DNA from: Tsukamurella sp. PLM1
GTDB taxonomy: Bacteria; Actinomycetota; Actinomycetes; Mycobacteriales; Mycobacteriaceae
Reading direction: 5' to 3'
DNA length: 64,000 nt
NCBI RefSeq assembly: GCF_023168325.1
Contig: NZ_AP025688.1
Location: 3,038,001 to 3,102,000 of the forward strand
Every line of letters begins with the position of its first letter. Position 1 is the stretch's first letter. Of the stretch, positions 1-64,000 are shown piece by piece. The position numbers were made by a program, and so were the translations under genes. The notes under the pieces were generated by a model. That model saw only the letters and a list, made by a program, of their open reading frames with translations. It was not told the origin of the DNA and did no database searches.

Positions 1-234
1 CTCCCGGGTGGCGTGGACCGCCGCGATCCAGTCGTCGACGATGGCGACGAGGAGACCGTCCTTGTCGCCGACGCCCATGACCGTACCCGTGCTGACCTCG
101 GCCTCGGCCGCGATGCGCCGCACCGTGGTGGCCGCGAATCCGTGCTCGCGAAACAGGCGGTCGGCCGCGGCGAGCACCCGGACGCGGGTCTCCGCCTTTC
201 CTTCTGCGCGCGACTGAACACGTTCATTGAACAT
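1..234 (-). CDS. TetR-family transcriptional regulator (N-terminal part; gene runs off the left edge)
   Basis: About 78 residues are present, starting at the ATG at 234. Residues 14-60 form a typical TetR DNA-binding domain: a helix leading into FREHGFAATTVRRIAAEAEV, then STGTVMGVGDKDGLL, where families usually have a YxYFxxKxxLL motif. The ligand-binding domain lies outside the window, so the inducer is unknown. The start codon sits inside a palindrome (214-240), which suggests autorepression. ilvC lies upstream on the same strand but a strong hairpin separates them. The family call is secure; the target genes are not. Confidence 0.85.
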   Translation of the reverse strand, partial: MFNERVQSRAEGKAETRVRVLAAADRLFREHGFAATTVRRIAAEAEVSTGTVMGVGDKDGLLVAIVDDWIAAVHATRE

Positions 235-240
235 GTTCAA
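214..240. promoter_or_regulatory. Tandem palindromic operator overlapping the TetR start codon
   Basis: TTGAACATGTTCAA at 227-240 is a perfect 14-bp palindrome. A second near-copy, TGAACACGTTCA, lies at 215-226, centred 13 bp away. The ATG of the TetR gene (232-234) is inside the first copy. The first copy fits the TnnAACnnGTTnnA pattern known for KstR-type TetR regulators, but the protein does not look like KstR itself. Autoregulation is inferred. Confidence 0.6.
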
Positions 241-270
241 AAAGTATCCGTCCGCCCCCGGTAACGCAAG

Positions 271-303
271 AGCCCCGTCGAACCACGGGGGTTCGACGGG
301 GCT
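271..303 (-). terminator. Hairpin terminator downstream of ilvC
   Basis: A perfect 13-bp stem, AGCCCCGTCGAAC (271-283) with GTTCGACGGGGCT (291-303), has a 7-nt loop. It lies just after the ilvC stop. There is no strong T-tract, as is common in actinobacteria. Confidence 0.7.
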
Positions 304-320
304 CGGGCGTACTCGGAGAC

Positions 321-1373
<1,053 letters not shown>

Positions 1374-1877
1374 TTAGCGGGTCGCGGTGATCGACTTCGG
1401 ACCGCGTCCCAGCGCGATCACGCCGGACTGCGCGATCTCACGGATCCCGAAGGGATCCAGGACCGCCAGCAGCGCGTCGAGCTTGTCCGGCGTACCGGTG
1501 GCCTCGATGGTCACCGAGTCGGGCGAGACGTCCACGATCTTGGCACGGAACAGATCGACGGTATCGGTCACCTGGCCGCGCGTGGTCGCATCCGCGCGAA
1601 CCTTGATCAGCATGAGTTCGCGCGCCACCGACGAGGCCGAGTCCTGCTCGACGATCTTGAGCACGGACACGAGCTTGTTCAGCTGTTTGGTCACCTGCTC
1701 GAGCGGCAGCTCGTCGACCGTGACGACGATGGTCATGCGGCTGACGCCCTTGAGCTCGGTCCCGCCCACGGCGAGGGACTCGATGTTGAACCCGCGGCGC
1801 GAGAACAGCGAGGCGACGCGGGCGAGCACGCCCGGGCGGTCCTCGACCAGAACGCTGAGCGTATGCGTGGTGCTCAC
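1374..1877 (-). CDS. ilvN: Acetolactate synthase small (regulatory) subunit
   Basis: This 167-residue subunit carries valine feedback control of acetohydroxyacid synthase. The N-terminal ACT domain begins [20 protein letters not shown] and continues with [14 protein letters not shown]. The C-terminal half is the small-subunit domain that contacts IlvB. I chose the GTG at 1877: it overlaps the ilvB TGA by 4 bases (GTGA) and follows a GAGGGG ribosome-binding site. The overlap suggests translational coupling, which would keep the two subunits in stoichiometry. The frame is intact. Confidence 0.95.
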
Positions 1878-3822
1878 TTCTGCCCCTCCTGACGGTCCAT
1901 CGCCGCGTGGATGACGGCCGGCTCGTCGGCCGCGTCGTCCTCGTCGAACAGCGGCCGGATGTCCCGCGCCGCCATGATCTCGTCGTTGCTGGTGCCGGCG
2001 GCCACCATCGGCCACACCTGGGCGTCGGCGCCCACGATGAAGTCGATGACCACGGGGCGGTCGTTGATCTCCCGCGCCTGCGCGATCACGGCGTCGACGT
2101 CCTCCTCGCGCTCGCACCGGAAGGAGACGCAGCCCATCGCCTCGCCGAGCTTGACGAAGTCGGGGATGCGCATCGAGTGCGTGGACAGGTCGGTGCTCGA
2201 GTAGCGCTGCTCGTAGAACAGGGTCTGCCACTGGCGGACCATGCCGAGGTTGCCGTTGTTGATGACCGCGACCTTGATCGGCGCGCCCTCGATCGCGGCG
2301 GTGGCGAGCTCCTGGTTGGTCATCTGGAAGCAGCCGTCACCGTCGATCGCCCAGACCTCCTTCTCGGGCGCGCCCATCTTGGCGCCGAGGGCCGCGGGGA
2401 CCGCGTAGCCCATGGTGCCGAGACCGCCCGAGTTCAGCCAGGTGCGCGGCTTCTCGTACTTGACGAACTGGGCCGCCCACATCTGGTGCTGGCCGACGCC
2501 CGCGCAGTAGATCGCGTCCGGGCCCGCGGCGATGCCGAGGCGCTCGATCACGTACTCGGGGCTCAGCGCACCGTCGGACTCCGGCTTGTAGGCCAGCGGG
2601 TAGGTCTTGCGGATCCCGTCGAGGTACTCCCACCAGACGCTCAGGTCCGGGGCGTCGATGGTGGCCCGGTCCTCGGAGATCGCGGCGATGAGCTCGGCGA
2701 TGACCTCCTTGCAGTCGCCCACGATCGGGACGTCCGCGAAGCGGTTCTTGCCGATCTCAGCGGGATCGATGTCGGCGTGGATGACCTTGGCATCGGGCGC
2801 GAAGGACTCGAGCTTGCCGGTCACGCGGTCGTCGAACCGCGCCCCAGCGTGATCAGCAGATCCGAGCGCTGCAGCGCCGCGACCGCACCGACGGTGCCGT
2901 GCATGCCCGGCATGCCCATGTGCTGCTCATGGCTGTCCGGGAACGCGCCGCGGGCCATCAAGGTCGTGACCACGGGAATGCCGGTCAGCTCCGCCAGCTT
3001 GAGCAGTTCCTCGGAAGCCTCTGCCTTGATCACGCCGCCGCCCACGTAGAGGACTGGCGACTTCGCCGCGGCGATCAGGCGCGCGGCCTCGCGGATCTGC
3101 TTGCCGTGCGGCTTGGTGACGGGGCGGTAACCGGGCAGATCGATCTGCGGCGGCCGGAAGACGGTGTCCTCCTGCAGGACGTCCTTCGGGATGTCGACGA
3201 GCACGGCGCCGGGGCGGCCGCTCTGCGCCAGGTAGAACGCCTCGGCGATGACGCGCGGGATGTCGGCCGCGTCGTAGACCAGGAAATTGTGCTTGGTCAC
3301 GGGCATCGTGATGCCCGAGATGTCGGCCTCCTGGAACGCGTCCGTACCGATCAGCGGGCGACCGACCTGGCCGGTGATCGCGACGATCGGGACGGAGTCC
3401 ATCTGCGCGTCGGCCAGCGGGGTGACCAGGTTGGTCGCGCCGGGCCCCGAGGTGGCCATGCAGACGCCGACCTTGCCGGTGGCCTGCGCGTAGCCGGTGG
3501 CGGCGTGGCCGGCCCCCTGCTCGTGCCGCACCAGGACGTGGCGGACCTTCTTGGAATCGAGGAGCGGGTCGTAGACCGGGAGGATGCAGCCGCCGGGAAT
3601 GCCGAAGACCGTATCCACGCCGATCTCCTCGAGCGACCGGACCACCGACTGGGCGCCGGTGACGCGCTCGGGGGCTACGGTGCGGGCACCCTCAAGGGTG
3701 CTGTGCGCGACGTCCGCGACGTGCTGCTTCGAGGCGGCGGAATGCGCGCCGGGGATCCCGGCGCCGGGCTTGCGGGCCCCGGGCTTCTGCCCTGGGTGGG
3801 GCCGAGCGGTAGGTGCGCTCAC
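1874..3822 (-). CDS. ilvB: Acetolactate synthase large (catalytic) subunit; one-base frameshift near 2850
   Basis: This is the thiamine diphosphate- and FAD-dependent enzyme that condenses pyruvate to acetolactate. The N-terminal part (3822-2851) has a Pro/Ala-rich tail of about 50 residues, then [12 protein letters not shown] and the catalytic Glu in [15 protein letters not shown]. The C-terminal part (from about 2845) has the ThDP-binding [15 protein letters not shown]. The frame breaks in [19 protein letters not shown], where one G is missing from a short G run on the coding strand; restoring it gives a 649-residue protein. The start is the GTG at 3822, preceded by GAAGG. An attenuator lies upstream. 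I think the break is a sequence error, because ilvN and ilvC downstream are intact and the pathway is complete. Confidence 0.93.
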
Positions 3823-3906
3823 GGCTTGACCTTCTCGTGCTCTGCGGTGCTCTGCTCTATGGACATGTCGACGCGCGCTGCGCCTCCCGAAGACTATCCG
3901 GGCAAC

Positions 3907-3939
3907 AAAAAACCCCCGTCAGCGGTAGCTGAGCGAGGG
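3907..3939 (-). terminator. Transcription attenuator upstream of ilvB
   Basis: On the minus strand, CCCTCGCTCAGC (3939-3928) pairs imperfectly with GCTGACGGGGG (3923-3913) across a 4-nt loop and is followed by six T residues (3912-3907). This is a classic intrinsic terminator placed between a leader peptide rich in branched-chain codons and ilvB. Its readthrough is expected to depend on ribosome stalling in the leader; that step is inferred from the layout and from known ilv attenuators. Confidence 0.75.
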
Positions 3940-3977
3940 TAGCGCGTCGATGCTGGTGTGAAACGGCTGAAACCGGT

Positions 3978-4028
3978 TCAGGCGACGACGCGCCGACCGA
4001 TTACGAGGAGCTGGTAGCTGTGTTTCAC
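3978..4028 (-). CDS. ilvB leader peptide (16 residues, branched-chain attenuation)
   Basis: The GTG at 4028 opens a 16-codon frame, MKHSYQLLVIGRRVVA, ending in TGA at 3978-3980. Six of the last ten codons are Leu-Leu-Val-Ile and Val-Val, exactly the amino acids made by this operon. An intrinsic terminator follows 38 nt downstream (3939-3907), then ilvB at 3822. Starvation for charged Leu, Val or Ile tRNA should stall the ribosome and favour antitermination. There is no clear ribosome-binding site, but a promoter places the RNA 5' end within a base or two of the GTG, so the peptide is probably translated leaderless. Confidence 0.75.
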   Translation of the reverse strand: MKHSYQLLVIGRRVVA

Positions 4029-4035
4029 ATGAGTG

Positions 4036-4065
4036 AAAGTAGGCGTCCCCGAGGCACCTAGTCAA
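4036..4065 (-). promoter_or_regulatory. Promoter of the ilvB leader / ilvBNC operon
   Basis: TTGACT (4065-4060) and TACTTT (4041-4036) are separated by 18 bp on the minus strand. The predicted start falls at about 4029, next to the leader-peptide GTG at 4028. Confidence 0.5.
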
Positions 4066-4091
4066 ACCAGTGGGCGCCACCTTCCCACATA

Positions 4092-4119
4092 TTGAGATCA
4101 CCCTGCCGCGTGCGACAAT
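4092..4119 (+). promoter_or_regulatory. Promoter of the PH-domain gene (leaderless)
   Basis: TTGAGA (4092-4097), a 16-bp spacer and GACAAT (4114-4119) lie just upstream of the ATG at 4127. The spacing of 7 nt from the -10 box to the ATG predicts a transcript that begins at the start codon. Confidence 0.5.
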
Positions 4120-4126
4120 AGGTGTT

Positions 4127-4641
4127 ATGAGCGATCGACCCGTCACCCGCCCCGCCGACGCCGGCGCGACCCGTACCGTGACCACCGATCACACGTGGGA
4201 CACCGCGGTCCCGTACCGGACCGGCGACCGCGTCGTGTTCAAACATCCGGGCATCGCGTTGCTCGGCGTCGCCCTGTTCGCCGTGTGCCTCGCCCCGATC
4301 GTCGGACCGTGGACGCTGGGCCGCTCCGTCGACGGTGGCGCCGCGAACGTCGCGCTCGTCGTTCTGGGCTGGCTCCTGCTGCTGTTCCCCGTGCTGGCCG
4401 CCGTGTGGATCCTCCGGGTCCGGACGGTGATCAGCCCCGACGGGGTGCGCTCGGTCCGCATCGCTGGCACCACCACGATCGGGTGGGACGGACTGGCAGG
4501 GATTAGAATCGGTGACAACGGTGCGGTGTACGCAGTCCGCACCGACGGTTCCGAGGTGCGACTACCCGCCGTCACCATCAGCCAGCTCCCCGCGTCGCGG
4601 TCGCCTCGGGTGGCCGCATCCCGGACGTCACGGCGGAATAA
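4127..4641 (+). CDS. PH-domain membrane protein (Rv3004/Cfp6-like); frameshift near 4590
   Basis: The protein is divergent from ilvB, the same position as Rv3004 (cfp6) in M. tuberculosis. Residues 45-65 (GIALLGVALFAVCLAPIVG) and about 80-100 (VALVVLGWLLLLFPVLAAVW) are membrane segments. A small bacterial PH domain follows: SPDGVRSVRIAGTTTIGWD, then a strand ending RLPAVTISQLPA. Restoring one base near 4590 gives the ending LAVASGGRIPDVTAE and a stop at 4639-4641, matching the family ending ASSGRVP. Without the repair the frame runs on into ilvD as nonsense. The start ATG 4127 lies 7 nt after a -10 box. Its function is not known. Confidence 0.75.
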
Positions 4642-4671
4642 TCCGCCCGGACAGGCACTTCCTGTTCACAG

Positions 4672-4687
4672 GGGACGCGTCCCGTTT
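4672..4687 (+). terminator. Possible short terminator between the PH-domain gene and ilvD
   Basis: The 12-bp palindrome GGGACGCGTCCC (4672-4683) is followed by GTTTT. It could end the PH-domain transcript, or be chance in GC-rich DNA. It lies 43 nt before the ilvD start. Confidence 0.3.
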
Positions 4688-4725
4688 TCAGCCCGTACGA
4701 CACGAAGATCCGAGGCGAGAAGCTC

Positions 4726-6567
4726 ATGCCACCGCTCCGCTCACGCACCACCACCGTCGGCCGCAACGCCGCGGGCGCCCGCTCGCTCTGGCGCGCCACC
4801 GGCCTCACGGACAGTGACTTCGGTAAGCCGATCGTGGCCATCGCGAACTCCTACACGCAGTTCGTGCCGGGCCACGTGCACCTCAAGGACATGGGCGAGA
4901 TCGTGGCCGAGTCGGTGCGCGCCGCCGGCGGCGTGGCCCGCGAGTTCCACACCATCGCGGTCGACGACGGCATCGCGATGGGCCACGGCGGCATGCTCTA
5001 CAGCCTGCCCAGCCGCGAGATCATCGCCGATTCCGTCGAGTACATGGCGAACGCCCACACCGCCGACGCGCTGGTGTGCATCTCCAACTGCGACAAGATC
5101 ACGCCCGGCATGCTCAACGCCGCGATGCGTCTCAACATCCCCACCGTGTTCGTCTCCGGCGGACCGATGGAGGCGGGCAAGGCGGTCGTCGTCGACGGCG
5201 TCGCGAAGGCCCCCACCGACCTGATCACGGCGATCTCGGCGTCGGCGAGCGATGCCGTGGGCGACGCCGGCCTCAGTGAGGTCGAGCGGTCCGCGTGCCC
5301 CACGTGCGGCTCGTGCTCCGGCATGTTCACCGCCAACTCGATGAACTGCCTCACCGAGGCCCTGGGGCTCGCCCTGCCCGGCAACGGCTCCACCCTCGCG
5401 ACCCACGCCGCCCGGCGCGCCCTGTTCGAGCGGGCCGGCACCGTCGTCGTCGAGGCCGCGAAGCGCTACTACCGCGACGGCGACGAGTCGGTGCTCCCCC
5501 GCAACATCGCCACCCCCGCCGCGTTCCGCAACGCCATGGCACTCGACGTGGCGATGGGCGGTTCCACCAACACCGTGCTCCACACGCTGGCCGCCGCGCA
5601 GGAGGGCGAGGTCGATTTCGACCTGGCCACCATCGACGCGATCAGCCGCAAGGTTCCCTGCCTGTCCAAGGTCTCGCCCAACAGCGACTACCACATGGAG
5701 GACGTGCACCGCGCCGGCGGAATCCCCGCCATCCTCGGCGAGTTGCGCCGCGCCGGCCTGCTCGAGACCGACGTGCACACCGTCCACGAGCCGTCCTTCG
5801 ATACGTGGCTCGACGACTGGGACATCCGTTCCGGCAAGGCCACGGACGAGGCGCTCGAGCTGTTCCACGCGGCGCCCGGCGGCGTCCGCACCACGCAGCC
5901 CTTCTCCACGAAGAACCAGTGGGAGACCCTGGACACCGACCAGGTGAGCGGCTGCATCCGGGACGTCGAGCACGCCTACACCGTCGAGGGCGGCCTGTGC
6001 GTGCTGCGCGGCAACATCGCCGTCGACGGGGCCATCCTCAAGACCGCGGGCATCGACGAGGAGCTCTTCACCTTCGAGGGCCCGGCCGTGGTGGTCGAGT
6101 CCCAGGAGGAGGCCGTCTCGAAGATCCTCGGCAAGCAGATCACGCCCGGCGACGTGGTCGTGGTCCGCTACGAGGGTCCGAAGGGCGGCCCCGGTATGCA
6201 GGAGATGCTGCACCCCACGTCGTTCCTGAAGGGACAGGGCCTGGGCAAGGTGTGCGCCCTGATCACCGACGGCCGGTTCTCCGGCGGCACGTCCGGTCTG
6301 TCGATCGGCCACATCTCCCCCGAGGCCGCGGCGGGCGGCGTCATCGGCCTCGTCGAGGACGGCGACCGCATCCGGATCGACGTGCACACCCGCGCGCTCG
6401 AGGTCCTCGTCGACGACGACGAGTTGGAGCGCCGCCGCGCCAAGATGGAGGCCTCGGAGCGCCCGTGGCAACCCAAGGACCGGCAGCGCACCGTCACCAC
6501 CGCGCTGCGCGCCTACGCCGCCCTGGCGACCTCCGCGGACAAGGGCGCCGTGCGCCACGTCCCGTAG
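4726..6567 (+). CDS. ilvD: Dihydroxy-acid dehydratase
   Basis: IlvD dehydrates 2,3-dihydroxy acids to 2-keto acids, the step after IlvC in valine and isoleucine synthesis. All 613 residues are intact. [16 protein letters not shown] and [19 protein letters not shown] hold the cysteines expected to bind the iron-sulfur cluster. [22 protein letters not shown] is the C-terminal signature. GSTNTVLH and the Lys-containing CDK motif fit substrate and Mg2+ binding. The ATG at 4726 has only a weak GAGG upstream. It sits next to the ilvBNC locus but on the opposite strand, separated by the PH-domain gene. A strong bidirectional hairpin follows. Confidence 0.97.
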
Positions 6568-6586
6568 CCAGTACCCGGACGACACG

Positions 6587-6616
6587 ACGGAGCCCCGGTC
6601 ACGACCGGGGCTCCGT
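6587..6616. terminator. Bidirectional terminator between ilvD and the DoxX gene
   Basis: ACGGAGCCCCGGTC (6587-6600) and GACCGGGGCTCCGT (6603-6616) form a perfect 14-bp stem with a 2-nt gap, followed by TGTTT on the plus strand. The flanking genes converge on it, so it can serve both. Confidence 0.8.
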
Positions 6617-6636
6617 TGTTTCTCGCGTGTCTCGCG

Positions 6637-7773
6637 TCAGCGCCTGACCAGCGGGTTCGCCCCGTTGAGCAGCACCCACACCGCGACCGCGCCGGCAACC
6701 GCCACGACCAGCCACACGACCGAGCCGGCGTGCGGCCGGCGGGCCCACCCGCGGCTGAAGTCCAGCGACAGCTTGCCGGGGCCGGCCAGGATCACCGCGA
6801 CGGCCGCCATCATCATCAGCAGTTCGAACTCCACGCCCTTGTCCTGGGCGAAGAACACGAACCCCTGGCCGGCCGTGGTGAGCTTGAACAGCCCGGCCGA
6901 GAGCATCACGCCCACCGCACCCGCCGCGGCGATCGGGGTGAGCAGGCCGACGATCAGCATCGCGCCGCCGCCGAGCTCGATGACGCCGGTCGCGATGGCG
7001 ATGACCTTGGTGAACCTCTCGAAGCCCAGCGACGGATCGCTGCCGTTCTGCAGGTAGGACGCGAACCCGTCGATGCCCGGGCCGCCCCAGATGCCGAACA
7101 ATTTCTGGGCGCCGTGGGCCGCCAGGATCACGCCCACGGTGACCCGCAGTACCAACAGGCCCAGGTCGGTGGTCCCGCGCCGGGCCGCCTTGCGCGCCTC
7201 CTGCAGCTCGGCGTCGGTGTCGCCCACGGGCTTGCCGAACCGCCGCCCCTGCGGAGGCGCGATCTCCTGCGTGGCCGCGGCCTCGACGGGGATGCCCTCC
7301 GCCTCCGCGCGCGCCTGTGCGGCCCGCTCGCGGCCCCGTCGGCGGTTGTACCGCTTGCCGAACTCGTCGCGCTCGTCGCTCGAGAGCCCCGTCCCGTCCG
7401 TGCCCTGCGTCCCCGACGTGGAGATCGCCGCCGTGGCGGCGTTCGCGGACGCGATGGCGGCGGCCAGGTCCGAGGTGTCGGGGGCGGAGCCGACCGGCTC
7501 CGTGGCCGGTGCCGGGGCCGCTGCAGCCGCCTGCTCCGTGCCCGCCGGTTCCGTGCCCGACGGTGCCAGCCCCGCCGACGTGGCGGGCTCGTCACGGTAA
7601 CGCGGAAGCACCGGGCCGATACCCGTGTCCGAATCGTCGTGGGGGTCGAGGATGAAGCCGCCCGTGGGGTGACGCTCGCCGAACCGCGGCAGCTCGCCCG
7701 TGGACGAGAAGTCATAGGGGGACGCGGCAGCACCCTCGCCGGTCTCGTTCTCGGTTCCGTCCTTATCGCTCAC
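6637..7773 (-). CDS. DoxX-family membrane protein with long disordered N-terminus (Rv3005c-like)
   Basis: This 378-residue protein has two parts. Residues 1 to about 190 are low-complexity, rich in Ala, Gly, Thr, Pro and charged residues, with a basic patch RYNRRRGRERAAQARAEAEG. Residues about 210-378 are a four-helix DoxX domain starting LGLLVLRVTVGVILAAHGAQ, with KLFGIWGGPG and GVIELGGGAMLIVGLLTPIA. In M. tuberculosis the neighbouring-position DoxX works with SodA and SseA in a membrane oxidoreductase complex; a role in redox defence is inferred. The GTG at 7773 follows TACTGT by 7 nt, a leaderless arrangement. A longer in-frame start at 7875 exists but would overlap the divergent lppZ-like gene. 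Confidence 0.85.
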   Translation of the reverse strand: MSDKDGTENETGEGAAASPYDFSSTGELPRFGERHPTGGFILDPHDDSDTGIGPVLPRYRDEPATSAGLAPSGTEPAGTEQAAAAAPAPATEPVGSAPDTSDLAAAIASANAATAAISTSGTQGTDGTGLSSDERDEFGKRYNRRRGRERAAQARAEAEGIPVEAAATQEIAPPQGRRFGKPVGDTDAELQEARKAARRGTTDLGLLVLRVTVGVILAAHGAQKLFGIWGGPGIDGFASYLQNGSDPSLGFERFTKVIAIATGVIELGGGAMLIVGLLTPIAAAGAVGVMLSAGLFKLTTAGQGFVFFAQDKGVEFELLMMMAAVAVILAGPGKLSLDFSRGWARRPHAGSVVWLVVAVAGAVAVWVLLNGANPLVRR

Positions 7774-7780
7774 GCACCCC

Positions 7781-7843
7781 ACAGTAGAGTGCCGCGGCAC
7801 GGACGGCCGGGAACGAACCGCGGCACCGGCGAATCGGTAGGGT
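7781..7843. promoter_or_regulatory. Divergent pair of leaderless -10 boxes (DoxX gene / lppZ-like)
   Basis: On the minus strand TACTGT (7786-7781) lies 7 nt before the GTG at 7773. On the plus strand TAGGGT (7838-7843) lies 7 nt before the ATG at 7851. Both predict transcripts that begin at or next to the start codon. Confidence 0.5.
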
Positions 7844-7850
7844 GGCGGGC

Positions 7851-8980
7851 ATGAGTGAGGGGTCCCGGCGCGCACGCGCAGGCGTGCGTCACGCGGTCGT
7901 GGTCGCGACCGCAGCCGCGTTGCTCGCCGGGTGCGTCGACTTCTCCGGGAGCGAGGCCGCGCCGTTCACCGGCCCGCCCACGGGCCGGGCGACCACCACC
8001 ACGCAGACGCCGCCGCCCGTACCGAGCCGCGGCCCGAAGCCACCGGGGCCGTGCATCGACCAGGACCCCATGGTGCTCGCCACCTGCCTCACCGAACCGA
8101 CGGCGGTGATCCCCGAGTCCGATCTCTCGCACGCCTACGTGGCGGAGCGCGGCGGCGCGATCCAGTACACGACCACCGATCTGCCCAACCGCGAGGTGCT
8201 GCGAATCGGAGTGGACGCCTCGGGTGACGGCGGGCTCACCTCGATCGCGCTGTCACCCTCGTACGCCCAGGACCGGCTGTTCTACGCCTACGTGAGCACC
8301 CCGACCGACAACCGGGTGGTCCGCGTGACGCCCGGTGACGAGCCGAAGGTGATCCTCGCGGGGATCCCCAAGGGCGCCACCGGGAACGCCGGGTCGCTGC
8401 TGTTCGTGGGCCGCGATCTCATCGTGGCCACGGGCAATGCGGGCGACACCGCCGCCGCGCGCAATCCCGCATCGCTCGCGGGCAAGGTGCTGCGCCTGCC
8501 GTCCCCGAACACGATCTCCCCGGTCCGGCCGCAGGTGCTGGCCACCGAGGGCGGCGTGCGCGCCTCGCTGTGCCGCTCGCCGAAGGGCGGGCCGATCTTC
8601 GTCGCCGACCAGGGCGCGACGCAGGACACGCTGCGCGTGATCACGCCCGGCACGACCGATCCGGTCGGGGTGTCGTGGAGTTGGCCGGACCGGCCGGGCC
8701 TGGCCGGGTGCGCCGTGACCGACGGTGCCGTCTTCGTCAGCGAGTCGCGGGCGGGCAAGGTGGAGATGGTGCTGCTGCCCGACGGTTCCGCCACTGCCGA
8801 CCGGGAGCCGGTGCAGGTGCTCGACCGCGCGAAGTACGGCGTCTTCGGGCGGCTCGCCATCGGCCCCCGGGGCTGCCGCAGGGCGTGACCACCAACAAGC
8901 CGAACCCGCAGGCCCCCACCGACGACCGGGTGGTACTGATCCCGATTCCGAGCGGCGATTCCACCGCGACGGACGACTGA
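7851..8980 (+). CDS. Lipoprotein with sorbosone/glucose-dehydrogenase-like propeller (LppZ-like); frameshift near 8870
   Basis: The N-terminus is a lipoprotein signal: basic residues, VVVATAAALLAGC with the lipidated Cys at position 28. A Thr/Pro-rich linker follows, then a beta-propeller domain resembling PQQ-dependent sugar dehydrogenases (AVIPESDLSHAYVAERGGAI, DGGLTSIALSPSYAQDRLFYAY, AGKVLRLPSPNT). In M. tuberculosis lppZ occupies the same place, between the DoxX gene and gatB. The frame breaks after RLAIGPRG, next to a run of C; a one-base repair gives LPQGVTTNKPNP and a stop at 8978-8980, about 376 residues. It probably sits on the outer face of the membrane. Its substrate is unknown, and it ends 3 bp from the convergent gatB. 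Confidence 0.8.
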
Positions 8981-8983
8981 CGC

Positions 8984-10491
8984 CTACTCGCAGGCGGCGA
9001 GCACCAGTTCGCGCACGCGCGCGGCGTCCGCCTGCCCGCGGGTGGCCTTCATCACGTCGCCCACGATCTTGCCGGCCGCCTGGACCTTGCCGGCCTTGAT
9101 CTTGTCCACGATGTCGGGGTTGGCGGCGAGGGCCTCGTCGACGGCCCGCTGCAGCGCGCCGTCGTCGCGGACCACCTCGAGACCGCGGGCGGCGACGACC
9201 TCGTCGGGCTCGCCCTCGCCGTCGAGCACGCCGACGATGACCTGCTGCGCCAGCTTGCTGGTGAGCTTGCCCTCATCGACGAGGGCGATCACGCGAGCGA
9301 CCTGCGCGGGCGAGATCGCCAGCGCCGCCAGCTCCACCCCGCGGGTGTTCGCCTGCTGCGGCAGGAAACTCCCCCACCACGACCGCGCCGCGTCGGGCGT
9401 GGCGCCCGCGTCGACGGTGGCGATGATGGCGTCGATCGCGCCGAGGTTCACCAGGTCGCGCATGACCTCGTCGGAGAGGCTCCAGTCGGCCTGGATCCGG
9501 GCCCGGCGCAGCCACGGCAGCTCGGGGATGGTGCCGCGCAGCTCCTCGACGAGCTCGGCGGCGGGCGCGACGGGCCCGAGATCCGGGTCCGGGAAGTACC
9601 GGTAATCGTCCGCGGTCTCCTTGGGGCGGCCGGCGGTGGTGGTGCCGTCGCCCTCCTGGAAGTGCCGGGTCTCGAGGACGACGGTGCCGCCGGCGTCGAG
9701 AACCGCGGCCTGGCGCCGCATCTCGTACCGCACCGCGACCTCGACGGACCGCAGCGAGTTGACGTTCTTGGTCTCCGTGCGGGTGCCGAACTCGGTGGCG
9801 CCCTTCGGCTTGAGCGAGACGTTGGAGTCGCAGCGCATCGAGCCCTGGTCCATCCGGACGTCGGAGACGTCGAGCGAGGCCAACAGATCACGCAGCGCGG
9901 TGACGTAGGCGCGCGCGATCTCGAGCCCTCCCCCGCGCCCTCGATGGGCTTGGTGACGATCTCCACCAGCGGGACGCCCGCGCGGTTGAAGTCGAGCAGC
10001 GAGTGCGAGGCGCCGTGGATGCGGCCGGTGGCGGAGCCGATGTGCGTCGACTTGCCCGTGTCCTCCTCCATGTGCGCGCGCTCGATCTCCACGCGCCAGG
10101 TGGCGCCGTCCTCGAGGGGGACGTCCACGTAGCCGTCGTACGCGATCGGGTCCTCGTACTGGCTGATCTGGTAGTTCTTCGGCTGATCCGGGTAGAAGTA
10201 GTTCTTCCGCGCGAACACCGAGCTCGGCCGGATCGAGCAGTTCAGCGCGAGGCCGATCCGGATCGCCGAGCGCACAGCCTCGCTGTTCACGACGGGCAGC
10301 GCGCCCGGCATGCCGAGGCACGTCGGGCACACCTGGGTGTTGGGCTCAGCACCGAACTCGGTGCGGCAGCCGCAGAACATCTTGGTGGCGGTGCCGAGCT
10401 CGACGTGGACCTCCATGCCCATCACGGGCTCGTAGCGGGCGACCACGTCCGCGTACTCGGGGAGATCCAGTTCGGCAAGCTCGGCACTCAT
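8984..10491 (-). CDS. gatB: Asp-tRNA(Asn)/Glu-tRNA(Gln) amidotransferase subunit B; frameshift near 9930
   Basis: GatB is the kinase/transamidase subunit that, with GatA and GatC, converts Glu-tRNA(Gln) and Asp-tRNA(Asn) to the amidated forms. N-terminal signatures are [20 protein letters not shown], the zinc cysteines CGC...[12 protein letters not shown], and [20 protein letters not shown]. After the break come [13 protein letters not shown] and the C-terminal YqeY-like domain ([14 protein letters not shown] to [14 protein letters not shown]). The frame fails at [18 protein letters not shown] in a G-rich run; adding one base restores 502 residues, the usual length. The gene is essential in this group, so the break is probably a sequencing error. 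gatA and gatC are 10 kb away, as in mycobacteria, where pfkA and gatB lie downstream of gatCA. Confidence 0.93.
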
Positions 10492-10526
10492 GCCCTTCAG
10501 ACTAATAGTCCGGGCGGACCGGACGG

Positions 10527-11699
10527 TCAGCGGATGGAGACGGCCACGGCGTCGGCGGTCACGGTGATCGTGCCGTAGGCGCTGCCGGTGTCGCTCCCGC
10601 TCACCGGCGCCCCGTCGCGGCCGGTCGCCGTGAATGTCCAGGGCCGGCTGTCCCGGAAGGTCGTGGACCCGTCACGCACGGCCTCGCTGAGGTCGATCCC
10701 GTCCACGGCGGGCGCCGTCCAGGTGTAGGTACCGTTCTCACCCGAGAAGTCCGACTGCGGGCACCCCGACGGGAAGCGGTCCTTCGACGCGGCGCACGCG
10801 GAGTACTTCGCGGCGATCTGCTCGCGCACCGACGACTTCGCAGCGTCGCTCAGGCCGAACTCGACGTTCACCGACGACCCGATCGAGTACGCCGACAGCC
10901 CCTTGATCGATGCCTGCCCCTTGTCGTCACGCGAGCTGTACTTCGACTTCTGCGCCGCGAGGTTCTTGTTGGTCGACCCCAGGTCCAGCGCGCCGGGGAA
11001 CACGTACGCCACGCCCGACGCGGGCAGCGGCTTGCCGAGGATCGTGAGGTACTGCTTGTCGTTCTCGCTCGACAGGTACGGCTTGATCTGCACCGCCGCG
11101 GTCTTGAGCTTCCAGTCGTCGCCCACCTTCTCCAGGTTGAGCTCCTCGTCGTAGGCCACTTCGCCGATGGTGACGGTGAGGTGCACCTGTCCCATGTACC
11201 CTCCCGTCTCGCTGACGATCTTCAGGTCCTTGATCGGCGCCAGATCGCGCTGCTTGCGCAGGATCTCGTCGGTGAGCAGCTCGGTGGAGGCGGGTGCCTC
11301 CTTGCCGTAGCTCAACGCCTTCTTCGCGTCGCCGGCCTGCAGCGCCGCGAAGTACGCCTTGACCGTGGCGCCGGGCGAGCCGGAGTCGCCGGAGCCGCCG
11401 ACGCTCTTGACGAGGGCGATCCCCGCGATCAGCACGATCACCAGGAGCACCGCGGCGCCGCCGATCAGGGCGGGGATCAGCCAGGCCGGGCGCGGCTTCG
11501 TCGGTCCCTGCGGTCCGGGACCGCCGAACGCCGTCTGGGCGGGTCCGCCCGGGTACTGCGGGTACGACGGTGCGCCGTACGACGCCTGCAGGTTCTCGCC
11601 GGACTGCCAGGTGGGACGCACCTGGGTCTCCTGGTGCGGATCCGCCGGGTCCTGGCCGAAGCTGGGCACACCGGGGTTCGAGGGAGGATTCGGGTTCAT
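10527..11699 (-). CDS. Proline-rich single-pass membrane protein with extracellular DUF4878-like region
   Basis: I do not recognise a named family. The 390 residues start with a Pro/Gly/Gln-rich cytoplasmic tail ([18 protein letters not shown]). One transmembrane helix follows (about residues 73-96, [21 protein letters not shown]). An NTF2/lumazine-binding-like domain comes next, beginning [20 protein letters not shown] and including [18 protein letters not shown]. The C-terminal half is rich in beta strands and holds a pair of Cys residues (YSACAASK and SGCPQSD). The layout resembles exported mycobacterial proteins of the DUF4878 type. I chose the ATG at 11699; an upstream in-frame extension would run into pfkA. 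It lies 35 bp upstream of gatB. Confidence 0.7.
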
Positions 11700-11790
11700 G
11701 GCGACAGCATCGCCGCGGCCGCTTAAGGGACGCTTCACGACGGCTGGTCCGTCGGGCGGCGCACCGTCGAACCCGACGGGCCGGCACCGA

Positions 11791-12828
11791 TCAGCCGAAG
11801 AATTCGGCGGCGTCGTCGTAGCGTTCCCGTGGGACGCGTTTGAGCTGTTTGACGGCCTCGGCGAGGGGGACCAGGCCGATGCCGGTGCCGCGTAGGGAGA
11901 CCATCTGGCCGACCTTGCCGGCGTGCGCGGCGTCGGCGGCGTTGACGCCGTAGCGGGTGGCCAGTACCCGGTCGGCGGGGGTGGGGGTGCCGCCGCGCTG
12001 GACGTGGCCGAGGACGGTGGTGCGGACCTCCTTGTTGATCCGCTTCTCGATCTCCACACCCAGTTGGTGCGCGACGCCGGTGAACCGTTCGTGACCGAAC
12101 TCGTCGGTGCCGCCCACCCGCAGCTCCATGGTGCCCTCGGCGGGTTTCGCGCCCTCGGCGACGACCACGATGAAACTCGAGTGCCCGCGCTGGAAACGGC
12201 GCTTGATCAGCCGGCACACCTGCTCGACGTCGAACGGGACCTCGGGGATGAGCACCATGTGCGCACCCGACGCGAGCCCGGAGTTCAGCGCGATCCAGCC
12301 CGCGTGCCGGCCCATGACCTCCACCAGCATCACCCGCTGGTGCGACTCCGCGGTCGAGTGCAGCCGGTCGATGGCGTCGGTCGCGATGGTCAGCGCGGTG
12401 TCGAAACCGAAGGTGACGTCGGTGCAGTCGATGTCGTTGTCGATGGTCTTCGGCACCCCCACCACCGGGACGCCCTCGTCGGCGAGCCAGGACGCGGCGG
12501 TCAGGGTGCCCTCGCCGCCGATGGGGATCAGGACGTCGATGCCGTTGTCGTCGAGGGTCTGCTTGATCCGGTCCAGGCCGGCGCGCAGCACATCCGGGTG
12601 GGTGCGGGCGGTGCCCAGCATCGTGCCGCCCTTGGTGAGCAGGCGATCGTTGCGGTCGTCGTTGGACAGTTGCACCCGCCGGTCCTCGAGCAGCCCACGC
12701 CAGCCGTCCTGAAAACCCACCACCGCCGACCCGTACCGGGAATCACTCGTCCGCACCACCGCGCGGATCACCGCGTTCAGGCCCGGGCAGTCGCCGCCGC
12801 CGGTGAGGACTCCGATTCGCAGACTCAT
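11791..12828 (-). CDS. pfkA: 6-phosphofructokinase
   Basis: PfkA phosphorylates fructose 6-phosphate in glycolysis. The 345 residues match the actinobacterial type closely: [20 protein letters not shown] at the N-terminus, [16 protein letters not shown] in the nucleotide site, [12 protein letters not shown] with the catalytic Asp, and [19 protein letters not shown]. The C-terminus [10 protein letters not shown] is characteristic of mycobacterial PfkA. The Gly in GGEGT favours ATP rather than pyrophosphate as donor. I chose the ATG at 12828; CAAGAT ends 7 nt upstream, consistent with leaderless translation. An ATG two codons earlier (12834) is possible. The frame is intact. Confidence 0.93.
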
Positions 12829-12891
12829 GCCCATGATCTTGCCGCGCCCGACCCAACCTGTCATGACAACCCGCGAGTAGCTGCGACGTGT

Positions 12892-13548
12892 TCACCCTGG
12901 CGTCACGACACCGGTCTCGTACGCATACACCACTGCCTGGGCGCGATCACGCAGATGCAGCTTCTGCAGGACCTTGCTGACGTGGGTCTTCACGGTCTGG
13001 TCGGAGACGAAGAGAGCCGCCGCGATCTCGGCGTTGGAGCGTCCGGCGGCGACGGCCTCCAGCACCTCCCGCTCGCGGGGCGTCAGGGTCCCGAGCTCGG
13101 GCGGCGCGGTCCGACGGTGCGCGCGGGCCGCGGTGACCTCCGCGATCATCCGCCGGGTGACCGACGGCGCGAGCAAGGACTGCCCCTCGTGGACGACGCG
13201 GACCGCGCGCACGAGCTCCTCCGCGGGCGCGTCCTTGAGCATGAAGCCGGACGCCCCGACGCGCAGCGCCTCGTACACGTAGTCGTCGATGTCGAACGTG
13301 GTGAGCATGAGCACGCGGACGTCGTGGTGGCGGCGCAGGATCTCCTCCGTCGCCTGCAGCCCGTTCATCTCGGGCATCCGCACGTCCATGAGCACCACGT
13401 CGGGCTGCAGGCGCGCGACCTCGGCGACCGCCGCCTTGCCGTCGGGCGCGTCGCCGATCACGGAGATGTCCGGCTGCGCGCCGAGCAGGGCGCCGAAGCC
13501 CTGCCGAACCATGGCCTGATCGTCGGCGATGAACACGGTGATGGGCAC
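12892..13548 (-). CDS. NarL/LuxR-type response regulator
   Basis: This 218-residue protein has an N-terminal receiver domain with IADDQAMVRQGF and the phospho-acceptor Asp55 in VVLMDVRMP, Thr in MLTTFD and Lys in FMLKDAP. A LuxR-type helix-turn-helix occupies about residues 148-210 (LTPREREVLEAVAAGRSNAE, then QTVKTHVSKVL). The partner histidine kinase ends 9 bp upstream on the same strand. It is intact and complete. The signal and target genes are unknown. The pair is inserted between pfkA and the phospholipase gene. Confidence 0.93.
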   Translation of the reverse strand: MPITVFIADDQAMVRQGFGALLGAQPDISVIGDAPDGKAAVAEVARLQPDVVLMDVRMPEMNGLQATEEILRRHHDVRVLMLTTFDIDDYVYEALRVGASGFMLKDAPAEELVRAVRVVHEGQSLLAPSVTRRMIAEVTAARAHRRTAPPELGTLTPREREVLEAVAAGRSNAEIAAALFVSDQTVKTHVSKVLQKLHLRDRAQAVVYAYETGVVTPG

Positions 13549-13557
13549 GGTCCCAGC

Positions 13558-14831
13558 CTATGCGGTGGCACCGTCGGGCCGGGCCGGGAGCGACGCGCGC
13601 ACCGCGAACCCGCCACCCGGCGTCGGCGTGGCCGCGAGCGACCCGCCGACGGTGCGCGCCCGCTCCGCCATGCCGGGAATGCCCTGCCCCAGCCCCGGCC
13701 CGCCGAGGTCGGCGTCGGAGGTGCGCGGGCCGTTCTCGATGCTCAGGTTGAGCGTCCCGCCGTCCAGCGTGAGGGCGACGGTGATGCCCGCTCCCTGCGC
13801 GTGCCGGGTCGCGTTCGCGATGGACTCCTGGACGATGCGGTACGCGACGAGGGCGGTGGACTCGCCGATCGCCGACGGGTCCGGCAGCGGCAGGTACTCG
13901 ACGACGACGCCGGCGGCGCGGGCGCCGTCGATCAGCTCGTCGACGCCGCCGAGGCCGGGCGCGGGCGCGAGCTCGGCGGACGCGTTGTCGAGGCGGAGGA
14001 CCCCGAGCAGCGCGCGGACCTCGTTGAGGGCCTCGCGGGCCGAGGCGGCGATCCCGTCGAATTCGACGCGGGCGCGCTCGGAGACGTCGGGCACCCGGTA
14101 CTGCGCCGTCTGCGCCTGGACCACCACCAGCGACATCCGGTGCGCGACGATGTCGTGCAGGTCGCGGGCGATGCGGGTGCGCTCCTCGAGGATCGCGCGG
14201 CGGCCGCGTTCGAGCTCGCTGACCTCGGTCTGCTCCTCGAGCCGGGTGCGGGACTGCAGCGCCAGCCGGAGCAGCAGGATGATCACGAGCGAGACCATGA
14301 TCCCCGCGACCCACCCGCCGCCGGTCCCCGGCTGTGCGTTGACGAAGAACAGCACCGAGCTCGCGGCAGCCACGGCGATCGCGTCGAGCGGCTTGCTCCG
14401 CAGGAACACCAACCAGCTGGTGATCAGCATCGCCATGATGAGCGAGACCTGCCAGTTCCACTGCCAGTCCTGCTTCGGGGCGAACCACAGCATCGGGAAG
14501 ATCGCGGCGGTCGCGGCCACGATCCCCCACGCGGCCCGGGGTGCGCCCAGGCGATCGCGATGGGCAGCACCGAGAACCCGCTGATGATCGGCAGCACCGC
14601 GGCCGGCACGTGGAACTGCTCGTTCAGGGTCGGCCAGGCGACGGCCCACATGATGAGCGCCACCACCAGGAACAGCCAGTTGATCTTCCGGGACAGGAAG
14701 ACCCCGAGCGGTGTCGCGTGCAGCGCTCCGTCCGGGGCCTGGATGTGCAGGGCGCTCTGCCGGTCCAGGTAGCGGCCGGCGCGCACTGTCGCCCGGGCCG
14801 CGCGCTCGATGCTGCGAGTCGTGTTTCTCAT
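13558..14831 (-). CDS. Sensor histidine kinase, HisKA_3 (DesK/NarL-partner) type; frameshift near 14535
   Basis: About 424 residues after repair. The N-terminal half holds hydrophobic segments at INWLFLVVALIMWAVAWP, VLPIISGFSVLPIAIAWA, WGIVAATAAIFPML, LIMAMLITSWLVFL, and AGIMVSLVIILLLRLAL. The dimerisation/phospho-acceptor box follows: RIARDLHDIVAHRMSLVVVQ, with the His in DLHD. The ATPase domain ends with GPGLGQGIPGMAERA. One base is lost at AIAWA|PRAAWG. The ATG at 14831 lies 7 nt after TACGGT, another leaderless arrangement. The response regulator starts 9 bp after its stop. The stimulus cannot be read from the sequence. Confidence 0.88.
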
Positions 14832-14942
14832 GCCCCGAACCGTAGGGGTGAGCCGCGCGCGGTGTCCTCATACTTCCGGGTGATATCGGACCACTCGCGC
14901 AGCCGATCCGGTGCCGCGGCCGCGGGCGGCACCGTCGCCGGT

Positions 14943-15511
14943 ATGACTCGCATGATCGCCGCCGCGGCCGTCCTGGCCGTGCCCCTGTCCCTCGGCATTC
15001 CCTTCACCACCGCGATCCCCACCGCTTCCGCGGCCGCTCCGGTCGAGGACGCCTCGACCGCCGCCGCCGTGCGCGCCGTCAGCGACCCGTCCGTGGCCGC
15101 CGCGGCGCAGGTGCGCGCGCTGCCCGCCGGCTTCGGCTACCGCGCGGCCGAGGGGCCGGGATACGCGGTGAACCCGCACGGGGAGTGCTCGAGCGTCCTT
15201 CGCCTGCCCGCCGGGTTCACCCCCGCCTGCCGGGCGCACGACCTGGGCTACGACCTGCTCCGGCACGCCGACCGGCTCGGCCGGCCCCTCGGCGGCTGGG
15301 CCCGGAGACTCCTCGACGACGCGTTCGCCGATCGGCTCGCGGCCTCCTGCGCCGCCCAGCCCCTCGAGTCGCGGCGCAGTTGCGGCGAGATCGCCGGGAT
15401 CACCGTGCTCGCGGTGCGCGCCAACACCTGGCGCCAGCACGACGGTCCGCCGCGGGCCGAGTCCGTCGCCGAGCTCGCCGCCGATTGGCTCACCGCCGGG
15501 GCCGGCTGTGA
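14943..15511 (+). CDS. Secreted prokaryotic phospholipase A2; probable frameshift near 15500
   Basis: Residues 1-32 are a signal peptide (MTRMIAAAAVLAVPLSLGIP, cleavage near TASAAA). The mature protein carries the prokaryotic PLA2 signature: HGECSSVLRLPAGFTPACRA with HDLGYD, where His-Asp is the catalytic pair, and further Cys residues (LAASCAAQP, SRRSCGE) for disulfides. As written, the frame runs past its expected end to 15839. Adding one base in the GGGG run near 15500 ends the protein at TGA 15509-15511, which overlaps the GTG of the next gene (15508). That gives 189 residues, a normal length. The product would hydrolyse phospholipids outside the cell. It is divergent from the two-component system. 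Confidence 0.75.
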
Positions 15512-15834
15512 TCACGCGGCCGGCGCCCGGGGTGCTCACCGGTTACGCCGTGGGAGCGGCGGTCGCGCTGTTCCCGAATCAATTGCCGCGCAGCGCTGCC
15601 GTCGCCGCCGCGGTGGCCCTGCTGTTCGGCCTCGTGGGCGCGCTAATCGGACGCGCGGTGGCCCGGCGCCGCGGCGTGGCGCCCTCGTACCGGTGCGCGC
15701 TGTACGTGCTGCCGGCAGCGCTGGTCGGATGGTTGCTGTGGCAGAACCACCTTCGCGCCGCCGCGGGCGTCACCGAGGTGGGTGTCGTGGAGTTCACCGC
15801 GCTCGCCGCGGTGCTCGGCGCCGCGCCGTTCGCC

Positions 15835-15840
15835 TCTAGT
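15835..15840. repeat. Target-site duplication, left copy
   Basis: TCTAGT directly precedes the left end of the IS and is repeated at 16916-16921. It fits the NCTAGN target preferred by IS481-type elements. Confidence 0.9.
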
Positions 15841-15865
15841 TGTACCCGGCCACCACGTTGGTAGC
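15841..15865 (+). repeat. IS terminal inverted repeat, left
   Basis: It begins TGTACCCGGCCACCACG and ends TTGGTAGC. It matches the reverse complement of 16891-16915 except at two central bases. Confidence 0.9.
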
Positions 15866-15886
15866 GGCGTGGCTGGTTGAACGAGG

Positions 15887-15943
15887 GAGAACCTCCGAGT
15901 GGGATGTGGCTTGTCTAAGGCCCACACCAACTCGGAGGTTCTC
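15887..15943 (+). promoter_or_regulatory. Inverted repeat enclosing the transposase ribosome-binding site
   Basis: GAGAACCTCCGAGT (15887-15900) is the exact reverse complement of ACTCGGAGGTTCTC (15930-15943), which contains the GGAGG of the transposase gene and ends at its GTG (15944). In RNA that starts outside the element the two arms would pair and hide the ribosome-binding site. A transcript starting between the arms would escape. The regulatory meaning is inferred. Confidence 0.6.
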
Positions 15944-16903
15944 GTGTCCCACGGTAGTGCCCGGCTGACCGTTCATGGTCGGCGGCTGATCATCAAGCGG
16001 CATCAGGCCGGCTGGCGTCAAGCCCATATCGCGGCGGCGATGGGCGTGTCCCGCAAGTGCGTCAAGACCTGGATCGACCGCCACGCCGCTGAAGGCGACG
16101 CGGGTCTTGTCACGCGGTCCTCGCGGCCACACACGATGCCGACCAAGACCAGCGACGAGGTCGAGCAGAATGTTCTCCGAGCGCGTGCCGAACATCGGGA
16201 CGGCCCGGATGTCCTCGGCCCGAAGGTCGGGGTGCCCGCGAGGACCGTCTCTCGGATCCTGCGGCGGCACAAGGTGCCGTACTTGCGGGAGTGTGATCCG
16301 ATCACCGGCGACGTGATCCGCTCGTCCAAACAGACAGCCAAGCGGTATGAGCGTTGCCGTCCAGGCGAACTCGTGCACATGGATGTCAAGAAGCTCGGCC
16401 GGATCCCTGATGGTGGAGGGTGGCGGGCGCACGGCCGCGGCAGCATCGCCCGCGACCGGAAGGTCAAGCTCGGCTACGACTACATCCACTCCGTCGTCGA
16501 CGATCACTCCCGCCTGGCCTACAGCGAGGTCCTGCCCGACGAGAAGGGCATCACCTGCGCGGCGTTCCTCGAACGAGCCATCGCCTACTTCGCTGCGCAC
16601 GGCATCACCCGAATCGAGCGGCTGATGACCGACAACGCCTGGGCCTACCGGTACTCACTGCGCGCTGTCTGCGCCCGGCACGACATCAAGCAGAAGTTCA
16701 TCAAACCCCACTGCCCGTGGCAGAACGGCAAGGTCGAGCGGTTCAACCGGACTTTGGCGACCGAGTGGGCCTATCGCCGCGTCTACCTCAGCGGCGATGC
16801 CCGCACCTCAGCCCTTGCACCGTGGTTGACCTTCTACAACACTGAACGCCGTCACAGCGCACTCGGAGGCCACCCGCCGACCAGCCGCCTGCTACCAACG
16901 TGA
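15944..16903 (+). CDS. IS481-family transposase
   Basis: This 319-residue DDE transposase is intact. Residues 1-60 contain helix-turn-helix motifs (IIKRHQAGWRQAHIAAAMGV, then SRKCVKTWIDRH). The catalytic core has Asp in ELVHMDVKKLG, Asp in LMTDNAWAYRYS and Glu in NGKVERFNRTLATEW, and ends with the family motif YNTERRHSALGGHPPTSRL. I chose the GTG at 15944 because CGGAGG lies 7 nt upstream; an in-frame start at 15899 has no ribosome-binding site. The protein cuts and joins the ends of this element. Confidence 0.95.
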   Translation: MSHGSARLTVHGRRLIIKRHQAGWRQAHIAAAMGVSRKCVKTWIDRHAAEGDAGLVTRSSRPHTMPTKTSDEVEQNVLRARAEHRDGPDVLGPKVGVPARTVSRILRRHKVPYLRECDPITGDVIRSSKQTAKRYERCRPGELVHMDVKKLGRIPDGGGWRAHGRGSIARDRKVKLGYDYIHSVVDDHSRLAYSEVLPDEKGITCAAFLERAIAYFAAHGITRIERLMTDNAWAYRYSLRAVCARHDIKQKFIKPHCPWQNGKVERFNRTLATEWAYRRVYLSGDARTSALAPWLTFYNTERRHSALGGHPPTSRLLPT

Positions 16904-16915
16904 CGGCCGGGTACA
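16891..16915 (-). repeat. IS terminal inverted repeat, right
   Basis: It reads GCTACCAACG...GGGTACA on the plus strand and is the inverse of 15841-15865 with two mismatches. Confidence 0.9.
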
Positions 16916-16921
16916 TCTAGT
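16916..16921. repeat. Target-site duplication, right copy
   Basis: TCTAGT directly follows the right end of the IS. Confidence 0.9.
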
Positions 16922-17767
16922 GCCCTGGCCGCCGCCACCGCCGCGGCGTGGCGGCGCGCCAAGGTCGGGCTGCTCGCGGCGACAGTGGCCGTGGCCGGAA
17001 TCGCCTGGCCGGCGGCGGCGTCCGATGCGCCGTCCGCCTCGTACGCGGAACGATTCGCCGCGATCGCCACCGCCACGCCGGGCGTCCGGGTGTACGCCGC
17101 CCTGTCCGACGGTGCCTCTCCCACCGAGCGCGCCGCCGTCGCGGTGGACCGCCTGCTCGCCGCGGGCGGCCCGGCCCGGCGCGCCGTCGTCATCGCGGTC
17201 CCCACCGATCCGGCTGGGTGGACCCGCATTTCGTGCGCGGCGTCGAGGAGACGCTCGGCGGCGACAGCGCGATCGTCGCCGTGCAGTACACGCAGATGCC
17301 GAGCTGGCAGTCGTTCCTGCTGCATCGGGCCGCCGCGGCCGCGGCGGCCCGCGCGCTGATCGACGAACTGCACCGAAGGGCACCGTCGACCCCGGTACGG
17401 CTGTACGGGCAGAGCCTGGGCACCGTGGGGGTCGTGGCGGCCCGGCAGCGGGCCGCCCAGGTGGGGCAGCGGGTCGAGGCTGTCGTGCAGGCGGGCACGC
17501 CCGCCGGCGTCCCGGTGACGGGAGTCGCGCAGCTCAACGCCTCCGACCCCGTGGGGATCTGGTCGCCCCGACTCCTGGTCGCCCCGCCGGACCGGACAGC
17601 CTTGGGCGGGCGGACCACGCCGCGCCCGATGTGGCTCCCGCTGGTCTCCTTCGTGCAGGCCACCGTCGACCTGCTGGGCGCGACCGCACCGCCGCCCGGG
17701 CTGGGCCACCGCTACGACGAGCGCCGGGCTCCGCCCTCGTCTCCGACCTCACCGCCCCCGCCCCCAC

Positions 17768-17843
17768 CCTGACTTAACAGCGTTAGCACAGACCACGTCC
17801 TGGGGAAACGCCTGCATCTACTGCTTGCTACTCACCGGTAACC
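17768..17843 (+). repeat. 76-bp inverted repeat, left copy, flanking the DUF559-type gene
   Basis: This copy pairs with 18781-18856. By eye 65 of 76 positions agree, with no gap. Identical blocks are CCTGACTTAACAGCGTTAG (19 bp), CCTGGGGAAACGCCTGCAT (19 bp) and CTGCTTGCTACTC (13 bp); a 12-bp stretch between the first two blocks has diverged. The outer edge overlaps the stop of the hydrolase gene. Confidence 0.9.
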
Positions 17844-17878
17844 AGGCGAGGGAACCGGCGACATCACTCGCGCGTCCA

Positions 17879-18796
17879 ATGGGTATGGGGGCGCACGAGC
17901 ACGAGGTCCGGGTTTCGAGCGAGCTGGTCGCCGAGGTGGGGAGGTATGCGGCGGAGAAGGACTACCGCTGCGTGACTCCGGGGATCCGCGCGCGCCGGAA
18001 CGGGCGCTCGACTTTGGCGGAGTTGGCGACCGCGATGGTGCGGCTGTACCCGGGCCACGCCCTCTGCGGCTGGAGCGCGGCGCGACTGCACCTGCACATG
18101 ATGGCGCAGTCGCGGAACTCGGTCGAGATCATGGGGCCCAAGCAGATCCGGCGCCGCGGCGTGATCAGCAGAACCGCTCAGCTCGATCCGTCCGACGTGG
18201 TGGTGCGGTACGGATTGCCGTGCACCTCGCCGCTGCGGACCGCGATGGACCTCCTGCGGTACGTCCCCGGCGACGAGGCCATCGCCGCGGCCGACCAGTG
18301 CCTGCGCGTGCACGGCAGGCCGGCCACGGCGCACCGTCCGGCGTGGGTCACGCGGCCGCCGATGGCGACGCTCGCGCGGATCGAGGCCGAACTGGAGCGC
18401 CGTGAGTGGTGGCGCGGCGCGCGGATCCGCGAGGTGCTCATGGAGGCCGACGGCCGCGCGCAGTCGCCGTGGGAGACCTTCTCCCGCTTGAAACTCCATC
18501 GAGCGGGGCTGACCACCATGATTCCCCAGGTACCGGTGCTGGACGGCGAATACTTCCTCGATCTCGCGGACGAGACGCACAAGGTCGCGGTCGAGTACGA
18601 CGGAGCGCACCACCGCGAGGGCAAGCAGCACGCGGCCGATGTCGAGCGGTGGAACGTGCTCGAGAACGACCTCGGATGGAACCTCATCATCGTGACCGCC
18701 GGCCCGCTGGTGAACCGCGGCGACATCCTGCTGCGCCGGGTCCGCAAGGCGCTGAGTGAGCACGACTTCGACGCCACCTCGGCTACCAGCGAGTAG
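17879..18796 (+). CDS. DUF559/VSR-like endonuclease-fold protein with AbiEi-like N-terminus
   Basis: This 305-residue protein resembles a common actinobacterial family. The N-terminal part (about 10-130) looks like the AbiEi antitoxin C-domain arrangement (TLAELATAMVRLYPGHALCG with WSAARL, then LPCTSPLRTAMDLLR). The C-terminal part (about 195-300) looks like DUF559, a restriction-endonuclease-like fold: SPWETFSRLKLHRAGL, YFLDLADE, VAVEYDGAHHREGK with the Glu and Asp, RWNVLENDLGWNLIIV. No partner AbiEii toxin is nearby. A 76-bp inverted repeat brackets the gene and includes its stop codon. The ATG at 17879 is the best start; a TTG at 17825 would extend it into the repeat. It may be mobile DNA, a defence gene or a nickase-like repair protein; the function is not known. 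Confidence 0.75.
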   Translation: MGMGAHEHEVRVSSELVAEVGRYAAEKDYRCVTPGIRARRNGRSTLAELATAMVRLYPGHALCGWSAARLHLHMMAQSRNSVEIMGPKQIRRRGVISRTAQLDPSDVVVRYGLPCTSPLRTAMDLLRYVPGDEAIAAADQCLRVHGRPATAHRPAWVTRPPMATLARIEAELERREWWRGARIREVLMEADGRAQSPWETFSRLKLHRAGLTTMIPQVPVLDGEYFLDLADETHKVAVEYDGAHHREGKQHAADVERWNVLENDLGWNLIIVTAGPLVNRGDILLRRVRKALSEHDFDATSATSE

Positions 18797-18856
18797 CAAG
18801 CAGCGGATGCAGGCGTTTCCCCAGGAAGCTGCCTGGACTAACGCTGTTAAGTCAGG
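18781..18856 (-). repeat. 76-bp inverted repeat, right copy
   Basis: This is the reverse complement of 17768-17843 at 65 of 76 positions. Its inner edge covers the last codons and the TAG stop of the DUF559-type gene. Outside it, GGGGCGG-rich sequence (18859-18885) still resembles the inverse of the left flank, so the repeat may be longer than 76 bp. Confidence 0.9.
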
Positions 18857-18907
18857 ACCGGGGCGGCGGGGTGAGGAGCGGCGGGGATTGCCCGCGGCCA
18901 ATTAACC

Positions 18908-18922
18908 GGATACTGTATGTCT
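18908..18922. promoter_or_regulatory. Candidate Rrf2 operator upstream of the rrf2-type gene
   Basis: GGATACTGTATGTCT lies 18 nt before the start and covers a TACTGT -10-like box (18911-18916). It matches GGATATTGAATGTCC, the reverse complement of 19456-19470, at 12 of 15 positions. Confidence 0.5.
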
Positions 18923-18940
18923 GGGTTTAAGGAGTGAGAC

Positions 18941-19414
18941 ATGCGGATGAACGAGGGGGTCGAGTGGGCGGCGCACGTGTGCGTACTGCTGCACTGGCTC
19001 GACGAGGGCGGCCTCACCCCCGCCCCGGCGGCCCGGCTCGCCGAGTCCTACGACCTGCCCGCGGCGTACCTCGGCAAGCAGCTGCAGGCGCTCGCGCGGG
19101 CGGGGATCACCGAGTCGGTGGCGGGACGTCGTGGCGGCGTCCGGCTGGCGCGCCCGGCGTCACGGATCACGCTGATGGACGTCGTCGCGGCGATCGACGG
19201 ACCGTCGGACGCGTTCGCCTGCACCGAGATCCGGCAGCAGGGCATGAACGCGGAGCGTCCGCGTCGCGAGTTCTCGAAGCCCTGCGGCATCGCGCACGCC
19301 ATGCGCGGCGCGGAGCTGGCCTGGCGACGCGAGCTGGCCGCGACCTCGATCGCCGACCTCGCCGACGAGACCGGCGAGCGCGTCGCGGACCGGGCACGAG
19401 CACACTTCCGCTGA
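18941..19414 (+). CDS. Rrf2-family transcriptional regulator
   Basis: This 157-residue protein has the Rrf2 winged helix at the N-terminus: RLAESYDLPAAYLGKQLQAL, then ARAGITESVAGRRGGVRLAR, where RGGxxLA is the family wing. The usual sensor region has only two Cys (FACTEIRQQG and SKPCGIAHAM) instead of three, so iron-sulfur binding is uncertain and a thiol switch is possible. The ATG at 18941 is preceded by AAGGAG. The next gene, an AhpD-like protein, has the same candidate operator, so control of a peroxidase-type response is inferred. Confidence 0.9.
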   Translation: MRMNEGVEWAAHVCVLLHWLDEGGLTPAPAARLAESYDLPAAYLGKQLQALARAGITESVAGRRGGVRLARPASRITLMDVVAAIDGPSDAFACTEIRQQGMNAERPRREFSKPCGIAHAMRGAELAWRRELAATSIADLADETGERVADRARAHFR

Positions 19415-19455
19415 ACCGCCGCGGCCGGGCGGGCGCACCGTCGGACCTAATACCT

Positions 19456-19470
19456 GGACATTCAATATCC
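19456..19470. promoter_or_regulatory. Candidate Rrf2 operator upstream of the AhpD-like gene
   Basis: GGACATTCAATATCC, inverse of GGATATTGAATGTCC, lies between a TAATAC box (19448-19453) and the ribosome-binding site. It resembles 18908-18922. Confidence 0.5.
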
Positions 19471-19490
19471 ACCTATTGAAAGGAATCCCC

Positions 19491-19922
19491 ATGAGCCGCA
19501 CCGCCGGACGCACGTCGTCCCCCGAGACCTACCGCGCCCTGTTCGCGCTGGACAAGCGGCTGAGCGAGTCGCTCGGCGCCGTTCTGTACGACCTGGTGAA
19601 GCTGCGCGCCTCCCAGATCAACGGCTGCGCGTACTGCGTCGACAAGCACTCCACCGACCTGGAGCGGCTCGGCGTGCCGCCGCGGACGCTCTACGGGTTG
19701 ACGGCGTGGGACGAGAGCCCCTTCTTCGACGAAGCCCAGCGCGTGGCACTGACTTTCGTCGAGCGCCTCACCGGCGGAATCGATACCGTCGACGACGCAT
19801 TGTGGGACGAGGCCGGCCGGCTGCTCGGAGAGGAGCGCCGCACCGACCTCATCGTCGCGGTGGGGACCATCAACACCATGAACATGCTGGGCATCACCAC
19901 CCACCTGCACCCGGCGGCCTGA
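19491..19922 (+). CDS. Carboxymuconolactone decarboxylase/AhpD-family protein
   Basis: This 143-residue all-helical protein carries the AhpD core CxxCxxxH in [15 protein letters not shown], preceded by a Glu/Lys-rich helix ([10 protein letters not shown]). AhpD-type proteins use this redox-active cysteine pair to reduce peroxides or act as thiol oxidoreductases. The ATG at 19491 has AAAGGA 6 nt upstream. It lies 76 bp after the Rrf2 gene with its own promoter-like sequence and shared operator. The family call is firm; whether it is a true alkylhydroperoxidase is not shown. Confidence 0.88.
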
Positions 19923-19944
19923 CCGCGCCGGGTGCGGCGGACCG

Positions 19945-21442
19945 TCAGGCGACGGGGCGCGCGCGGCCTCGTAGGCCGCGCCCACCTTGTAGAGCCGGTC
20001 GTCCGCCTGCGCGGGCGCCAGGATCTGCAGGCCGACGGGGAGCCCGTCGTCGGTCGAGAGCCCCGAGGGCACCGACATGCCGCAGTGCCCTGCGAGGTTC
20101 GTCGGCAACGTGAACAGGTCGAACAGGTACATCGCCAGCGGATCGCCGACCTTCTCCCCAGCTTGAACGCCGTGGTGGGGGTGGTCGGCGAGACGATGAC
20201 GTCCACGGACTCGTACGCACGCGCGAAGTCCTCGGCCAGCAGTGTCCGGACCTTCTGCGCGCTGCCGTAGTAGGCGTCGTAGTAGCCGGAGCTCAGGGCG
20301 TACGTGCCGATCATGATGCGCCGCTTTACCTCCGGGCCGAACCCGGCCTCACGGGTGAGCGCCATGACCTCCTCCGCGGAGTGCGTACCGTCGTCGCCCG
20401 ACCGGAGGCCGTAGCGCATGGCGTCGAACCGGGCCAGGTTCGACGAGACCTCCGACGGGAGGATCAGGTAATACGCGGCCAGCGAGTACTGCAGCGTGGG
20501 CAGCGACACCTCGACCGTCTCGGCCCCGAGGTCGCGCAGTTGCTGCACGGCCTTCAGATACGACGCCTGCACGCCCGGCGCGGTGCCCTCGGCGCCGAAC
20601 TCCTTCACCAGACCCACCCGGACGCCCTTCAGATCGCCCGAAGCGCCCGCCCGCGCGGCGGCCACCACGCCGGGCACCGGCGCGTCGAGGGAGGTGGAAT
20701 CGCGCGGGTCGTGCCCCGCGATCACCTCGTGCAGCAGGGCGGTGTCGAGGACGGTGCGCGCGCACGGCCCGCCCTGGTCCAGCGACGAGGCGCAGGCGAC
20801 GAGGCCGTACCGGCTGACGGCGCCGTAGGTGGGGCGCACGCCGACGGTGGCGGTCAGCGACGCGGGCTGCCGGATGGACCCGCCGGTGTCCGTGCCGATG
20901 GCGAGCGGCGCCTCGTGCGAGGCGAGCGCCGCGGCGCTACCGCCGCCCGAGCCGCCCGGCGTGCGGTCGGCGGCCCAGGGGTTACGGGTCACGCCGTACG
21001 CCGAGTTCTCCGTCGACGAGCCCATGGCGAACTCGTCCATGTTGGTCTTGCCGAGGATCGGGATGCCGGCGGCGCGCAGCTTCGCAGTGACGGTGGCGTC
21101 GTACGGCGCAGTCCAGCCCTCGAGGATCTTGGAGCCGCAGGTGGTGGGCGCGTCGGTCGTGGTGAACACGTCCTTGAGGGCGATCGGCACGCCGGCCAGC
21201 GCGGACGCGGGCTGCTCGCCGCGCGCGCGTGCCTCGTCGACGGCGCGGGCGGCCGCGAGGGCCTGCTCGCCGGAGACGTGCAGGAACGCGCCCAGCTCGC
21301 CGTCCACCTCTGCGATCCGGTCCAGGTGGGCCTGGGTGACCTCGGCGGAACTCAGATCGCCGGAGGCGATCTTCGCGGCCAGGTCCGCGGCGGTCGCGCC
21401 GGTGATCTCGGTGGCCGTGCGCAGGTTCGACGGTGCGGTCAT
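19945..21442 (-). CDS. gatA: Asp-tRNA(Asn)/Glu-tRNA(Gln) amidotransferase subunit A; two frameshifts
   Basis: GatA is the amidase that releases ammonia from glutamine for GatB. The Ser-cisSer-Lys triad is visible: Lys in [13 protein letters not shown], Ser in [15 protein letters not shown] and Ser in [13 protein letters not shown]. One base is lost near 20157 ([22 protein letters not shown]) and another near 19957 in a GGGG run, after which the protein ends RAPVA at 19945-19947. Repaired length is 499 residues, as expected. I chose the ATG at 21442 because GGAGG is at the right distance; a GTG at 21448 overlaps the gatC stop but is too close to the ribosome-binding site. The genes gatC-gatA form an operon. 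Confidence 0.93.
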
Positions 21443-21444
21443 GG

Positions 21445-21753
21445 TCACTCCTCCCCCAGGATGCGCGGCACGGCGAAGCGGTCGCCCTCGCGGTTCGGCG
21501 CGCCCGAGAGCGCCTCCTCGGGCGACAGGCTTCCCGACGGTGTGTCGGCCCGGTTCACGTTGATGTTGCCCACCGGCAGCGTGAGCGGAGCGACGTCCGC
21601 GTTCACACCGTCGGAGCCGATCTCGGTCACCACCTTGACGTGCTCGAGAATCGAATCGAGCTGCGTGGCGAAGACGTCGAGCTCTTCGTCGGTGACGGCG
21701 AGGCGCGACAGGCGCGCCAGATGGGCGACCTCGTCCCGGGAGATGGCAGACAT
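21445..21753 (-). CDS. gatC: Asp-tRNA(Asn)/Glu-tRNA(Gln) amidotransferase subunit C
   Basis: GatC is the small belt protein that holds GatA and GatB together. The 102 residues are complete: [20 protein letters not shown] at the N-terminus, then [11 protein letters not shown] and a C-terminal tail [16 protein letters not shown]. The ATG at 21753 follows TAGGAT by 7 nt, so the mRNA is probably leaderless. Its stop is 2 bp before the gatA ATG. The frame is intact. Confidence 0.95.
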
Positions 21754-21849
21754 GGGAACAATCCTAGGCGGCGCCGTTCGCGGTCCGCACACGGCGTCAC
21801 GCGAGCCGTCTCGGCCGACGCAGCCGGCCGTCGGCGCTACAGTGCGACG

Positions 21850-23070
21850 ATGGACTCGTCATGGCCACGCCCCGACCGGCGCATCGCCGCGCTGATCCGG
21901 GAGGCCGCGGAACGCTTCCTCGCGTACTCGGACACCGCCGTCGACGAGCTCACCGCAGCCGCCCACGAATCGGCCGACTATCGCGTCGTACTCGACGACC
22001 CGCAGCTCGAGGCCGCGGACCGCCGGATGAACAAGACGAACATGATGCACTGGCTGTCGGCCAATCTGCAGGACCCGGGCGCGCGGGTGGCGCCCAGCAA
22101 CGACCCGGACATCCTGCAGTTGGCCCGCGACATGGTGCGGCGCGGACTCGACATGCACGACCTCGGCTCCTGGCGAGGTGCTCAGCACGGCGCGTGGTCG
22201 GCGTGGGTCGACCAGTGCTTCGCGGTGACGAGCGACCTCGACGAGCTGCGGGAGTTGATGAAGGTCTCCGAGCGGTCGATGACGACCTTCATCGACGACT
22301 CCATCGCGGCGCTCGATGCATACGTCGAACGCGAGCGCGCCGAGCTGGCCCGGGGCGCCAGCGCGGAGCGGCACGCGACGGTCCAGCTACTACTCGAGGG
22401 CGCCCCGATCGCCCGCGCCCGCGCCGAGGCCCGGCTGGGCTACGCCCTGACGGGAAGCCATGTCGCCGCGATCATCTGGAGCGACGCCACCGACGACGCC
22501 GGCGGGCTGGACGCCGCCGCCGAGGCCGTGATGCGGATCGGCGGCGCGCCACGGCGGCTCACGCTCAACGCCAGCGCCTCCGCCCTGTGGGTGTGGGTTC
22601 CGGCCGACGCGACGCCGACCGTGGAGGAGACGGAGGCCGCCGTGGCCACGCATCGCGGGGTCCGGGTGGCCTACGGCCGCCCGGGGCACGATCTCGACGG
22701 CTTCCGGCGCAGCCATCTGGACGCCGCCAACGCGCAGCGCATGCTGGCGCGGGTCGGTTCGACGAGGCCCGTCGTGCGGTACGAGGACGTCGCGCTGATC
22801 GCGGTGATCACGGCCGACATGGCACAGGCCGACCAGTTCGTGAGCGACACCCTCGGCGATCTCGCCACCGCGGACGCCTCACTCCGGGACACCGCGCTCA
22901 CCTACATCCGGGAGCGGTTCAACGCCTCCGCCGCGGCGGAGAAGCTGTACACGCACCGCAACACCGTGGAACGGCGCCTGGCGCGGGTGGACCAGCTTCT
23001 GCCCGCGCCGCTCGCCGACAACGCGGCGAGCGTCGTGGCCGCCCTCATGCTCGTGCAGTTGCGGGACTGA
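21850..23070 (+). CDS. PucR-type helix-turn-helix transcriptional regulator
   Basis: This 406-residue protein has an N-terminal helical sensor region ([20 protein letters not shown]), a central GGDEF-like region ([20 protein letters not shown]) and the PucR C-terminal helix-turn-helix ([20 protein letters not shown], then [20 protein letters not shown]). PucR proteins often govern catabolism of purines, polyamines or other nitrogen sources. It converges with the aldehyde dehydrogenase and glutamine-synthetase-like operon, so control of amine catabolism is plausible but inferred. The ATG at 21850 lies 6 nt after TACAGT, a leaderless start. Confidence 0.88.
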
Positions 23071-23087
23071 GGGCAGCCACTGCGGAC

Positions 23088-24551
23088 TCACATCGGCAGG
23101 TCCGGCGAATCGACGCCGACCACCCGATCGCCGCAGAACACGCGGACCGACTCGGCTGGGCCGTGCCCGCCGATGCCGGACGGTCCCCAGAAGCTCTGCG
23201 CCGAGTCGTCGCCGAGGTCGGCCACCTTCGCGCCGTTCACGCGCACCTCTCCGGACTTGATGCGGGCCCCGACGGCGATCGCACGACCGGTATCGGTGCC
23301 GAAGACGTAGGCGTCCAGGCCCGACGGGTGCGCGTTCGCGGCGCGCAGCGCTTCCTGGTCCGATTCCACCCCGTGCAACGAGATCACGGGACCGAACAGC
23401 TCGGCGGTGGTGCGATCGGGGTCCGAACCGGTGGCGATCGTCGGGGACAGGAAGTAGCCCGTGAGCCCCGGCAGTTCGCCCGGCTGGTCGATCTCGGCGC
23501 CGAGCGCGCGCAGGCCGTCGATCCGCTGAAGCAGCGTGCGGTAGTGCGGCTCGTTGGAGATCGGGCCGATGTCCGTCGCCTCGTCCAGCGAGTGCCCGAT
23601 CCGCAGCTTCGCGATCCGCGCGATCAGCGCCTCCCGCAGCGGCTGCACCAGCCGCTGCGGCGCGAAGACCTTGCCCGGTCCCTCGCACCACTGGCCGTTG
23701 AGGTTGGTCATGCCGGTGAGGATCCCGTCGGCGGCCACGTCCACGTCGGCGTCGTCCAGGACGATCGCCGGGTTGTTGCCGCCGAGTTCGAGCTGCAGCA
23801 CCTTGAAGTCCTCCGCTGCCGCGCGGGCGATGGCCCGGCCGGCGCCGGGGCCGCCGGTGAACGAGACCACCTGGACGCGGTGGTCGCCGGTGAGCGCCGC
23901 GCCGATCTCGCCGGTGCCGTGCACGAGCTGGAGTGCGCCGTCGGGCAATCCGGCGTCGACGAAGCACTCGGCGATGATCTGCGCGCTGGCGGGCGCGTGC
24001 TCGGAGGGCTTGAGGATCACCGGGCAGCCGGCGGCGATCGCGCTGGCGACCTTCGCGGCCGGGATGAAGCTGGGCCCGTTCCACGGGGTGAGGATCGCCG
24101 CCGGGCCCCACGGAATCCGGTGCAGACGGACGTCCCGGCCGTCCGCCGCAAGCGGGGTGACGCGGGCGATGGTGCGCGCCTCGGCCGCGGCCCCGCGCAG
24201 GCGGTACGGCAGGAACGCCGCGACCTTGCGGGTGGCGCTGATGGCGGTGCCGCTGGTGAGCGCGTCGATCCGAGCGATCTCCTCGATCCGCTCCTCCACC
24301 TTCGCCGCGGCCCGCTCGAGCGCGTCGGCGCGCTCGAGCCGGAAGTCGTCGGCGGTGAAGTCGGTGCGCTCGTACACCTGCTCCGCGAGTTGCAGCGCGC
24401 GCTCGAGGTCGGCCGGCGTGGTGGTCACCATGCGATGCACGGGATCACCCGTGTTCGGGTCGACGTTCCACGCGTCGAGCGTCGTGCAGTCGACCCACTC
24501 GCCGGCGATATAGCTGCGCGGCTGCGCGAGGGTGGTGTTCAGGGTGGTCAT
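23088..24551 (-). CDS. NAD(P)-dependent aldehyde dehydrogenase
   Basis: This 487-residue ALDH oxidises an aldehyde to the acid. The oxyanion Asn is in TPWNGPSFIPAAK, the general-base Glu in LQLELGGNNPAIVLDD and the nucleophile Cys in NGQWCEGPGKV. SFTGGPGAG is the cofactor motif and GPSGIGGHG lies near the C-terminus. It is the last gene of an operon that starts with a Baeyer-Villiger monooxygenase. It follows the glutamine-synthetase-like gene by 43 bp, so by analogy with PuuC it may oxidise a gamma-glutamyl aminoaldehyde. The substrate is inferred from context. The frame is intact. Confidence 0.9.
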   Translation of the reverse strand: MTTLNTTLAQPRSYIAGEWVDCTTLDAWNVDPNTGDPVHRMVTTTPADLERALQLAEQVYERTDFTADDFRLERADALERAAAKVEERIEEIARIDALTSGTAISATRKVAAFLPYRLRGAAAEARTIARVTPLAADGRDVRLHRIPWGPAAILTPWNGPSFIPAAKVASAIAAGCPVILKPSEHAPASAQIIAECFVDAGLPDGALQLVHGTGEIGAALTGDHRVQVVSFTGGPGAGRAIARAAAEDFKVLQLELGGNNPAIVLDDADVDVAADGILTGMTNLNGQWCEGPGKVFAPQRLVQPLREALIARIAKLRIGHSLDEATDIGPISNEPHYRTLLQRIDGLRALGAEIDQPGELPGLTGYFLSPTIATGSDPDRTTAELFGPVISLHGVESDQEALRAANAHPSGLDAYVFGTDTGRAIAVGARIKSGEVRVNGAKVADLGDDSAQSFWGPSGIGGHGPAESVRVFCGDRVVGVDSPDLPM

Positions 24552-24594
24552 CGGTACACCTCCGGGTGTCGGTCGGGGCCAGGGGCCGTGCGGG

Positions 24595-25934
24595 TCAGGA
24601 GAACTCGAAGTAGCGGCGGGACTCCCACTCGGAGAGTTCCGCGTACGGGTCGCCGCCGGTGGTGTGGAACTGCATCCACTCCCAACGCCGGGAGGCGGTC
24701 CAGAAGTCGACGAACTCGTCGCCGAGGTATTCGCGCAGCAACACGTCGGCGTCGAGCGCGGCGATCGCCTTGGTCATCGAATCGGGGATCCGGTCGACGC
24801 CGCAGTCGTCGGGCAGGCACCAGGCCATGTCATCGACCGGGGCCGGCGGCTGCAGCTTCTTCTCGATCCCGGCGACGATCCCGGCGAGCACCGCGGCGAG
24901 CGAGTAGTACGGGTTCACGTCCGAGCCCGGCACCCGGTACTCGAGCCGCGAGTACTTGGGATGGCCGGCGATGGCGCGCAGCGCCGCGGTCTTGTTGTTC
25001 ACGCCCCAGCTGATCGTGGTCGGCGGCCCCGATACGTCCACGAGGCGCCGGTAGGACGTGATCTGCGGCAGCGAGATCAGGGTGCTGCCGGCCATCGTCG
25101 CCATCAGCCCGCCCACGGCGTTGAGCATCAGCTCCGACGGCCCGTCCGGCGCGTAGAACTGATTCTCGCCGTCCCGCTGCAGCGAGACGTTCAGGTGCGC
25201 GCCCTGCCCGAAGCCCGCGGTCGGCTTCGCCATGAATGTCACCGACCTGCCCTTCTCACAGGCGATCTCGCGCATCACCTGCTTGGTCCGCACCCAGGAA
25301 TCGGCCAGCGTGAGCGGGTCGTTCGGGGCGATGTTCAGCTCGGTCTGGCCGGGCGCGGCCTCGTCCGTCCACGCCTCCCAGACGATGCCCAGCTCATCGA
25401 GCCGGTCGGCGACGGCCTCCATGTACTCGATCCAGTCCGACGAGCGTGCGAGGTTGTAGGTGGCGCCGGTCTCGCCGCCGAGGGGCGTCAGGTCGCGGTA
25501 GCCGCGGGCGCGGGCCTCCTGGATCGACTCCTCGAACAGCGTGGTCTCGATCTCGACGGCGACGGTGGCGGTGTACCCGAGGTCGGCGAGCCGGTCGATC
25601 TGCCGGCGCACCAGGTTCCGCGGGCAGATCGGGTTGGGGCTGCCGTCCTTCAGCCAGAAGTCGCCGATCACGGAGTGCACGCCGGGCTTCCACTCGACGA
25701 GCGTGTTCATGTCCGGAAGGAGCGAGATGTCGTAGAGGTTCCCGCGCCATTCCGGGTAGGCGTCGCCGAAGACGACGTCGGTACCCATGTCGATGGCGAA
25801 CAGGACGTCGGCGAAGGCGAAGCCGGAGGTCTTGCCGGAGGCGAACTTCGCGGGGTCACGTTCTTGCCCATGAAGCTGCCGTCGTGGTTGGTGGCCTCCA
25901 CGCGGTACGCCTTGGGCGCGTTGAGATCAGACAT
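24595..25934 (-). CDS. Glutamine-synthetase-like gamma-glutamyl-amine ligase (GlnA3/GlnA4/PuuA type); frameshift near 25860
   Basis: After adding one base at MGKNV|PAKFASGKT the protein has about 446 residues. It has the GS fold: an N-terminal domain (AIDMGTDVVFGDAYPEWRG), VAVEIETTLFEES with metal-binding Glu residues, AKPTAGFGQGAHLNVSLQRD with the His, and LEYRVPGSDVNPYYSLAAVL with Arg/Glu. It lacks the adenylylation loop of true GlnA, and the length and context fit ligases that glutamylate polyamines or ethanolamine. Its start overlaps the upstream stop by 8 nt and the aldehyde dehydrogenase follows. The pairing of GS-like ligase, ALDH, permease and a nearby PuuD-like hydrolase suggests amine degradation. 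The exact amine is unknown. Confidence 0.85.
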
Positions 25935-26571
25935 CGTAACGGACCTTCCAGGATGCGGCGGTCATGGCCGAGAGCTGGGCCATGGTGCCCTGGATGCCGA
26001 GTCCGCGCTCCAGGGCGGTGAACAGATAGTCGGTGCCGGTGAACACGCCGGCGAGTGCGTCGGGGGTGCCGACGACGCGGTACTGCGTCGCACCCGCCCC
26101 GAAGCGGGCCTCCTCGCGACCGTCCGGTCCGGCGGCCACGGCGACGAGAACGTCCGGGATGCCGCGGATTCCCCGCGTCGCGGCCCAGAACCCGTCCGCC
26201 GCCTCGCGCCAGTCGGGCAGCGGCACGTGCAGAGCCCGCAGGAGCGCGTCGGCGAGTTCCGCGTCCCCTTCGGTCGCCGTCTCGGCGAACCGGGATTCGA
26301 GGTCGACGGTGACCGTCGCGTCGGTCGGCGCGAAGACGCCGCCGGTGACACGGACGGCACCGTCGGCGAAGGTGACGGTGGCGGCCTGCGGGGTGGCGTG
26401 CGAGCGCACGGCGACGGTGCCGGCCTCGCGGCCGAGGACGTCGGGCGCGTGGCCGACGCGGACCGCGTCGCGCAGGGTACGGCCGATCAGCCGGACGACA
26501 GGGGTGGCGTCGTCGTCGATCTCGACGCGCACCGCGGCCGCGGTGTCACTGGGAAGTGTGGTGGTACTCAT
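25927..26571 (-). CDS. Hypothetical protein, possibly SCP2-like
   Basis: I do not recognise this 214-residue protein with confidence. It is acidic, soluble and rich in beta strands: TVTFADGAVRVTGGVFAPTD, DVLVAVAAGPDGREEARF, then a C-terminal helix ALERGLGIQGTMAQLSAMTA. The pattern is loosely like sterol-carrier or lipid-binding SCP2 domains. It lies between the permease (50 bp upstream) and the GS-like gene, whose ATG it overlaps by 8 nt, so it is translated with that operon. A role in substrate binding is only a guess. Confidence 0.6.
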   Translation of the reverse strand: MSTTTLPSDTAAAVRVEIDDDATPVVRLIGRTLRDAVRVGHAPDVLGREAGTVAVRSHATPQAATVTFADGAVRVTGGVFAPTDATVTVDLESRFAETATEGDAELADALLRALHVPLPDWREAADGFWAATRGIRGIPDVLVAVAAGPDGREEARFGAGATQYRVVGTPDALAGVFTGTDYLFTALERGLGIQGTMAQLSAMTAASWKVRYDV

Positions 26572-26621
26572 GGATCTTCCTTCGGATTGCGAGGTGGGAG
26601 GCGGGGTCTGCTCGGGGTGGG

Positions 26622-28039
26622 TCACTCGAGGGCGGCGTACACGCCGGGCCGGCGCCGCTGCAGGGCCGCGGCCCAGGCCAGGCCCGCGAGGAAGGACGCG
26701 GCGATCACGCCGAGGAAGGCGTTCGCCAGCGCCCGTGAGCCCACGAGCAGGTCGAAGTTGGCGACGACGAGGACGAGGATCGCGCCGAGCGCGATCAGCG
26801 CGAGTGCCGGTGCCAGGGTGCCGCGCCACACGGTCGCAGTGCGGTGGCGCCGGAAGTGCACGACGACCGCGGCGGAGGTCAGGGTCAGCAGGGCGATCAG
26901 GCCGAGCGTCCCGACGCCGCCGAACCAGGCGTAGACCTGGGTCACGGGGTGCAGGCCGGCGACCGCGGTCAGGGCGACGAGCGTCCCGATCACCGCGGAG
27001 GTGAGGAGCGAGGCGGCGTGCGGGGAGCGGTGCACCCGGTGCGCGGCCCCGAGCCGGCTGGACACCGCCCCCTGGCGGCCGAGAGCGTACAGGTACCGCG
27101 AGACGACGTTGTGCGCGGTGAGGATGCACGCGAAGAAGCTCGTCACGAGCAGGACCTGCACTACGTCGTGGGCGACGTGCGAGACGTACCGGGTGGCGAG
27201 GCCGGCGGCGAGCCCCTCGGGATCGGCGGCGGCCAGGCCGGCGGCGCGGCCGACGCCGAGACCGACGATCATCGCCCACGACGATGCGGCGTAGATCGCC
27301 GCGATGAGGAGCACCGCGATGTAGGTCGCGCGGGGGATGGTGCGGTCGGGATCCTTGGCCTCCGAGCGGAATACCGCCGTCGCCTCGAAGCCGACGAATC
27401 CGAAGACGGCGAACATGATTCCGGTGCCGGCGGCACCGCTCGTGTAGGCGCTCCAGGTCAGGGCTCCGCCGACAACCCGTCCGCGCCGCCGCGCAGCACG
27501 ATCGCGAGGTCGATCACGGCGACGATGCCGACTTCCGCCACGAGCAGGACGCCGAGGACTCGAGCGCTGACCTCGACGTTGCGGTACCCGAGGACGCCGA
27601 TCAGGGCCAGGCCGACCGCGGAGAGCACCCACCACGGGACCGCGACGCCGAAGATGGTCTCGATCACGGTGGCCGCGGCGGCGCCCAGATAGGCGGTGAC
27701 GGCCATCATGAGGACCGAGTAGGTGACCAGTGCCAGCGCCGCGGCGCCGAGCCCCGCGGTGGTGCCCAGGCCGCGCTGGACGTAGGAGTAGAAGGCGCCC
27801 GCGCTGCGGACCTCGGGCGTCATCGCGGAGTAGCCGACGGTGAACACCATCAGCACCGCGCCCACGATCAGGAAGTCGACGGGCGTCCCGATGCCGTTGC
27901 CGGTGCCCAGCATCAGCGGGATCAACCCGGCGAACACCGTCAGGGGCGCCGCCACCGCGACGACCATGAAGACGATCTGGGGGACCCCGAGGGTCCGCTG
28001 CAGACCGGTTGCGGCCGACGGTACCTCCGCGGTGGTCAT
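26622..28039 (-). CDS. APC-superfamily amino acid/amine permease; frameshift near 27465
   Basis: About 472 residues with some twelve hydrophobic segments. The N-terminal part has LGVPQIVFMVVAVAAPLTVF and FYSYVQRGLGTTAGLGAA. The C-terminal part has FVGFEATAVFRSEAKDPDRT, where GFE..A.....EA.DP is the APC signature, followed by IPRATYIAVLLIAAIYAASS. The frame breaks at GGADGLSAE|GALTWSAYTSG, where one base appears lost. The start ATG overlaps the stop of the upstream hydrolase (ATGA), so it is co-translated. It probably imports the amine or amino acid used by the operon. Confidence 0.85.
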
Positions 28040-28935
28040 CGCGCGACCGCCGGCTCGATGTGGCCGATCACCAGGTCGGCGATCCGCAGCGCGAGCGCGT
28101 CCGGAAGGTGATGGCCCATACCGGCGATGACGACGTGCCGGGCGCCGGGGATCGCGGCCGCGGTGGCATCGCCGCCCGACGGCGCGACGATGAGGTCGCG
28201 GTCGCCGTTGATGACAAGCGTGGGCGCGGTGATCCGGGCGAGTTCCGCGGTGCGGTCGCCCGAGGCCTGGATCGCTTGCAGCTGGCGCGAAGTCCCGGCC
28301 ACCGCGTCCCCGGCGGTGCGCTCGAACGTGGTGACCGCGTGCGCCGCCTCCTCGGCCTCGTCGATCGGGTAGGCGGTACCGGCCAGGTGCGCGGTCATCC
28401 GCAGGTGGTCGCGGACCGCGCCGACCCGGCCGCGCGCCGGCGGGGCCGAGATCAGGACCCAGGTCGACGGTGCGGGTTGCCCCACCTTCGGGTTCCCCGT
28501 CGTCGAGTACAGCGAGGTGAGCGTCGTGACGAGGTGCGGGTACCGGGCGGCGACGGTCTGCGCGATCATGCCTCCCATCGACCGGCCGACGAGGTGCACG
28601 GGGCCGACGTCCAGATGCTCGATCAGCTGAGCCGCATCGCGGGCCATGTCCGCCAGCGTGTAGGCGTCTCGACGAGGCCGGGCGAGCAACTGGCGCAGCG
28701 TGTTCGGCGGTGGGGTGGTGGCGTACGTGGACCGCCCGCAGTCGCGGTTGTCCATCCGGACGACGCGGTGCCCGGTCGCGACGAGCGCCGACACGAAGCG
28801 CTCGGACCACGTGCTCAGGTCCTCGGCGAGACCGGCGACGAGGAGCACGGGCACGCCGTCGCCGGGGCCGTCGACGCGGAAGCAGACGCGGGTGCCGCCG
28901 GGCAGGACGACGAACCGGTCGAGATCCTCAGGCAT
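28036..28935 (-). CDS. Alpha/beta-hydrolase (esterase type)
   Basis: This 299-residue alpha/beta-hydrolase has the nucleophile Ser in LVGRSMGGMIAQ, an oxyanion segment VLLVAGLAEDLSTW, an acid in INGDRDLIVA and His in AGMGHHLPDA. MDNRDCGRS is typical of the epoxide hydrolase/esterase group. I chose ATG 28935, which overlaps the upstream monooxygenase stop by 8 nt; a longer start at 28995 is less likely. A Baeyer-Villiger enzyme followed by an esterase is a known pairing: the first makes an ester or lactone, the second opens it. That role is inferred. The frame is intact. Confidence 0.85.
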   Translation of the reverse strand: MPEDLDRFVVLPGGTRVCFRVDGPGDGVPVLLVAGLAEDLSTWSERFVSALVATGHRVVRMDNRDCGRSTYATTPPPNTLRQLLARPRRDAYTLADMARDAAQLIEHLDVGPVHLVGRSMGGMIAQTVAARYPHLVTTLTSLYSTTGNPKVGQPAPSTWVLISAPPARGRVGAVRDHLRMTAHLAGTAYPIDEAEEAAHAVTTFERTAGDAVAGTSRQLQAIQASGDRTAELARITAPTLVINGDRDLIVAPSGGDATAAAIPGARHVVIAGMGHHLPDALALRIADLVIGHIEPAVAR

Positions 28936-30459
28936 CGACCCGCTCCTTCGACGGTGCGCCCGCGCCGCTGGTCGCTTCCCCAGCGGCCTCGTCACGCGTG
29001 GAACCGAACTGCAGGGCGTCGTCGAGCAGCGGGCCGCGCAGGATCTTCGCGTCCTGCTGGTACGACATCGACATCTGGAACATGCCGGTGCCCTGCTTCG
29101 GGATCACGTCGCGGGCGCGCTGGGCGTAGCCCGAGTCGAGGTCGAGGATCGGCCGGCGCTCCATCGTGGGATCGGCCTCGACCCGGACGCTGTCGTACCC
29201 GAAGGCGTCCATGTGCTTGATCAGGTCGCAGATGTAGCGGGCGACGATGCCGATCTTCAGCGTCCACGCGGACGTTGTGTAGCCGATCGCGATGGACAGG
29301 TTCGGCAGGCCGGTCAGCAGCGTGCCGCGGTAGGCGACGGTGTCCGGTATGGCGACGGGCGCACCATCGACGTCGAACTCGATCCCGCCGAGCAGGCGCA
29401 TGTTCAGGCCCGTCGCGGTGACGATGACGTCGGCGTCGAGGTGCTCGCCGGACTCGAGCGCGATCCCGGTCTCGGTGAACCGCTCGATCCTGTCGGTCAC
29501 GACGGAGGCGTCGCCGCCGGAGAGTGCCTTGAAGAAGTCTCCGTCGGGGCACAGGCACAGGCGCTGGTCCCACGGCTTGTACGGCGGGTTGAAATGCGTG
29601 TCCACCGGGTAGCCGTCGGGCAGCGAGGACGCGTTGGCCTTGCGGATCAGCTTGCGGGCGGCCTTCGGGAAGGCGCGGATGAACTTCACCTGGCCGCGCT
29701 CGGCCCAGATGCTGGTGAACCGGGTCAGCGCGTAGCCGCGCCTCTCGCCCAACAGCTTCGTGAACAGCAGCGCCGTGGAGTCGACCTTGGGCCACGGCAC
29801 GATGTAGGTCGGCGTGCGCTGCAGCATGGTGACGTGCGCGGCGGCGCCGTCGTGTCCCAGCATGGACGGGATCACGGTGACGGCGGTGGCGCCGCTGCCG
29901 ATGACCACGACCTTCTTGCCGGCGTAGTCGTAGTCCTCGGGCCAGTGCTGCGGGTGGATGATGTCGCCGCGGAAGTCCTCGCGCCCCTCGAAGTGCGGGG
30001 TGTAGCCCTCGTCGTAGCGGTAGTAGCCGGTGCCGGCGAAGACCCACTTCGTGGTGATCTGCTTCTCCCCTCAGGGGTCCGCACGTCGAGGGTCCACCGG
30101 GCGTCGGCGGACGACCACGACGCGTGCTGCACGCTGTGCTCGAACCGGATGAGCTCGCCCAGGTCGTACTCGTCGACGGTCTCCTGCAGATAGTTCAGGA
30201 TCTTCGGCGCCTCGGCGATGGCGTCGGGGTCCGTCCACGGCTTGAACTCGTAGCCGTAGGTGTGCAGGCCGTTGTCGGAGCGGATCCCGGGGTACTTGAA
30301 CAGGTCCCACGTTCCGCCGATGTTCGCACGCCCTTCGAGCATCGCGATCCGCTTGCCGGGGAAGGCCTCGGTGAAGTACTTCGCGGCGCCGATGCCGGCG
30401 ATACCGGCACCGATGATGACAAGGTCGAAATCGTCGGTCTGCGTGGTCGATGCGTTCAT
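28928..30459 (-). CDS. Flavin-containing Baeyer-Villiger-type monooxygenase; frameshift near 30068
   Basis: The repaired protein has about 510 residues. Residues 14-28 hold the FAD motif IIGAGIAGIG, followed by GGTWDLFKYPGIRSDNGLHT. The Baeyer-Villiger fingerprint FxGxxxHxxxWP is present as FRGDIIHPQHWP. A second dinucleotide motif, VVIGSGATAVT, binds NADPH. It inserts oxygen next to a ketone, or oxidises S/N. The frame breaks after LDVRTPEG in a stretch of G/C; one base restores it. It is the first gene of an operon with an esterase, permease, GS-like ligase and aldehyde dehydrogenase. The weak GGAAGG precedes the ATG. Confidence 0.88.
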
Positions 30460-30480
30460 CGTGAGGGCCTTCCGTGAGGG

Positions 30481-30498
30481 CGAAGCTGTGATGCTTCG
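30481..30498. promoter_or_regulatory. Inverted repeat upstream of the monooxygenase operon
   Basis: CGAAGC (30481-30486) and GCTTCG (30493-30498) are separated by 6 bp, 22 nt before the ATG at 30459. It could be an operator or a small hairpin in the leader. The rest of the 128-bp gap shows no gene. Confidence 0.35.
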
Positions 30499-30587
30499 AC
30501 GATGCCCGCCCGGCCCGTGTGTGAGCTACCGCACAGTGCTCCCTCTTCTGTGAGGCACCGGTGCAGTGTGCACACCCGCTCCGATCG

Positions 30588-31133
30588 TCATGGTCGGCTA
30601 CCGATCACGCGGTACCGACCGCAGAGGAACGCCTTGTTGCGCGCCCACTCGACGAGTTCGAAGTCGAAGGCGCGCGGGAACAACGGGCGTCCCGACCCGA
30701 CGGTGGCCGGCGCGTAGCTGATCATCACCTCGTCGAGCATTCCCGCCTCGGCGAACTGGGCGGCGAGGTCACCGCCCCCGACCACCCACACGCCCTTCTC
30801 CCCCGCTGCCTCCTCGATCGTCGCGCGGAGCTCGGACGGCGGGCCCGCCACGAAGCGCACACCGGGGTGGATCGGCTCCAGCTCGCGGTGGGTGAACACG
30901 AACACCGCGTAATCGGCGTAGTACCACGGTTCGTCGCCGGACTCGACCCGATCGACCACCCACTGGTAGGTGGTGTAGCCCATCACGATCGCGCCGATGT
31001 CGGTCATGTACTCCTCGATGTTCATCGGTCCACCGTCGTCGATCGGCTGGCTGAGCAGCCAGTCCAGGCTGTCGTTCTCGTCGGCGAGGAAACCGTCGAG
31101 GGTCGATGCGGTGTAGTACGAGTACGCGGTCAT
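30588..31133 (-). CDS. Dihydrofolate-reductase-like protein (RibD C-terminal domain family)
   Basis: This 181-residue single-domain protein has STLDGFLADENDSLDWLL at the N-terminus, IGAIVMGYTTYQWVV, VWVVGGGDLAAQFAEAGMLD and a C-terminal strand RNKAFLCGRYRV, typical of stand-alone RibD-C reductases. These are common in actinobacteria and usually of unknown substrate. Its ATG overlaps the stop of the AraC/DinB gene (ATGA), so the two are translationally coupled. The frame is intact. Confidence 0.88.
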   Translation of the reverse strand: MTAYSYYTASTLDGFLADENDSLDWLLSQPIDDGGPMNIEEYMTDIGAIVMGYTTYQWVVDRVESGDEPWYYADYAVFVFTHRELEPIHPGVRFVAGPPSELRATIEEAAGEKGVWVVGGGDLAAQFAEAGMLDEVMISYAPATVGSGRPLFPRAFDFELVEWARNKAFLCGRYRVIGSRP

Positions 31134-32053
31134 GATTCTCCTCCGGTGATGCGTCGGTGCCAGATGATCGGGTCCGGGTCGAGGGCGGGGACGCTCACGT
31201 CGACGCCCGCATCGGCGAGCATCCAGCGCGCCAGGAGGCGGCGGTGTGCGGAGAAGGTGAGCTCGTGCGCGACGATCTGCGAGAGTAGGAAGGACTCGGG
31301 TGGGTCGCACAGCGCATCGACCACCCGGTCGCCCCAGGCGCCGCGCCGCTCGACGTCGCGGACGAGCGCCAGCCAGCGCGGCGAGTTCTCCTCGTGCGCG
31401 CGCCGCAACACCTCCGGGTCGGAGTCGGGGTCGATCTCCGGCGCGGGTTCGCCGGCGATCGTCGCGCGCCACGGCGTCGTGCTGTGCACGAGGTGCCACA
31501 GCACCTGCGCGAGGGACTCGTCCGGCCCGTCCCAGCGCCTCGGCCGCGAGCCCGGCAGCCGCACCCTGCGGTACTCCTCACCCTGGAGCGCGGACGCCGC
31601 ATCGAGCAGCGCCGCTATGTCGGCGGCGTCATGCTGGACCTGGAGCGCCAGGATGTTTCCCGTCGAATCCTCTTGCCCGCCTTCCACATACAGCACCGTC
31701 GGCGAGTGGAAGTGCAGGCCGTTGGGCGCCGGCAACCAATGCCCGACGGTCCGCGGCAGTTGCGAGGGCGAGTGCCCGTACGCCCGCGCGAACGCCCGGA
31801 TGAATCCCTCGACGGAGTCGTACCCAGCGGCGAAGGCGGCGTCGGTCACCGTCATTCCGCGCTGCAGTTGCCAGGCGGCGCGCTCGAGGAGCACGCGGCG
31901 GCGCAGCGCCACGGGCGATTCGCCCGCGCCGGCGCTCACTCGCCGGGCGAAGTGGAACGGCGAGCTGTGCGCACCGGAGGCCATGGTGCCCAGGCTGTCG
32001 TACTCATCGGCGAGCACGGCGTCGAGCAGGCGGCGCAGCGGATCTTCGGTCAT
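31130..32053 (-). CDS. AraC-type helix-turn-helix regulator fused to a DinB-like domain
   Basis: Residues about 10-100 form an AraC-type DNA-binding domain (FHFARRVSAGAGESPVALRR, then RAAWQLQRGMTVTDAAFAAG and FARAYGHSPSQL). Residues about 125-290 resemble a DinB-like four-helix domain, with His residues in VQHDAADIA, LWHLVHS and HELTFSAH at positions expected for metal ligands. This fusion occurs in actinobacteria and its ligand is unknown. It is followed by the coupled reductase gene, whose expression it may control. The length is 307 residues and the frame is intact. Confidence 0.8.
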   Translation of the reverse strand: MTEDPLRRLLDAVLADEYDSLGTMASGAHSSPFHFARRVSAGAGESPVALRRRVLLERAAWQLQRGMTVTDAAFAAGYDSVEGFIRAFARAYGHSPSQLPRTVGHWLPAPNGLHFHSPTVLYVEGGQEDSTGNILALQVQHDAADIAALLDAASALQGEEYRRVRLPGSRPRRWDGPDESLAQVLWHLVHSTTPWRATIAGEPAPEIDPDSDPEVLRRAHEENSPRWLALVRDVERRGAWGDRVVDALCDPPESFLLSQIVAHELTFSAHRRLLARWMLADAGVDVSVPALDPDPIIWHRRITGGES

Positions 32054-32102
32054 GCCGACCAGTATCGACCGCCAGGCCTGCACGCCGCTTGACCGTTCTT
32101 GC

Positions 32103-33479
32103 TCAGTTCGTTGTGGCGCTCCCCAGCCCGGCGAGGACGGCCTTCGCCGCCCGTTCGCCGGACGCCGCCGCGTCCGCGAGCGAGGGCACGTCGAGGAGGA
32201 AGTCGCCCGCGAGATGGATCGGTCCGATCGGCTCCCGCAGCACCGGCAGCGAGGCGCGCTTGTGCGGCGCCCAGAACGGCACCACGCGGTGGTGCTTGCG
32301 GACGATCGGCGTCCCGAGCTTGCCCTTGAGCTGCGGGTAGAGCGAGACGAGGTCGCGGCTGAACCGCTCGGCGATCTCCTCGTCGGGCAGGTCGAGCAGG
32401 GCGTCCGCCTTCGCGCCACCCGCGAAGCAGGCCAGCGCGCCGCCCGGCTTCCGCGGGCCTCCTCCGCGCAGCGCGGCGGCGTGGTTGAACACCGCCTGGA
32501 ATTGCAGCAGCGGCGTCGAGACGGCGAAGAAGTCGTCCCAGGCCTGGGGCTCGCCGTCCTCCTCGGTGAAGAAGCCGACCACCACGTAGCGGCCGTAGTC
32601 GATGTCGTCGTAGGCATCCCGGTACGACGTCGGGAGGCCGGGCAGGATCCGCGTAGCGATGTCGGCGGGCACGGTGACGACCGCCCGTTCGGCGCGCAGC
32701 CGCACCGGTCCGTCCGCGTCCTCGTAGTCGATGACGACACCGTCGTCGCCCCACTCGACCTTCCGCACCGCGGCGCCGAGCCGGATCTTCTCCCCCAGGT
32801 CCTGGGCGAGGATGTCGGTGAGGGTCTGGTTGCCGCCGACGGGGAGGGAGAAGTTCGGTACCTTCTCCGGATCCGCGATGGCGATGCCTACGGAGAAGAC
32901 GAACTGGGTCGCAGCGGTCTCCTCGGGTTCGCACCCCATCCACTGAGCCGCCCATGCACGGACTACCGCGCGGGCAACCTCCGAGCGGACGCCGGTCACG
33001 AGCGAGGTTCCTGGCTTGCGGTCGAGCCAGGCGCGGACCCGACGGCCGACGGCACCGTCGGGATTCATCGCGAGCGCGACCGCACCGGAGACGACGCGAG
33101 CGCCGACGAGCGCCATGCCGACCCGGTCCCTCAGGCTCATCCCCCGGGAGAACATGAGCTGCACCGGGTTCGACGTGTCGATCACCTCGCCGTTCAGCCC
33201 GAGGGCGACGCCCTTGCCCGCGAGGCTGCCGCGGGCGACGCCGTGCCGCTCGAGCGCCTCGATGAGCGGGCCGGTGCCCTCGGTGAACTGGGTGCCGACG
33301 TTGATCCAATAGTCGCCCCGGCGCACAGTCTCGACCCGCCCGCCGGCGCGGTCGGCGGCCTCGAGGACGACGACGTCGTCGATGTGCCGCGACAGCGTGG
33401 TCGCGGCCATCAGGCCGGACATGCCCGCGCCGATCACGGCGACGCGGGTGTTCTCCTCGCGGATCGGGGGTGTGGTCAT
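32103..33479 (-). CDS. FAD-dependent amine oxidase (flavin monoamine oxidase family)
   Basis: This 458-residue protein has RVAVIGAGMSGLMAATTLSR with the FAD Rossmann motif, LEAADRAGGRVETVRRGD (the GG motif of amine oxidases), WINVGTQFTEG and a C-terminal FAD segment IHLAGDFLLDVPSLADAAAS. It should oxidise a primary or secondary amine with O2. It is divergent from the PuuD-like gene and near the TetR and CoA operon, which supports a role in amine breakdown. GAGGAGAAGAGGA precedes the ATG at 33479. The frame is intact. The substrate cannot be read. Confidence 0.87.
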   Translation of the reverse strand: MTTPPIREENTRVAVIGAGMSGLMAATTLSRHIDDVVVLEAADRAGGRVETVRRGDYWINVGTQFTEGTGPLIEALERHGVARGSLAGKGVALGLNGEVIDTSNPVQLMFSRGMSLRDRVGMALVGARVVSGAVALAMNPDGAVGRRVRAWLDRKPGTSLVTGVRSEVARAVVRAWAAQWMGCEPEETAATQFVFSVGIAIADPEKVPNFSLPVGGNQTLTDILAQDLGEKIRLGAAVRKVEWGDDGVVIDYEDADGPVRLRAERAVVTVPADIATRILPGLPTSYRDAYDDIDYGRYVVVGFFTEEDGEPQAWDDFFAVSTPLLQFQAVFNHAAALRGGGPRKPGGALACFAGGAKADALLDLPDEEIAERFSRDLVSLYPQLKGKLGTPIVRKHHRVVPFWAPHKRASLPVLREPIGPIHLAGDFLLDVPSLADAAASGERAAKAVLAGLGSATTN

Positions 33480-33602
33480 GGCGTCCTCTTCTCCTCGAAT
33501 GGCGTGCGGGTACGGCGACCGTTGACAATGTGACCCGCACCTCACCATTATAGTCATATGATCTAGTCGATTGACAATGACCAAGATGGAAGGATTGCCG
33601 CC

Positions 33603-33635
33603 ATGACCGCCACCACCGAGGCCGAGCCCTCGTGA
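33603..33635 (+). CDS. Ten-codon ORF coupled to the PuuD-like gene
   Basis: ATG at 33603, preceded by GGAAGG, opens MTATTEAEPS and stops at TGA 33633-33635. That stop overlaps the GTG of the next gene (33632). It has a better ribosome-binding site than the GTG. It may be a translational-coupling leader, or the true N-terminus of the PuuD-like protein if a base is missing here. Confidence 0.4.
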   Translation: MTATTEAEPS

Positions 33636-34407
33636 CCGGGCAGCGCGCGCCGGAACACGACGACCGCAAGCCCCTGATCGGCCTCACCGGCCGGCGCTTC
33701 CGGATGGGCCTGATCGAGGGTGCCCATCCCGGCTACGGACATCGGCTCACCGACAGCTTCTTCACCGACTTCGCCGGGCGGATCACGCGCGCCGGCGGCG
33801 TGCCGGTGATGCTGCCCTACGACGCAGAGCCCGCCGAGCTGTGCCGATGGCTCTCGGGCGTGGTGATCACCGGCGGGCAGGACGTGCACCCGAGCTACTG
33901 GGGCGGAGACGAATCCGTGGTCAGGGACATCGATCCCGAGGCCGACCCGAACGCCCACGACGCGAACCGGGACGCCTTCGAGACGGCGCTGGTGCGGTCC
34001 GCTCTCGACGCGGGCCTACCGCTGCTCGGCGTGTGCCGCGGCATGCAGGTCCTCAACGTCACGCTCGGCGGCACCCTCGTGCCCGACCTGCCCTCGGGGG
34101 AGATCCGTCACCTCATGGCCACGGGGCCCCTCTCCGACGGCGACGAGAACCACGTGGTGGTGTTCGAGCCGGGGTCGCTCGCACAGAAGATCTTCGGCGA
34201 CCGGCGCCGGACCAATTCCTGGCACCACCAGGCCGTCGACCGGTGCGGCGACGGGCTCGTGGTCACCGGCCGGACCGCCGACGGGGTCGCTGAGGCGGTC
34301 GAGCTGCCGGGCGCGGGGTCCTCGGGGTGCAGTGGCACCCGGAGTGGATGGAGTCCGATGACGGGGCGCTCGCCTGGATCGTGCGCGAGGCCGCCCGCGC
34401 ACGCTGA
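33632..34407 (+). CDS. Class I glutamine amidotransferase / gamma-glutamyl hydrolase (peptidase C26, PuuD-like); frameshift near 34318
   Basis: The repaired 258-residue protein matches PuuD-type hydrolases that cleave gamma-glutamyl-GABA and similar amides. It has KPLIGLTGRRFRMG, SGVVITGGQDVHPSYWG, the nucleophile Cys in LLGVCRGMQVLNVTLGGTL, NSWHHQAVD, and the His-x-Glu in VQWHPEWMESDDGALAW. One base is missing between VELPG and LGVQWHPEW in a G run. It lies between the divergent amine oxidase and the convergent TetR gene. In the Puu pathway it would release glutamate from the oxidised amide; that fits the GS-like ligase 8 kb away. Confidence 0.87.
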
Positions 34408-34420
34408 CCGCGCCGGCGGC

Positions 34421-35088
34421 TCAGCCGACGGTGACCCAGGAGACCAGGCGCCCCTCCCTCGGCCCCTCGGGCACCGTCGGTTCCGCCTTATCCAGAACGA
34501 GATTCGCATCCATCCAGGTATCGAGCACACCGACCGTGACATCGATCTGCGCGGCGGCGGCCGCGCGGTCGGCGAACACCAGCCAGTTCAGCGCGAAGCC
34601 GTCGGACAGCGCGGTCACGACGTAGGCGAGCCCGCCGAACTCCTCGTCGGTCAGAGTCTGCCCCGCGGCCGCGGCGTCGGCCTCAAGGATGCCGCGGAGC
34701 GTCCGGTGCGCCTCGGTGTAGACCATGACGGCGTGCTCCCCGCCTGCCTCCGCGCCCAGGTGATCAGTTCGATGATCGCGCGACCGAAGTCCTCGTGGTC
34801 GAGATACCACTCCATGAGGCCGCGTAGCAGGGTTCGCGCGGTCGTCTTCACGTCACCGTGACAATCGTTGCGCGCGAGGACCTCCCGGTACTGGCCCGCG
34901 ACGTACTCGAAGACATCGGCGAACAGCACCTCCTTGGAGGAGAAGCAGTAGTGCAGCGTGGCCAGGGGCGCCTTCGCCTCGTCCGCGATCTTCCGCGTGG
35001 TGGCACCGTCCACGCCGTGGGCGGCGATGACGCGCACGGCCGCGGCGACCAGCTCCGAACGCCGCTCAGCTGCGGGGATGCGGGCCAT
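34421..35088 (-). CDS. TetR-family regulator; frameshift near 34740
   Basis: About 222 residues after repair. The N-terminal DNA-binding domain reads ELVAAAVRVIAAHGVDGATT with RKIADEAKAPLATLHYCFSSKEVLF. The C-terminal ligand domain continues VYTEAHRTLRGILEADAAAA to WMDANLVLDK. The break is at ARRQAG|GEHAVMVYTE, one base lost in a CCCC/GGGG run. AGGAGG precedes the ATG at 35088. It is divergent from the CoA-dependent operon starting at 35263, which it probably represses. The effector is unknown. Confidence 0.88.
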
Positions 35089-35262
35089 GGACTACCTCCT
35101 GGTTCGACCTGTTCCAACGTTCGTGCGCGCTGCGACTCAGTCAACCGCGACATTACACCCATCGCCCACCCATTCATTAGGTCGACAGTCTTGATCATTT
35201 GACCATGATGGCCTAGCGTATGACCCACGCCACAGCCCCCTCCCCGACATCCGAGGACCGCG

Positions 35263-36832
35263 ATGCACCCCACCGAGAACACCCTGACCGGACTGCTCCA
35301 CCGGCGCGCGACCGACTCGCACGACCGCGAGTTCCTGCGCTTCGCAGAGGGATCCTGGACCTTCGGCGAGATCGACGAGTGGACGTCGCGGCTCGCGCAC
35401 CGGTTGATCACCGAGGACGGCGTCCGTCCCGGCGACCGGGTCGCGATCATGCTGCCGAACGTGATCGGCTGGCCCGTCGCGTGGCTCGCGATCCTCAAGG
35501 CGGGCGGCGTGGTCGTGCCCGTCAACTCCGCATACCGGCGCGCGGACCTGGACTTCGTGGTCCGCGACTCCGGCGCGCGGGTCATCGTCACCGACGCCGA
35601 GCACACTCCGCTCGTCGACGAGGTCCGCGCGGGCGGCGACGGGGCCGGCTCCGTGGAGCTGCGGGTCGTCGGCTACGGCGACCCCGCCGGCCTCGCCGGC
35701 TTCCCTGCTGCCGCACCGGAGGTCGCCGTCGGGGCGGACACTCTCGCCAACCTGCAGTACACCTCGGGCACCACCGGGTTCCCCAAGGCCTGCATGCTGA
35801 CCCACGGCTACTGGACCCGCATCGGCGAGATCTGCAGGCAGACAGCCGGCCTCGGCGCCGACGACGTGATCCTCACCTCGCAACCCTTCTCCTACATGGA
35901 CCCCCAGTGGAACACCTCGCTGAGCCTGACCCTCGGCGCGCCGCTGGTGGTGCTGCCGAAGTTCTCGGCGTCGGGATTCATGGCCGACGTGCGCCGGCAC
36001 GGCGCCACCTTCTGCTACGTGCTCGGCTCCATGCCCACCCTGCTGTTCAAACAGCCCGCCACCGCCGAGGATCGCGATAACCGGCTGCGCCTGGTGCTGT
36101 GCTCGGCCATCCCGGCCGGCCTGCACGCCCAGCTCGAGGAGCGTTGGGGCGCGCCGTGGCGGGAGATCTTCGGGATGACCGAGTCCGGCGCGGACCTCGC
36201 CAGCCTCCCCGAGGACACCGCGGACGTGGGCACCGGACGGCTCGGCCGGCCCGTACCGGGCAAGCGGGTACGCATCGTCGACCCCGAAGGGCGCGACGTG
36301 CCCGACGGGACGCCCGGCGAGCTGATCACCTCCGGCACTCCCATGATGCTCGGCTACTGGAATCGCCCGGAGGCCACCGCGGAGACGATCCGCGACGGCT
36401 GGCTGCACACCGGCGACGTCGCGGTCCACGAGGACGGCGGCTACCGCATCGTCGGCCGGATCAAGGACATGGTGCGCCGCGGCGGCGAGAACATCGCCAG
36501 CAGCGAGGTCGAGCGGGCGCTGGAGCGCGACGCGACCGTGGTGGCGGCGGCGGTCGTCGCCGAGCCCGACGAACTGTTCGGCGAGGAGGTCAAGGCCTTC
36601 GTCCAGCTCGCGCCCGGGACCGCCCCGGACCGCACCACCGCGGAGCGCATCGTCGACGGTGCCCGCCCAGCTCGCGCGGTTCAAGGTGCCCCGCTACGTC
36701 GAGTTCGTCAGCGACTTCCCGCGCACCCCGTCGGAGCGGATCGCCAAGCCCACTCTCCAGGCCCGCGCGGCCGAGAACCCCGGAACCGTCTACGACCTGC
36801 AGCCGGCGCGCGCCGGCGCGCAGGGGAAGTGA
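35263..36832 (+). CDS. Acyl-CoA synthetase (AMP-forming); frameshift near 36660
   Basis: This ANL-family enzyme activates a carboxylate via an adenylate to its CoA thioester. LQYTSGTTGFPKACMLTHGY is the P-loop-like motif. EIFGMTESGADLA, LGYWNRPEATAETIRDGWLH with TGDV, and GRIKDMVRRGGENIASSEVE are the other adenylation motifs. The C-terminal ARFKVPRYVEFVSDFPRTPS contains the domain bearing the catalytic Lys (ERIAKPTL). The frame breaks between ERIVD and AQLARFKVP; more than one base may be wrong there. About 522 residues. It heads a seven-gene operon, 7 bp before the enoyl-CoA hydratase. The substrate is probably a small amino or hydroxy acid, inferred from context. Confidence 0.88.
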
Positions 36833-36839
36833 GAGAGCC

Positions 36840-37613
36840 ATGACCGAGACCCATCTGGACGTCCGCGTCGACGACGACGTCGCCGTCCTCACCCTCAACC
36901 GCCCCGAGAAGCTCAACGTGATGAACGTGGCCACCCGCGTGCTGCTCGCGCAGGAGATCCGGCGCTTCGGCACCGGCGACCTGGTCCGCGGCATCGTGCT
37001 GACCGGCACGGGCCGCGCGTTCTCCGCCGGCGAGGATCTCGCGGCGGTGCCGACCACCTACGCCGAGATCCAGGAGGCCTTCGCCACCTTCCACGACATC
37101 ACGCGCGCGATTCTCGAGACCCGGGTGCCCGTGATCGCGGCCGTCAACGGGATCGCGGTGGGCGGAGCCTCCGAGATCACGCTGTGCTGCGACGGGCGGA
37201 TCGGCTCCCCGGCGGCGCAGTACTACCAGCCCGAGAACCACCGCGGCATCATCATCTCCAACGCCTCGAGCTTCCTCATGACCCGCCTCGTACGCAACCA
37301 CGCGATGCGGATCGTCCTGGGCTCGCAGCGGATCGACGCCGACGACGCACTGCGGATCGGGCTGCTCGACGAGATCGTGCCTGCCGAGGAACTCACCGGC
37401 CGCGCCGCCGGGCTCGCCCGCGAGTGGAACTCCGATCCGAGGACCACAGCGCTGCACCTGCGGCTGCTGCGCCCGCGGCCCGAGGACATCGAGGCCGCGT
37501 TCGCCCGCGAGGACGAGGCCGCCCAGGAGGCCTGGGACTCGGGCGCCTTCACCGCGGGGATCGACGGCTTCTGGGCGAACAAGAAGCCGGCCGCCACGAC
37601 CACCACCCGCTGA
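36840..37613 (+). CDS. Enoyl-CoA hydratase/isomerase family protein
   Basis: This 257-residue crotonase-fold protein has LNRPEKLNVMNVATRVLLAQ, the oxyanion-hole GTGRAFSAGEDLAAV and VNGIAVGGASEITLCCDGRI. Crotonases hydrate 2-enoyl-CoA or catalyse related chemistry. The family's first catalytic Glu position in this protein (NGIAVGGASEITLC) has a Glu one turn later, and YYQPENHRGI replaces the usual FxxPExxxGL. It follows the acyl-CoA synthetase by 7 bp, with GAGAGAG as ribosome-binding site. In the operon it could hydrate the product of the Kal-like ammonia-lyase. The frame is intact. Confidence 0.88.
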   Translation: MTETHLDVRVDDDVAVLTLNRPEKLNVMNVATRVLLAQEIRRFGTGDLVRGIVLTGTGRAFSAGEDLAAVPTTYAEIQEAFATFHDITRAILETRVPVIAAVNGIAVGGASEITLCCDGRIGSPAAQYYQPENHRGIIISNASSFLMTRLVRNHAMRIVLGSQRIDADDALRIGLLDEIVPAEELTGRAAGLAREWNSDPRTTALHLRLLRPRPEDIEAAFAREDEAAQEAWDSGAFTAGIDGFWANKKPAATTTTR

Positions 37614-37640
37614 CCACCTCCCGACGAAGGACCCACGACG

Positions 37641-38733
37641 ATGATCACCACGCAAGCAGCCGTCCTCACCGCCATCAACACCCCGCTCGTCCTCACCGAC
37701 ATCCACGTCGACGATCCGGAGCCCCACGAGGTGCGGCTCGCCGTCACCCACGTCGGCCTGTGCCACAGCGACCTGCACTACATGACGGGCACCGTGGGCG
37801 CGGACCTGCCCGTGGTCGTCGGCCACGAAGTGGCCGGCGTCATCGAGGCCGTGGGCTCGGCGGTCACCGACTTCGTGCCGGGCGACCGCGTCGTCGGGGC
37901 ACTCACCCTCGTGCGGCAAGTGCCGCAACTGCGCCGCCGGGCACTCGACGCAGTGCCAGCGGCAGGCGGAGATCCGCGTGCGGCGGCGTCCCGCGTTCAC
38001 CCTGCCCGACGGCACGGTGGTCGATCGGCTCGGCAGCGTGGGCGCCTTCTCCAAGCACATCCTGATGCGCGAGAACACCCTGGTGAAGATGCCCGACGAG
38101 GTCGGCCTGCACGTGGGCTGTCTCCTCTCGTGCTGCATCATCACCGGTGTCGGCGCCGTCTTCCGCGGCGCGCAGATCCGTCCGGGCTCGACCGTGGCCG
38201 TGATCGGCTGCGGCGGTGTCGGATCCGCGATCATCCAGGGCGCCCGCCTCGCCGGCGCCTCCGCGATCATCGCCGTCGACCTCGACGACGCGCGGCTCGA
38301 GGCCTCCCGGACCTACGGCGCCACCCACGTCGTGAACGGCGCCGCCGACGTGCCCGCAGCCATCCGCGAGATCCTCGGCGACGGCGTGGACTACGCCTTC
38401 GAGGCGGTCGGCTCGGCGCGCACCGCGCAGACGGCGTTCGCAGCACTCCGCGCGACCGGCACCGCCACCCTGGTCGGCATCGCCCCCGACGGCACGGACC
38501 TGCAGATCCCCGCGGCGGACTTCTTCTTCGGCGAGAAGAAGCTCATCGGCTCCTACATGGGCTCCGGGCAGGCGCGGGAGGACATCGCCCAGTTCGCCCG
38601 CCTGTACCTGCAGGGCCGCCTGCAGCTCGATGAGATGGTCACGAAGGTCATCCCGTTCTCCGAGATCAACGAGGGCTTCGAGGCGATGAAGTCCGGGGAT
38701 GTGACCCGCATCGTCGCCGATCTCACCGCCTGA
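37641..38733 (+). CDS. Zinc-dependent alcohol dehydrogenase (MDR family); frameshift near 37915
   Basis: About 364 residues after repair. The catalytic zinc Cys is in THVGLCHSDLHYMTG and His in VVVGHEVAGVIEAVGS. The structural-zinc loop reads SCGKCRNCAAGHSTQC in the second frame. The NAD site is VAVIGCGGVGSAIIQGARLA, followed by an acidic VDLDD that favours NAD. The C-terminus ends VIPFSEINEGFEAMKSGDVT. The break (ALT|PSCGKC) lies in a C run and needs two bases, probably CCCCC read as CCC. It lies in the CoA operon and may oxidise a hydroxyacyl or alcohol intermediate. Confidence 0.88.
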
Positions 38734-38780
38734 CCGCCCACGGCGCATCAAGCCCCACGCCGCATCGACAGGAGCCCACC

Positions 38781-39163
38781 ATGACCACCGACCACCCGAC
38801 CGTCGTCCACCGGCGGTACGTCGCCTTCTCCGACGCGCACTACGCCGGCAATCTCGTCGACGGTGCCTTCGCACTCAAGCTGTTCGGCGACGCCGGTACC
38901 GACCTGGGGATCGAGGTGGACGGCCACGAGGGCCTGTTCGCCGGCTACTCCTCGGTCGAGTTCCTCGCCCCGATCCGCGGCGGCGACATCGTCGAGGCGC
39001 AGGCCGTGCTCGCGGAGAAGGGCACCCGCAGCCGGACCATCGACTTCGAGCTGCGCGTGATGTGCCGTGCCGACGGCGACACCGGCCGTTCCCGGGTGCT
39101 CGATCCGCCGATCGTGGCCGTCCGCGCCCGCGGTACCGGCGTGCTCCCCAAGGAGGCGGCGCG

Positions 39164-39167
<4 letters not shown>
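38781..39167 (+). CDS. Hot-dog-fold protein like 3-aminobutyryl-CoA / beta-alanyl-CoA ammonia-lyase (Kal type)
   Basis: This 128-residue protein is intact. Its core, FSDAHYAGNLVDGAFALKLF then GDAGTDLGIEVDGHEGLF and SVEFLAPIRGGDIVEA, closely resembles what I recall of Kal from lysine-fermenting bacteria and the related beta-alanyl-CoA ammonia-lyase. Those enzymes remove ammonia from a 3-aminoacyl-CoA to give an enoyl-CoA. It sits in an operon with an acyl-CoA synthetase, enoyl-CoA hydratase and alcohol dehydrogenase, exactly the steps needed around such a lyase. A thioesterase is the alternative for this fold. Its TGA overlaps the GTG of the next gene. The activity is a strong inference, not shown. 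Confidence 0.75.
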
Positions 39168-41439
<2,272 letters not shown>

Positions 41440-41484
41440 CAGCCCGGCCCGCGCCCATCCCTCATTAATCCAAGGAGAGTCACC

Positions 41485-42174
41485 ATGATCGAGATCCTGT
41501 TCATGATCGCCGTCGTCTGGGCGATCGCCGTCGGTTACACGTACGGCATCAAGTTCCTCCGGAGACACCACAACTACCTCCTCGGCCTCGAATGGATCGT
41601 CGTCGCGACGTCGTGCACCAACTTCATGGTGTTCGCCGCGATCAAGGCCGGCCACGACAGCCCGATGTACACGGCCGCAGCGTTCCTGGATGCGTTCTCG
41701 CGGTCGTTCGGCATCACGCTCATCCTGGTCCTCGGCCTGCTGCAGGTGACACACCGCTACAAGCCGTCGCTCGCCGTGGAGATCGGGGCGTTCGCGGTGG
41801 CCGGGGTCGGCGGGCTCGTCTTCGTCGGCTACCAGGAGTCCTCGTTCAAACTCGCGGCGGAGATCTTCCTGCTCGCCGCCAACCTGCTCACCGCGTGCTT
41901 CCTGATCTACTTCTGCGCGCGCCTGTGGCAGATCGGCGAGCAGAAGCATGCGATCTGGGCCGGCGTGGCGACGGCGTGCGGCTCGTTCATCGCGATCACC
42001 TACGACTTCTTCCCGATTCCCGAGGCGGACATGCTGGACCGCCCGCTCTTCTACACCCTCGCCCTCGCGGCCTGGGGCCTGCAGATGTTCACCTACTACC
42101 GCGCCTACACCGCCTTCGACGCCTACAACAAGCGCGTGGCCGCGCAGGTGACCGACGCGCGGACCGCTGCATGA
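41485..42174 (+). CDS. Multi-pass membrane protein of unknown function
   Basis: I do not recognise this 229-residue protein. It has about seven hydrophobic segments: IEILFMIAVVWAIAVGYT, the region around FMVFAAIKAG, FGITLILVLGLLQVTH, IGAFAVAGVGGLVFVGY, IFLLAANLLTACFLIYFCAR, IWAGVATACGSFIAITYD and FYTLALAAWGLQMFTYY. A basic HRYKPS loop and an acidic FPIPEADM loop are visible. AAGGAGAG precedes the ATG. It is the last gene of the CoA-dependent operon, 45 bp after the nitronate monooxygenase gene, so it could move a substrate or product. The frame is intact. Confidence 0.75.
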   Translation: MIEILFMIAVVWAIAVGYTYGIKFLRRHHNYLLGLEWIVVATSCTNFMVFAAIKAGHDSPMYTAAAFLDAFSRSFGITLILVLGLLQVTHRYKPSLAVEIGAFAVAGVGGLVFVGYQESSFKLAAEIFLLAANLLTACFLIYFCARLWQIGEQKHAIWAGVATACGSFIAITYDFFPIPEADMLDRPLFYTLALAAWGLQMFTYYRAYTAFDAYNKRVAAQVTDARTAA

Positions 42175-42360
42175 CCGGCAGTCCTACCTGCTCGCGCACG
42201 GCCTGGGTACACCGGTCGCCGATGCCACCACGACGGTCGAGGTCACGGAGCGCGGCACCTACCGCGTGTGGGCGCGAACCAAGGATTGGGTTCCCGAACA
42301 CCATCCCGGGCGGTTCACCGTCGCTGTCCACGGCGAACCGCTCGCTGGACGCGCAGGCGG
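42173..42360 (+). pseudogene. Remnant of a large FAD-dependent oxidoreductase gene
   Basis: Reading from 42173 gives DRQSYLLAHGLGTPVADATT and, further on, GTYRVWARTKDWVPEHHPGR then FTVAVHGEPLAG. This resembles the conserved N-terminal part of large FAD-dependent oxidoreductases related to xanthan-lyase-like proteins. Nothing upstream or downstream continues it: the membrane-protein gene ends at its left edge and the convergent monooxygenase gene starts at its right edge. It has no start codon or ribosome-binding site. I read it as a deletion remnant of about 63 codons. Confidence 0.6.
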
Positions 42361-42963
42361 TCAGCGGCGCTCCAGCCACGGCTTGATGCGCGCGGTCACC
42401 CACGGCAGCACCAGGAAGACCATGAGCGGGGTGTTGATGAGCGTGGCGATCAGGGTGCGGGCCACGAGCCCCCAGCCGTCCGACGGCAGGGGCAGGTGGG
42501 GCAGCACCAGGAAGTTGATCAGCAGCGACAGGGGGAAGAAGCCCAGCCAGATGGCCACGGCCTGTTTCCACCGCGGCGGGACCGCGACCACCGGCGAGGC
42601 GGTGACGCCGGCACCGTCGGACTGCGGGCCGAACCAGCCCTCGATCCCGGACAGACGGTGCGTCGCGGTCTCGACCGCGAGGCCCGCGCAGCGCTCCAGC
42701 CAGTGCTTGCGCACCCGCGAGCGCTGCCAGCCGGCGAGCTCGTCGTCCGAGGCGAAGCGGTAGATCACGAAGTACACGTCGGGCTCGTCGACGGATCGGA
42801 CCCAGCCGCCGCCGAGGAAGCCGGGGTACGTCCGGGCGAGCGCGATGCCCGCATCGGTCCAGGCGATGAAGTCGTGTTCGCGGCCGGGCGCGATGCGGCG
42901 GGCGACGGAGGTGAGCGCGGCCTTGTGGGCCTCGGGCGCCTCCGCATGGGTGTCGGTGGGCAT
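42361..42963 (-). CDS. Antibiotic biosynthesis monooxygenase (ABM) domain protein with two membrane helices
   Basis: Residues about 15-110 form an ABM ferredoxin-like domain (SVARRIAPGREHDFIAWTDA, GFLGGGWVRSVDEPDVYFVI, then YRFASDDELAGWQRSRVRKH). Residues about 130-200 hold two membrane helices (VAIWLGFFPLSLLINFLVLP and TLIATLINTPLMVFLVLPWV) around a short loop. ABM-plus-DUF proteins of this shape are widespread and poorly studied. The 200-residue frame is intact. Its 3' end abuts the gene remnant at 42360, so a deletion may have joined them. I chose the ATG at 42963. Confidence 0.8.
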   Translation of the reverse strand: MPTDTHAEAPEAHKAALTSVARRIAPGREHDFIAWTDAGIALARTYPGFLGGGWVRSVDEPDVYFVIYRFASDDELAGWQRSRVRKHWLERCAGLAVETATHRLSGIEGWFGPQSDGAGVTASPVVAVPPRWKQAVAIWLGFFPLSLLINFLVLPHLPLPSDGWGLVARTLIATLINTPLMVFLVLPWVTARIKPWLERR

Positions 42964-43082
42964 ACCCACAGTGTCGGGGCCACCCGCATCCGGCACCAAC
43001 CCGAGCAGGTGTGATCTTGCCGACCCGCCGCGCCCGGCCACACCGACCTGCGGTGCCCGGGACCGGATGCCACAATCGTCAG

Positions 43083-43736
43083 GTGTCCTACCTACTTCGT
43101 GTCCGCCTCACCGACCGTCCCGGTAGCCTTGGCTCGCTGGCCGTGGCCCTCGGCTCGGTGGGCGCCGACATCCTCTCGCTGGACGTCGTGGAGCGCGGTG
43201 ACGGTTTCGCGGTGGACGACATCGTGGTCGACCTCGGCCCGCAGTCGCTTCCCGACACTCTGATCACCGCCGCCGAGGCCCTGGACGGGATCACGGTGGA
43301 TGCGATCCGCCCGTACGCGGACGTGCTGGATACCCATCGCGAGCTGGAGCTGATCGACCACGTCGCCGCCGCGGGGCACGACCAACTGCAGATGCTGGTC
43401 GATCAGATTCCGCGCGTCCTGCGCGTGGGGTGGTGCGCCGTGCTGTCGAACGCGCCGGACACCGCGTGGCCCGTGTTCGGCTCGTCGGGCCTGCCGGAGA
43501 CGCCGCCGGTGCACACGGACTTCCTGCCGCTGAGTGGCCCCGTCGACCTCGATGCGGAGGCCGACTGGGTGCCTCAGGCGTGGCAGGACATGGACACCAA
43601 GCTCGCAGCCGCGCCGCTCGGCGCCATCGGCAAGGTCGTGCTCGTGGGGCGCCCCGGCGGCCCGGACTTCCGCCCGTCCGAGGTGGCCCGCCTCGGCTAC
43701 CTCGCGGGCATCGTGGCGACGGTGCTCGTCCGCTAG
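43083..43736 (+). CDS. ACT-domain protein (Rv3013-like)
   Basis: This 217-residue protein starts with an ACT domain, YLLRVRLTDRPGSLGSLAVA and LGSVGADILSLDVVERGDGF, then a second alpha/beta region resembling a GAF-like or second ACT unit (LLIDHV-type helix, AVLSNAPDTAWPVFGSSGLP, GAIGKVVLVGRPGG). It occupies the place of Rv3013 between gatC and ligA in M. tuberculosis. ACT domains usually bind amino acids; the ligand and target are unknown. The GTG at 43083 lies 6 nt after CACAAT, a leaderless start. The frame is intact. Confidence 0.85.
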   Translation: MSYLLRVRLTDRPGSLGSLAVALGSVGADILSLDVVERGDGFAVDDIVVDLGPQSLPDTLITAAEALDGITVDAIRPYADVLDTHRELELIDHVAAAGHDQLQMLVDQIPRVLRVGWCAVLSNAPDTAWPVFGSSGLPETPPVHTDFLPLSGPVDLDAEADWVPQAWQDMDTKLAAAPLGAIGKVVLVGRPGGPDFRPSEVARLGYLAGIVATVLVR

Positions 43737-43778
43737 CTCCCGCTTCGCCGCATTCGATCGGACGCCGCCTTGCGCATT

Positions 43779-43798
43779 TGTATAGACAGCGATATACA
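43779..43798. promoter_or_regulatory. Inverted-repeat operator upstream of the permease-hutH operon
   Basis: TGTATA (43779-43784) and TATACA (43793-43798) are separated by 8 bp, in an A/T-rich patch of otherwise GC-rich DNA, 53 nt before the permease GTG. HutC-type GntR regulators bind TGTAT-like dyads, and a hutC-type gene lies at 51066. The link is inferred. Confidence 0.5.
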
Positions 43799-43851
43799 TA
43801 TGCGGGTGTGATTCGCCACACATTGTCCCCCCACCCGTTCAAGGAGTCCCC

Positions 43852-45226
43852 GTGAGCGATCTCGGCTCCACTCTGGTCCGCGGCCTGACTGCGCGCCACA
43901 TCCGGTTCATCGCGCTGGGCTCCGCGATCGGCACCGGGCTGTTCTACGGCTCGTCGCAGGCCATTCAGTCCGCCGGTCCCGCGGTCCTCGTCGCCTACCT
44001 CATCGGCGGCGCCGCGATCTACGTGTTGCTCCGCGCGCTCGGCGAGCTCGCGGTCCGTAACCCCGTCGCCGGATCGTTCGGCGAATTCGCCTCCGCGAAC
44101 CTCGGACCGCTCGCCGGCTTCATGACGGGGTGGACCTACATCTTCGAGATGATCGTGGTCGCGCTCGCCGACGCACCGCCTTCGGCGTGTACATGGGCTT
44201 CTGGTTCCCCGACGTGCCGCGGTGGATCTGGGTGCTGTCGATCATCTTCTTCATCGCCGCCGTGAACCTGGTGGGCGTCAAGACTTTCGGCGAGCTCGAG
44301 TTCTGGTTCACTCTGGTCAAAATCGCGGCGATCATCGCGATGATCGCGGGCGGTGTCGCGGTCCTGATGTTCGGCTTCGGACTGCACGACACCGCGCAGG
44401 GCGTGTCCAACCTCTGGTCGCACGACGGCTTCTTCGCCACCGGGATCGGCGGATTCCTCGGCTGTTTCGCCATCGTCATCTTCGCGTTCGGCGGCAGCGA
44501 GATCATCGGCATCACCGCCGGCGAGGCCAGGACCCCGAGAAGACGATTCCCCGCGCCGTGAACACGGTCCCGGTCCGGATCCTGCTGTTCTACGTGCTCA
44601 CCCTCGCGGTGATCATGGCGATCATCCCGTGGAACGAGATCAGCAAGGACCGCAGCCCGTTCGTGCAGATCTTCGAGGCGCTGGGCGTCGGGCCGGCGGC
44701 GGCCGTGCTCAACGTCGTCGTGATCACCGCGGCACTTTCCGCGATCAACAGCGATGTGTTCGGCGCGGGCCGCATGCTGTACGGCATGGCCGAGCGCGGA
44801 CAGGCACCGCAGGCCCTGACCAAGGTCTCGCGGAACGGAGTCCCCTACTTGACCGTCGTCATCATGGCCGGCGCGCTCCTCGTGGGCGTCGTGTTGAACT
44901 GGCTGATCCCCGAGAACGTGTTCGCGGTGATCGCCTCGATCGCCACCTTCGCCACCATCTTCGTGTGGCTGATGATCCTGGCCGCGCAGTTCAAGTCGCG
45001 TCGCTCGATGACGCCCGAGCAGGAGGCCGGACTGAAGTTCCCGGTTCCGCTGTGGCCGTGCGGCCAGCTGATCACGATGGCCTTCCTGGTATTCGTCACC
45101 GTCCTCCTCGGCTTCCACTCGGACACCCGGGTGGCCCTCTACGTCGGAGCCGTCTGGCTGGTCGTCCTGGCCGTCGCGTTCCGCTTCCTCCCTCGCACCC
45201 CGAAGATCGAACTGGAGAAGATCTGA
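43852..45226 (+). CDS. AAT/APC-type amino acid permease, probably histidine; two frameshifts
   Basis: About 458 residues after repair, with around twelve membrane helices. The start [20 protein letters not shown] is the classic AAT-family signature, followed by [34 protein letters not shown] with [20 protein letters not shown], and [20 protein letters not shown]. One base is lost near 44172 ([14 protein letters not shown]) and one near 44530 ([11 protein letters not shown]). AAGGAG precedes the GTG at 43852. Its stop overlaps the hutH ATG (TGATG), so it most likely imports histidine for degradation. Confidence 0.87.
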
Positions 45227-46761
45227 TGACCACCGTCACCGTCGGCATCGGCCCCGTCAGCCCCGAGGACGTGCTGCGCGTCGCCCGCGAGGGCGCCGCC
45301 GTGGCACTGTCGCAGGAGTCGCTGGACGCCATGGCCGCGACCCGCGCGCACATCCGCGCCCTCGCCGACAGCCCCGAGCCCGTGTACGGCGTGTCCACCG
45401 GCTTCGGTGCGCTCGCCACGCGGCACATCCCGACGGAGCTGCGCAAGCAGTTGCAGCGCAGCCTGATCCGCTCGCACGCGGCCGGCTCCGGGCCCGAGGT
45501 CGAGCGCGAGGTGATCCGCGGCCTCATGCTGTTGCGCCTGTCGACGCTGGCCACCGGCCGCACCGGCGTCCGCCCCGAGGTCGCGCAGGCCTACGCCGGG
45601 CTGCTCACCGCCGGCATCACGCCGGTCGTGCACGAGTACGGGAGCCTGGGCTGCTCGGGCGATCTCGCGCCACTGGCGCACTGCGCGCTCGCCGTGATCG
45701 GTGAGGGCACGGTCCGCACGGCCGACGGTGCGCTCGCCCCTGCCGCGGAGGCCCTGGCCGCCGCCGGCATCGAGCCCGTCGTGCTGGAGGAGAAGGAGGG
45801 CCTCGCCCTCATCAACGGCACCGACGGGATGCTCGGCATGCTCGTGATGGCGTGCCACGATCTGCGCGGCCTGCTCAAGCTCGCCGATGTGACCGCGGCG
45901 ATGAGCGTCGAGGGCCTGATGGGCACGAACCGCGTGTTCGCCGCGGACCTGCAGGCGCTGCGCCCGCAGCCCGGGCAGGCCGTCGCCGCCGCGAACATGA
46001 CCCGCCTGCTGGACGGTTCGCCGATCGTCGCGAGCCACCGCGAGGACACCACCGTGGTGCAGGACGCCTATTCGCTGCGCTGCGCCCCGATCGTCACCGG
46101 CGCCGCGCGCGACACCGTCGTTCACGCAGAGACCGTGGCCGGGTACGAGCTCGCCGCCGCCGTGGACAACCCCGTCATCACGCTCGACGGGCGTGTCGAG
46201 TCGAACGGCAACTTCCACGGCGCGCCCGTGGCGTACGTGCTCGACTTCCTCGCCATCGTCGCCGCGGACGTCGCCTCCATGAGCGAGCGGCGCACGGACC
46301 GGTTCCTGGACAAGGCCCGCAACCACGGCCTCAACCCGTTCCTCGCGGACGACCCGGGCGTCGATTCGGGCCACATGATCGCCCAGTACACGCAGGCCGC
46401 GATCGTGTCCGAGCTCAAGCGGCTCGCGGCACCGTCGTCGGTGGACTCGATCCCCTCCTCGGCGATGCAGGAGGACCACGTCTCGATGGGCTGGTCCGGG
46501 GCGCGCAAGCTGCGCCGCGCGATCGACGGCCTCACCCGAGTGCTGGCGATCGAGGCGCTCACCGCGGCGCGCGCGATCGACCTGCGCGCGCCGCTGCAGC
46601 CGGCCGCCGCGACCGGCGCGGTCCGCGACCTCATCCGCAGCCGCGTCGAGGGCCCCGGCACCGACCGCTTCCTGGCGCCCGAGATCGAGGCCGTGGTCGA
46701 GCTCGCCGCGTCCGGTGCGCTGGTGGCCGCCGCGGAGCAGGTCGCGGGCGAGCTCGGCTGA
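45226..46761 (+). CDS. hutH: Histidine ammonia-lyase
   Basis: HutH removes ammonia from histidine to give urocanate, the first step of histidine use. All 511 residues are intact. Family signatures are PVYGVSTGFGALATRHIP, GSLGCSGDLAPLAHCAL, NGTDGMLGMLVMA and QDAYSLRCAPIVTGAARDTV. The electrophilic MIO group normally forms from Ala-Ser-Gly; here the triad is Cys-Ser-Gly. I believe this variant occurs in other actinobacterial histidases, so activity is expected. The ATG overlaps the permease stop. The rest of the pathway (hutU, hutI, hutG) runs in the opposite direction 4 kb away. Confidence 0.95.
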   Translation: MTTVTVGIGPVSPEDVLRVAREGAAVALSQESLDAMAATRAHIRALADSPEPVYGVSTGFGALATRHIPTELRKQLQRSLIRSHAAGSGPEVEREVIRGLMLLRLSTLATGRTGVRPEVAQAYAGLLTAGITPVVHEYGSLGCSGDLAPLAHCALAVIGEGTVRTADGALAPAAEALAAAGIEPVVLEEKEGLALINGTDGMLGMLVMACHDLRGLLKLADVTAAMSVEGLMGTNRVFAADLQALRPQPGQAVAAANMTRLLDGSPIVASHREDTTVVQDAYSLRCAPIVTGAARDTVVHAETVAGYELAAAVDNPVITLDGRVESNGNFHGAPVAYVLDFLAIVAADVASMSERRTDRFLDKARNHGLNPFLADDPGVDSGHMIAQYTQAAIVSELKRLAAPSSVDSIPSSAMQEDHVSMGWSGARKLRRAIDGLTRVLAIEALTAARAIDLRAPLQPAAATGAVRDLIRSRVEGPGTDRFLAPEIEAVVELAASGALVAAAEQVAGELG

Positions 46762-46815
46762 TGCGCCGTTGCCGCGGGGCGCATGCGTGTGCGTCCCGCG
46801 GGTGCGAACGGAGAG

Positions 46816-46839
46816 GTCCGCGCGGGCTTTCCCGCGGAC
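46816..46839 (+). terminator. Possible hairpin terminator after hutH
   Basis: GTCCGCG (46816-46822) pairs with CGCGGAC (46833-46839), with further G/C pairing inside the loop. It lies 55 nt after the hutH stop and has no T-tract. The preceding sequence, ATGCGCC (46761-46767) with GGCGCAT (46778-46784), forms another hairpin directly at the stop codon. Confidence 0.4.
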
Positions 46840-46858
46840 ATGTAGTCGCGCGGAGGCA

Positions 46859-47089
46859 ATGCGTTGGGCGCATACCCCTGTTTCAGCAGGTAGACGACTG
46901 TTTCACGACTGAGAGCAATGCGCGAAACGCATACCCTGCCCTCTGTTGAGAACTCCACACGACTCGCCTGGCGGTCCTCCGGTGCGCGAGCGGCGGGCGA
47001 GTTCGAGGCGGGGTCATGCGCCGGGCGCATGACCCCGCTCATCAGAATTACCTCTGACCTGCAGTCTTCGAGCTATGCACGGGACGCAT
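46859..47089. repeat. Array of four 15-bp dyads, ATGCG-N5-CGCAT, in the hutH/hutG convergent gap
   Basis: The 376-bp stretch between hutH (46761) and hutG (47138) has no gene that I can support. It holds four copies: 46859-46873 (ATGCGTTGGGCGCAT), 46918-46932 (ATGCGCGAAACGCAT), 47016-47030 (ATGCGCCGGGCGCAT) and 47075-47089 (ATGCACGGGACGCAT). Start-to-start distances are 59, 98 and 59 bp. The third is the core of a perfect 14-bp stem (47008-47021 with 47025-47038). The fourth has an 8-bp stem (47071-47078 with 47086-47093). The first two are both flanked by GCA on the left and ACCC on the right. Their role is unknown. Confidence 0.75.
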
Positions 47090-47137
47090 AGCTATTCGGA
47101 GAACACCTCTTCGCCGTCCGAGCTGCACCGCCAGCGC

Positions 47138-48069
47138 TCAGCGGCGGGTGACGATGCGGTGGATGAGGCGCGCGGCGGTGCGGGCGGTGCGGTTGTCGAC
47201 GTCGAGCGACGGATTGAGCTCCGCAACGTCGAGCATTCGCAGCTTGCCGCTGGCCGCGACGATGTCGCACACCCGCGAGATCACCTCGAGCGGTACGCCC
47301 AGGCCCGCGGGCGCGGAGACGCCGGGCGCGACGGCGGCGGGCAGCACGTCGAGATCGATGGTGAGGTACAGCGCGTCGACGCCGGCAAGGAAGTCCTGCA
47401 CGAACCGCTCGACCGCGGACATCGACAGCACGCCGCACTCGTCGTCGAGCAGGTACCGCACGCCCCAGCGCTCGGCCTCGTCGAAGAGCGCGCGGGTGTT
47501 GCCCGGCTGCGAGATCCCCACGACGGCGTAGTCGAGGCGCCGCCCCGCGGCGTCCTCGGCGAGGGCCATCTGCCGGAACGGGGTCCCGGAACTGGGGCGC
47601 GGCGCGGCACGAAGATCGAAGTGCGCGTCCAGGTTCAGCACACCGAAGCGCGCACCGTCGGCGACCACGCGGGAGTTCGCGATGCCCAGGTAGCTGCCGT
47701 AGGCCACCTCGTGGCCTCCCCCAGCACCACGGGCAGACCACCGTCGTCGAGCACGGACGTGACCGCCGCGCCGAGGCGCTCCTGCCCCGTCTCGAGGTCG
47801 CCGTCGCCCGTCACCACCACGTCGCCGAGGTCCGTGACGTCGAGATCGCCTGCGAGCGCGAGAGTCCCGAGTGCACCCCGCAGGGCTGCCGGCCCCGCTG
47901 CGGCGCCCGGCCGGCCGAGGTTGCGCACCACCCCGGCATCGCTCGCGAAGCCGATGAGTGCCGTCGCACCGGCGACCGGGCCGGAGGCCATCGCCGAGTA
48001 CCAGCGGAGGTGCTCCGGGCCGGGCCCGTCGTCGCGTCCCGTCCAGGCCGACGGTGCCCGGTCCGTCAT
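47138..48069 (-). CDS. hutG: Formimidoylglutamase (arginase/ureohydrolase family); frameshift near 47717
   Basis: HutG hydrolyses N-formimidoyl-glutamate to glutamate and formamide, the last step of this hut route. The repaired 310-residue protein has the ureohydrolase metal motifs: [13 protein letters not shown] restored across the break, [20 protein letters not shown] (DAHxD), and [20 protein letters not shown] (SxDxDxxDP-like). The break is one G short in a GGGGG run at [12 protein letters not shown]. The ATG at 48069 overlaps the hutI stop (ATGA). The operon order is hutU-hutI-hutG. Confidence 0.9.
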
Positions 48070-49243
48070 CGCTGCACCCCGGCTGTGAACACGCGCGAGA
48101 CCAGCGGCACGCCCGGCCGGTACGCCAGGTGCAGGTGCGACGGGGCCTCGAGCACCGTCAGGTCCGCGCGCATGCCGACGCGCAGCGCGCCGATGTCGGT
48201 GCGCCGCAACGCAGCCGCTCCGCCCGCCGTGGCGGCCCACACCGCCTCGTCGGGACTCATGTGCATCTCCCGCACCGCGAGCGCGATGCAGAACGGGATG
48301 CTGGTGGTGTAGCTCGTGCCGGGGTTGCAGTCGGCCGCCGGGCCACGGTGACGCCAGCGTCGAGCAGCGCCCGCGCGTCGGGGTACTTGTTGCGGGTGCT
48401 GAAGTCGGCGCCCGGCAGCAGCGTGGCGACGGTGCTCCCGCCCGCGAGGGCCTCGACGTCGGCGTCGGTGGTGTAGGTGACGTGGTCGACCGAGGCGGCG
48501 CCCAACTCCACGGCGAGGCGCACGCCCGCACCGTAGGAGAGCTGGTTGCCGTGCACGCGCGGCACGAGGCCCGCGGCCATGCCGGCCGTGAGCACCGCGC
48601 GGGACTGCTCCTCCGTGAAGGCGCCCTCCTCGCAGAAGACGTCGATCCACGTCGCCCGCGGCGCGCACGCCGGGATCATCTCATCGACGACCATCGCGAC
48701 GTAATCGTCCTGCCGCCCCGCGTATTCGGGCGGCGCGACGTGCGCGGCGAGCAGCGTCACCTCGTCGGAGACGCCCGCCGCCACGTCCAGGCTGCGGGAC
48801 TCGTCGCGCACCGTCTGGCCGTACCCGGTCTTGATCTCCAGCGTGGTCGTGCCCTGCGCCCGCGCCTCGGCCGCGAGCCGGGCGGCGTTGGCCGACAGCG
48901 CCTCGTCGGAGGCGGCACGGGTCGCGGCGATCGTGGTCCGGATGCCGCCGGCGCCGTACGCGGCACCGGTCATCCGGGCCGCGAACTCCTCCGCCCGGTC
49001 GCCGCCGAAGACGGTGTGCGAGTGACTGTCCACGAATCCCGGGAGCACCGCGCGCCCCTCGACGTCGATGCGCGTGCCGGCGGCACCGTCGGGCACGCGG
49101 GCCGACGGGCCGACCCACTGGACGGCACCGTCGCCGATGACGACGGCCGCGTCGCGGATCAGCCCGAGCCGCCCCTCCCCCGCCTCGGGATCGTTGGTGA
49201 CGAGCGAGCCGATGCCGTCGATCAGGGTCCAGCCGGCCGACAT
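48066..49243 (-). CDS. hutI: Imidazolonepropionase; frameshift near 48343
   Basis: HutI opens the imidazolone ring to give formimidoyl-glutamate. The repaired protein of 392 residues belongs to the amidohydrolase family: [20 protein letters not shown] with the HxH metal site, [44 protein letters not shown] with His, SVDHVTY and, after the break, [20 protein letters not shown]. One base is missing at AGVTVA|LAADCNPG, next to CCGGGCC. Its ATG at 49243 overlaps the hutU TGA (TGATG). Confidence 0.92.
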
Positions 49244-50909
49244 CAGTTCTCCTGCATGGGGATGCGGACGCCGCGCTCGCGGGCGACCTGGTTCGCGTAC
49301 TCGTAGCCGGCGTCGGCGTGACGGATCACGCCCATGCCCGGGTCGTTGGTGAGCACGCGCTCCAGCTTCTGCGCGGCGAGCTCGGTGCCGTCGGCGATGC
49401 ACACCTGACCGGCGTGGATCGAGCGGCCCATGCCGACGCCGCCGCCGTGGTGGATGGACACCCACGACGCGCCGGACGAGGTGTTGACCAGCGCGTTGAG
49501 CAGCGGCCAGTCGGCCACGGCGTCGGTGCCGTCGGCCATCGCCTCGGTCTCGCGGTAGGGCGAGGCGACGGAGCCGGAGTCGAGGTGGTCGCGGCCGATC
49601 GCCAGCGGGCCGATCTCGCCGTTCGCCACCATCTCGTTGAACTTCAGGCCCGCGCGGTGCCGCTCGCCGTAGCCGAGCCAGCAGATGCGCGCGGGCAGGC
49701 CCTCGAAGTGCACCTTCTCGCCGGCCATCGTGATCCACCGCTTGAGGTGCTCGTTCTCGGGGAAGAGCTCGAGGATCGCCCTGTCGGTCTTGGCGATGTC
49801 CTCCGGGTCGCCGGAGAGCGCGGCCCAGCGGAACGGTCCGAGGCCCTCCTCGAACAGCGGGCGGATGTAGGCGGGCACGAAGCCGGGGAACTCGAAGGCC
49901 CGCTCGTAGCCGCCCTTGCGGGCCTCGTCGCGGATCGAGTTGCCGTAGTCGAAGACCTCGGCGCCCGCGTCCTGGAACTCGACCATGGCCTTCACATGCG
50001 CGGCCATCGACTTCTGCGCCTCCTCGGTGAAGTACACGGCGTCCTTCTCGGCCATCTTCTGCCAGTCCTCGACGGCGATGCCGACGGGCAGGTAGGACAG
50101 CGGGTCGTGCGCCGAGGTCTGGTCGGTGACGATGTCGATCGGGGCCTTGCGCTCCAGCAGCTCCGGGAAGACCTCGGCGGCATTGCCCACCAGGCCGATC
50201 GAGAGCGGTTCGCGGGCGTCGCGCTTGGCGATCGCCAGCTCCAGCGCCTCGTCGAGGGTGGCGGCCTTGGTGTCGAGGTAGCCGTGCGCGATGCGGCGGT
50301 CGATGCGCGACTCGTCGACGTCGACGCAGATCGCGACACCGTCGTTCATGGTGACCGCGAGGGCTGCGCGCCGCCCATGCCGCCGACGCCGGCGGTCAGG
50401 GTGATGGTGCCGGCGAGCGTGCCGCCGAAACGCTTCTTCGCGACGGCGCCGAAGGTCTCGTAGGTGCCCTGAAGAATGCCCTGGCTGCCGATGTAGATCC
50501 ACGAGCCCGCGGTCATCTGGCCGTACATCATCAGGCCCTCGGCCTCGAGGTGGCGGAAGTGCTCCCAGTTCGCCCAGTCGCCCACCAGGTTCGAGTTGGC
50601 GAGCAGCACGCGCGGCGCCCACTCGTTGGTGCGGAACACGCCGACGGGCTTGCCGGACTGGACGAGCAGGGTCTCGTCGTCGGCGAGCGTCTTCAGCGTG
50701 CGCACGATGGCGTCGAAGGCGGCCCAACTGCGGGCGGCGCGGCCGGTGCCGCCGTAGACCACGAGATCATCCGGGCGCTCCGCCACCTCGGGGTCGAGGT
50801 TGTTCATGAGCATGCGCATCGCGCCCTCCTGCTGCCAACCGCGGCAGGCGAGCTCGAGGCCGTGCGGGGCGCGCACGGGGCGGGCGCCGGCGGAGAAGTC
50901 GTGGGTCAT
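49243..50909 (-). CDS. hutU: Urocanate hydratase; frameshift near 50357
   Basis: HutU hydrates urocanate to imidazolonepropionate using tightly bound NAD+. The repaired length of 555 residues is the family norm. Signatures include [20 protein letters not shown] with [69 protein letters not shown] and, near the C-terminus, [20 protein letters not shown]. One base is lost at [17 protein letters not shown] in a region of C/G runs. It is the first gene of hutUIG and is divergent from hutC. GAGAGGA precedes the ATG at 50909. Confidence 0.93.
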
Positions 50910-50997
50910 GGGGCGAGTCCTCTCGAGGGGACGGAAGTGCTGTCGTGATCCATGACACACGGCGCGGACCTCCCCCGGCCAGGCGCGTCTCGCACAT

Positions 50998-51013
50998 GTC
51001 TCGGATCCGAGAC
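50998..51013. promoter_or_regulatory. 16-bp perfect palindrome between hutU and hutC
   Basis: GTCTCGGATCCGAGAC lies midway in the divergent hutU/hutC region, 53 nt before the hutC GTG and 89 nt before hutU. A further half-like GTCTCG is at 50987-50992. Its position suggests an operator for one or both genes. It differs from the TGTATA dyad at 43779, so the two may bind different proteins. Confidence 0.5.
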
Positions 51014-51065
51014 GCGATCTCCGCGGCGGTCCGCCGGGTAGTGTGCTCACCGAGGAGGTTCGACG

Positions 51066-51815
51066 GTGACGATTGCGGACACGGAGGTGGCGTCGCTCTA
51101 CCGCGCGCAGCGACTGCCCGGCCCCGCGTACCGCCGGCTCAAGGAACTCGTCGTCGAGCAGATCGCCAGCGGCCGCTGGACCGAGGGGCAGCAGCTCCCC
51201 GCGGAGACGCAGTTGGCCACCTCGCTCGGCCTGTCGCGGATGACGGTCAATCGCGCGCTGCGCGAGCTCACCGCCGAGGGCCTGGTGGTGCGCACCGCCG
51301 GCGTCGGCTCCTTCGTGGCGAAGCCCAAGGCCAGCTCCGCACTCTTCGAGGTGCACTCCATCGCCGACGAGGTGGCCGCGCGCGGCCACCGGCATCGCGC
51401 CGAAGTACGCACTCTGACAGCGGAATCCGCCGATGCTCGCGCGGCGTCGGATCTGGACGTCCCGGAGGGTGCCGCGGTCTTCCACTCGGTGCTGGTGCAC
51501 TACGAGGACGACCGCGCGATCCAGCTCGAGGACCGGCTCGTCGTCGCGGCGGAGGCGCCCGACTACCTCGGCCAGGACTTCACACGGCGCACGCCGCACG
51601 ACTACCTCATGGAGATCGCCCCGCTGATGCGCGGCGAGCACGTCGTCGAGGCGGTCACACCGACCGCGGAGCAGCGCCGCCTCCTGCAGCTCGGCGAGCA
51701 CGAGGCGGGCCTGATGATCCGGCGCCGCACGTGGTCCCGCGATCGAGTCGTCTCCGTCGCCCGGCTCCTGCACCCGGGTACGCGGTACCGGCTCGAGGGC
51801 GTCTTCGACGCGTAG
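51066..51815 (+). CDS. hutC: GntR-family regulator, HutC type
   Basis: This 249-residue protein has a GntR winged helix at the N-terminus ([40 protein letters not shown] with [16 protein letters not shown]) and a C-terminal UTRA ligand domain ([60 protein letters not shown]). HutC proteins repress hut genes and release DNA on binding urocanate. GGAGG lies 8 nt before the GTG at 51066. It is divergent from hutUIG. The name rests on family plus context. Confidence 0.88.
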
Positions 51816-51821
51816 TCGCGG

Positions 51822-52598
51822 CTACTCCGGTGCGCGACCGGAGATCCGGGACGTGAGCCGGGTAGCACCGTCGCGCAGGATCTGCCCGACGGTGCCGGGC
51901 TCGGGCAGGGCCAGGTGACGTCGCCACGTGGTCGACAACGCGGCCACCGGACGCCCGCCGTGATCGAACACCGCCGCCCCCACCGACCGCAGCCCCACCG
52001 TCACGTCCTCCACCTCGTCTGCCCAGCCCCGCTCCCTGGTCTCCGCGAGGAGGCGGCGCAGCTCCGCGAGCGCGCGTGGGCCGCGGCCGGTGCGGCTCAC
52101 CAGCGCCGAGGAGCGGGTGTACAAGGCCGCCACCTGCGCGTCCGGCAGGGCGGCGAGGATGGCGCGGCCGTTGGCGGTGAGGTGCGCCGGCAGCCGCACC
52201 CCCACGTCGGTGATGAGCGAGACCTCTGCGGCCGGCCCCGACGACGGCCGCTCCTTGAGCAGGTACAGCGTCTCGTTGCCGTGCAGCACGCCGAGGTGCA
52301 CGGCCTGCCCCAGCTGGATCGCGAGGCGGTGCAGGATCGGCTGCGCGAGCCGCTCCAGCGGGGCGTGCCGCAGGTACGCGGAGCCGATCTCGAAGGCCGT
52401 GACGCCGAGGCCGTAGCCCTGCTGCTCGGGCAGGTGCACGACGAAACCGCGGTCCTGCAGGACCGTGAGGATGTGATAGACCGACGACCGCGGCAGGTCG
52501 AGTTCCCGCGCCAGAACGGCCGCCGACACCGGGCCCGGCTTCCCGGCCAGGAGCAGCAGAATGTCGAGGGCACGACCCACCGCGGGCGAGGCGCTCAT
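51822..52598 (-). CDS. IclR-family transcriptional regulator
   Basis: This 258-residue protein has an N-terminal winged helix (VGRALDILLLLAGKPGPVSA, LARELDLPRSSVYHILTVL) and a C-terminal IclR ligand-binding domain (LGQAVHLGVLHGNETLYLLK, RLPAHLTANGRAILAALPDA, GLRSVGAAVFDHGGRPVAAL). It converges with hutC, ending 7 bp away, and its start is 10 bp from the ligA stop. Whether it acts on hut, amine genes or elsewhere cannot be read. The frame is intact. Confidence 0.92.
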   Translation of the reverse strand: MSASPAVGRALDILLLLAGKPGPVSAAVLARELDLPRSSVYHILTVLQDRGFVVHLPEQQGYGLGVTAFEIGSAYLRHAPLERLAQPILHRLAIQLGQAVHLGVLHGNETLYLLKERPSSGPAAEVSLITDVGVRLPAHLTANGRAILAALPDAQVAALYTRSSALVSRTGRGPRALAELRRLLAETRERGWADEVEDVTVGLRSVGAAVFDHGGRPVAALSTTWRRHLALPEPGTVGQILRDGATRLTSRISGRAPE

Positions 52599-52608
52599 CC
52601 CCCGGCGC

Positions 52609-55145
<2,537 letters not shown>

Positions 55146-55223
55146 ACGGTCGAGGGTAGCCCCGCGTCGGACGGTTCGGGCGAATCGCGCACAGCCGCGC
55201 CCGCGGTGGCCCATAGTCGGTAC

Positions 55224-56486
55224 ATGACCACTTCCCGCACGGCCCACAAGGCCATCGTCGTCGGGGCCGGAATCGTCGGCCTCTCCACCGCTTTCAGCCT
55301 GCAACAGCAGGGTGTCGAGGTGACCGTCATCGACCGCACCGGCCCCGCTGCGGGCGCGTCGTGGGGCAACGCCGGGTGGCTCAGCCCCGCGTTCACGATC
55401 CCGCTGCCCGAGCCGGCGCTGCTCAAGCAGGGCCGCGCGCGCTGCTCTCGCCGTCGTCCCCGGTGGCGCTGCCGCCGTCGGCCGATCCCGCGGTGGCGCG
55501 GTTCATGGCGGCGTTCGCACGCAACTGCACGCCGGGCAAGTGGGCGTCGTCCATGCGGCTGTACTCGAAGCTCAACGCGCACATCTTCGATTCGTTCGAG
55601 CGACAGATCGCCGCGGGGGTGAAGGCGCAGGTCCACGCGCACGACATGACCATCGGCTTCGCCTCGGTCCACGACGCGGTCGGGATCCTCGACGAGCTGG
55701 CCCGCGTGTCCGCCGCCGGCCAACAGATCGATTTCACCCTGCTCGATCCCGCGTCGGCCCGGGAGTACGAACCGCACCTGAGCGCGAACGTCGCGCTCGC
55801 CCTGCGCCTGCGCGGCCAGCGCTACCTCGACCCGGGCGCCTACGTGGCGGCCCTCGCGGAGGCGGTGATCGCCGCCGGCGGGGAATTGCGCACCGGCGTG
55901 GAGGTGACCTCCGTCCGCGCCGACGGCGTGCGGGTCCGGGTGACGGGAACCGGATTCGACGAGCTCACCGACGCCGCGGTGCTCGCGTCCGGCGCCTGGC
56001 TGCCGAAGCTGGCGACCCGCACGGCGTGCGGATCCCGTTGTTCGCCGGGCGCGGGTACAGCTGCTCCGTCCCGGTGGACGAGCCGCTGCGGGGGCCACGT
56101 ACTTCCCCGCCTCCCGCGCGGCCATCACTCCCCGGCCCGACGGTGCCGACGGCCGCCCGCGCGTCCGGGTGGCGGGGATCATGGAGTTCGCGGACCCCGA
56201 CAGGCCGCTCGACCCCAAGCGGATCCGGGTGACCAACGACGCGGTCCGGCCGCTGCTCCGCGGCGTCGACTGGTCCGGCATCGACGAGCAGTGGGTGGGT
56301 TCGCGGCCCCTGTCGGCCGACGGGCTGCCGCTCATCGGCGGCACCGCCACCCCCGGCGTGTACGTCGGCGGCGGGCACGGGATGTGGGGCCTGACGCTGG
56401 GCCCGCTCACGGGCGAATTGCTCGCCGAGCAGATCACCACCGGGCACCCGCCCGCGCTCACCGCCGGTCTGGATCCACTGCGGTGA
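55224..56486 (+). CDS. FAD-dependent D-amino-acid-dehydrogenase-like oxidoreductase; three frameshifts
   Basis: Repaired length is about 421 residues. KAIVVGAGIVGLSTAFSLQQ and GASWGNAGWLSPAFTIPLPE are the FAD motif and the DadA-type signature. The middle has RYLDPGAYVAALAEAVIAAG. The C-terminus has QWVGSRPLSADGLPLIGGT and YVGGGHGMWGLTLGPLTGEL, both typical of DadA. Bases are missing near 55440 (KQGRA|LLSPSS), 56026 (LPKLAT|HGVRIPLF) and 56093 (VDEPLRG|TYFPASR). Three breaks in one gene could mean real decay, but each is a single-base loss near G/C runs like the others. Substrates may be D-amino acids. CATAGT lies 6 nt before the ATG. Confidence 0.8.
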
Positions 56487-57322
56487 CGAGCTTCTCGAGG
56501 TAGGCCGCGGCGGCAGCCTCGCTCGAATCGTCCACCGGGTACAGCACATCGGTGACGCCCGCCTCGCCCCACCGGGCCAGGCGGGCACCGTCGGGCCGGC
56601 CGTCGAGGGCCACGATGCGGGGCGACCCCGGCCTCCCGTGCTCGCGCCAGACCTCGGCGAGCCGCACTGCGGCGTCGGTGATCCCGCGGTCCTGCGGGGT
56701 CGTGATCCAGCCGTCGGCGTTGCGGGCGATCCACGCGAAGTTCTTCTCGGTGCCGCCGGCGCCGATCAGGACCGGCACGTCGCCGGTCGGCTTCGGCCAG
56801 GCCCAGCTGGGCCTCGAAGGAGACGAACTCGCCGTCGTAGGCGGCCTCCTCGTCGTGCCACAGGGCCCGCATCGCCTCCAGGTACTCGCGCAGCATCGTG
56901 CGGCGGCGTCCCGCCGGCACGCCGTGATCGGCGAGTTCGTCCAGGTTCCAGCCGAATCCGGCGCCCAGGGTGACGCGGCCGCCGGACAGGTGGTCGACGG
57001 TGGCGATCGTCTTGGCCAGGGTTATCGGGTCCGCCTGCACCGGCAGCGCGACCGCGGTGGCCAGTTCGATCCGCTCCGTCACCGCGGCCGCGGCGGCCAA
57101 GGCGGTCCACGGATCCAGGGTGCGCAGGTACCGCTCGTCGGGCAGCTCGGCGGTGCCCGTACCGGGATGCGCGGCATCGCGCCGGGTGGGGATGTGGCCG
57201 TGCTCGGGGACGAAGTAGGACGCGAATCCCGCGTCCTCGATGAGCGGCGCGAGCCGGTGCGGCGGCACCCCGCGATCCGAGGTGAACTGGACGATGCCGA
57301 TCCTGACTGACTGCGCACTCAC
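56458..57322 (-). CDS. LLM-class (F420-dependent) oxidoreductase; frameshift near 56810
   Basis: The luciferase-like monooxygenase fold is clear: RIGIVQFTSDRGVPPHRLAP, FASYFVPEHGHIPT, LATAVALPVQADPITLAKTI, VDHLSGGRVTLGAGFGWNLD and, after the break, PVLIGAGGTEKNFAWIARNA with DGWITTP. The break at VSFE|PSWAWPKPTGD needs a net change of +1 or -2 bases. Mycobacteriales use coenzyme F420 widely in this family, so an F420 reductase is likely. The start is the GTG at 57322. Its 3' end overlaps the convergent FAD oxidoreductase by 29 bp. Confidence 0.85.
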
Positions 57323-57381
57323 CCCTCGAGTAGAACACGTTCCATCGACGCGCGCGGGCGATCGGCCCTACAGTCCACGGC

Positions 57382-57783
57382 ATGGGCCATCCGATCATGT
57401 TCTCCGACGACGACCCCGCGCTCGCCCGGGTCCGGGAGATCGCGCTCGCGTTCCCCGAGGCCACCGAGAAGATCGCGCACGGCCGCCCGACGTTCCGCTG
57501 CGGCAAGATGTTCGCCGTCTACGGCGGCGGCACGAAGAAGACGGCCACCCGGCCGCACGAGCAGCGCAACACCAGCGTGCTGTTCATCGCCGACCCCGCC
57601 GAGCGCGCCGCACTCGAACAGGACGAGCGCTTCTTCCTACCCGCGTACATGGCATCCGCGGGCTGGCTCGGCCTGGACCTGACGATCGGCGAGCTCGACT
57701 GGGACGAGGTGCGCGAGTTGATCGACGCGAGCTACCGGCGGATCGCGCCGAAGCGCGCGATCGCCGTGCTCGATCGGGGCTGA
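57382..57783 (+). CDS. MmcQ/YjbR-family DNA-binding-fold protein
   Basis: This 133-residue protein matches the MmcQ/YjbR (CyaY-like fold) family: ALAFPEATEKIAHGRPTFRC with GKMFAVYGGG, then FFLPAYMASAGWLGLDLTIG and EVRELIDASYRRIAPKRAI. The biochemical role is poorly defined. TACAGT lies 7 nt before the ATG at 57382, suggesting a leaderless mRNA. It ends 7 bp from the convergent hypothetical gene. The frame is intact. Confidence 0.85.
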   Translation: MGHPIMFSDDDPALARVREIALAFPEATEKIAHGRPTFRCGKMFAVYGGGTKKTATRPHEQRNTSVLFIADPAERAALEQDERFFLPAYMASAGWLGLDLTIGELDWDEVRELIDASYRRIAPKRAIAVLDRG

Positions 57784-57790
57784 GCCCCCG

Positions 57791-58312
57791 TCACAGCTGC
57801 GGGCCCTGCTCCCGCAGGTCGTCGACGTCCGCCATCGCCTGCCGGAGCTTTCCGAGCCACTCGTCGGCGTGCTCGCCGACGAGCCCCACGCACCAGGCCA
57901 GCGCGTCGGCTCGCGACCGCGCCACGCCGGCGTCGACCAGCGTGTCGAGCACCAGCCGCTCCGGCTGGCGCAGCCGCGTCATCACAGGAATCGCCTGGTG
58001 CGTGTAGAGGATCGTCTCGTCGCCGGCCCTCACGCCCCAGGAGACGCGCCGCCGGTACCGATCCTGCGCCTCGTCGGCGATCCGCATCCGCTGCTCGCGC
58101 GTCTCCTCCCGGAACCGGGCCGCGCGGCCCTCGCGCTGCGCGACCGACTCCTCGTCGCCGGACGGCAGCGCGCCGACCACGACGATCTCCTCCCGGTCGA
58201 CCGTGACCGACGGCGGACCGTCGAACCAGCCCTCCGGCAACCTGCCCGCGAACCATTCGCCCGCGTCCTTCGCGTCCGGCGCCGCGCCACGCGGCCCTCG
58301 TCCTGCCATCAT
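57791..58312 (-). CDS. Hypothetical protein
   Basis: I do not recognise this 173-residue protein. It is charged and soluble. A central strand EEIVVVGALPSGDEESVAQR leads to a basic helix (GRAARFREETREQRMRIADE, AQDRYRRRVSWGV). The C-terminal half is helical (VDAGVARSRADALAWCVGLV, then GEHADEWLGKLRQAMADVD), reminiscent of a ribbon-helix-helix-like or regulatory segment, but this is not secure. GAGGAGG lies 8 nt before the ATGATG start at 58312. Three tandem GATTACAT repeats lie just upstream. Confidence 0.65.
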   Translation of the reverse strand: MMAGRGPRGAAPDAKDAGEWFAGRLPEGWFDGPPSVTVDREEIVVVGALPSGDEESVAQREGRAARFREETREQRMRIADEAQDRYRRRVSWGVRAGDETILYTHQAIPVMTRLRQPERLVLDTLVDAGVARSRADALAWCVGLVGEHADEWLGKLRQAMADVDDLREQGPQL

Positions 58313-58335
58313 GAGAGACCTCCTCGATCGGCCTT

Positions 58336-58357
58336 GATTACATGATTACATGATTAC
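58336..58357. repeat. Three tandem GATTACAT repeats in the promoter of the hypothetical gene
   Basis: GATTACAT at 58336-58343 and 58344-58351 is followed by GATTAC at 58352-58357. This A/T-rich direct repeat stands out in GC-rich DNA, 24 nt before the gene start. It could be a promoter, a regulator site or a slippage repeat. Confidence 0.6.
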
Positions 58358-58415
58358 TCCGCTCGCACGTCGGTGTCGAGGGGCGAGCGAGGGATGTCGC
58401 CGAGAGCGGAACGCG

Positions 58416-59416
58416 CTACTCGGCCGAGGCCTCCGCGAGGCGCGACGCGACGTCCTTGCAGGCGTCCAGGAGTGGCCGGACCCGGTCGCCGGGGATCGAC
58501 GGTGCGCCGCACGCCGGCGTCACCGTGGCGCGGGCCAGATCCCGCCGCGGGAGCCCGATCTCGTCGTAGAGCCGGACGGCCGCCGCGGCCCGGGCGGCGG
58601 GATCGGGAAAGCGGATCGCCGGGACCAGCCCGAGCCCGACGACCGTGCTCGACTCGGCGAACTCCCCGAACCCCTCGTAGTCGCGCACGCCGAGCGTCGC
58701 GACGTCCAGCAGCGCACCGTCGACGGGGACGCGCCGCACCACGTCCCAGTCGATGGGGCCGCAGAGGTGCAGCAGGACCGGGGCGTCGACCGCCTCGACC
58801 ACGGACGCGAGCAGCTCCGCCGCCTCCGGCGCGGGCACGGCGCGGATCGGGTCGAGCTTGGTGAGAGCGGGGACGGTGCCGTGCACGACCGACCACAGCG
58901 ACGGCTCGTCGAGCTGCAGGACCACCTCCGCGCCCGTGCGTCGGCGCAGGTCCGCGACGTGCCGCGCCAGGCCCTCCGCCAGCGAGGCGGCTACGTCGCG
59001 CATCGCTCCGCGATCGCGGGCCACCCGGTGCCCGTTCGGCAGCTCCAGGCCGGCCGCGAGCGTCAGCGGGCCGGCGACCTGCGTCTTGACCAGGCCCGAT
59101 CCGCGGCGGCGGGCGATCTCGTACGCCTCCTCGAATGCGTCCAGATCACGCTCGAGGTGGTCGGCGGCCAGCCGCGCGACGCGCCCGCCGGGAACGCCGA
59201 TCCGGTAGCCGGTGGTGGACACGTCGAACCCGATGTCGACGAGGAGGCCGGCGCCGCGGCCGATCATGTCGGCTCCGATCCCCCGGCCCGGGAGCTCGGG
59301 CAGGAAGGGCACCTCGAGCTCGCCCACGACGGTGGCGGCCGCCTCGCGCGGGTCCGTCCCGGGACGGAGCCGATCCCGGTGACCCCGCCGACGAGCGGCG
59401 CGAGGACCTCAGACAT
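58416..59416 (-). CDS. MetE C-terminal-like (cobalamin-independent methionine synthase family) protein, Rv3015c-like; frameshift near 59365
   Basis: The repaired 333-residue protein has a TIM-barrel of the UROD/MetE type. It starts [20 protein letters not shown], a GS-motif common in archaeal-type MetE. Later segments are [52 protein letters not shown] with a His-x-Cys zinc motif, and [20 protein letters not shown] with a second Cys. One base is lost in the CCGGG run near 59365. It overlaps the mnmA stop by 8 nt and so is in the same operon. A methyltransfer role is likely; the methyl donor is unknown. Confidence 0.8.
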
Positions 59417-60504
59417 CCGCAGTCGCTGCGGCCGTCGAGCGGATCGTGCCCGACCCCAGGACGAGATCGCCGAGCTCGGCGTCCGGCGCGTACAGGACCG
59501 CCGCCTGCCCGGGCGCGACGCCCCGCAACGGCTCGTGCAGGTCGATGACCAGCCGGTCGCCGTCGGCGTGGACGGTGACCGGGGCCGCCGCCGTGGGCGC
59601 GGACCTCGACCATCGCCTCGACGGGGCCCGACGGTGCCGTGCCGGACGTCCAGACGACATCGTCGGCCACGATGCGCGTGACATCGAGCTGCTCGCCGCG
59701 CCCCACGCGGACCTCTCCGGACTCGGCGTCGATCGCGGTGACGTACCGCGGCGCACCGTCGGGTCCCGGACCGGGCAGGCCGAGGCCCTTGCGCTGCCCG
59801 ATGGTGAACTCGTGCACGCCGGCGTGCTCGCCGAGCCGCTCGCCGGTCGCGGCGTCGACGACGGCGCCGGGGCGCACGCCGATCCGCGCGCCGAGGAAGG
59901 CCTGCGTATCGCCCGACGGGATGAAGCAGATGTCGTGGCTGTCCGGCTTATCGGCGACCGCGAGGCCGCGCCGGGCCGCCTCCTCGCGGATGGCGGGCTT
60001 GGGCGTGTCGCCGACCGGGAACAGCGCCCGGCTCAGCTGCTCGGCGGTGAGCACCGCCAGCACGTAGGACTGGTCCTTGTCGGCGTCGACGGCGCGGCGC
60101 AGCTCGCCGTTCTCGAGGCGCGCGTAGTGCCCGGTGGCGACGGCGTCGAAGCCCAGCGCGTAGGCCCGCTCGGCGAGCGCCGAGAACTTGATCTTCTCGT
60201 TGCAGCGCAGGCACGGGTTCGGGGTCTCGCCGGCGGCGTAGGCGGCCACGAAATCGTCGATCACGTCCTCCCGGAAGCGCTCGGCGAAATCCCAGACGTA
60301 GAAGGGGATCCCGAGCACATCTGCGGCGCGGCGCGCATCGCCCGCGTCTTCCTTGGAGCAGCAACCGCGCGATCCGGTGCGGAGCGTGCCCGGCGCCTCG
60401 GACAGCGCGAGGTGCACGCCGACCACGTCGTGCCCGGCCTCCACCGCGCGCGCCGCGGCGACCGCGGAATCGACCCCGCCGCTCATCGCGGCCAACACGC
60501 GCAT
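59409..60504 (-). CDS. mnmA: tRNA-specific 2-thiouridylase MnmA; frameshift near 59590
   Basis: MnmA puts sulfur on U34 of Glu, Gln and Lys tRNAs, taking it from Isc[21 protein letters not shown] contains the PP-loop. The catalytic cysteines are in [16 protein letters not shown] and [38 protein letters not shown] lies in the central domain. The C-terminal barrel reads [15 protein letters not shown]. The frame changes at [14 protein letters not shown], where either one base is extra or two are missing in a GGCGGC repeat. The ATG at 60504 shares a base with the iscS stop (TGATG). It is the sulfur acceptor of the iscS-mnmA pair. Confidence 0.94.
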
Positions 60505-61708
60505 CAGCGGACCCCGAGGATGCGAGCCCGGCCGCCCGAGCGCGCTCCACGACCTGTCCGAGTGCCCCGAGCACCGCGTCCACATCGGCGTCGGTGGTCT
60601 GCGGGCCGAAGGAGAAGCGCAGGGACCCGCGCGCCGCGGCAGCGGGCGTGCCCATCGCCTGCAGCACGTGGCTCGGGCGCGCGACGCCGGCGTTGCACGC
60701 CGAGCCCGTCGCCGCCTCGATGCCGCGCGCATCGAGCAGCATGAGCAGCGAATCGCCCTCGCAGCCGGAGAACGAGACGTGCACGATCCCCGGTAGCGCC
60801 GGGACGCCGTGCGCGGCACCGCCGTTGCCCCGCGCACCGTCGATCGCGGACACGCCCGCGAGGAGTCGGTCCCGGAGCGCGGTCAGGCGGTCGGCCTCGG
60901 CGTCCATGCGCCCCACGGCCACCTCGAGCGCCGCGGCCATGCCCGCGGCGCCGGCGACGTTGGGCGTTCCGGAACGCAGGTCGCGCTCGTGCCCGCCGCC
61001 GTGGGCGAGCGGGGTGCAGCCGACCGTGCGGCCGATCAGCAGCGCACCGACGCCCTGCGGACCACCGAACTTGTGAGCGGCCACGGACAGCGCCGCCAGG
61101 CCGCTGCCGTCGAAGTCGACCGGCAGGTGCCCCGCGGCCTGGATGGCGTCCGAGTGCATCGGCACGCCGGCGCGCGCGCATTCGGCGACCAACTCCGCGA
61201 TCGGCTGCAGAGTGCCCACCTCGTTGTTGGCCCACATCACCGTCACCAGCGCGACGGTGCCCGCCGCCTCGTCGAGCGCGGCCCGCAGGTCCGCCGGGGC
61301 CACGCGGCCCGCCTCGTCGACGGGGAGGAACACGACGCGGGCGCCCTCGTGCTCGCCCAGCCACTGGACCGCGTCGAGCACCGCGTGGTGCTCGACGGAC
61401 GAGGTGATCACCGTGACCGCCTGCGGATCCGCCGCGCGGCGGGCCCAGAAGATCCCCTTGACCGCAAGGTTGACCGACTCGGTGCCGCCGCCGGTGAACA
61501 CCACCTCGGACGGGCGGGCGCCGAGGTCCCGCGCGAGCGACTCGCGCGCCTCCTCGAGCCGACGCCGGGCCCGGCGGCCGGAACCGTGCAGCGACGCGGC
61601 GTTGCCGGGGCGGGCGGAGGCCTGAGCCATCGCGGCCAGCGCCTCGGGCACCATCGGGGTGTCCGCGGCGTGGTCGAGGTAGACGGGGTTCTCGCGGTCG
61701 GGAGTCAT
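60504..61708 (-). CDS. iscS: Cysteine desulfurase; probable frameshift near 60530
   Basis: This PLP enzyme takes sulfur from cysteine for thio-tRNA and iron-sulfur clusters. It starts [20 protein letters not shown], with [49 protein letters not shown], the PLP Lys in [17 protein letters not shown] and the catalytic Cys in [19 protein letters not shown]. The core is intact over about 390 residues. The last codons are uncertain: as written the frame runs on into mnmA, while one extra base near 60530 ends the protein at ARILGVR with TGA 60504-60506 overlapping the mnmA ATG. That ending fits the tight coupling. Confidence 0.93.
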
Positions 61709-61760
61709 CGCGCACCCAGGATACGCCGGGCGCTGCCCGGGCCGGTCCCGCCGCCCGGCG

Positions 61761-62633
61761 TCAGGCCGCGGCGGGCAGGACTGCGGCGACCTCCGGCTGG
61801 CCGGCGTCGGCGAACACGGCCGCCTCGGCCCGGGCGGCGAGGGCGCGGCGTCCGGAAGCGGCCCACTGTCCGGCGGCGATCGCCTCGGTGGCGTGGACGC
61901 GGACGGCGACGCCGCGCGCCGCGACCACCCGGGACAGCGTGTCGATCTCGGTGTCGGTGCCCACGTACGCCGCGACCGCGCTCTGCCGCGCGCCCCGCGC
62001 CGGGCCGGGCAGCCGCATCGAGTAGCGCAGCGACACCGGCACCACGTCGACGTCGGCGTCGATGGCGGCCTGGAAGAACGCCGGCCGGAAGTCGCCGCGG
62101 TGGAATCCGCAGAAGGTCGTGCCCTCGGGGAACACCGCCACGGTGCTGCCGCGGAGCAGCAGCCCGCGTACGTGCTCGACGGTGCCCGGCAGCTCGCTCA
62201 GGCGCTCGCGGCGCAGCGGGATCGCGCCGAAAGCGCGCATGACGACGGCGACGCCCCGCGCGTCGAAGATGTCGGCCTTGGCGACGAAGGCGGCGGGCGC
62301 GATCGATGCGATGGCGACGATGTCCAGCAGCGACTGGTGGTTCGCGACGACCAGCGCCCGCAGCGGCACGTTGCCCACCGGTTCCACGCGCACGCCCAGC
62401 GCGAACAGCATCGCCCGGGCCCCGCCGCGGATGACCACGCGCCGGGCGCGGCCGCCGAAGGGGTACGCCGCGATCAGGGCGATCAGTCCGCACAGCAGCA
62501 CCGTGATCAGCGCCGCCCAGCGCACGATCCGCAGCCACCGCGCCGCCTCCCGCGGCTCGCCGGCGGAACACCCGCCGTCGCAGTGGGACTGCTGCTGCCA
62601 GCCGTGCCGCGGGAGCGTCGCGAGCGGGATCAT
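61761..62633 (-). CDS. 1-acyl-sn-glycerol-3-phosphate acyltransferase (PlsC family, Rv3026c-like)
   Basis: This 290-residue membrane-associated acyltransferase has one N-terminal hydrophobic segment ([20 protein letters not shown]). The acyltransferase motifs are [20 protein letters not shown] (NHxSxxD), [32 protein letters not shown] and [12 protein letters not shown] short Cys-rich stretch ([10 protein letters not shown]) precedes the helix. Its start follows the OlsB-like gene stop by 3 bp, so the two are co-translated. The pair resembles OlsB-OlsA, which make N-acylated amino lipids. The frame is intact. Confidence 0.88.
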
Positions 62634-62636
62634 GGC

Positions 62637-63435
62637 CTAGAGGCTCCCCGCCGCCTGCTGCAGGCGTTCGAGGTAGCGGACGTTGAACCTGGTGCGGTCG
62701 ATGATCATCGGGAAGTCCGCAACGTCGAACACGGGATCGTAGCTGGGCGCGCCCATGATCTCGGCGTTCATCCGCAGGTAGCCGGTGACCAGCGGCGGGA
62801 AGGTGGGCGCGGGCCGCCGGCGCCGTGATCGGCTCGACGTCCCGATACGGGGTCACCGTCCACTGCGCGCGGTGCTTGGCGTCCACGAGCTCGCGGACGG
62901 CCCGGACGGTGGCGCCGCGCCCGTAGCCGTCGTACTGCAGGGGCACGCTGACGGCGCCCATCGCGTACCGGATCCCGCGCAGATCGCTGTAGGCGAGGAG
63001 GCCGGCCCACATCAGGCACAGGACGCCGCCCGTGCGGTGGTCGGCGCGGACGCACGCGCGGCCCATCTCCAGGGTCTCGGGCCGGATGCCGTCGAGGGCG
63101 CCCAGTTCGAACTCCGTCGCGAGGTACAGGCCGCCGGCCGCGATGGCACCGGGCGGCGGGAGGATCCGGTAGCAGCCGACGATCTCGCCGGTGGGCTTGT
63201 GCCGGATCACGAGATGGTCGCAGAACTCATCGAAGTGATCGGCGTCGCGGCCGTCGGTGACCTGGGCCATGGACGCCTCGAAGCCGGGTTCGGAACCGAA
63301 CACCTCGTAGCGCAGCCGCTGCACCGTGTCGACGTCCTCGGCGCGGGTCGTGAGGACGACTGCGTAGTCGGCACCGTCGATCAGCGTCTCCGAAGCCGGC
63401 GTGCGGCCGGTGACCAGGGTTCCCGGTGTACTCAT
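62637..63435 (-). CDS. GNAT-type N-acyltransferase, OlsB/hemolysin-like (Rv3027c-like); frameshift near 62816
   Basis: About 265 residues. The acyltransferase family PF13444 is visible: TVQRLRYEVFGSEPGFEASM, HFDEFCDHLVIRHKPTGEIV, YLATEFELGALDGIRPETLE with MGRACVRADHR, and GGVLCLMWAGLLAYSDLRGI. After the break the C-terminus reads PLVTGYLRMNAEIMGAPSYD and FPMIIDRTRFNVRYLER. The break (VEPITAPA|PAPTFPPL) needs one fewer or two more bases. OlsB adds a 3-hydroxy acyl chain to ornithine. CACTGT lies 6 nt before the ATG at 63435 and a pair of direct repeats lies further up. Confidence 0.85.
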
Positions 63436-63465
63436 GGCCTCACAGTGGGCCCGTCAGGCGACCTG

Positions 63466-63499
63466 TCGGTGAACCCCGCCCGAGCGGGTCGGTGAACCC
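63466..63499. repeat. Direct repeat TCGGTGAACCC upstream of the OlsB-like gene
   Basis: TCGGTGAACCC occurs at 63466-63476 and again at 63489-63499, 23 bp apart, about two helical turns. Relative to the OlsB-like start at 63435 they fall near -30 and -53, where a regulator could bind. Confidence 0.5.
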
Positions 63500-63537
63500 T
63501 TCTCCAACTCAGGTGAATAGCGGGCTACGGGACGGTA

Positions 63538-64000
63538 CTAGAGCTTCGGCGGCACGAGGTTCGCGGGCATCGAGGCCGCGTACTCCGCCGCGTCGCCGAA
63601 GCGCAGCGCGCCGATGGAACCGCCCGGCGGGAGTTCGGGCTGCACGGGCGAGATGGTCCGCTCGGCCGCTAGGAGTTCGGCGACGGTGCCCGCCTCCGCC
63701 ACCGCGCGCAGCTGCGACCACGTGGGCGGCAGCAGGAAGCACCGCCCGGCGGACCAGTCCGCCAGCGCCTGCGCCGCGGTGCACCAGCCGGCTTCCTCGA
63801 CCTCGCTGGTGCGGTCGTCGGCCTCCTGCCCGTACGGGAGCGCGGCCAGGAAGAACCGAGTGTCGTAGCGGCGCGTCTCGCCCACCGGGGTGATCCAGTG
63901 GGCCAACGGCCGCAGCAGATCGGCGCGCAGGACGAGCCCCTCCGCACGGAGGAACTCGGCCAGGTTCACCTCGCGCCGCTCGAGCCGGGCGCGGGCGGCG
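63538..64000 (-). CDS. NUDIX-hydrolase-like protein, C-terminal part (gene runs off the right edge)
   Basis: About 154 codons are present and the frame stays open at the edge. Readable segments are ARLERREVNLAEFLRAEGLV, LRPLAHWITPVGETRRYDTR with FFLAALP, and SEVEEAGWCTAAQALADWSA with GRCFLLPPTWSQLRAVAEAG. This pattern matches the C-terminal half of actinobacterial NUDIX proteins of the NUDT7/19-like group. The NUDIX box itself would lie to the right of the window. A GTG at 63969 is an internal codon, not the start. The family call rests on the second half only. Confidence 0.7.
   Translation of the reverse strand, partial: AARARLERREVNLAEFLRAEGLVLRADLLRPLAHWITPVGETRRYDTRFFLAALPYGQEADDRTSEVEEAGWCTAAQALADWSAGRCFLLPPTWSQLRAVAEAGTVAELLAAERTISPVQPELPPGGSIGALRFGDAAEYAASMPANLVPPKL

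Follow-up and report, generated by a model that had tools for sequence, protein, structure and literature searches.

The DUF559/AbiEi-like gene described here and the two inverted repeats around it are, with a probability of about 0.7, one member of an Actinobacteria-wide pairing in which an AbiEi-DUF559 nuclease is accompanied by its own palindromic repeat. Genes and repeats are associated, the repeats are dispersed, their arms pair, and repeat family agrees with protein clade. Our best reading is a partnership like that of REP palindromes and RAYT proteins, with the cognate nuclease coming from an unrelated enzyme family.

A putative nuclease gene lies between two inverted repeats

The gene was found in a window of 64,000 nucleotides, the whole stretch of DNA that was analysed, from a genome assembled as a single contig of 4.39 Mb. 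It is flanked by two inverted copies of a repeat, hereafter F1, which are 89 nt long, 83% complementary and built from three conserved blocks (Table 1). For this locus (L109, taken from the whole genome), the score of the upstream against the downstream flank was 111, while the best of 200 shuffles reached 27, which excludes chance. An earlier note, made from the sequence alone, had described a 76-bp repeat with agreement at 65 positions, and 65 identities were indeed counted in the alignment. Its first and third blocks, of 19 and 13 nt, were recovered as well, whereas the second, given as 19 nt, is 21 nt long, and the half-conserved 12 bp between the first two measure 11 nt with 5 identities. 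The right copy includes the stop codon of the gene, as the same note had it.

Beside the gene, the F1 copies are asymmetric A-B-C units and not strong hairpins, unlike the flanks in many other families described below, which counts against the pairing, and their RNA structure gave no consistent signal over four strands (z from +0.90 to -2.70). A likeness of block A to integron attC sites was considered and dropped, given the spacing of only 3 bp between the half-sites and the inverted orientation of the copies.

Table 1 Features of the repeat-flanked gene and its neighbour, in positions of the window.
Feature	Position	Strand	Remarks
IS481-type transposase gene	15899..16903		neighbour of the DUF559 gene
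F1 repeat, left copy	17755..17843	+	blocks in the order A-B-C toward the gene; inverted-pair search and alignment
Block A, left copy	17768..17786	+	19 nt; holds the dyad TAAC-N3-GTTA; alignment
Block B, left copy	17798..17818	+	21 nt; alignment
Block C, left copy	17821..17833	+	13 nt; alignment
DUF559/AbiEi-like gene	17879..18796	+	open frame, 305 aa
AbiEi-antitoxin-like part, residues 5-191	17891..18451	+	predicted to bind DNA
Vsr/I-Bth0305I-like nuclease domain, residues 196-297	18464..18769	+	from the structure model
F1 repeat, right copy	18781..18869	-	inverted; overlaps the stop codon of the DUF559 gene
Block C, right copy	18791..18803	-	alignment
Block B, right copy	18806..18826	-	alignment
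Block A, right copy	18838..18856	-	alignment

A Pfam search with the 305-aa protein returned DUF559 above the cut-off and MTES_1575 below it, and the PADLOC AbiEi models matched inside residues 31-143. The structure model joins an AbiEi-antitoxin-like part, in which residues 5-191 appear to adopt the fold of the type IV antitoxins AbiEi and Rv2827c, to a nuclease domain whose predicted fold is like that of the homing endonuclease I-Bth0305I (3r3p) and the Vsr repair endonuclease (1vsr). The DUF559 match, the PADLOC models and the modelled fold all point to the endonuclease-like protein with an AbiEi-like N-terminus that had been proposed earlier. Residues E199, D228, Y240-D241-G242 and H245 of the nuclease domain were invariant in all 14 aligned homologues, and the modelled product is probably a DNA-cutting protein. 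The frame of the F1 gene is intact in each of the eight genomes that carry it, and pairwise dN/dS among the eight species ranges from 0.14 to 0.34; to judge by these ratios, the gene is under purifying selection.

The protein differs from AbiEi and Rv2827c in its fused nuclease domain, and in that repeats lie on both sides of its gene and are dispersed. The predicted nuclease fold is consistent with a homing endonuclease. Unlike that of I-Bth0305I, the gene lies outside any intron or intein, and the search for phage relatives was negative: none was present in 50,697 phage records, and none of 14 pattern matches in viral contigs was confirmed as a relative. A phage origin was therefore rejected. 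Six plasmid records contained a match, five of which were inspected; three of the six are T. tyrosinosolvens NCTC13231 records labelled plasmid.

Around the DUF559 gene, the window has an IS481-type transposase gene, an alpha/beta-hydrolase gene, Rrf2, CMD and gatA, and inspection of these neighbours revealed no adjoining toxin gene. The transposase gene is the mobile element that the earlier note had placed next door. It appears to be inserted into the alpha/beta-hydrolase gene (15508-17777), which is unbroken in T. tyrosinosolvens and whose 3' end in the window also seems frameshifted. Because the completeness estimate of the window genome is only 83.9%, some of its indels may be assembly errors.

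The F1 repeat is dispersed in Tsukamurella

A BLAST search with the whole unit covered 41 genomes, from the window genome itself out to its genus, family and order, and some match was obtained in 28 of them. The gene with both repeat ends was recovered in G000, G001, G005, G009, G010, G012 and G015; in G013 most of the unit was matched, and the end copies were confirmed by direct reading. The F1 gene is present in 8 of 16 Tsukamurella genomes and has inverted F1 copies on both sides in all eight. The two-block pattern without mismatch has 2 copies in the window genome, which are the gene flanks. With up to two mismatches allowed, block A gave 12 matches in the window genome (reversed-pattern control, 0) and 103 matches in 12 of the 16 genus genomes (reversed control, 6 across all 16). 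A repeat private to one cassette was ruled out by the dispersed copies that both BLAST and the block A search returned.

Altogether 86 F1 sites were collected: 16 gene flanks from eight genomes, 2 around a DoxX-like gene in G014, and 68 further sites spread over 12 genomes. Half of these 68 are two-armed A-B-A' hairpins of almost constant length, in 31 cases with arm starts exactly 41 bp apart; the remaining 34 have a single A, in many cases followed by B and C. The minimal mobile cassette suggested by the earlier note covers only part of this; its flanks are two members of a dispersed family, and other repeat copies do bracket the homologous F1 gene in every genome that has it, while most copies lie elsewhere.

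When the two flanks are subtracted, 4-15 F1 matches are left in the eight genomes with the gene compared with 0-5 in the eight without it (P = 0.0025, relatedness ignored). Genomes with the F1 gene hold more dispersed repeats; gene and repeat go together. The presence of repeats without the gene in many genomes had been named beforehand as evidence against a cassette, and repeats occur in four of the eight gene-free Tsukamurella genomes.

The positions of these sites bear on the strongest of the alternatives, which we nevertheless judge unlikely, namely that the repeats are autorepression sites of the AbiEi-like protein, the dispersed copies form its regulon and nothing is mobile. In the literature, the operators of AbiEi and Rv2827c are paired 23-bp inverted repeats, 3 and 13 bp apart, through which both proteins autoregulate, and one F1 copy does lie upstream of the DUF559 gene. 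The second copy, however, lies at the stop codon and, according to crude ORF calls, only 9 of the 68 sites are between divergent genes, with 18 in convergent and 38 in tandem gaps, 1 within an ORF and 2 at the edge of a sequence. Since regulon sites should favour promoters, these contexts argue against operators.

Under the REP-like pairing that we prefer, we infer movement of the short palindromes. The F1 gene lies within the abh-gatA block in seven of its eight genomes: between abh and Rrf2 in the window genome (G000), after CMD in G005, G009 and G010, and beside gatA without Rrf2-CMD in G001, G012 and G015, where the G001 copy is inverted. Movement of the whole cassette therefore looks rare, the block being the same and the places within it different. 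None of the block's proteins was found around the gene in G013. By flank similarity, some F1 sites are common to several species and eight have no match to another collected site, the largest clusters having been merged via shared neighbours.

The comparison of strains for an empty site, as the earlier note had proposed, produced none with clean ends; neither a precise empty site nor a target duplication was found at the abh-gatA block, at the Micromonospora site described below or at an F1 site of G015. In the abh-gatA block, the places of the cassette have diverged too far for exact ends, and at the Micromonospora site the element is absent from G054, but nearby intergenic bases are gone too. 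The G015 site (L083, about 1940-2100; C52:240306) is a single F1 element whose flanks match none of the other collected sites. In all 13 other Tsukamurella genomes searched, its variable spot is taken up by 0.7-6.5 kb of other DNA, and the 20 loci fetched there, the longest inserts of which were read in part, contained no F1 element. Four F1 sites are 99.9-100% identical between G005 and T. tyrosinosolvens NCTC13231 and, for that reason, uninformative on movement.

Diverged homologues are often flanked by repeats of their own

Diverged Tsukamurella homologues have different inverted repeats on their flanks, families F2 to F6, with stems that start GATCTTCGGTGCG (F2), ATTGAACACCG (F3), GCAGTAATGGCAGCC (F4), ACATCTTTCGAAGCGTTCTG (F5) and GCGGTTTCGGCG (F6). 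An upstream/downstream inverted-repeat score of at least 35, a limit that was picked, like the loop motifs below, after inspection of the data, was reached by 49 of the 80 DUF559 loci taken from named genomes, as against 0 of 90 neighbouring ORFs; at a score of at least 28 the numbers were 57/80 and 3/90. The 80 loci are not independent, because many are Micromonospora or Tsukamurella. Against the pairing, 31 of them score below 35, including the Chloroflexi loci (L166, L208) and the Dormiibacterota locus (L171), which have no flanking repeat above shuffles. Every repeat-flanked locus of a named phylum is actinobacterial, and L184, from an uncultured bacterium, is flanked as well. A spread to Chloroflexi by way of L184 and L199 was discarded, the titles of the two records reading uncultured bacterium and Actinomycetota. 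Hairpins with a score of at least 12 were present on at least one flank in 71 of 95 non-redundant loci and on both flanks in 37, compared with a maximum of 11 in 60 letter-shuffled windows; L123, with its short flank, and 15 loci duplicating earlier ones were left out of these counts.

The same figures weigh on a further explanation, in which the palindromes are bidirectional terminators made repetitive by recombination and their position beside nuclease genes is incidental. The hairpins predicted for four elements are strong, and the palindromes are extragenic and often stand shortly past stop codons, but the absence of flanking repeats at the limit of 35 from neighbouring genes of the same loci, together with a repeat family that tracks the nuclease clade, makes terminators very improbable.

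For the pairing of each nuclease with its own repeat, dispersal was followed in other families. F3 palindromes are dispersed, with 14 matches in G010 and 9 in G013 (reversed control, 0), and in G010 the F3 gene is flanked by inverted copies of the dispersed repeat. Against the pairing, none of the three protein-profile matches in G013 has F3 flanks. F2, with two solo pairs in G014 and G009, and F4, with one 2-mismatch match outside its gene, hardly disperse. The Micromonosporaceae repeat has 21-187 matches per genome in 17 of 19 genomes, which is high for a regulon of the kind considered above, and 1 and 2 in the other two; five Mycobacterium/Mycolicibacterium genomes gave 0-1, and the reversed control was 0 in 24/24 genomes. 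Its places in Micromonospora, among the matches listed, are mostly opposed pairs 38-39 bp apart. The Mycobacterium repeat was matched 1-14 times in six genomes and 2-3 times in two of Micromonospora (reversed control, 0-1), and its few copies beyond the gene count against the pairing.

Repeat families follow the protein tree

Over the 29 of 43 rows of the protein tree that carried an automatic stem label, stem family required 7 changes, which is as few as 8 labels allow. In 1000 label shuffles the mean was 18.9 changes and the minimum 14, and host genome required 25 changes on the same 29 rows. The 14 rows without an automatic label include L119 and L132, both of which have hairpins with an ATTGAAC stem and belong to the F3 clade. 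The repeat families track the protein tree rather than the host.

That these are ordinary REPs moved by a Y1 transposase elsewhere, with the nuclease gene a passenger between two of them, is very unlikely and the least probable of the alternatives. The architecture is that of REPs beside RAYT genes, and three of the 14 Micromonosporaceae and two of the three Mycobacterium/Mycolicibacterium genomes searched do have Y1_Tnp, but it is absent from 15/15 Tsukamurella (PF01797 profile search, G007 left out; 5 of 14 control genomes positive) and from 11 of the 14 Micromonosporaceae searched, and if the gene were a passenger, one would not expect each protein clade to come with its own repeat family.

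The pairing of nuclease and palindrome was also followed at one orthologous Micromonospora intergenic site in 14 species, 11 of which have palindromes there, with several different stems. The arms co-vary in 8 of 20 pairs, with 27 double-change cells compared with a shuffled mean of 9.6 and 0-1 in slid controls. Likeness between the site and the flank upstream of the genome's own gene is higher than with permuted flanks (P = 0.0006; limited to the seven species with both places, arms entered by hand). Outside this test, the gene-flank stem of G055 is similar to its stem at the orthologous site, and G045, G052 and G058 (3/11) have a site stem unlike the flanks of their fetched DUF559 gene; these three may hold a second repeat family. 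As read from the sequences, the pattern would fit conversion by the genome's current repeat. Shared ancestry could explain part of the likeness between site and flank, and part of the agreement between stem family and protein tree.

Proposed mechanism and relation to known systems

The earlier note had raised the possibility that the nuclease recognises the repeats. Support for this is indirect and comes from the homologues with repeats of their own, the repeat families that track protein clades and the N-terminal fold; we hold it to be quite probable that the protein binds its own repeat. By analogy with the antitoxins, the N-terminal AbiEi-like part would bind the palindrome, which is about 60 bp long, with one protein on each of its two arms. 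The C-terminal Vsr/I-Bth0305I-like domain might cut or nick the DNA in the element or close to it; repair templated by another copy would then bring the element in or overwrite it. We see even odds that such cutting spreads or homogenises the repeats. Cutting of diverged copies and repair from the current version would lead to species-specific stems at the orthologous site. The repeats would spread as short non-autonomous palindromes, mostly extragenic, as REPs do around RAYT genes, and the flanking copies may also control expression of the gene.

As in REP/REPIN systems with their RAYT (TnpA-REP) genes, the gene is flanked by repeats that are dispersed and mostly extragenic, the repeats often form hairpins from inverted pairs (34/68 F1 sites), and separate genes of one genome have separate repeat families. 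The repeats here occur also in genomes without the gene. Unlike RAYTs, which are Y1 tyrosine transposases, the enzyme is of the AbiEi-DUF559 type with a predicted Vsr fold, and the flanked gene matches DUF559/MTES_1575. The CGTC-tagged REPs, likened to the present repeats by description only, are also extragenic palindromes and are reported as apparently lacking a dedicated transposase (PMC3733652); in the main text of that paper, no words start with actinobacter, micromonospora or mycobacterium. The Y1 transposase is the only enzyme family tied to REP palindromes in the literature used here (PMC3116915, PMC7319586, PMC3710099, PMC3733652). Our search for work linking DUF559, MTES_1575 or AbiEi nucleases to REP-like repeats covered open-access PMC papers, among which none was found.

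More tentatively, the repeats could form a separate, RAYT-independent class of REP over the Actinobacteria, in which an AbiEi-Vsr fusion arose from an autoregulatory antitoxin-like protein, its two-arm operator of about 60 bp turned into a mobile palindrome, and cutting with repair homogenises the repeats. This reading is weakened because the stems of 3/11 species are unlike the flanks and because no flanked relative of a named phylum was found outside the Actinobacteria. REP-type palindromes are common bacterial repeats, and a second, unrelated enzyme with matched palindromes would, if true, imply more than one origin of REP systems. Actinobacterial DUF559/AbiEi genes, on which little work exists, would gain a testable role, and the pairing lets protein, binding site and spread be tested directly.

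Loop motifs and compound elements

In favour of the pairing, the hairpins at DUF559 loci, with medians of 60 bp for the span and 17 for the loop, can be set beside the paired 23-bp operators of AbiEi and Rv2827c. The motif ACACGCC, which differs from the GTAG tag of RAYT-REPIN systems and was noticed after the fact, is present in 17 of 108 loops but in none of 216 arms, and in 5 of 2160 random windows; loops with it recur in Tsukamurella, Gordonia, Micromonospora and Agrococcus, although the stems are unrelated. A CGCAGGT-type loop motif was seen in Tsukamurella and Williamsia. In L184 and L199 (the latter an Actinomycetota MAG), a near-identical palindrome, GTTGCTGACTTGTGGCAAC, is present in both flanks, with several copies upstream.

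Some F1 elements bracket other genes, which were named by eye. At the CMD-gatA site of G014 (L052, 4829-6286), two inverted copies enclose the DoxX-like gene, and there is no DUF559 gene there. In the window genome, F1 elements bracket a hydratase and ferredoxin gene pair (L036, 3021-4240; C1:3891632-3892811), and L066 of G010 has two F1 elements at a similar spacing. The F1 elements of L097 and L084 have an additional C-like unit downstream and resemble a short tandem array.
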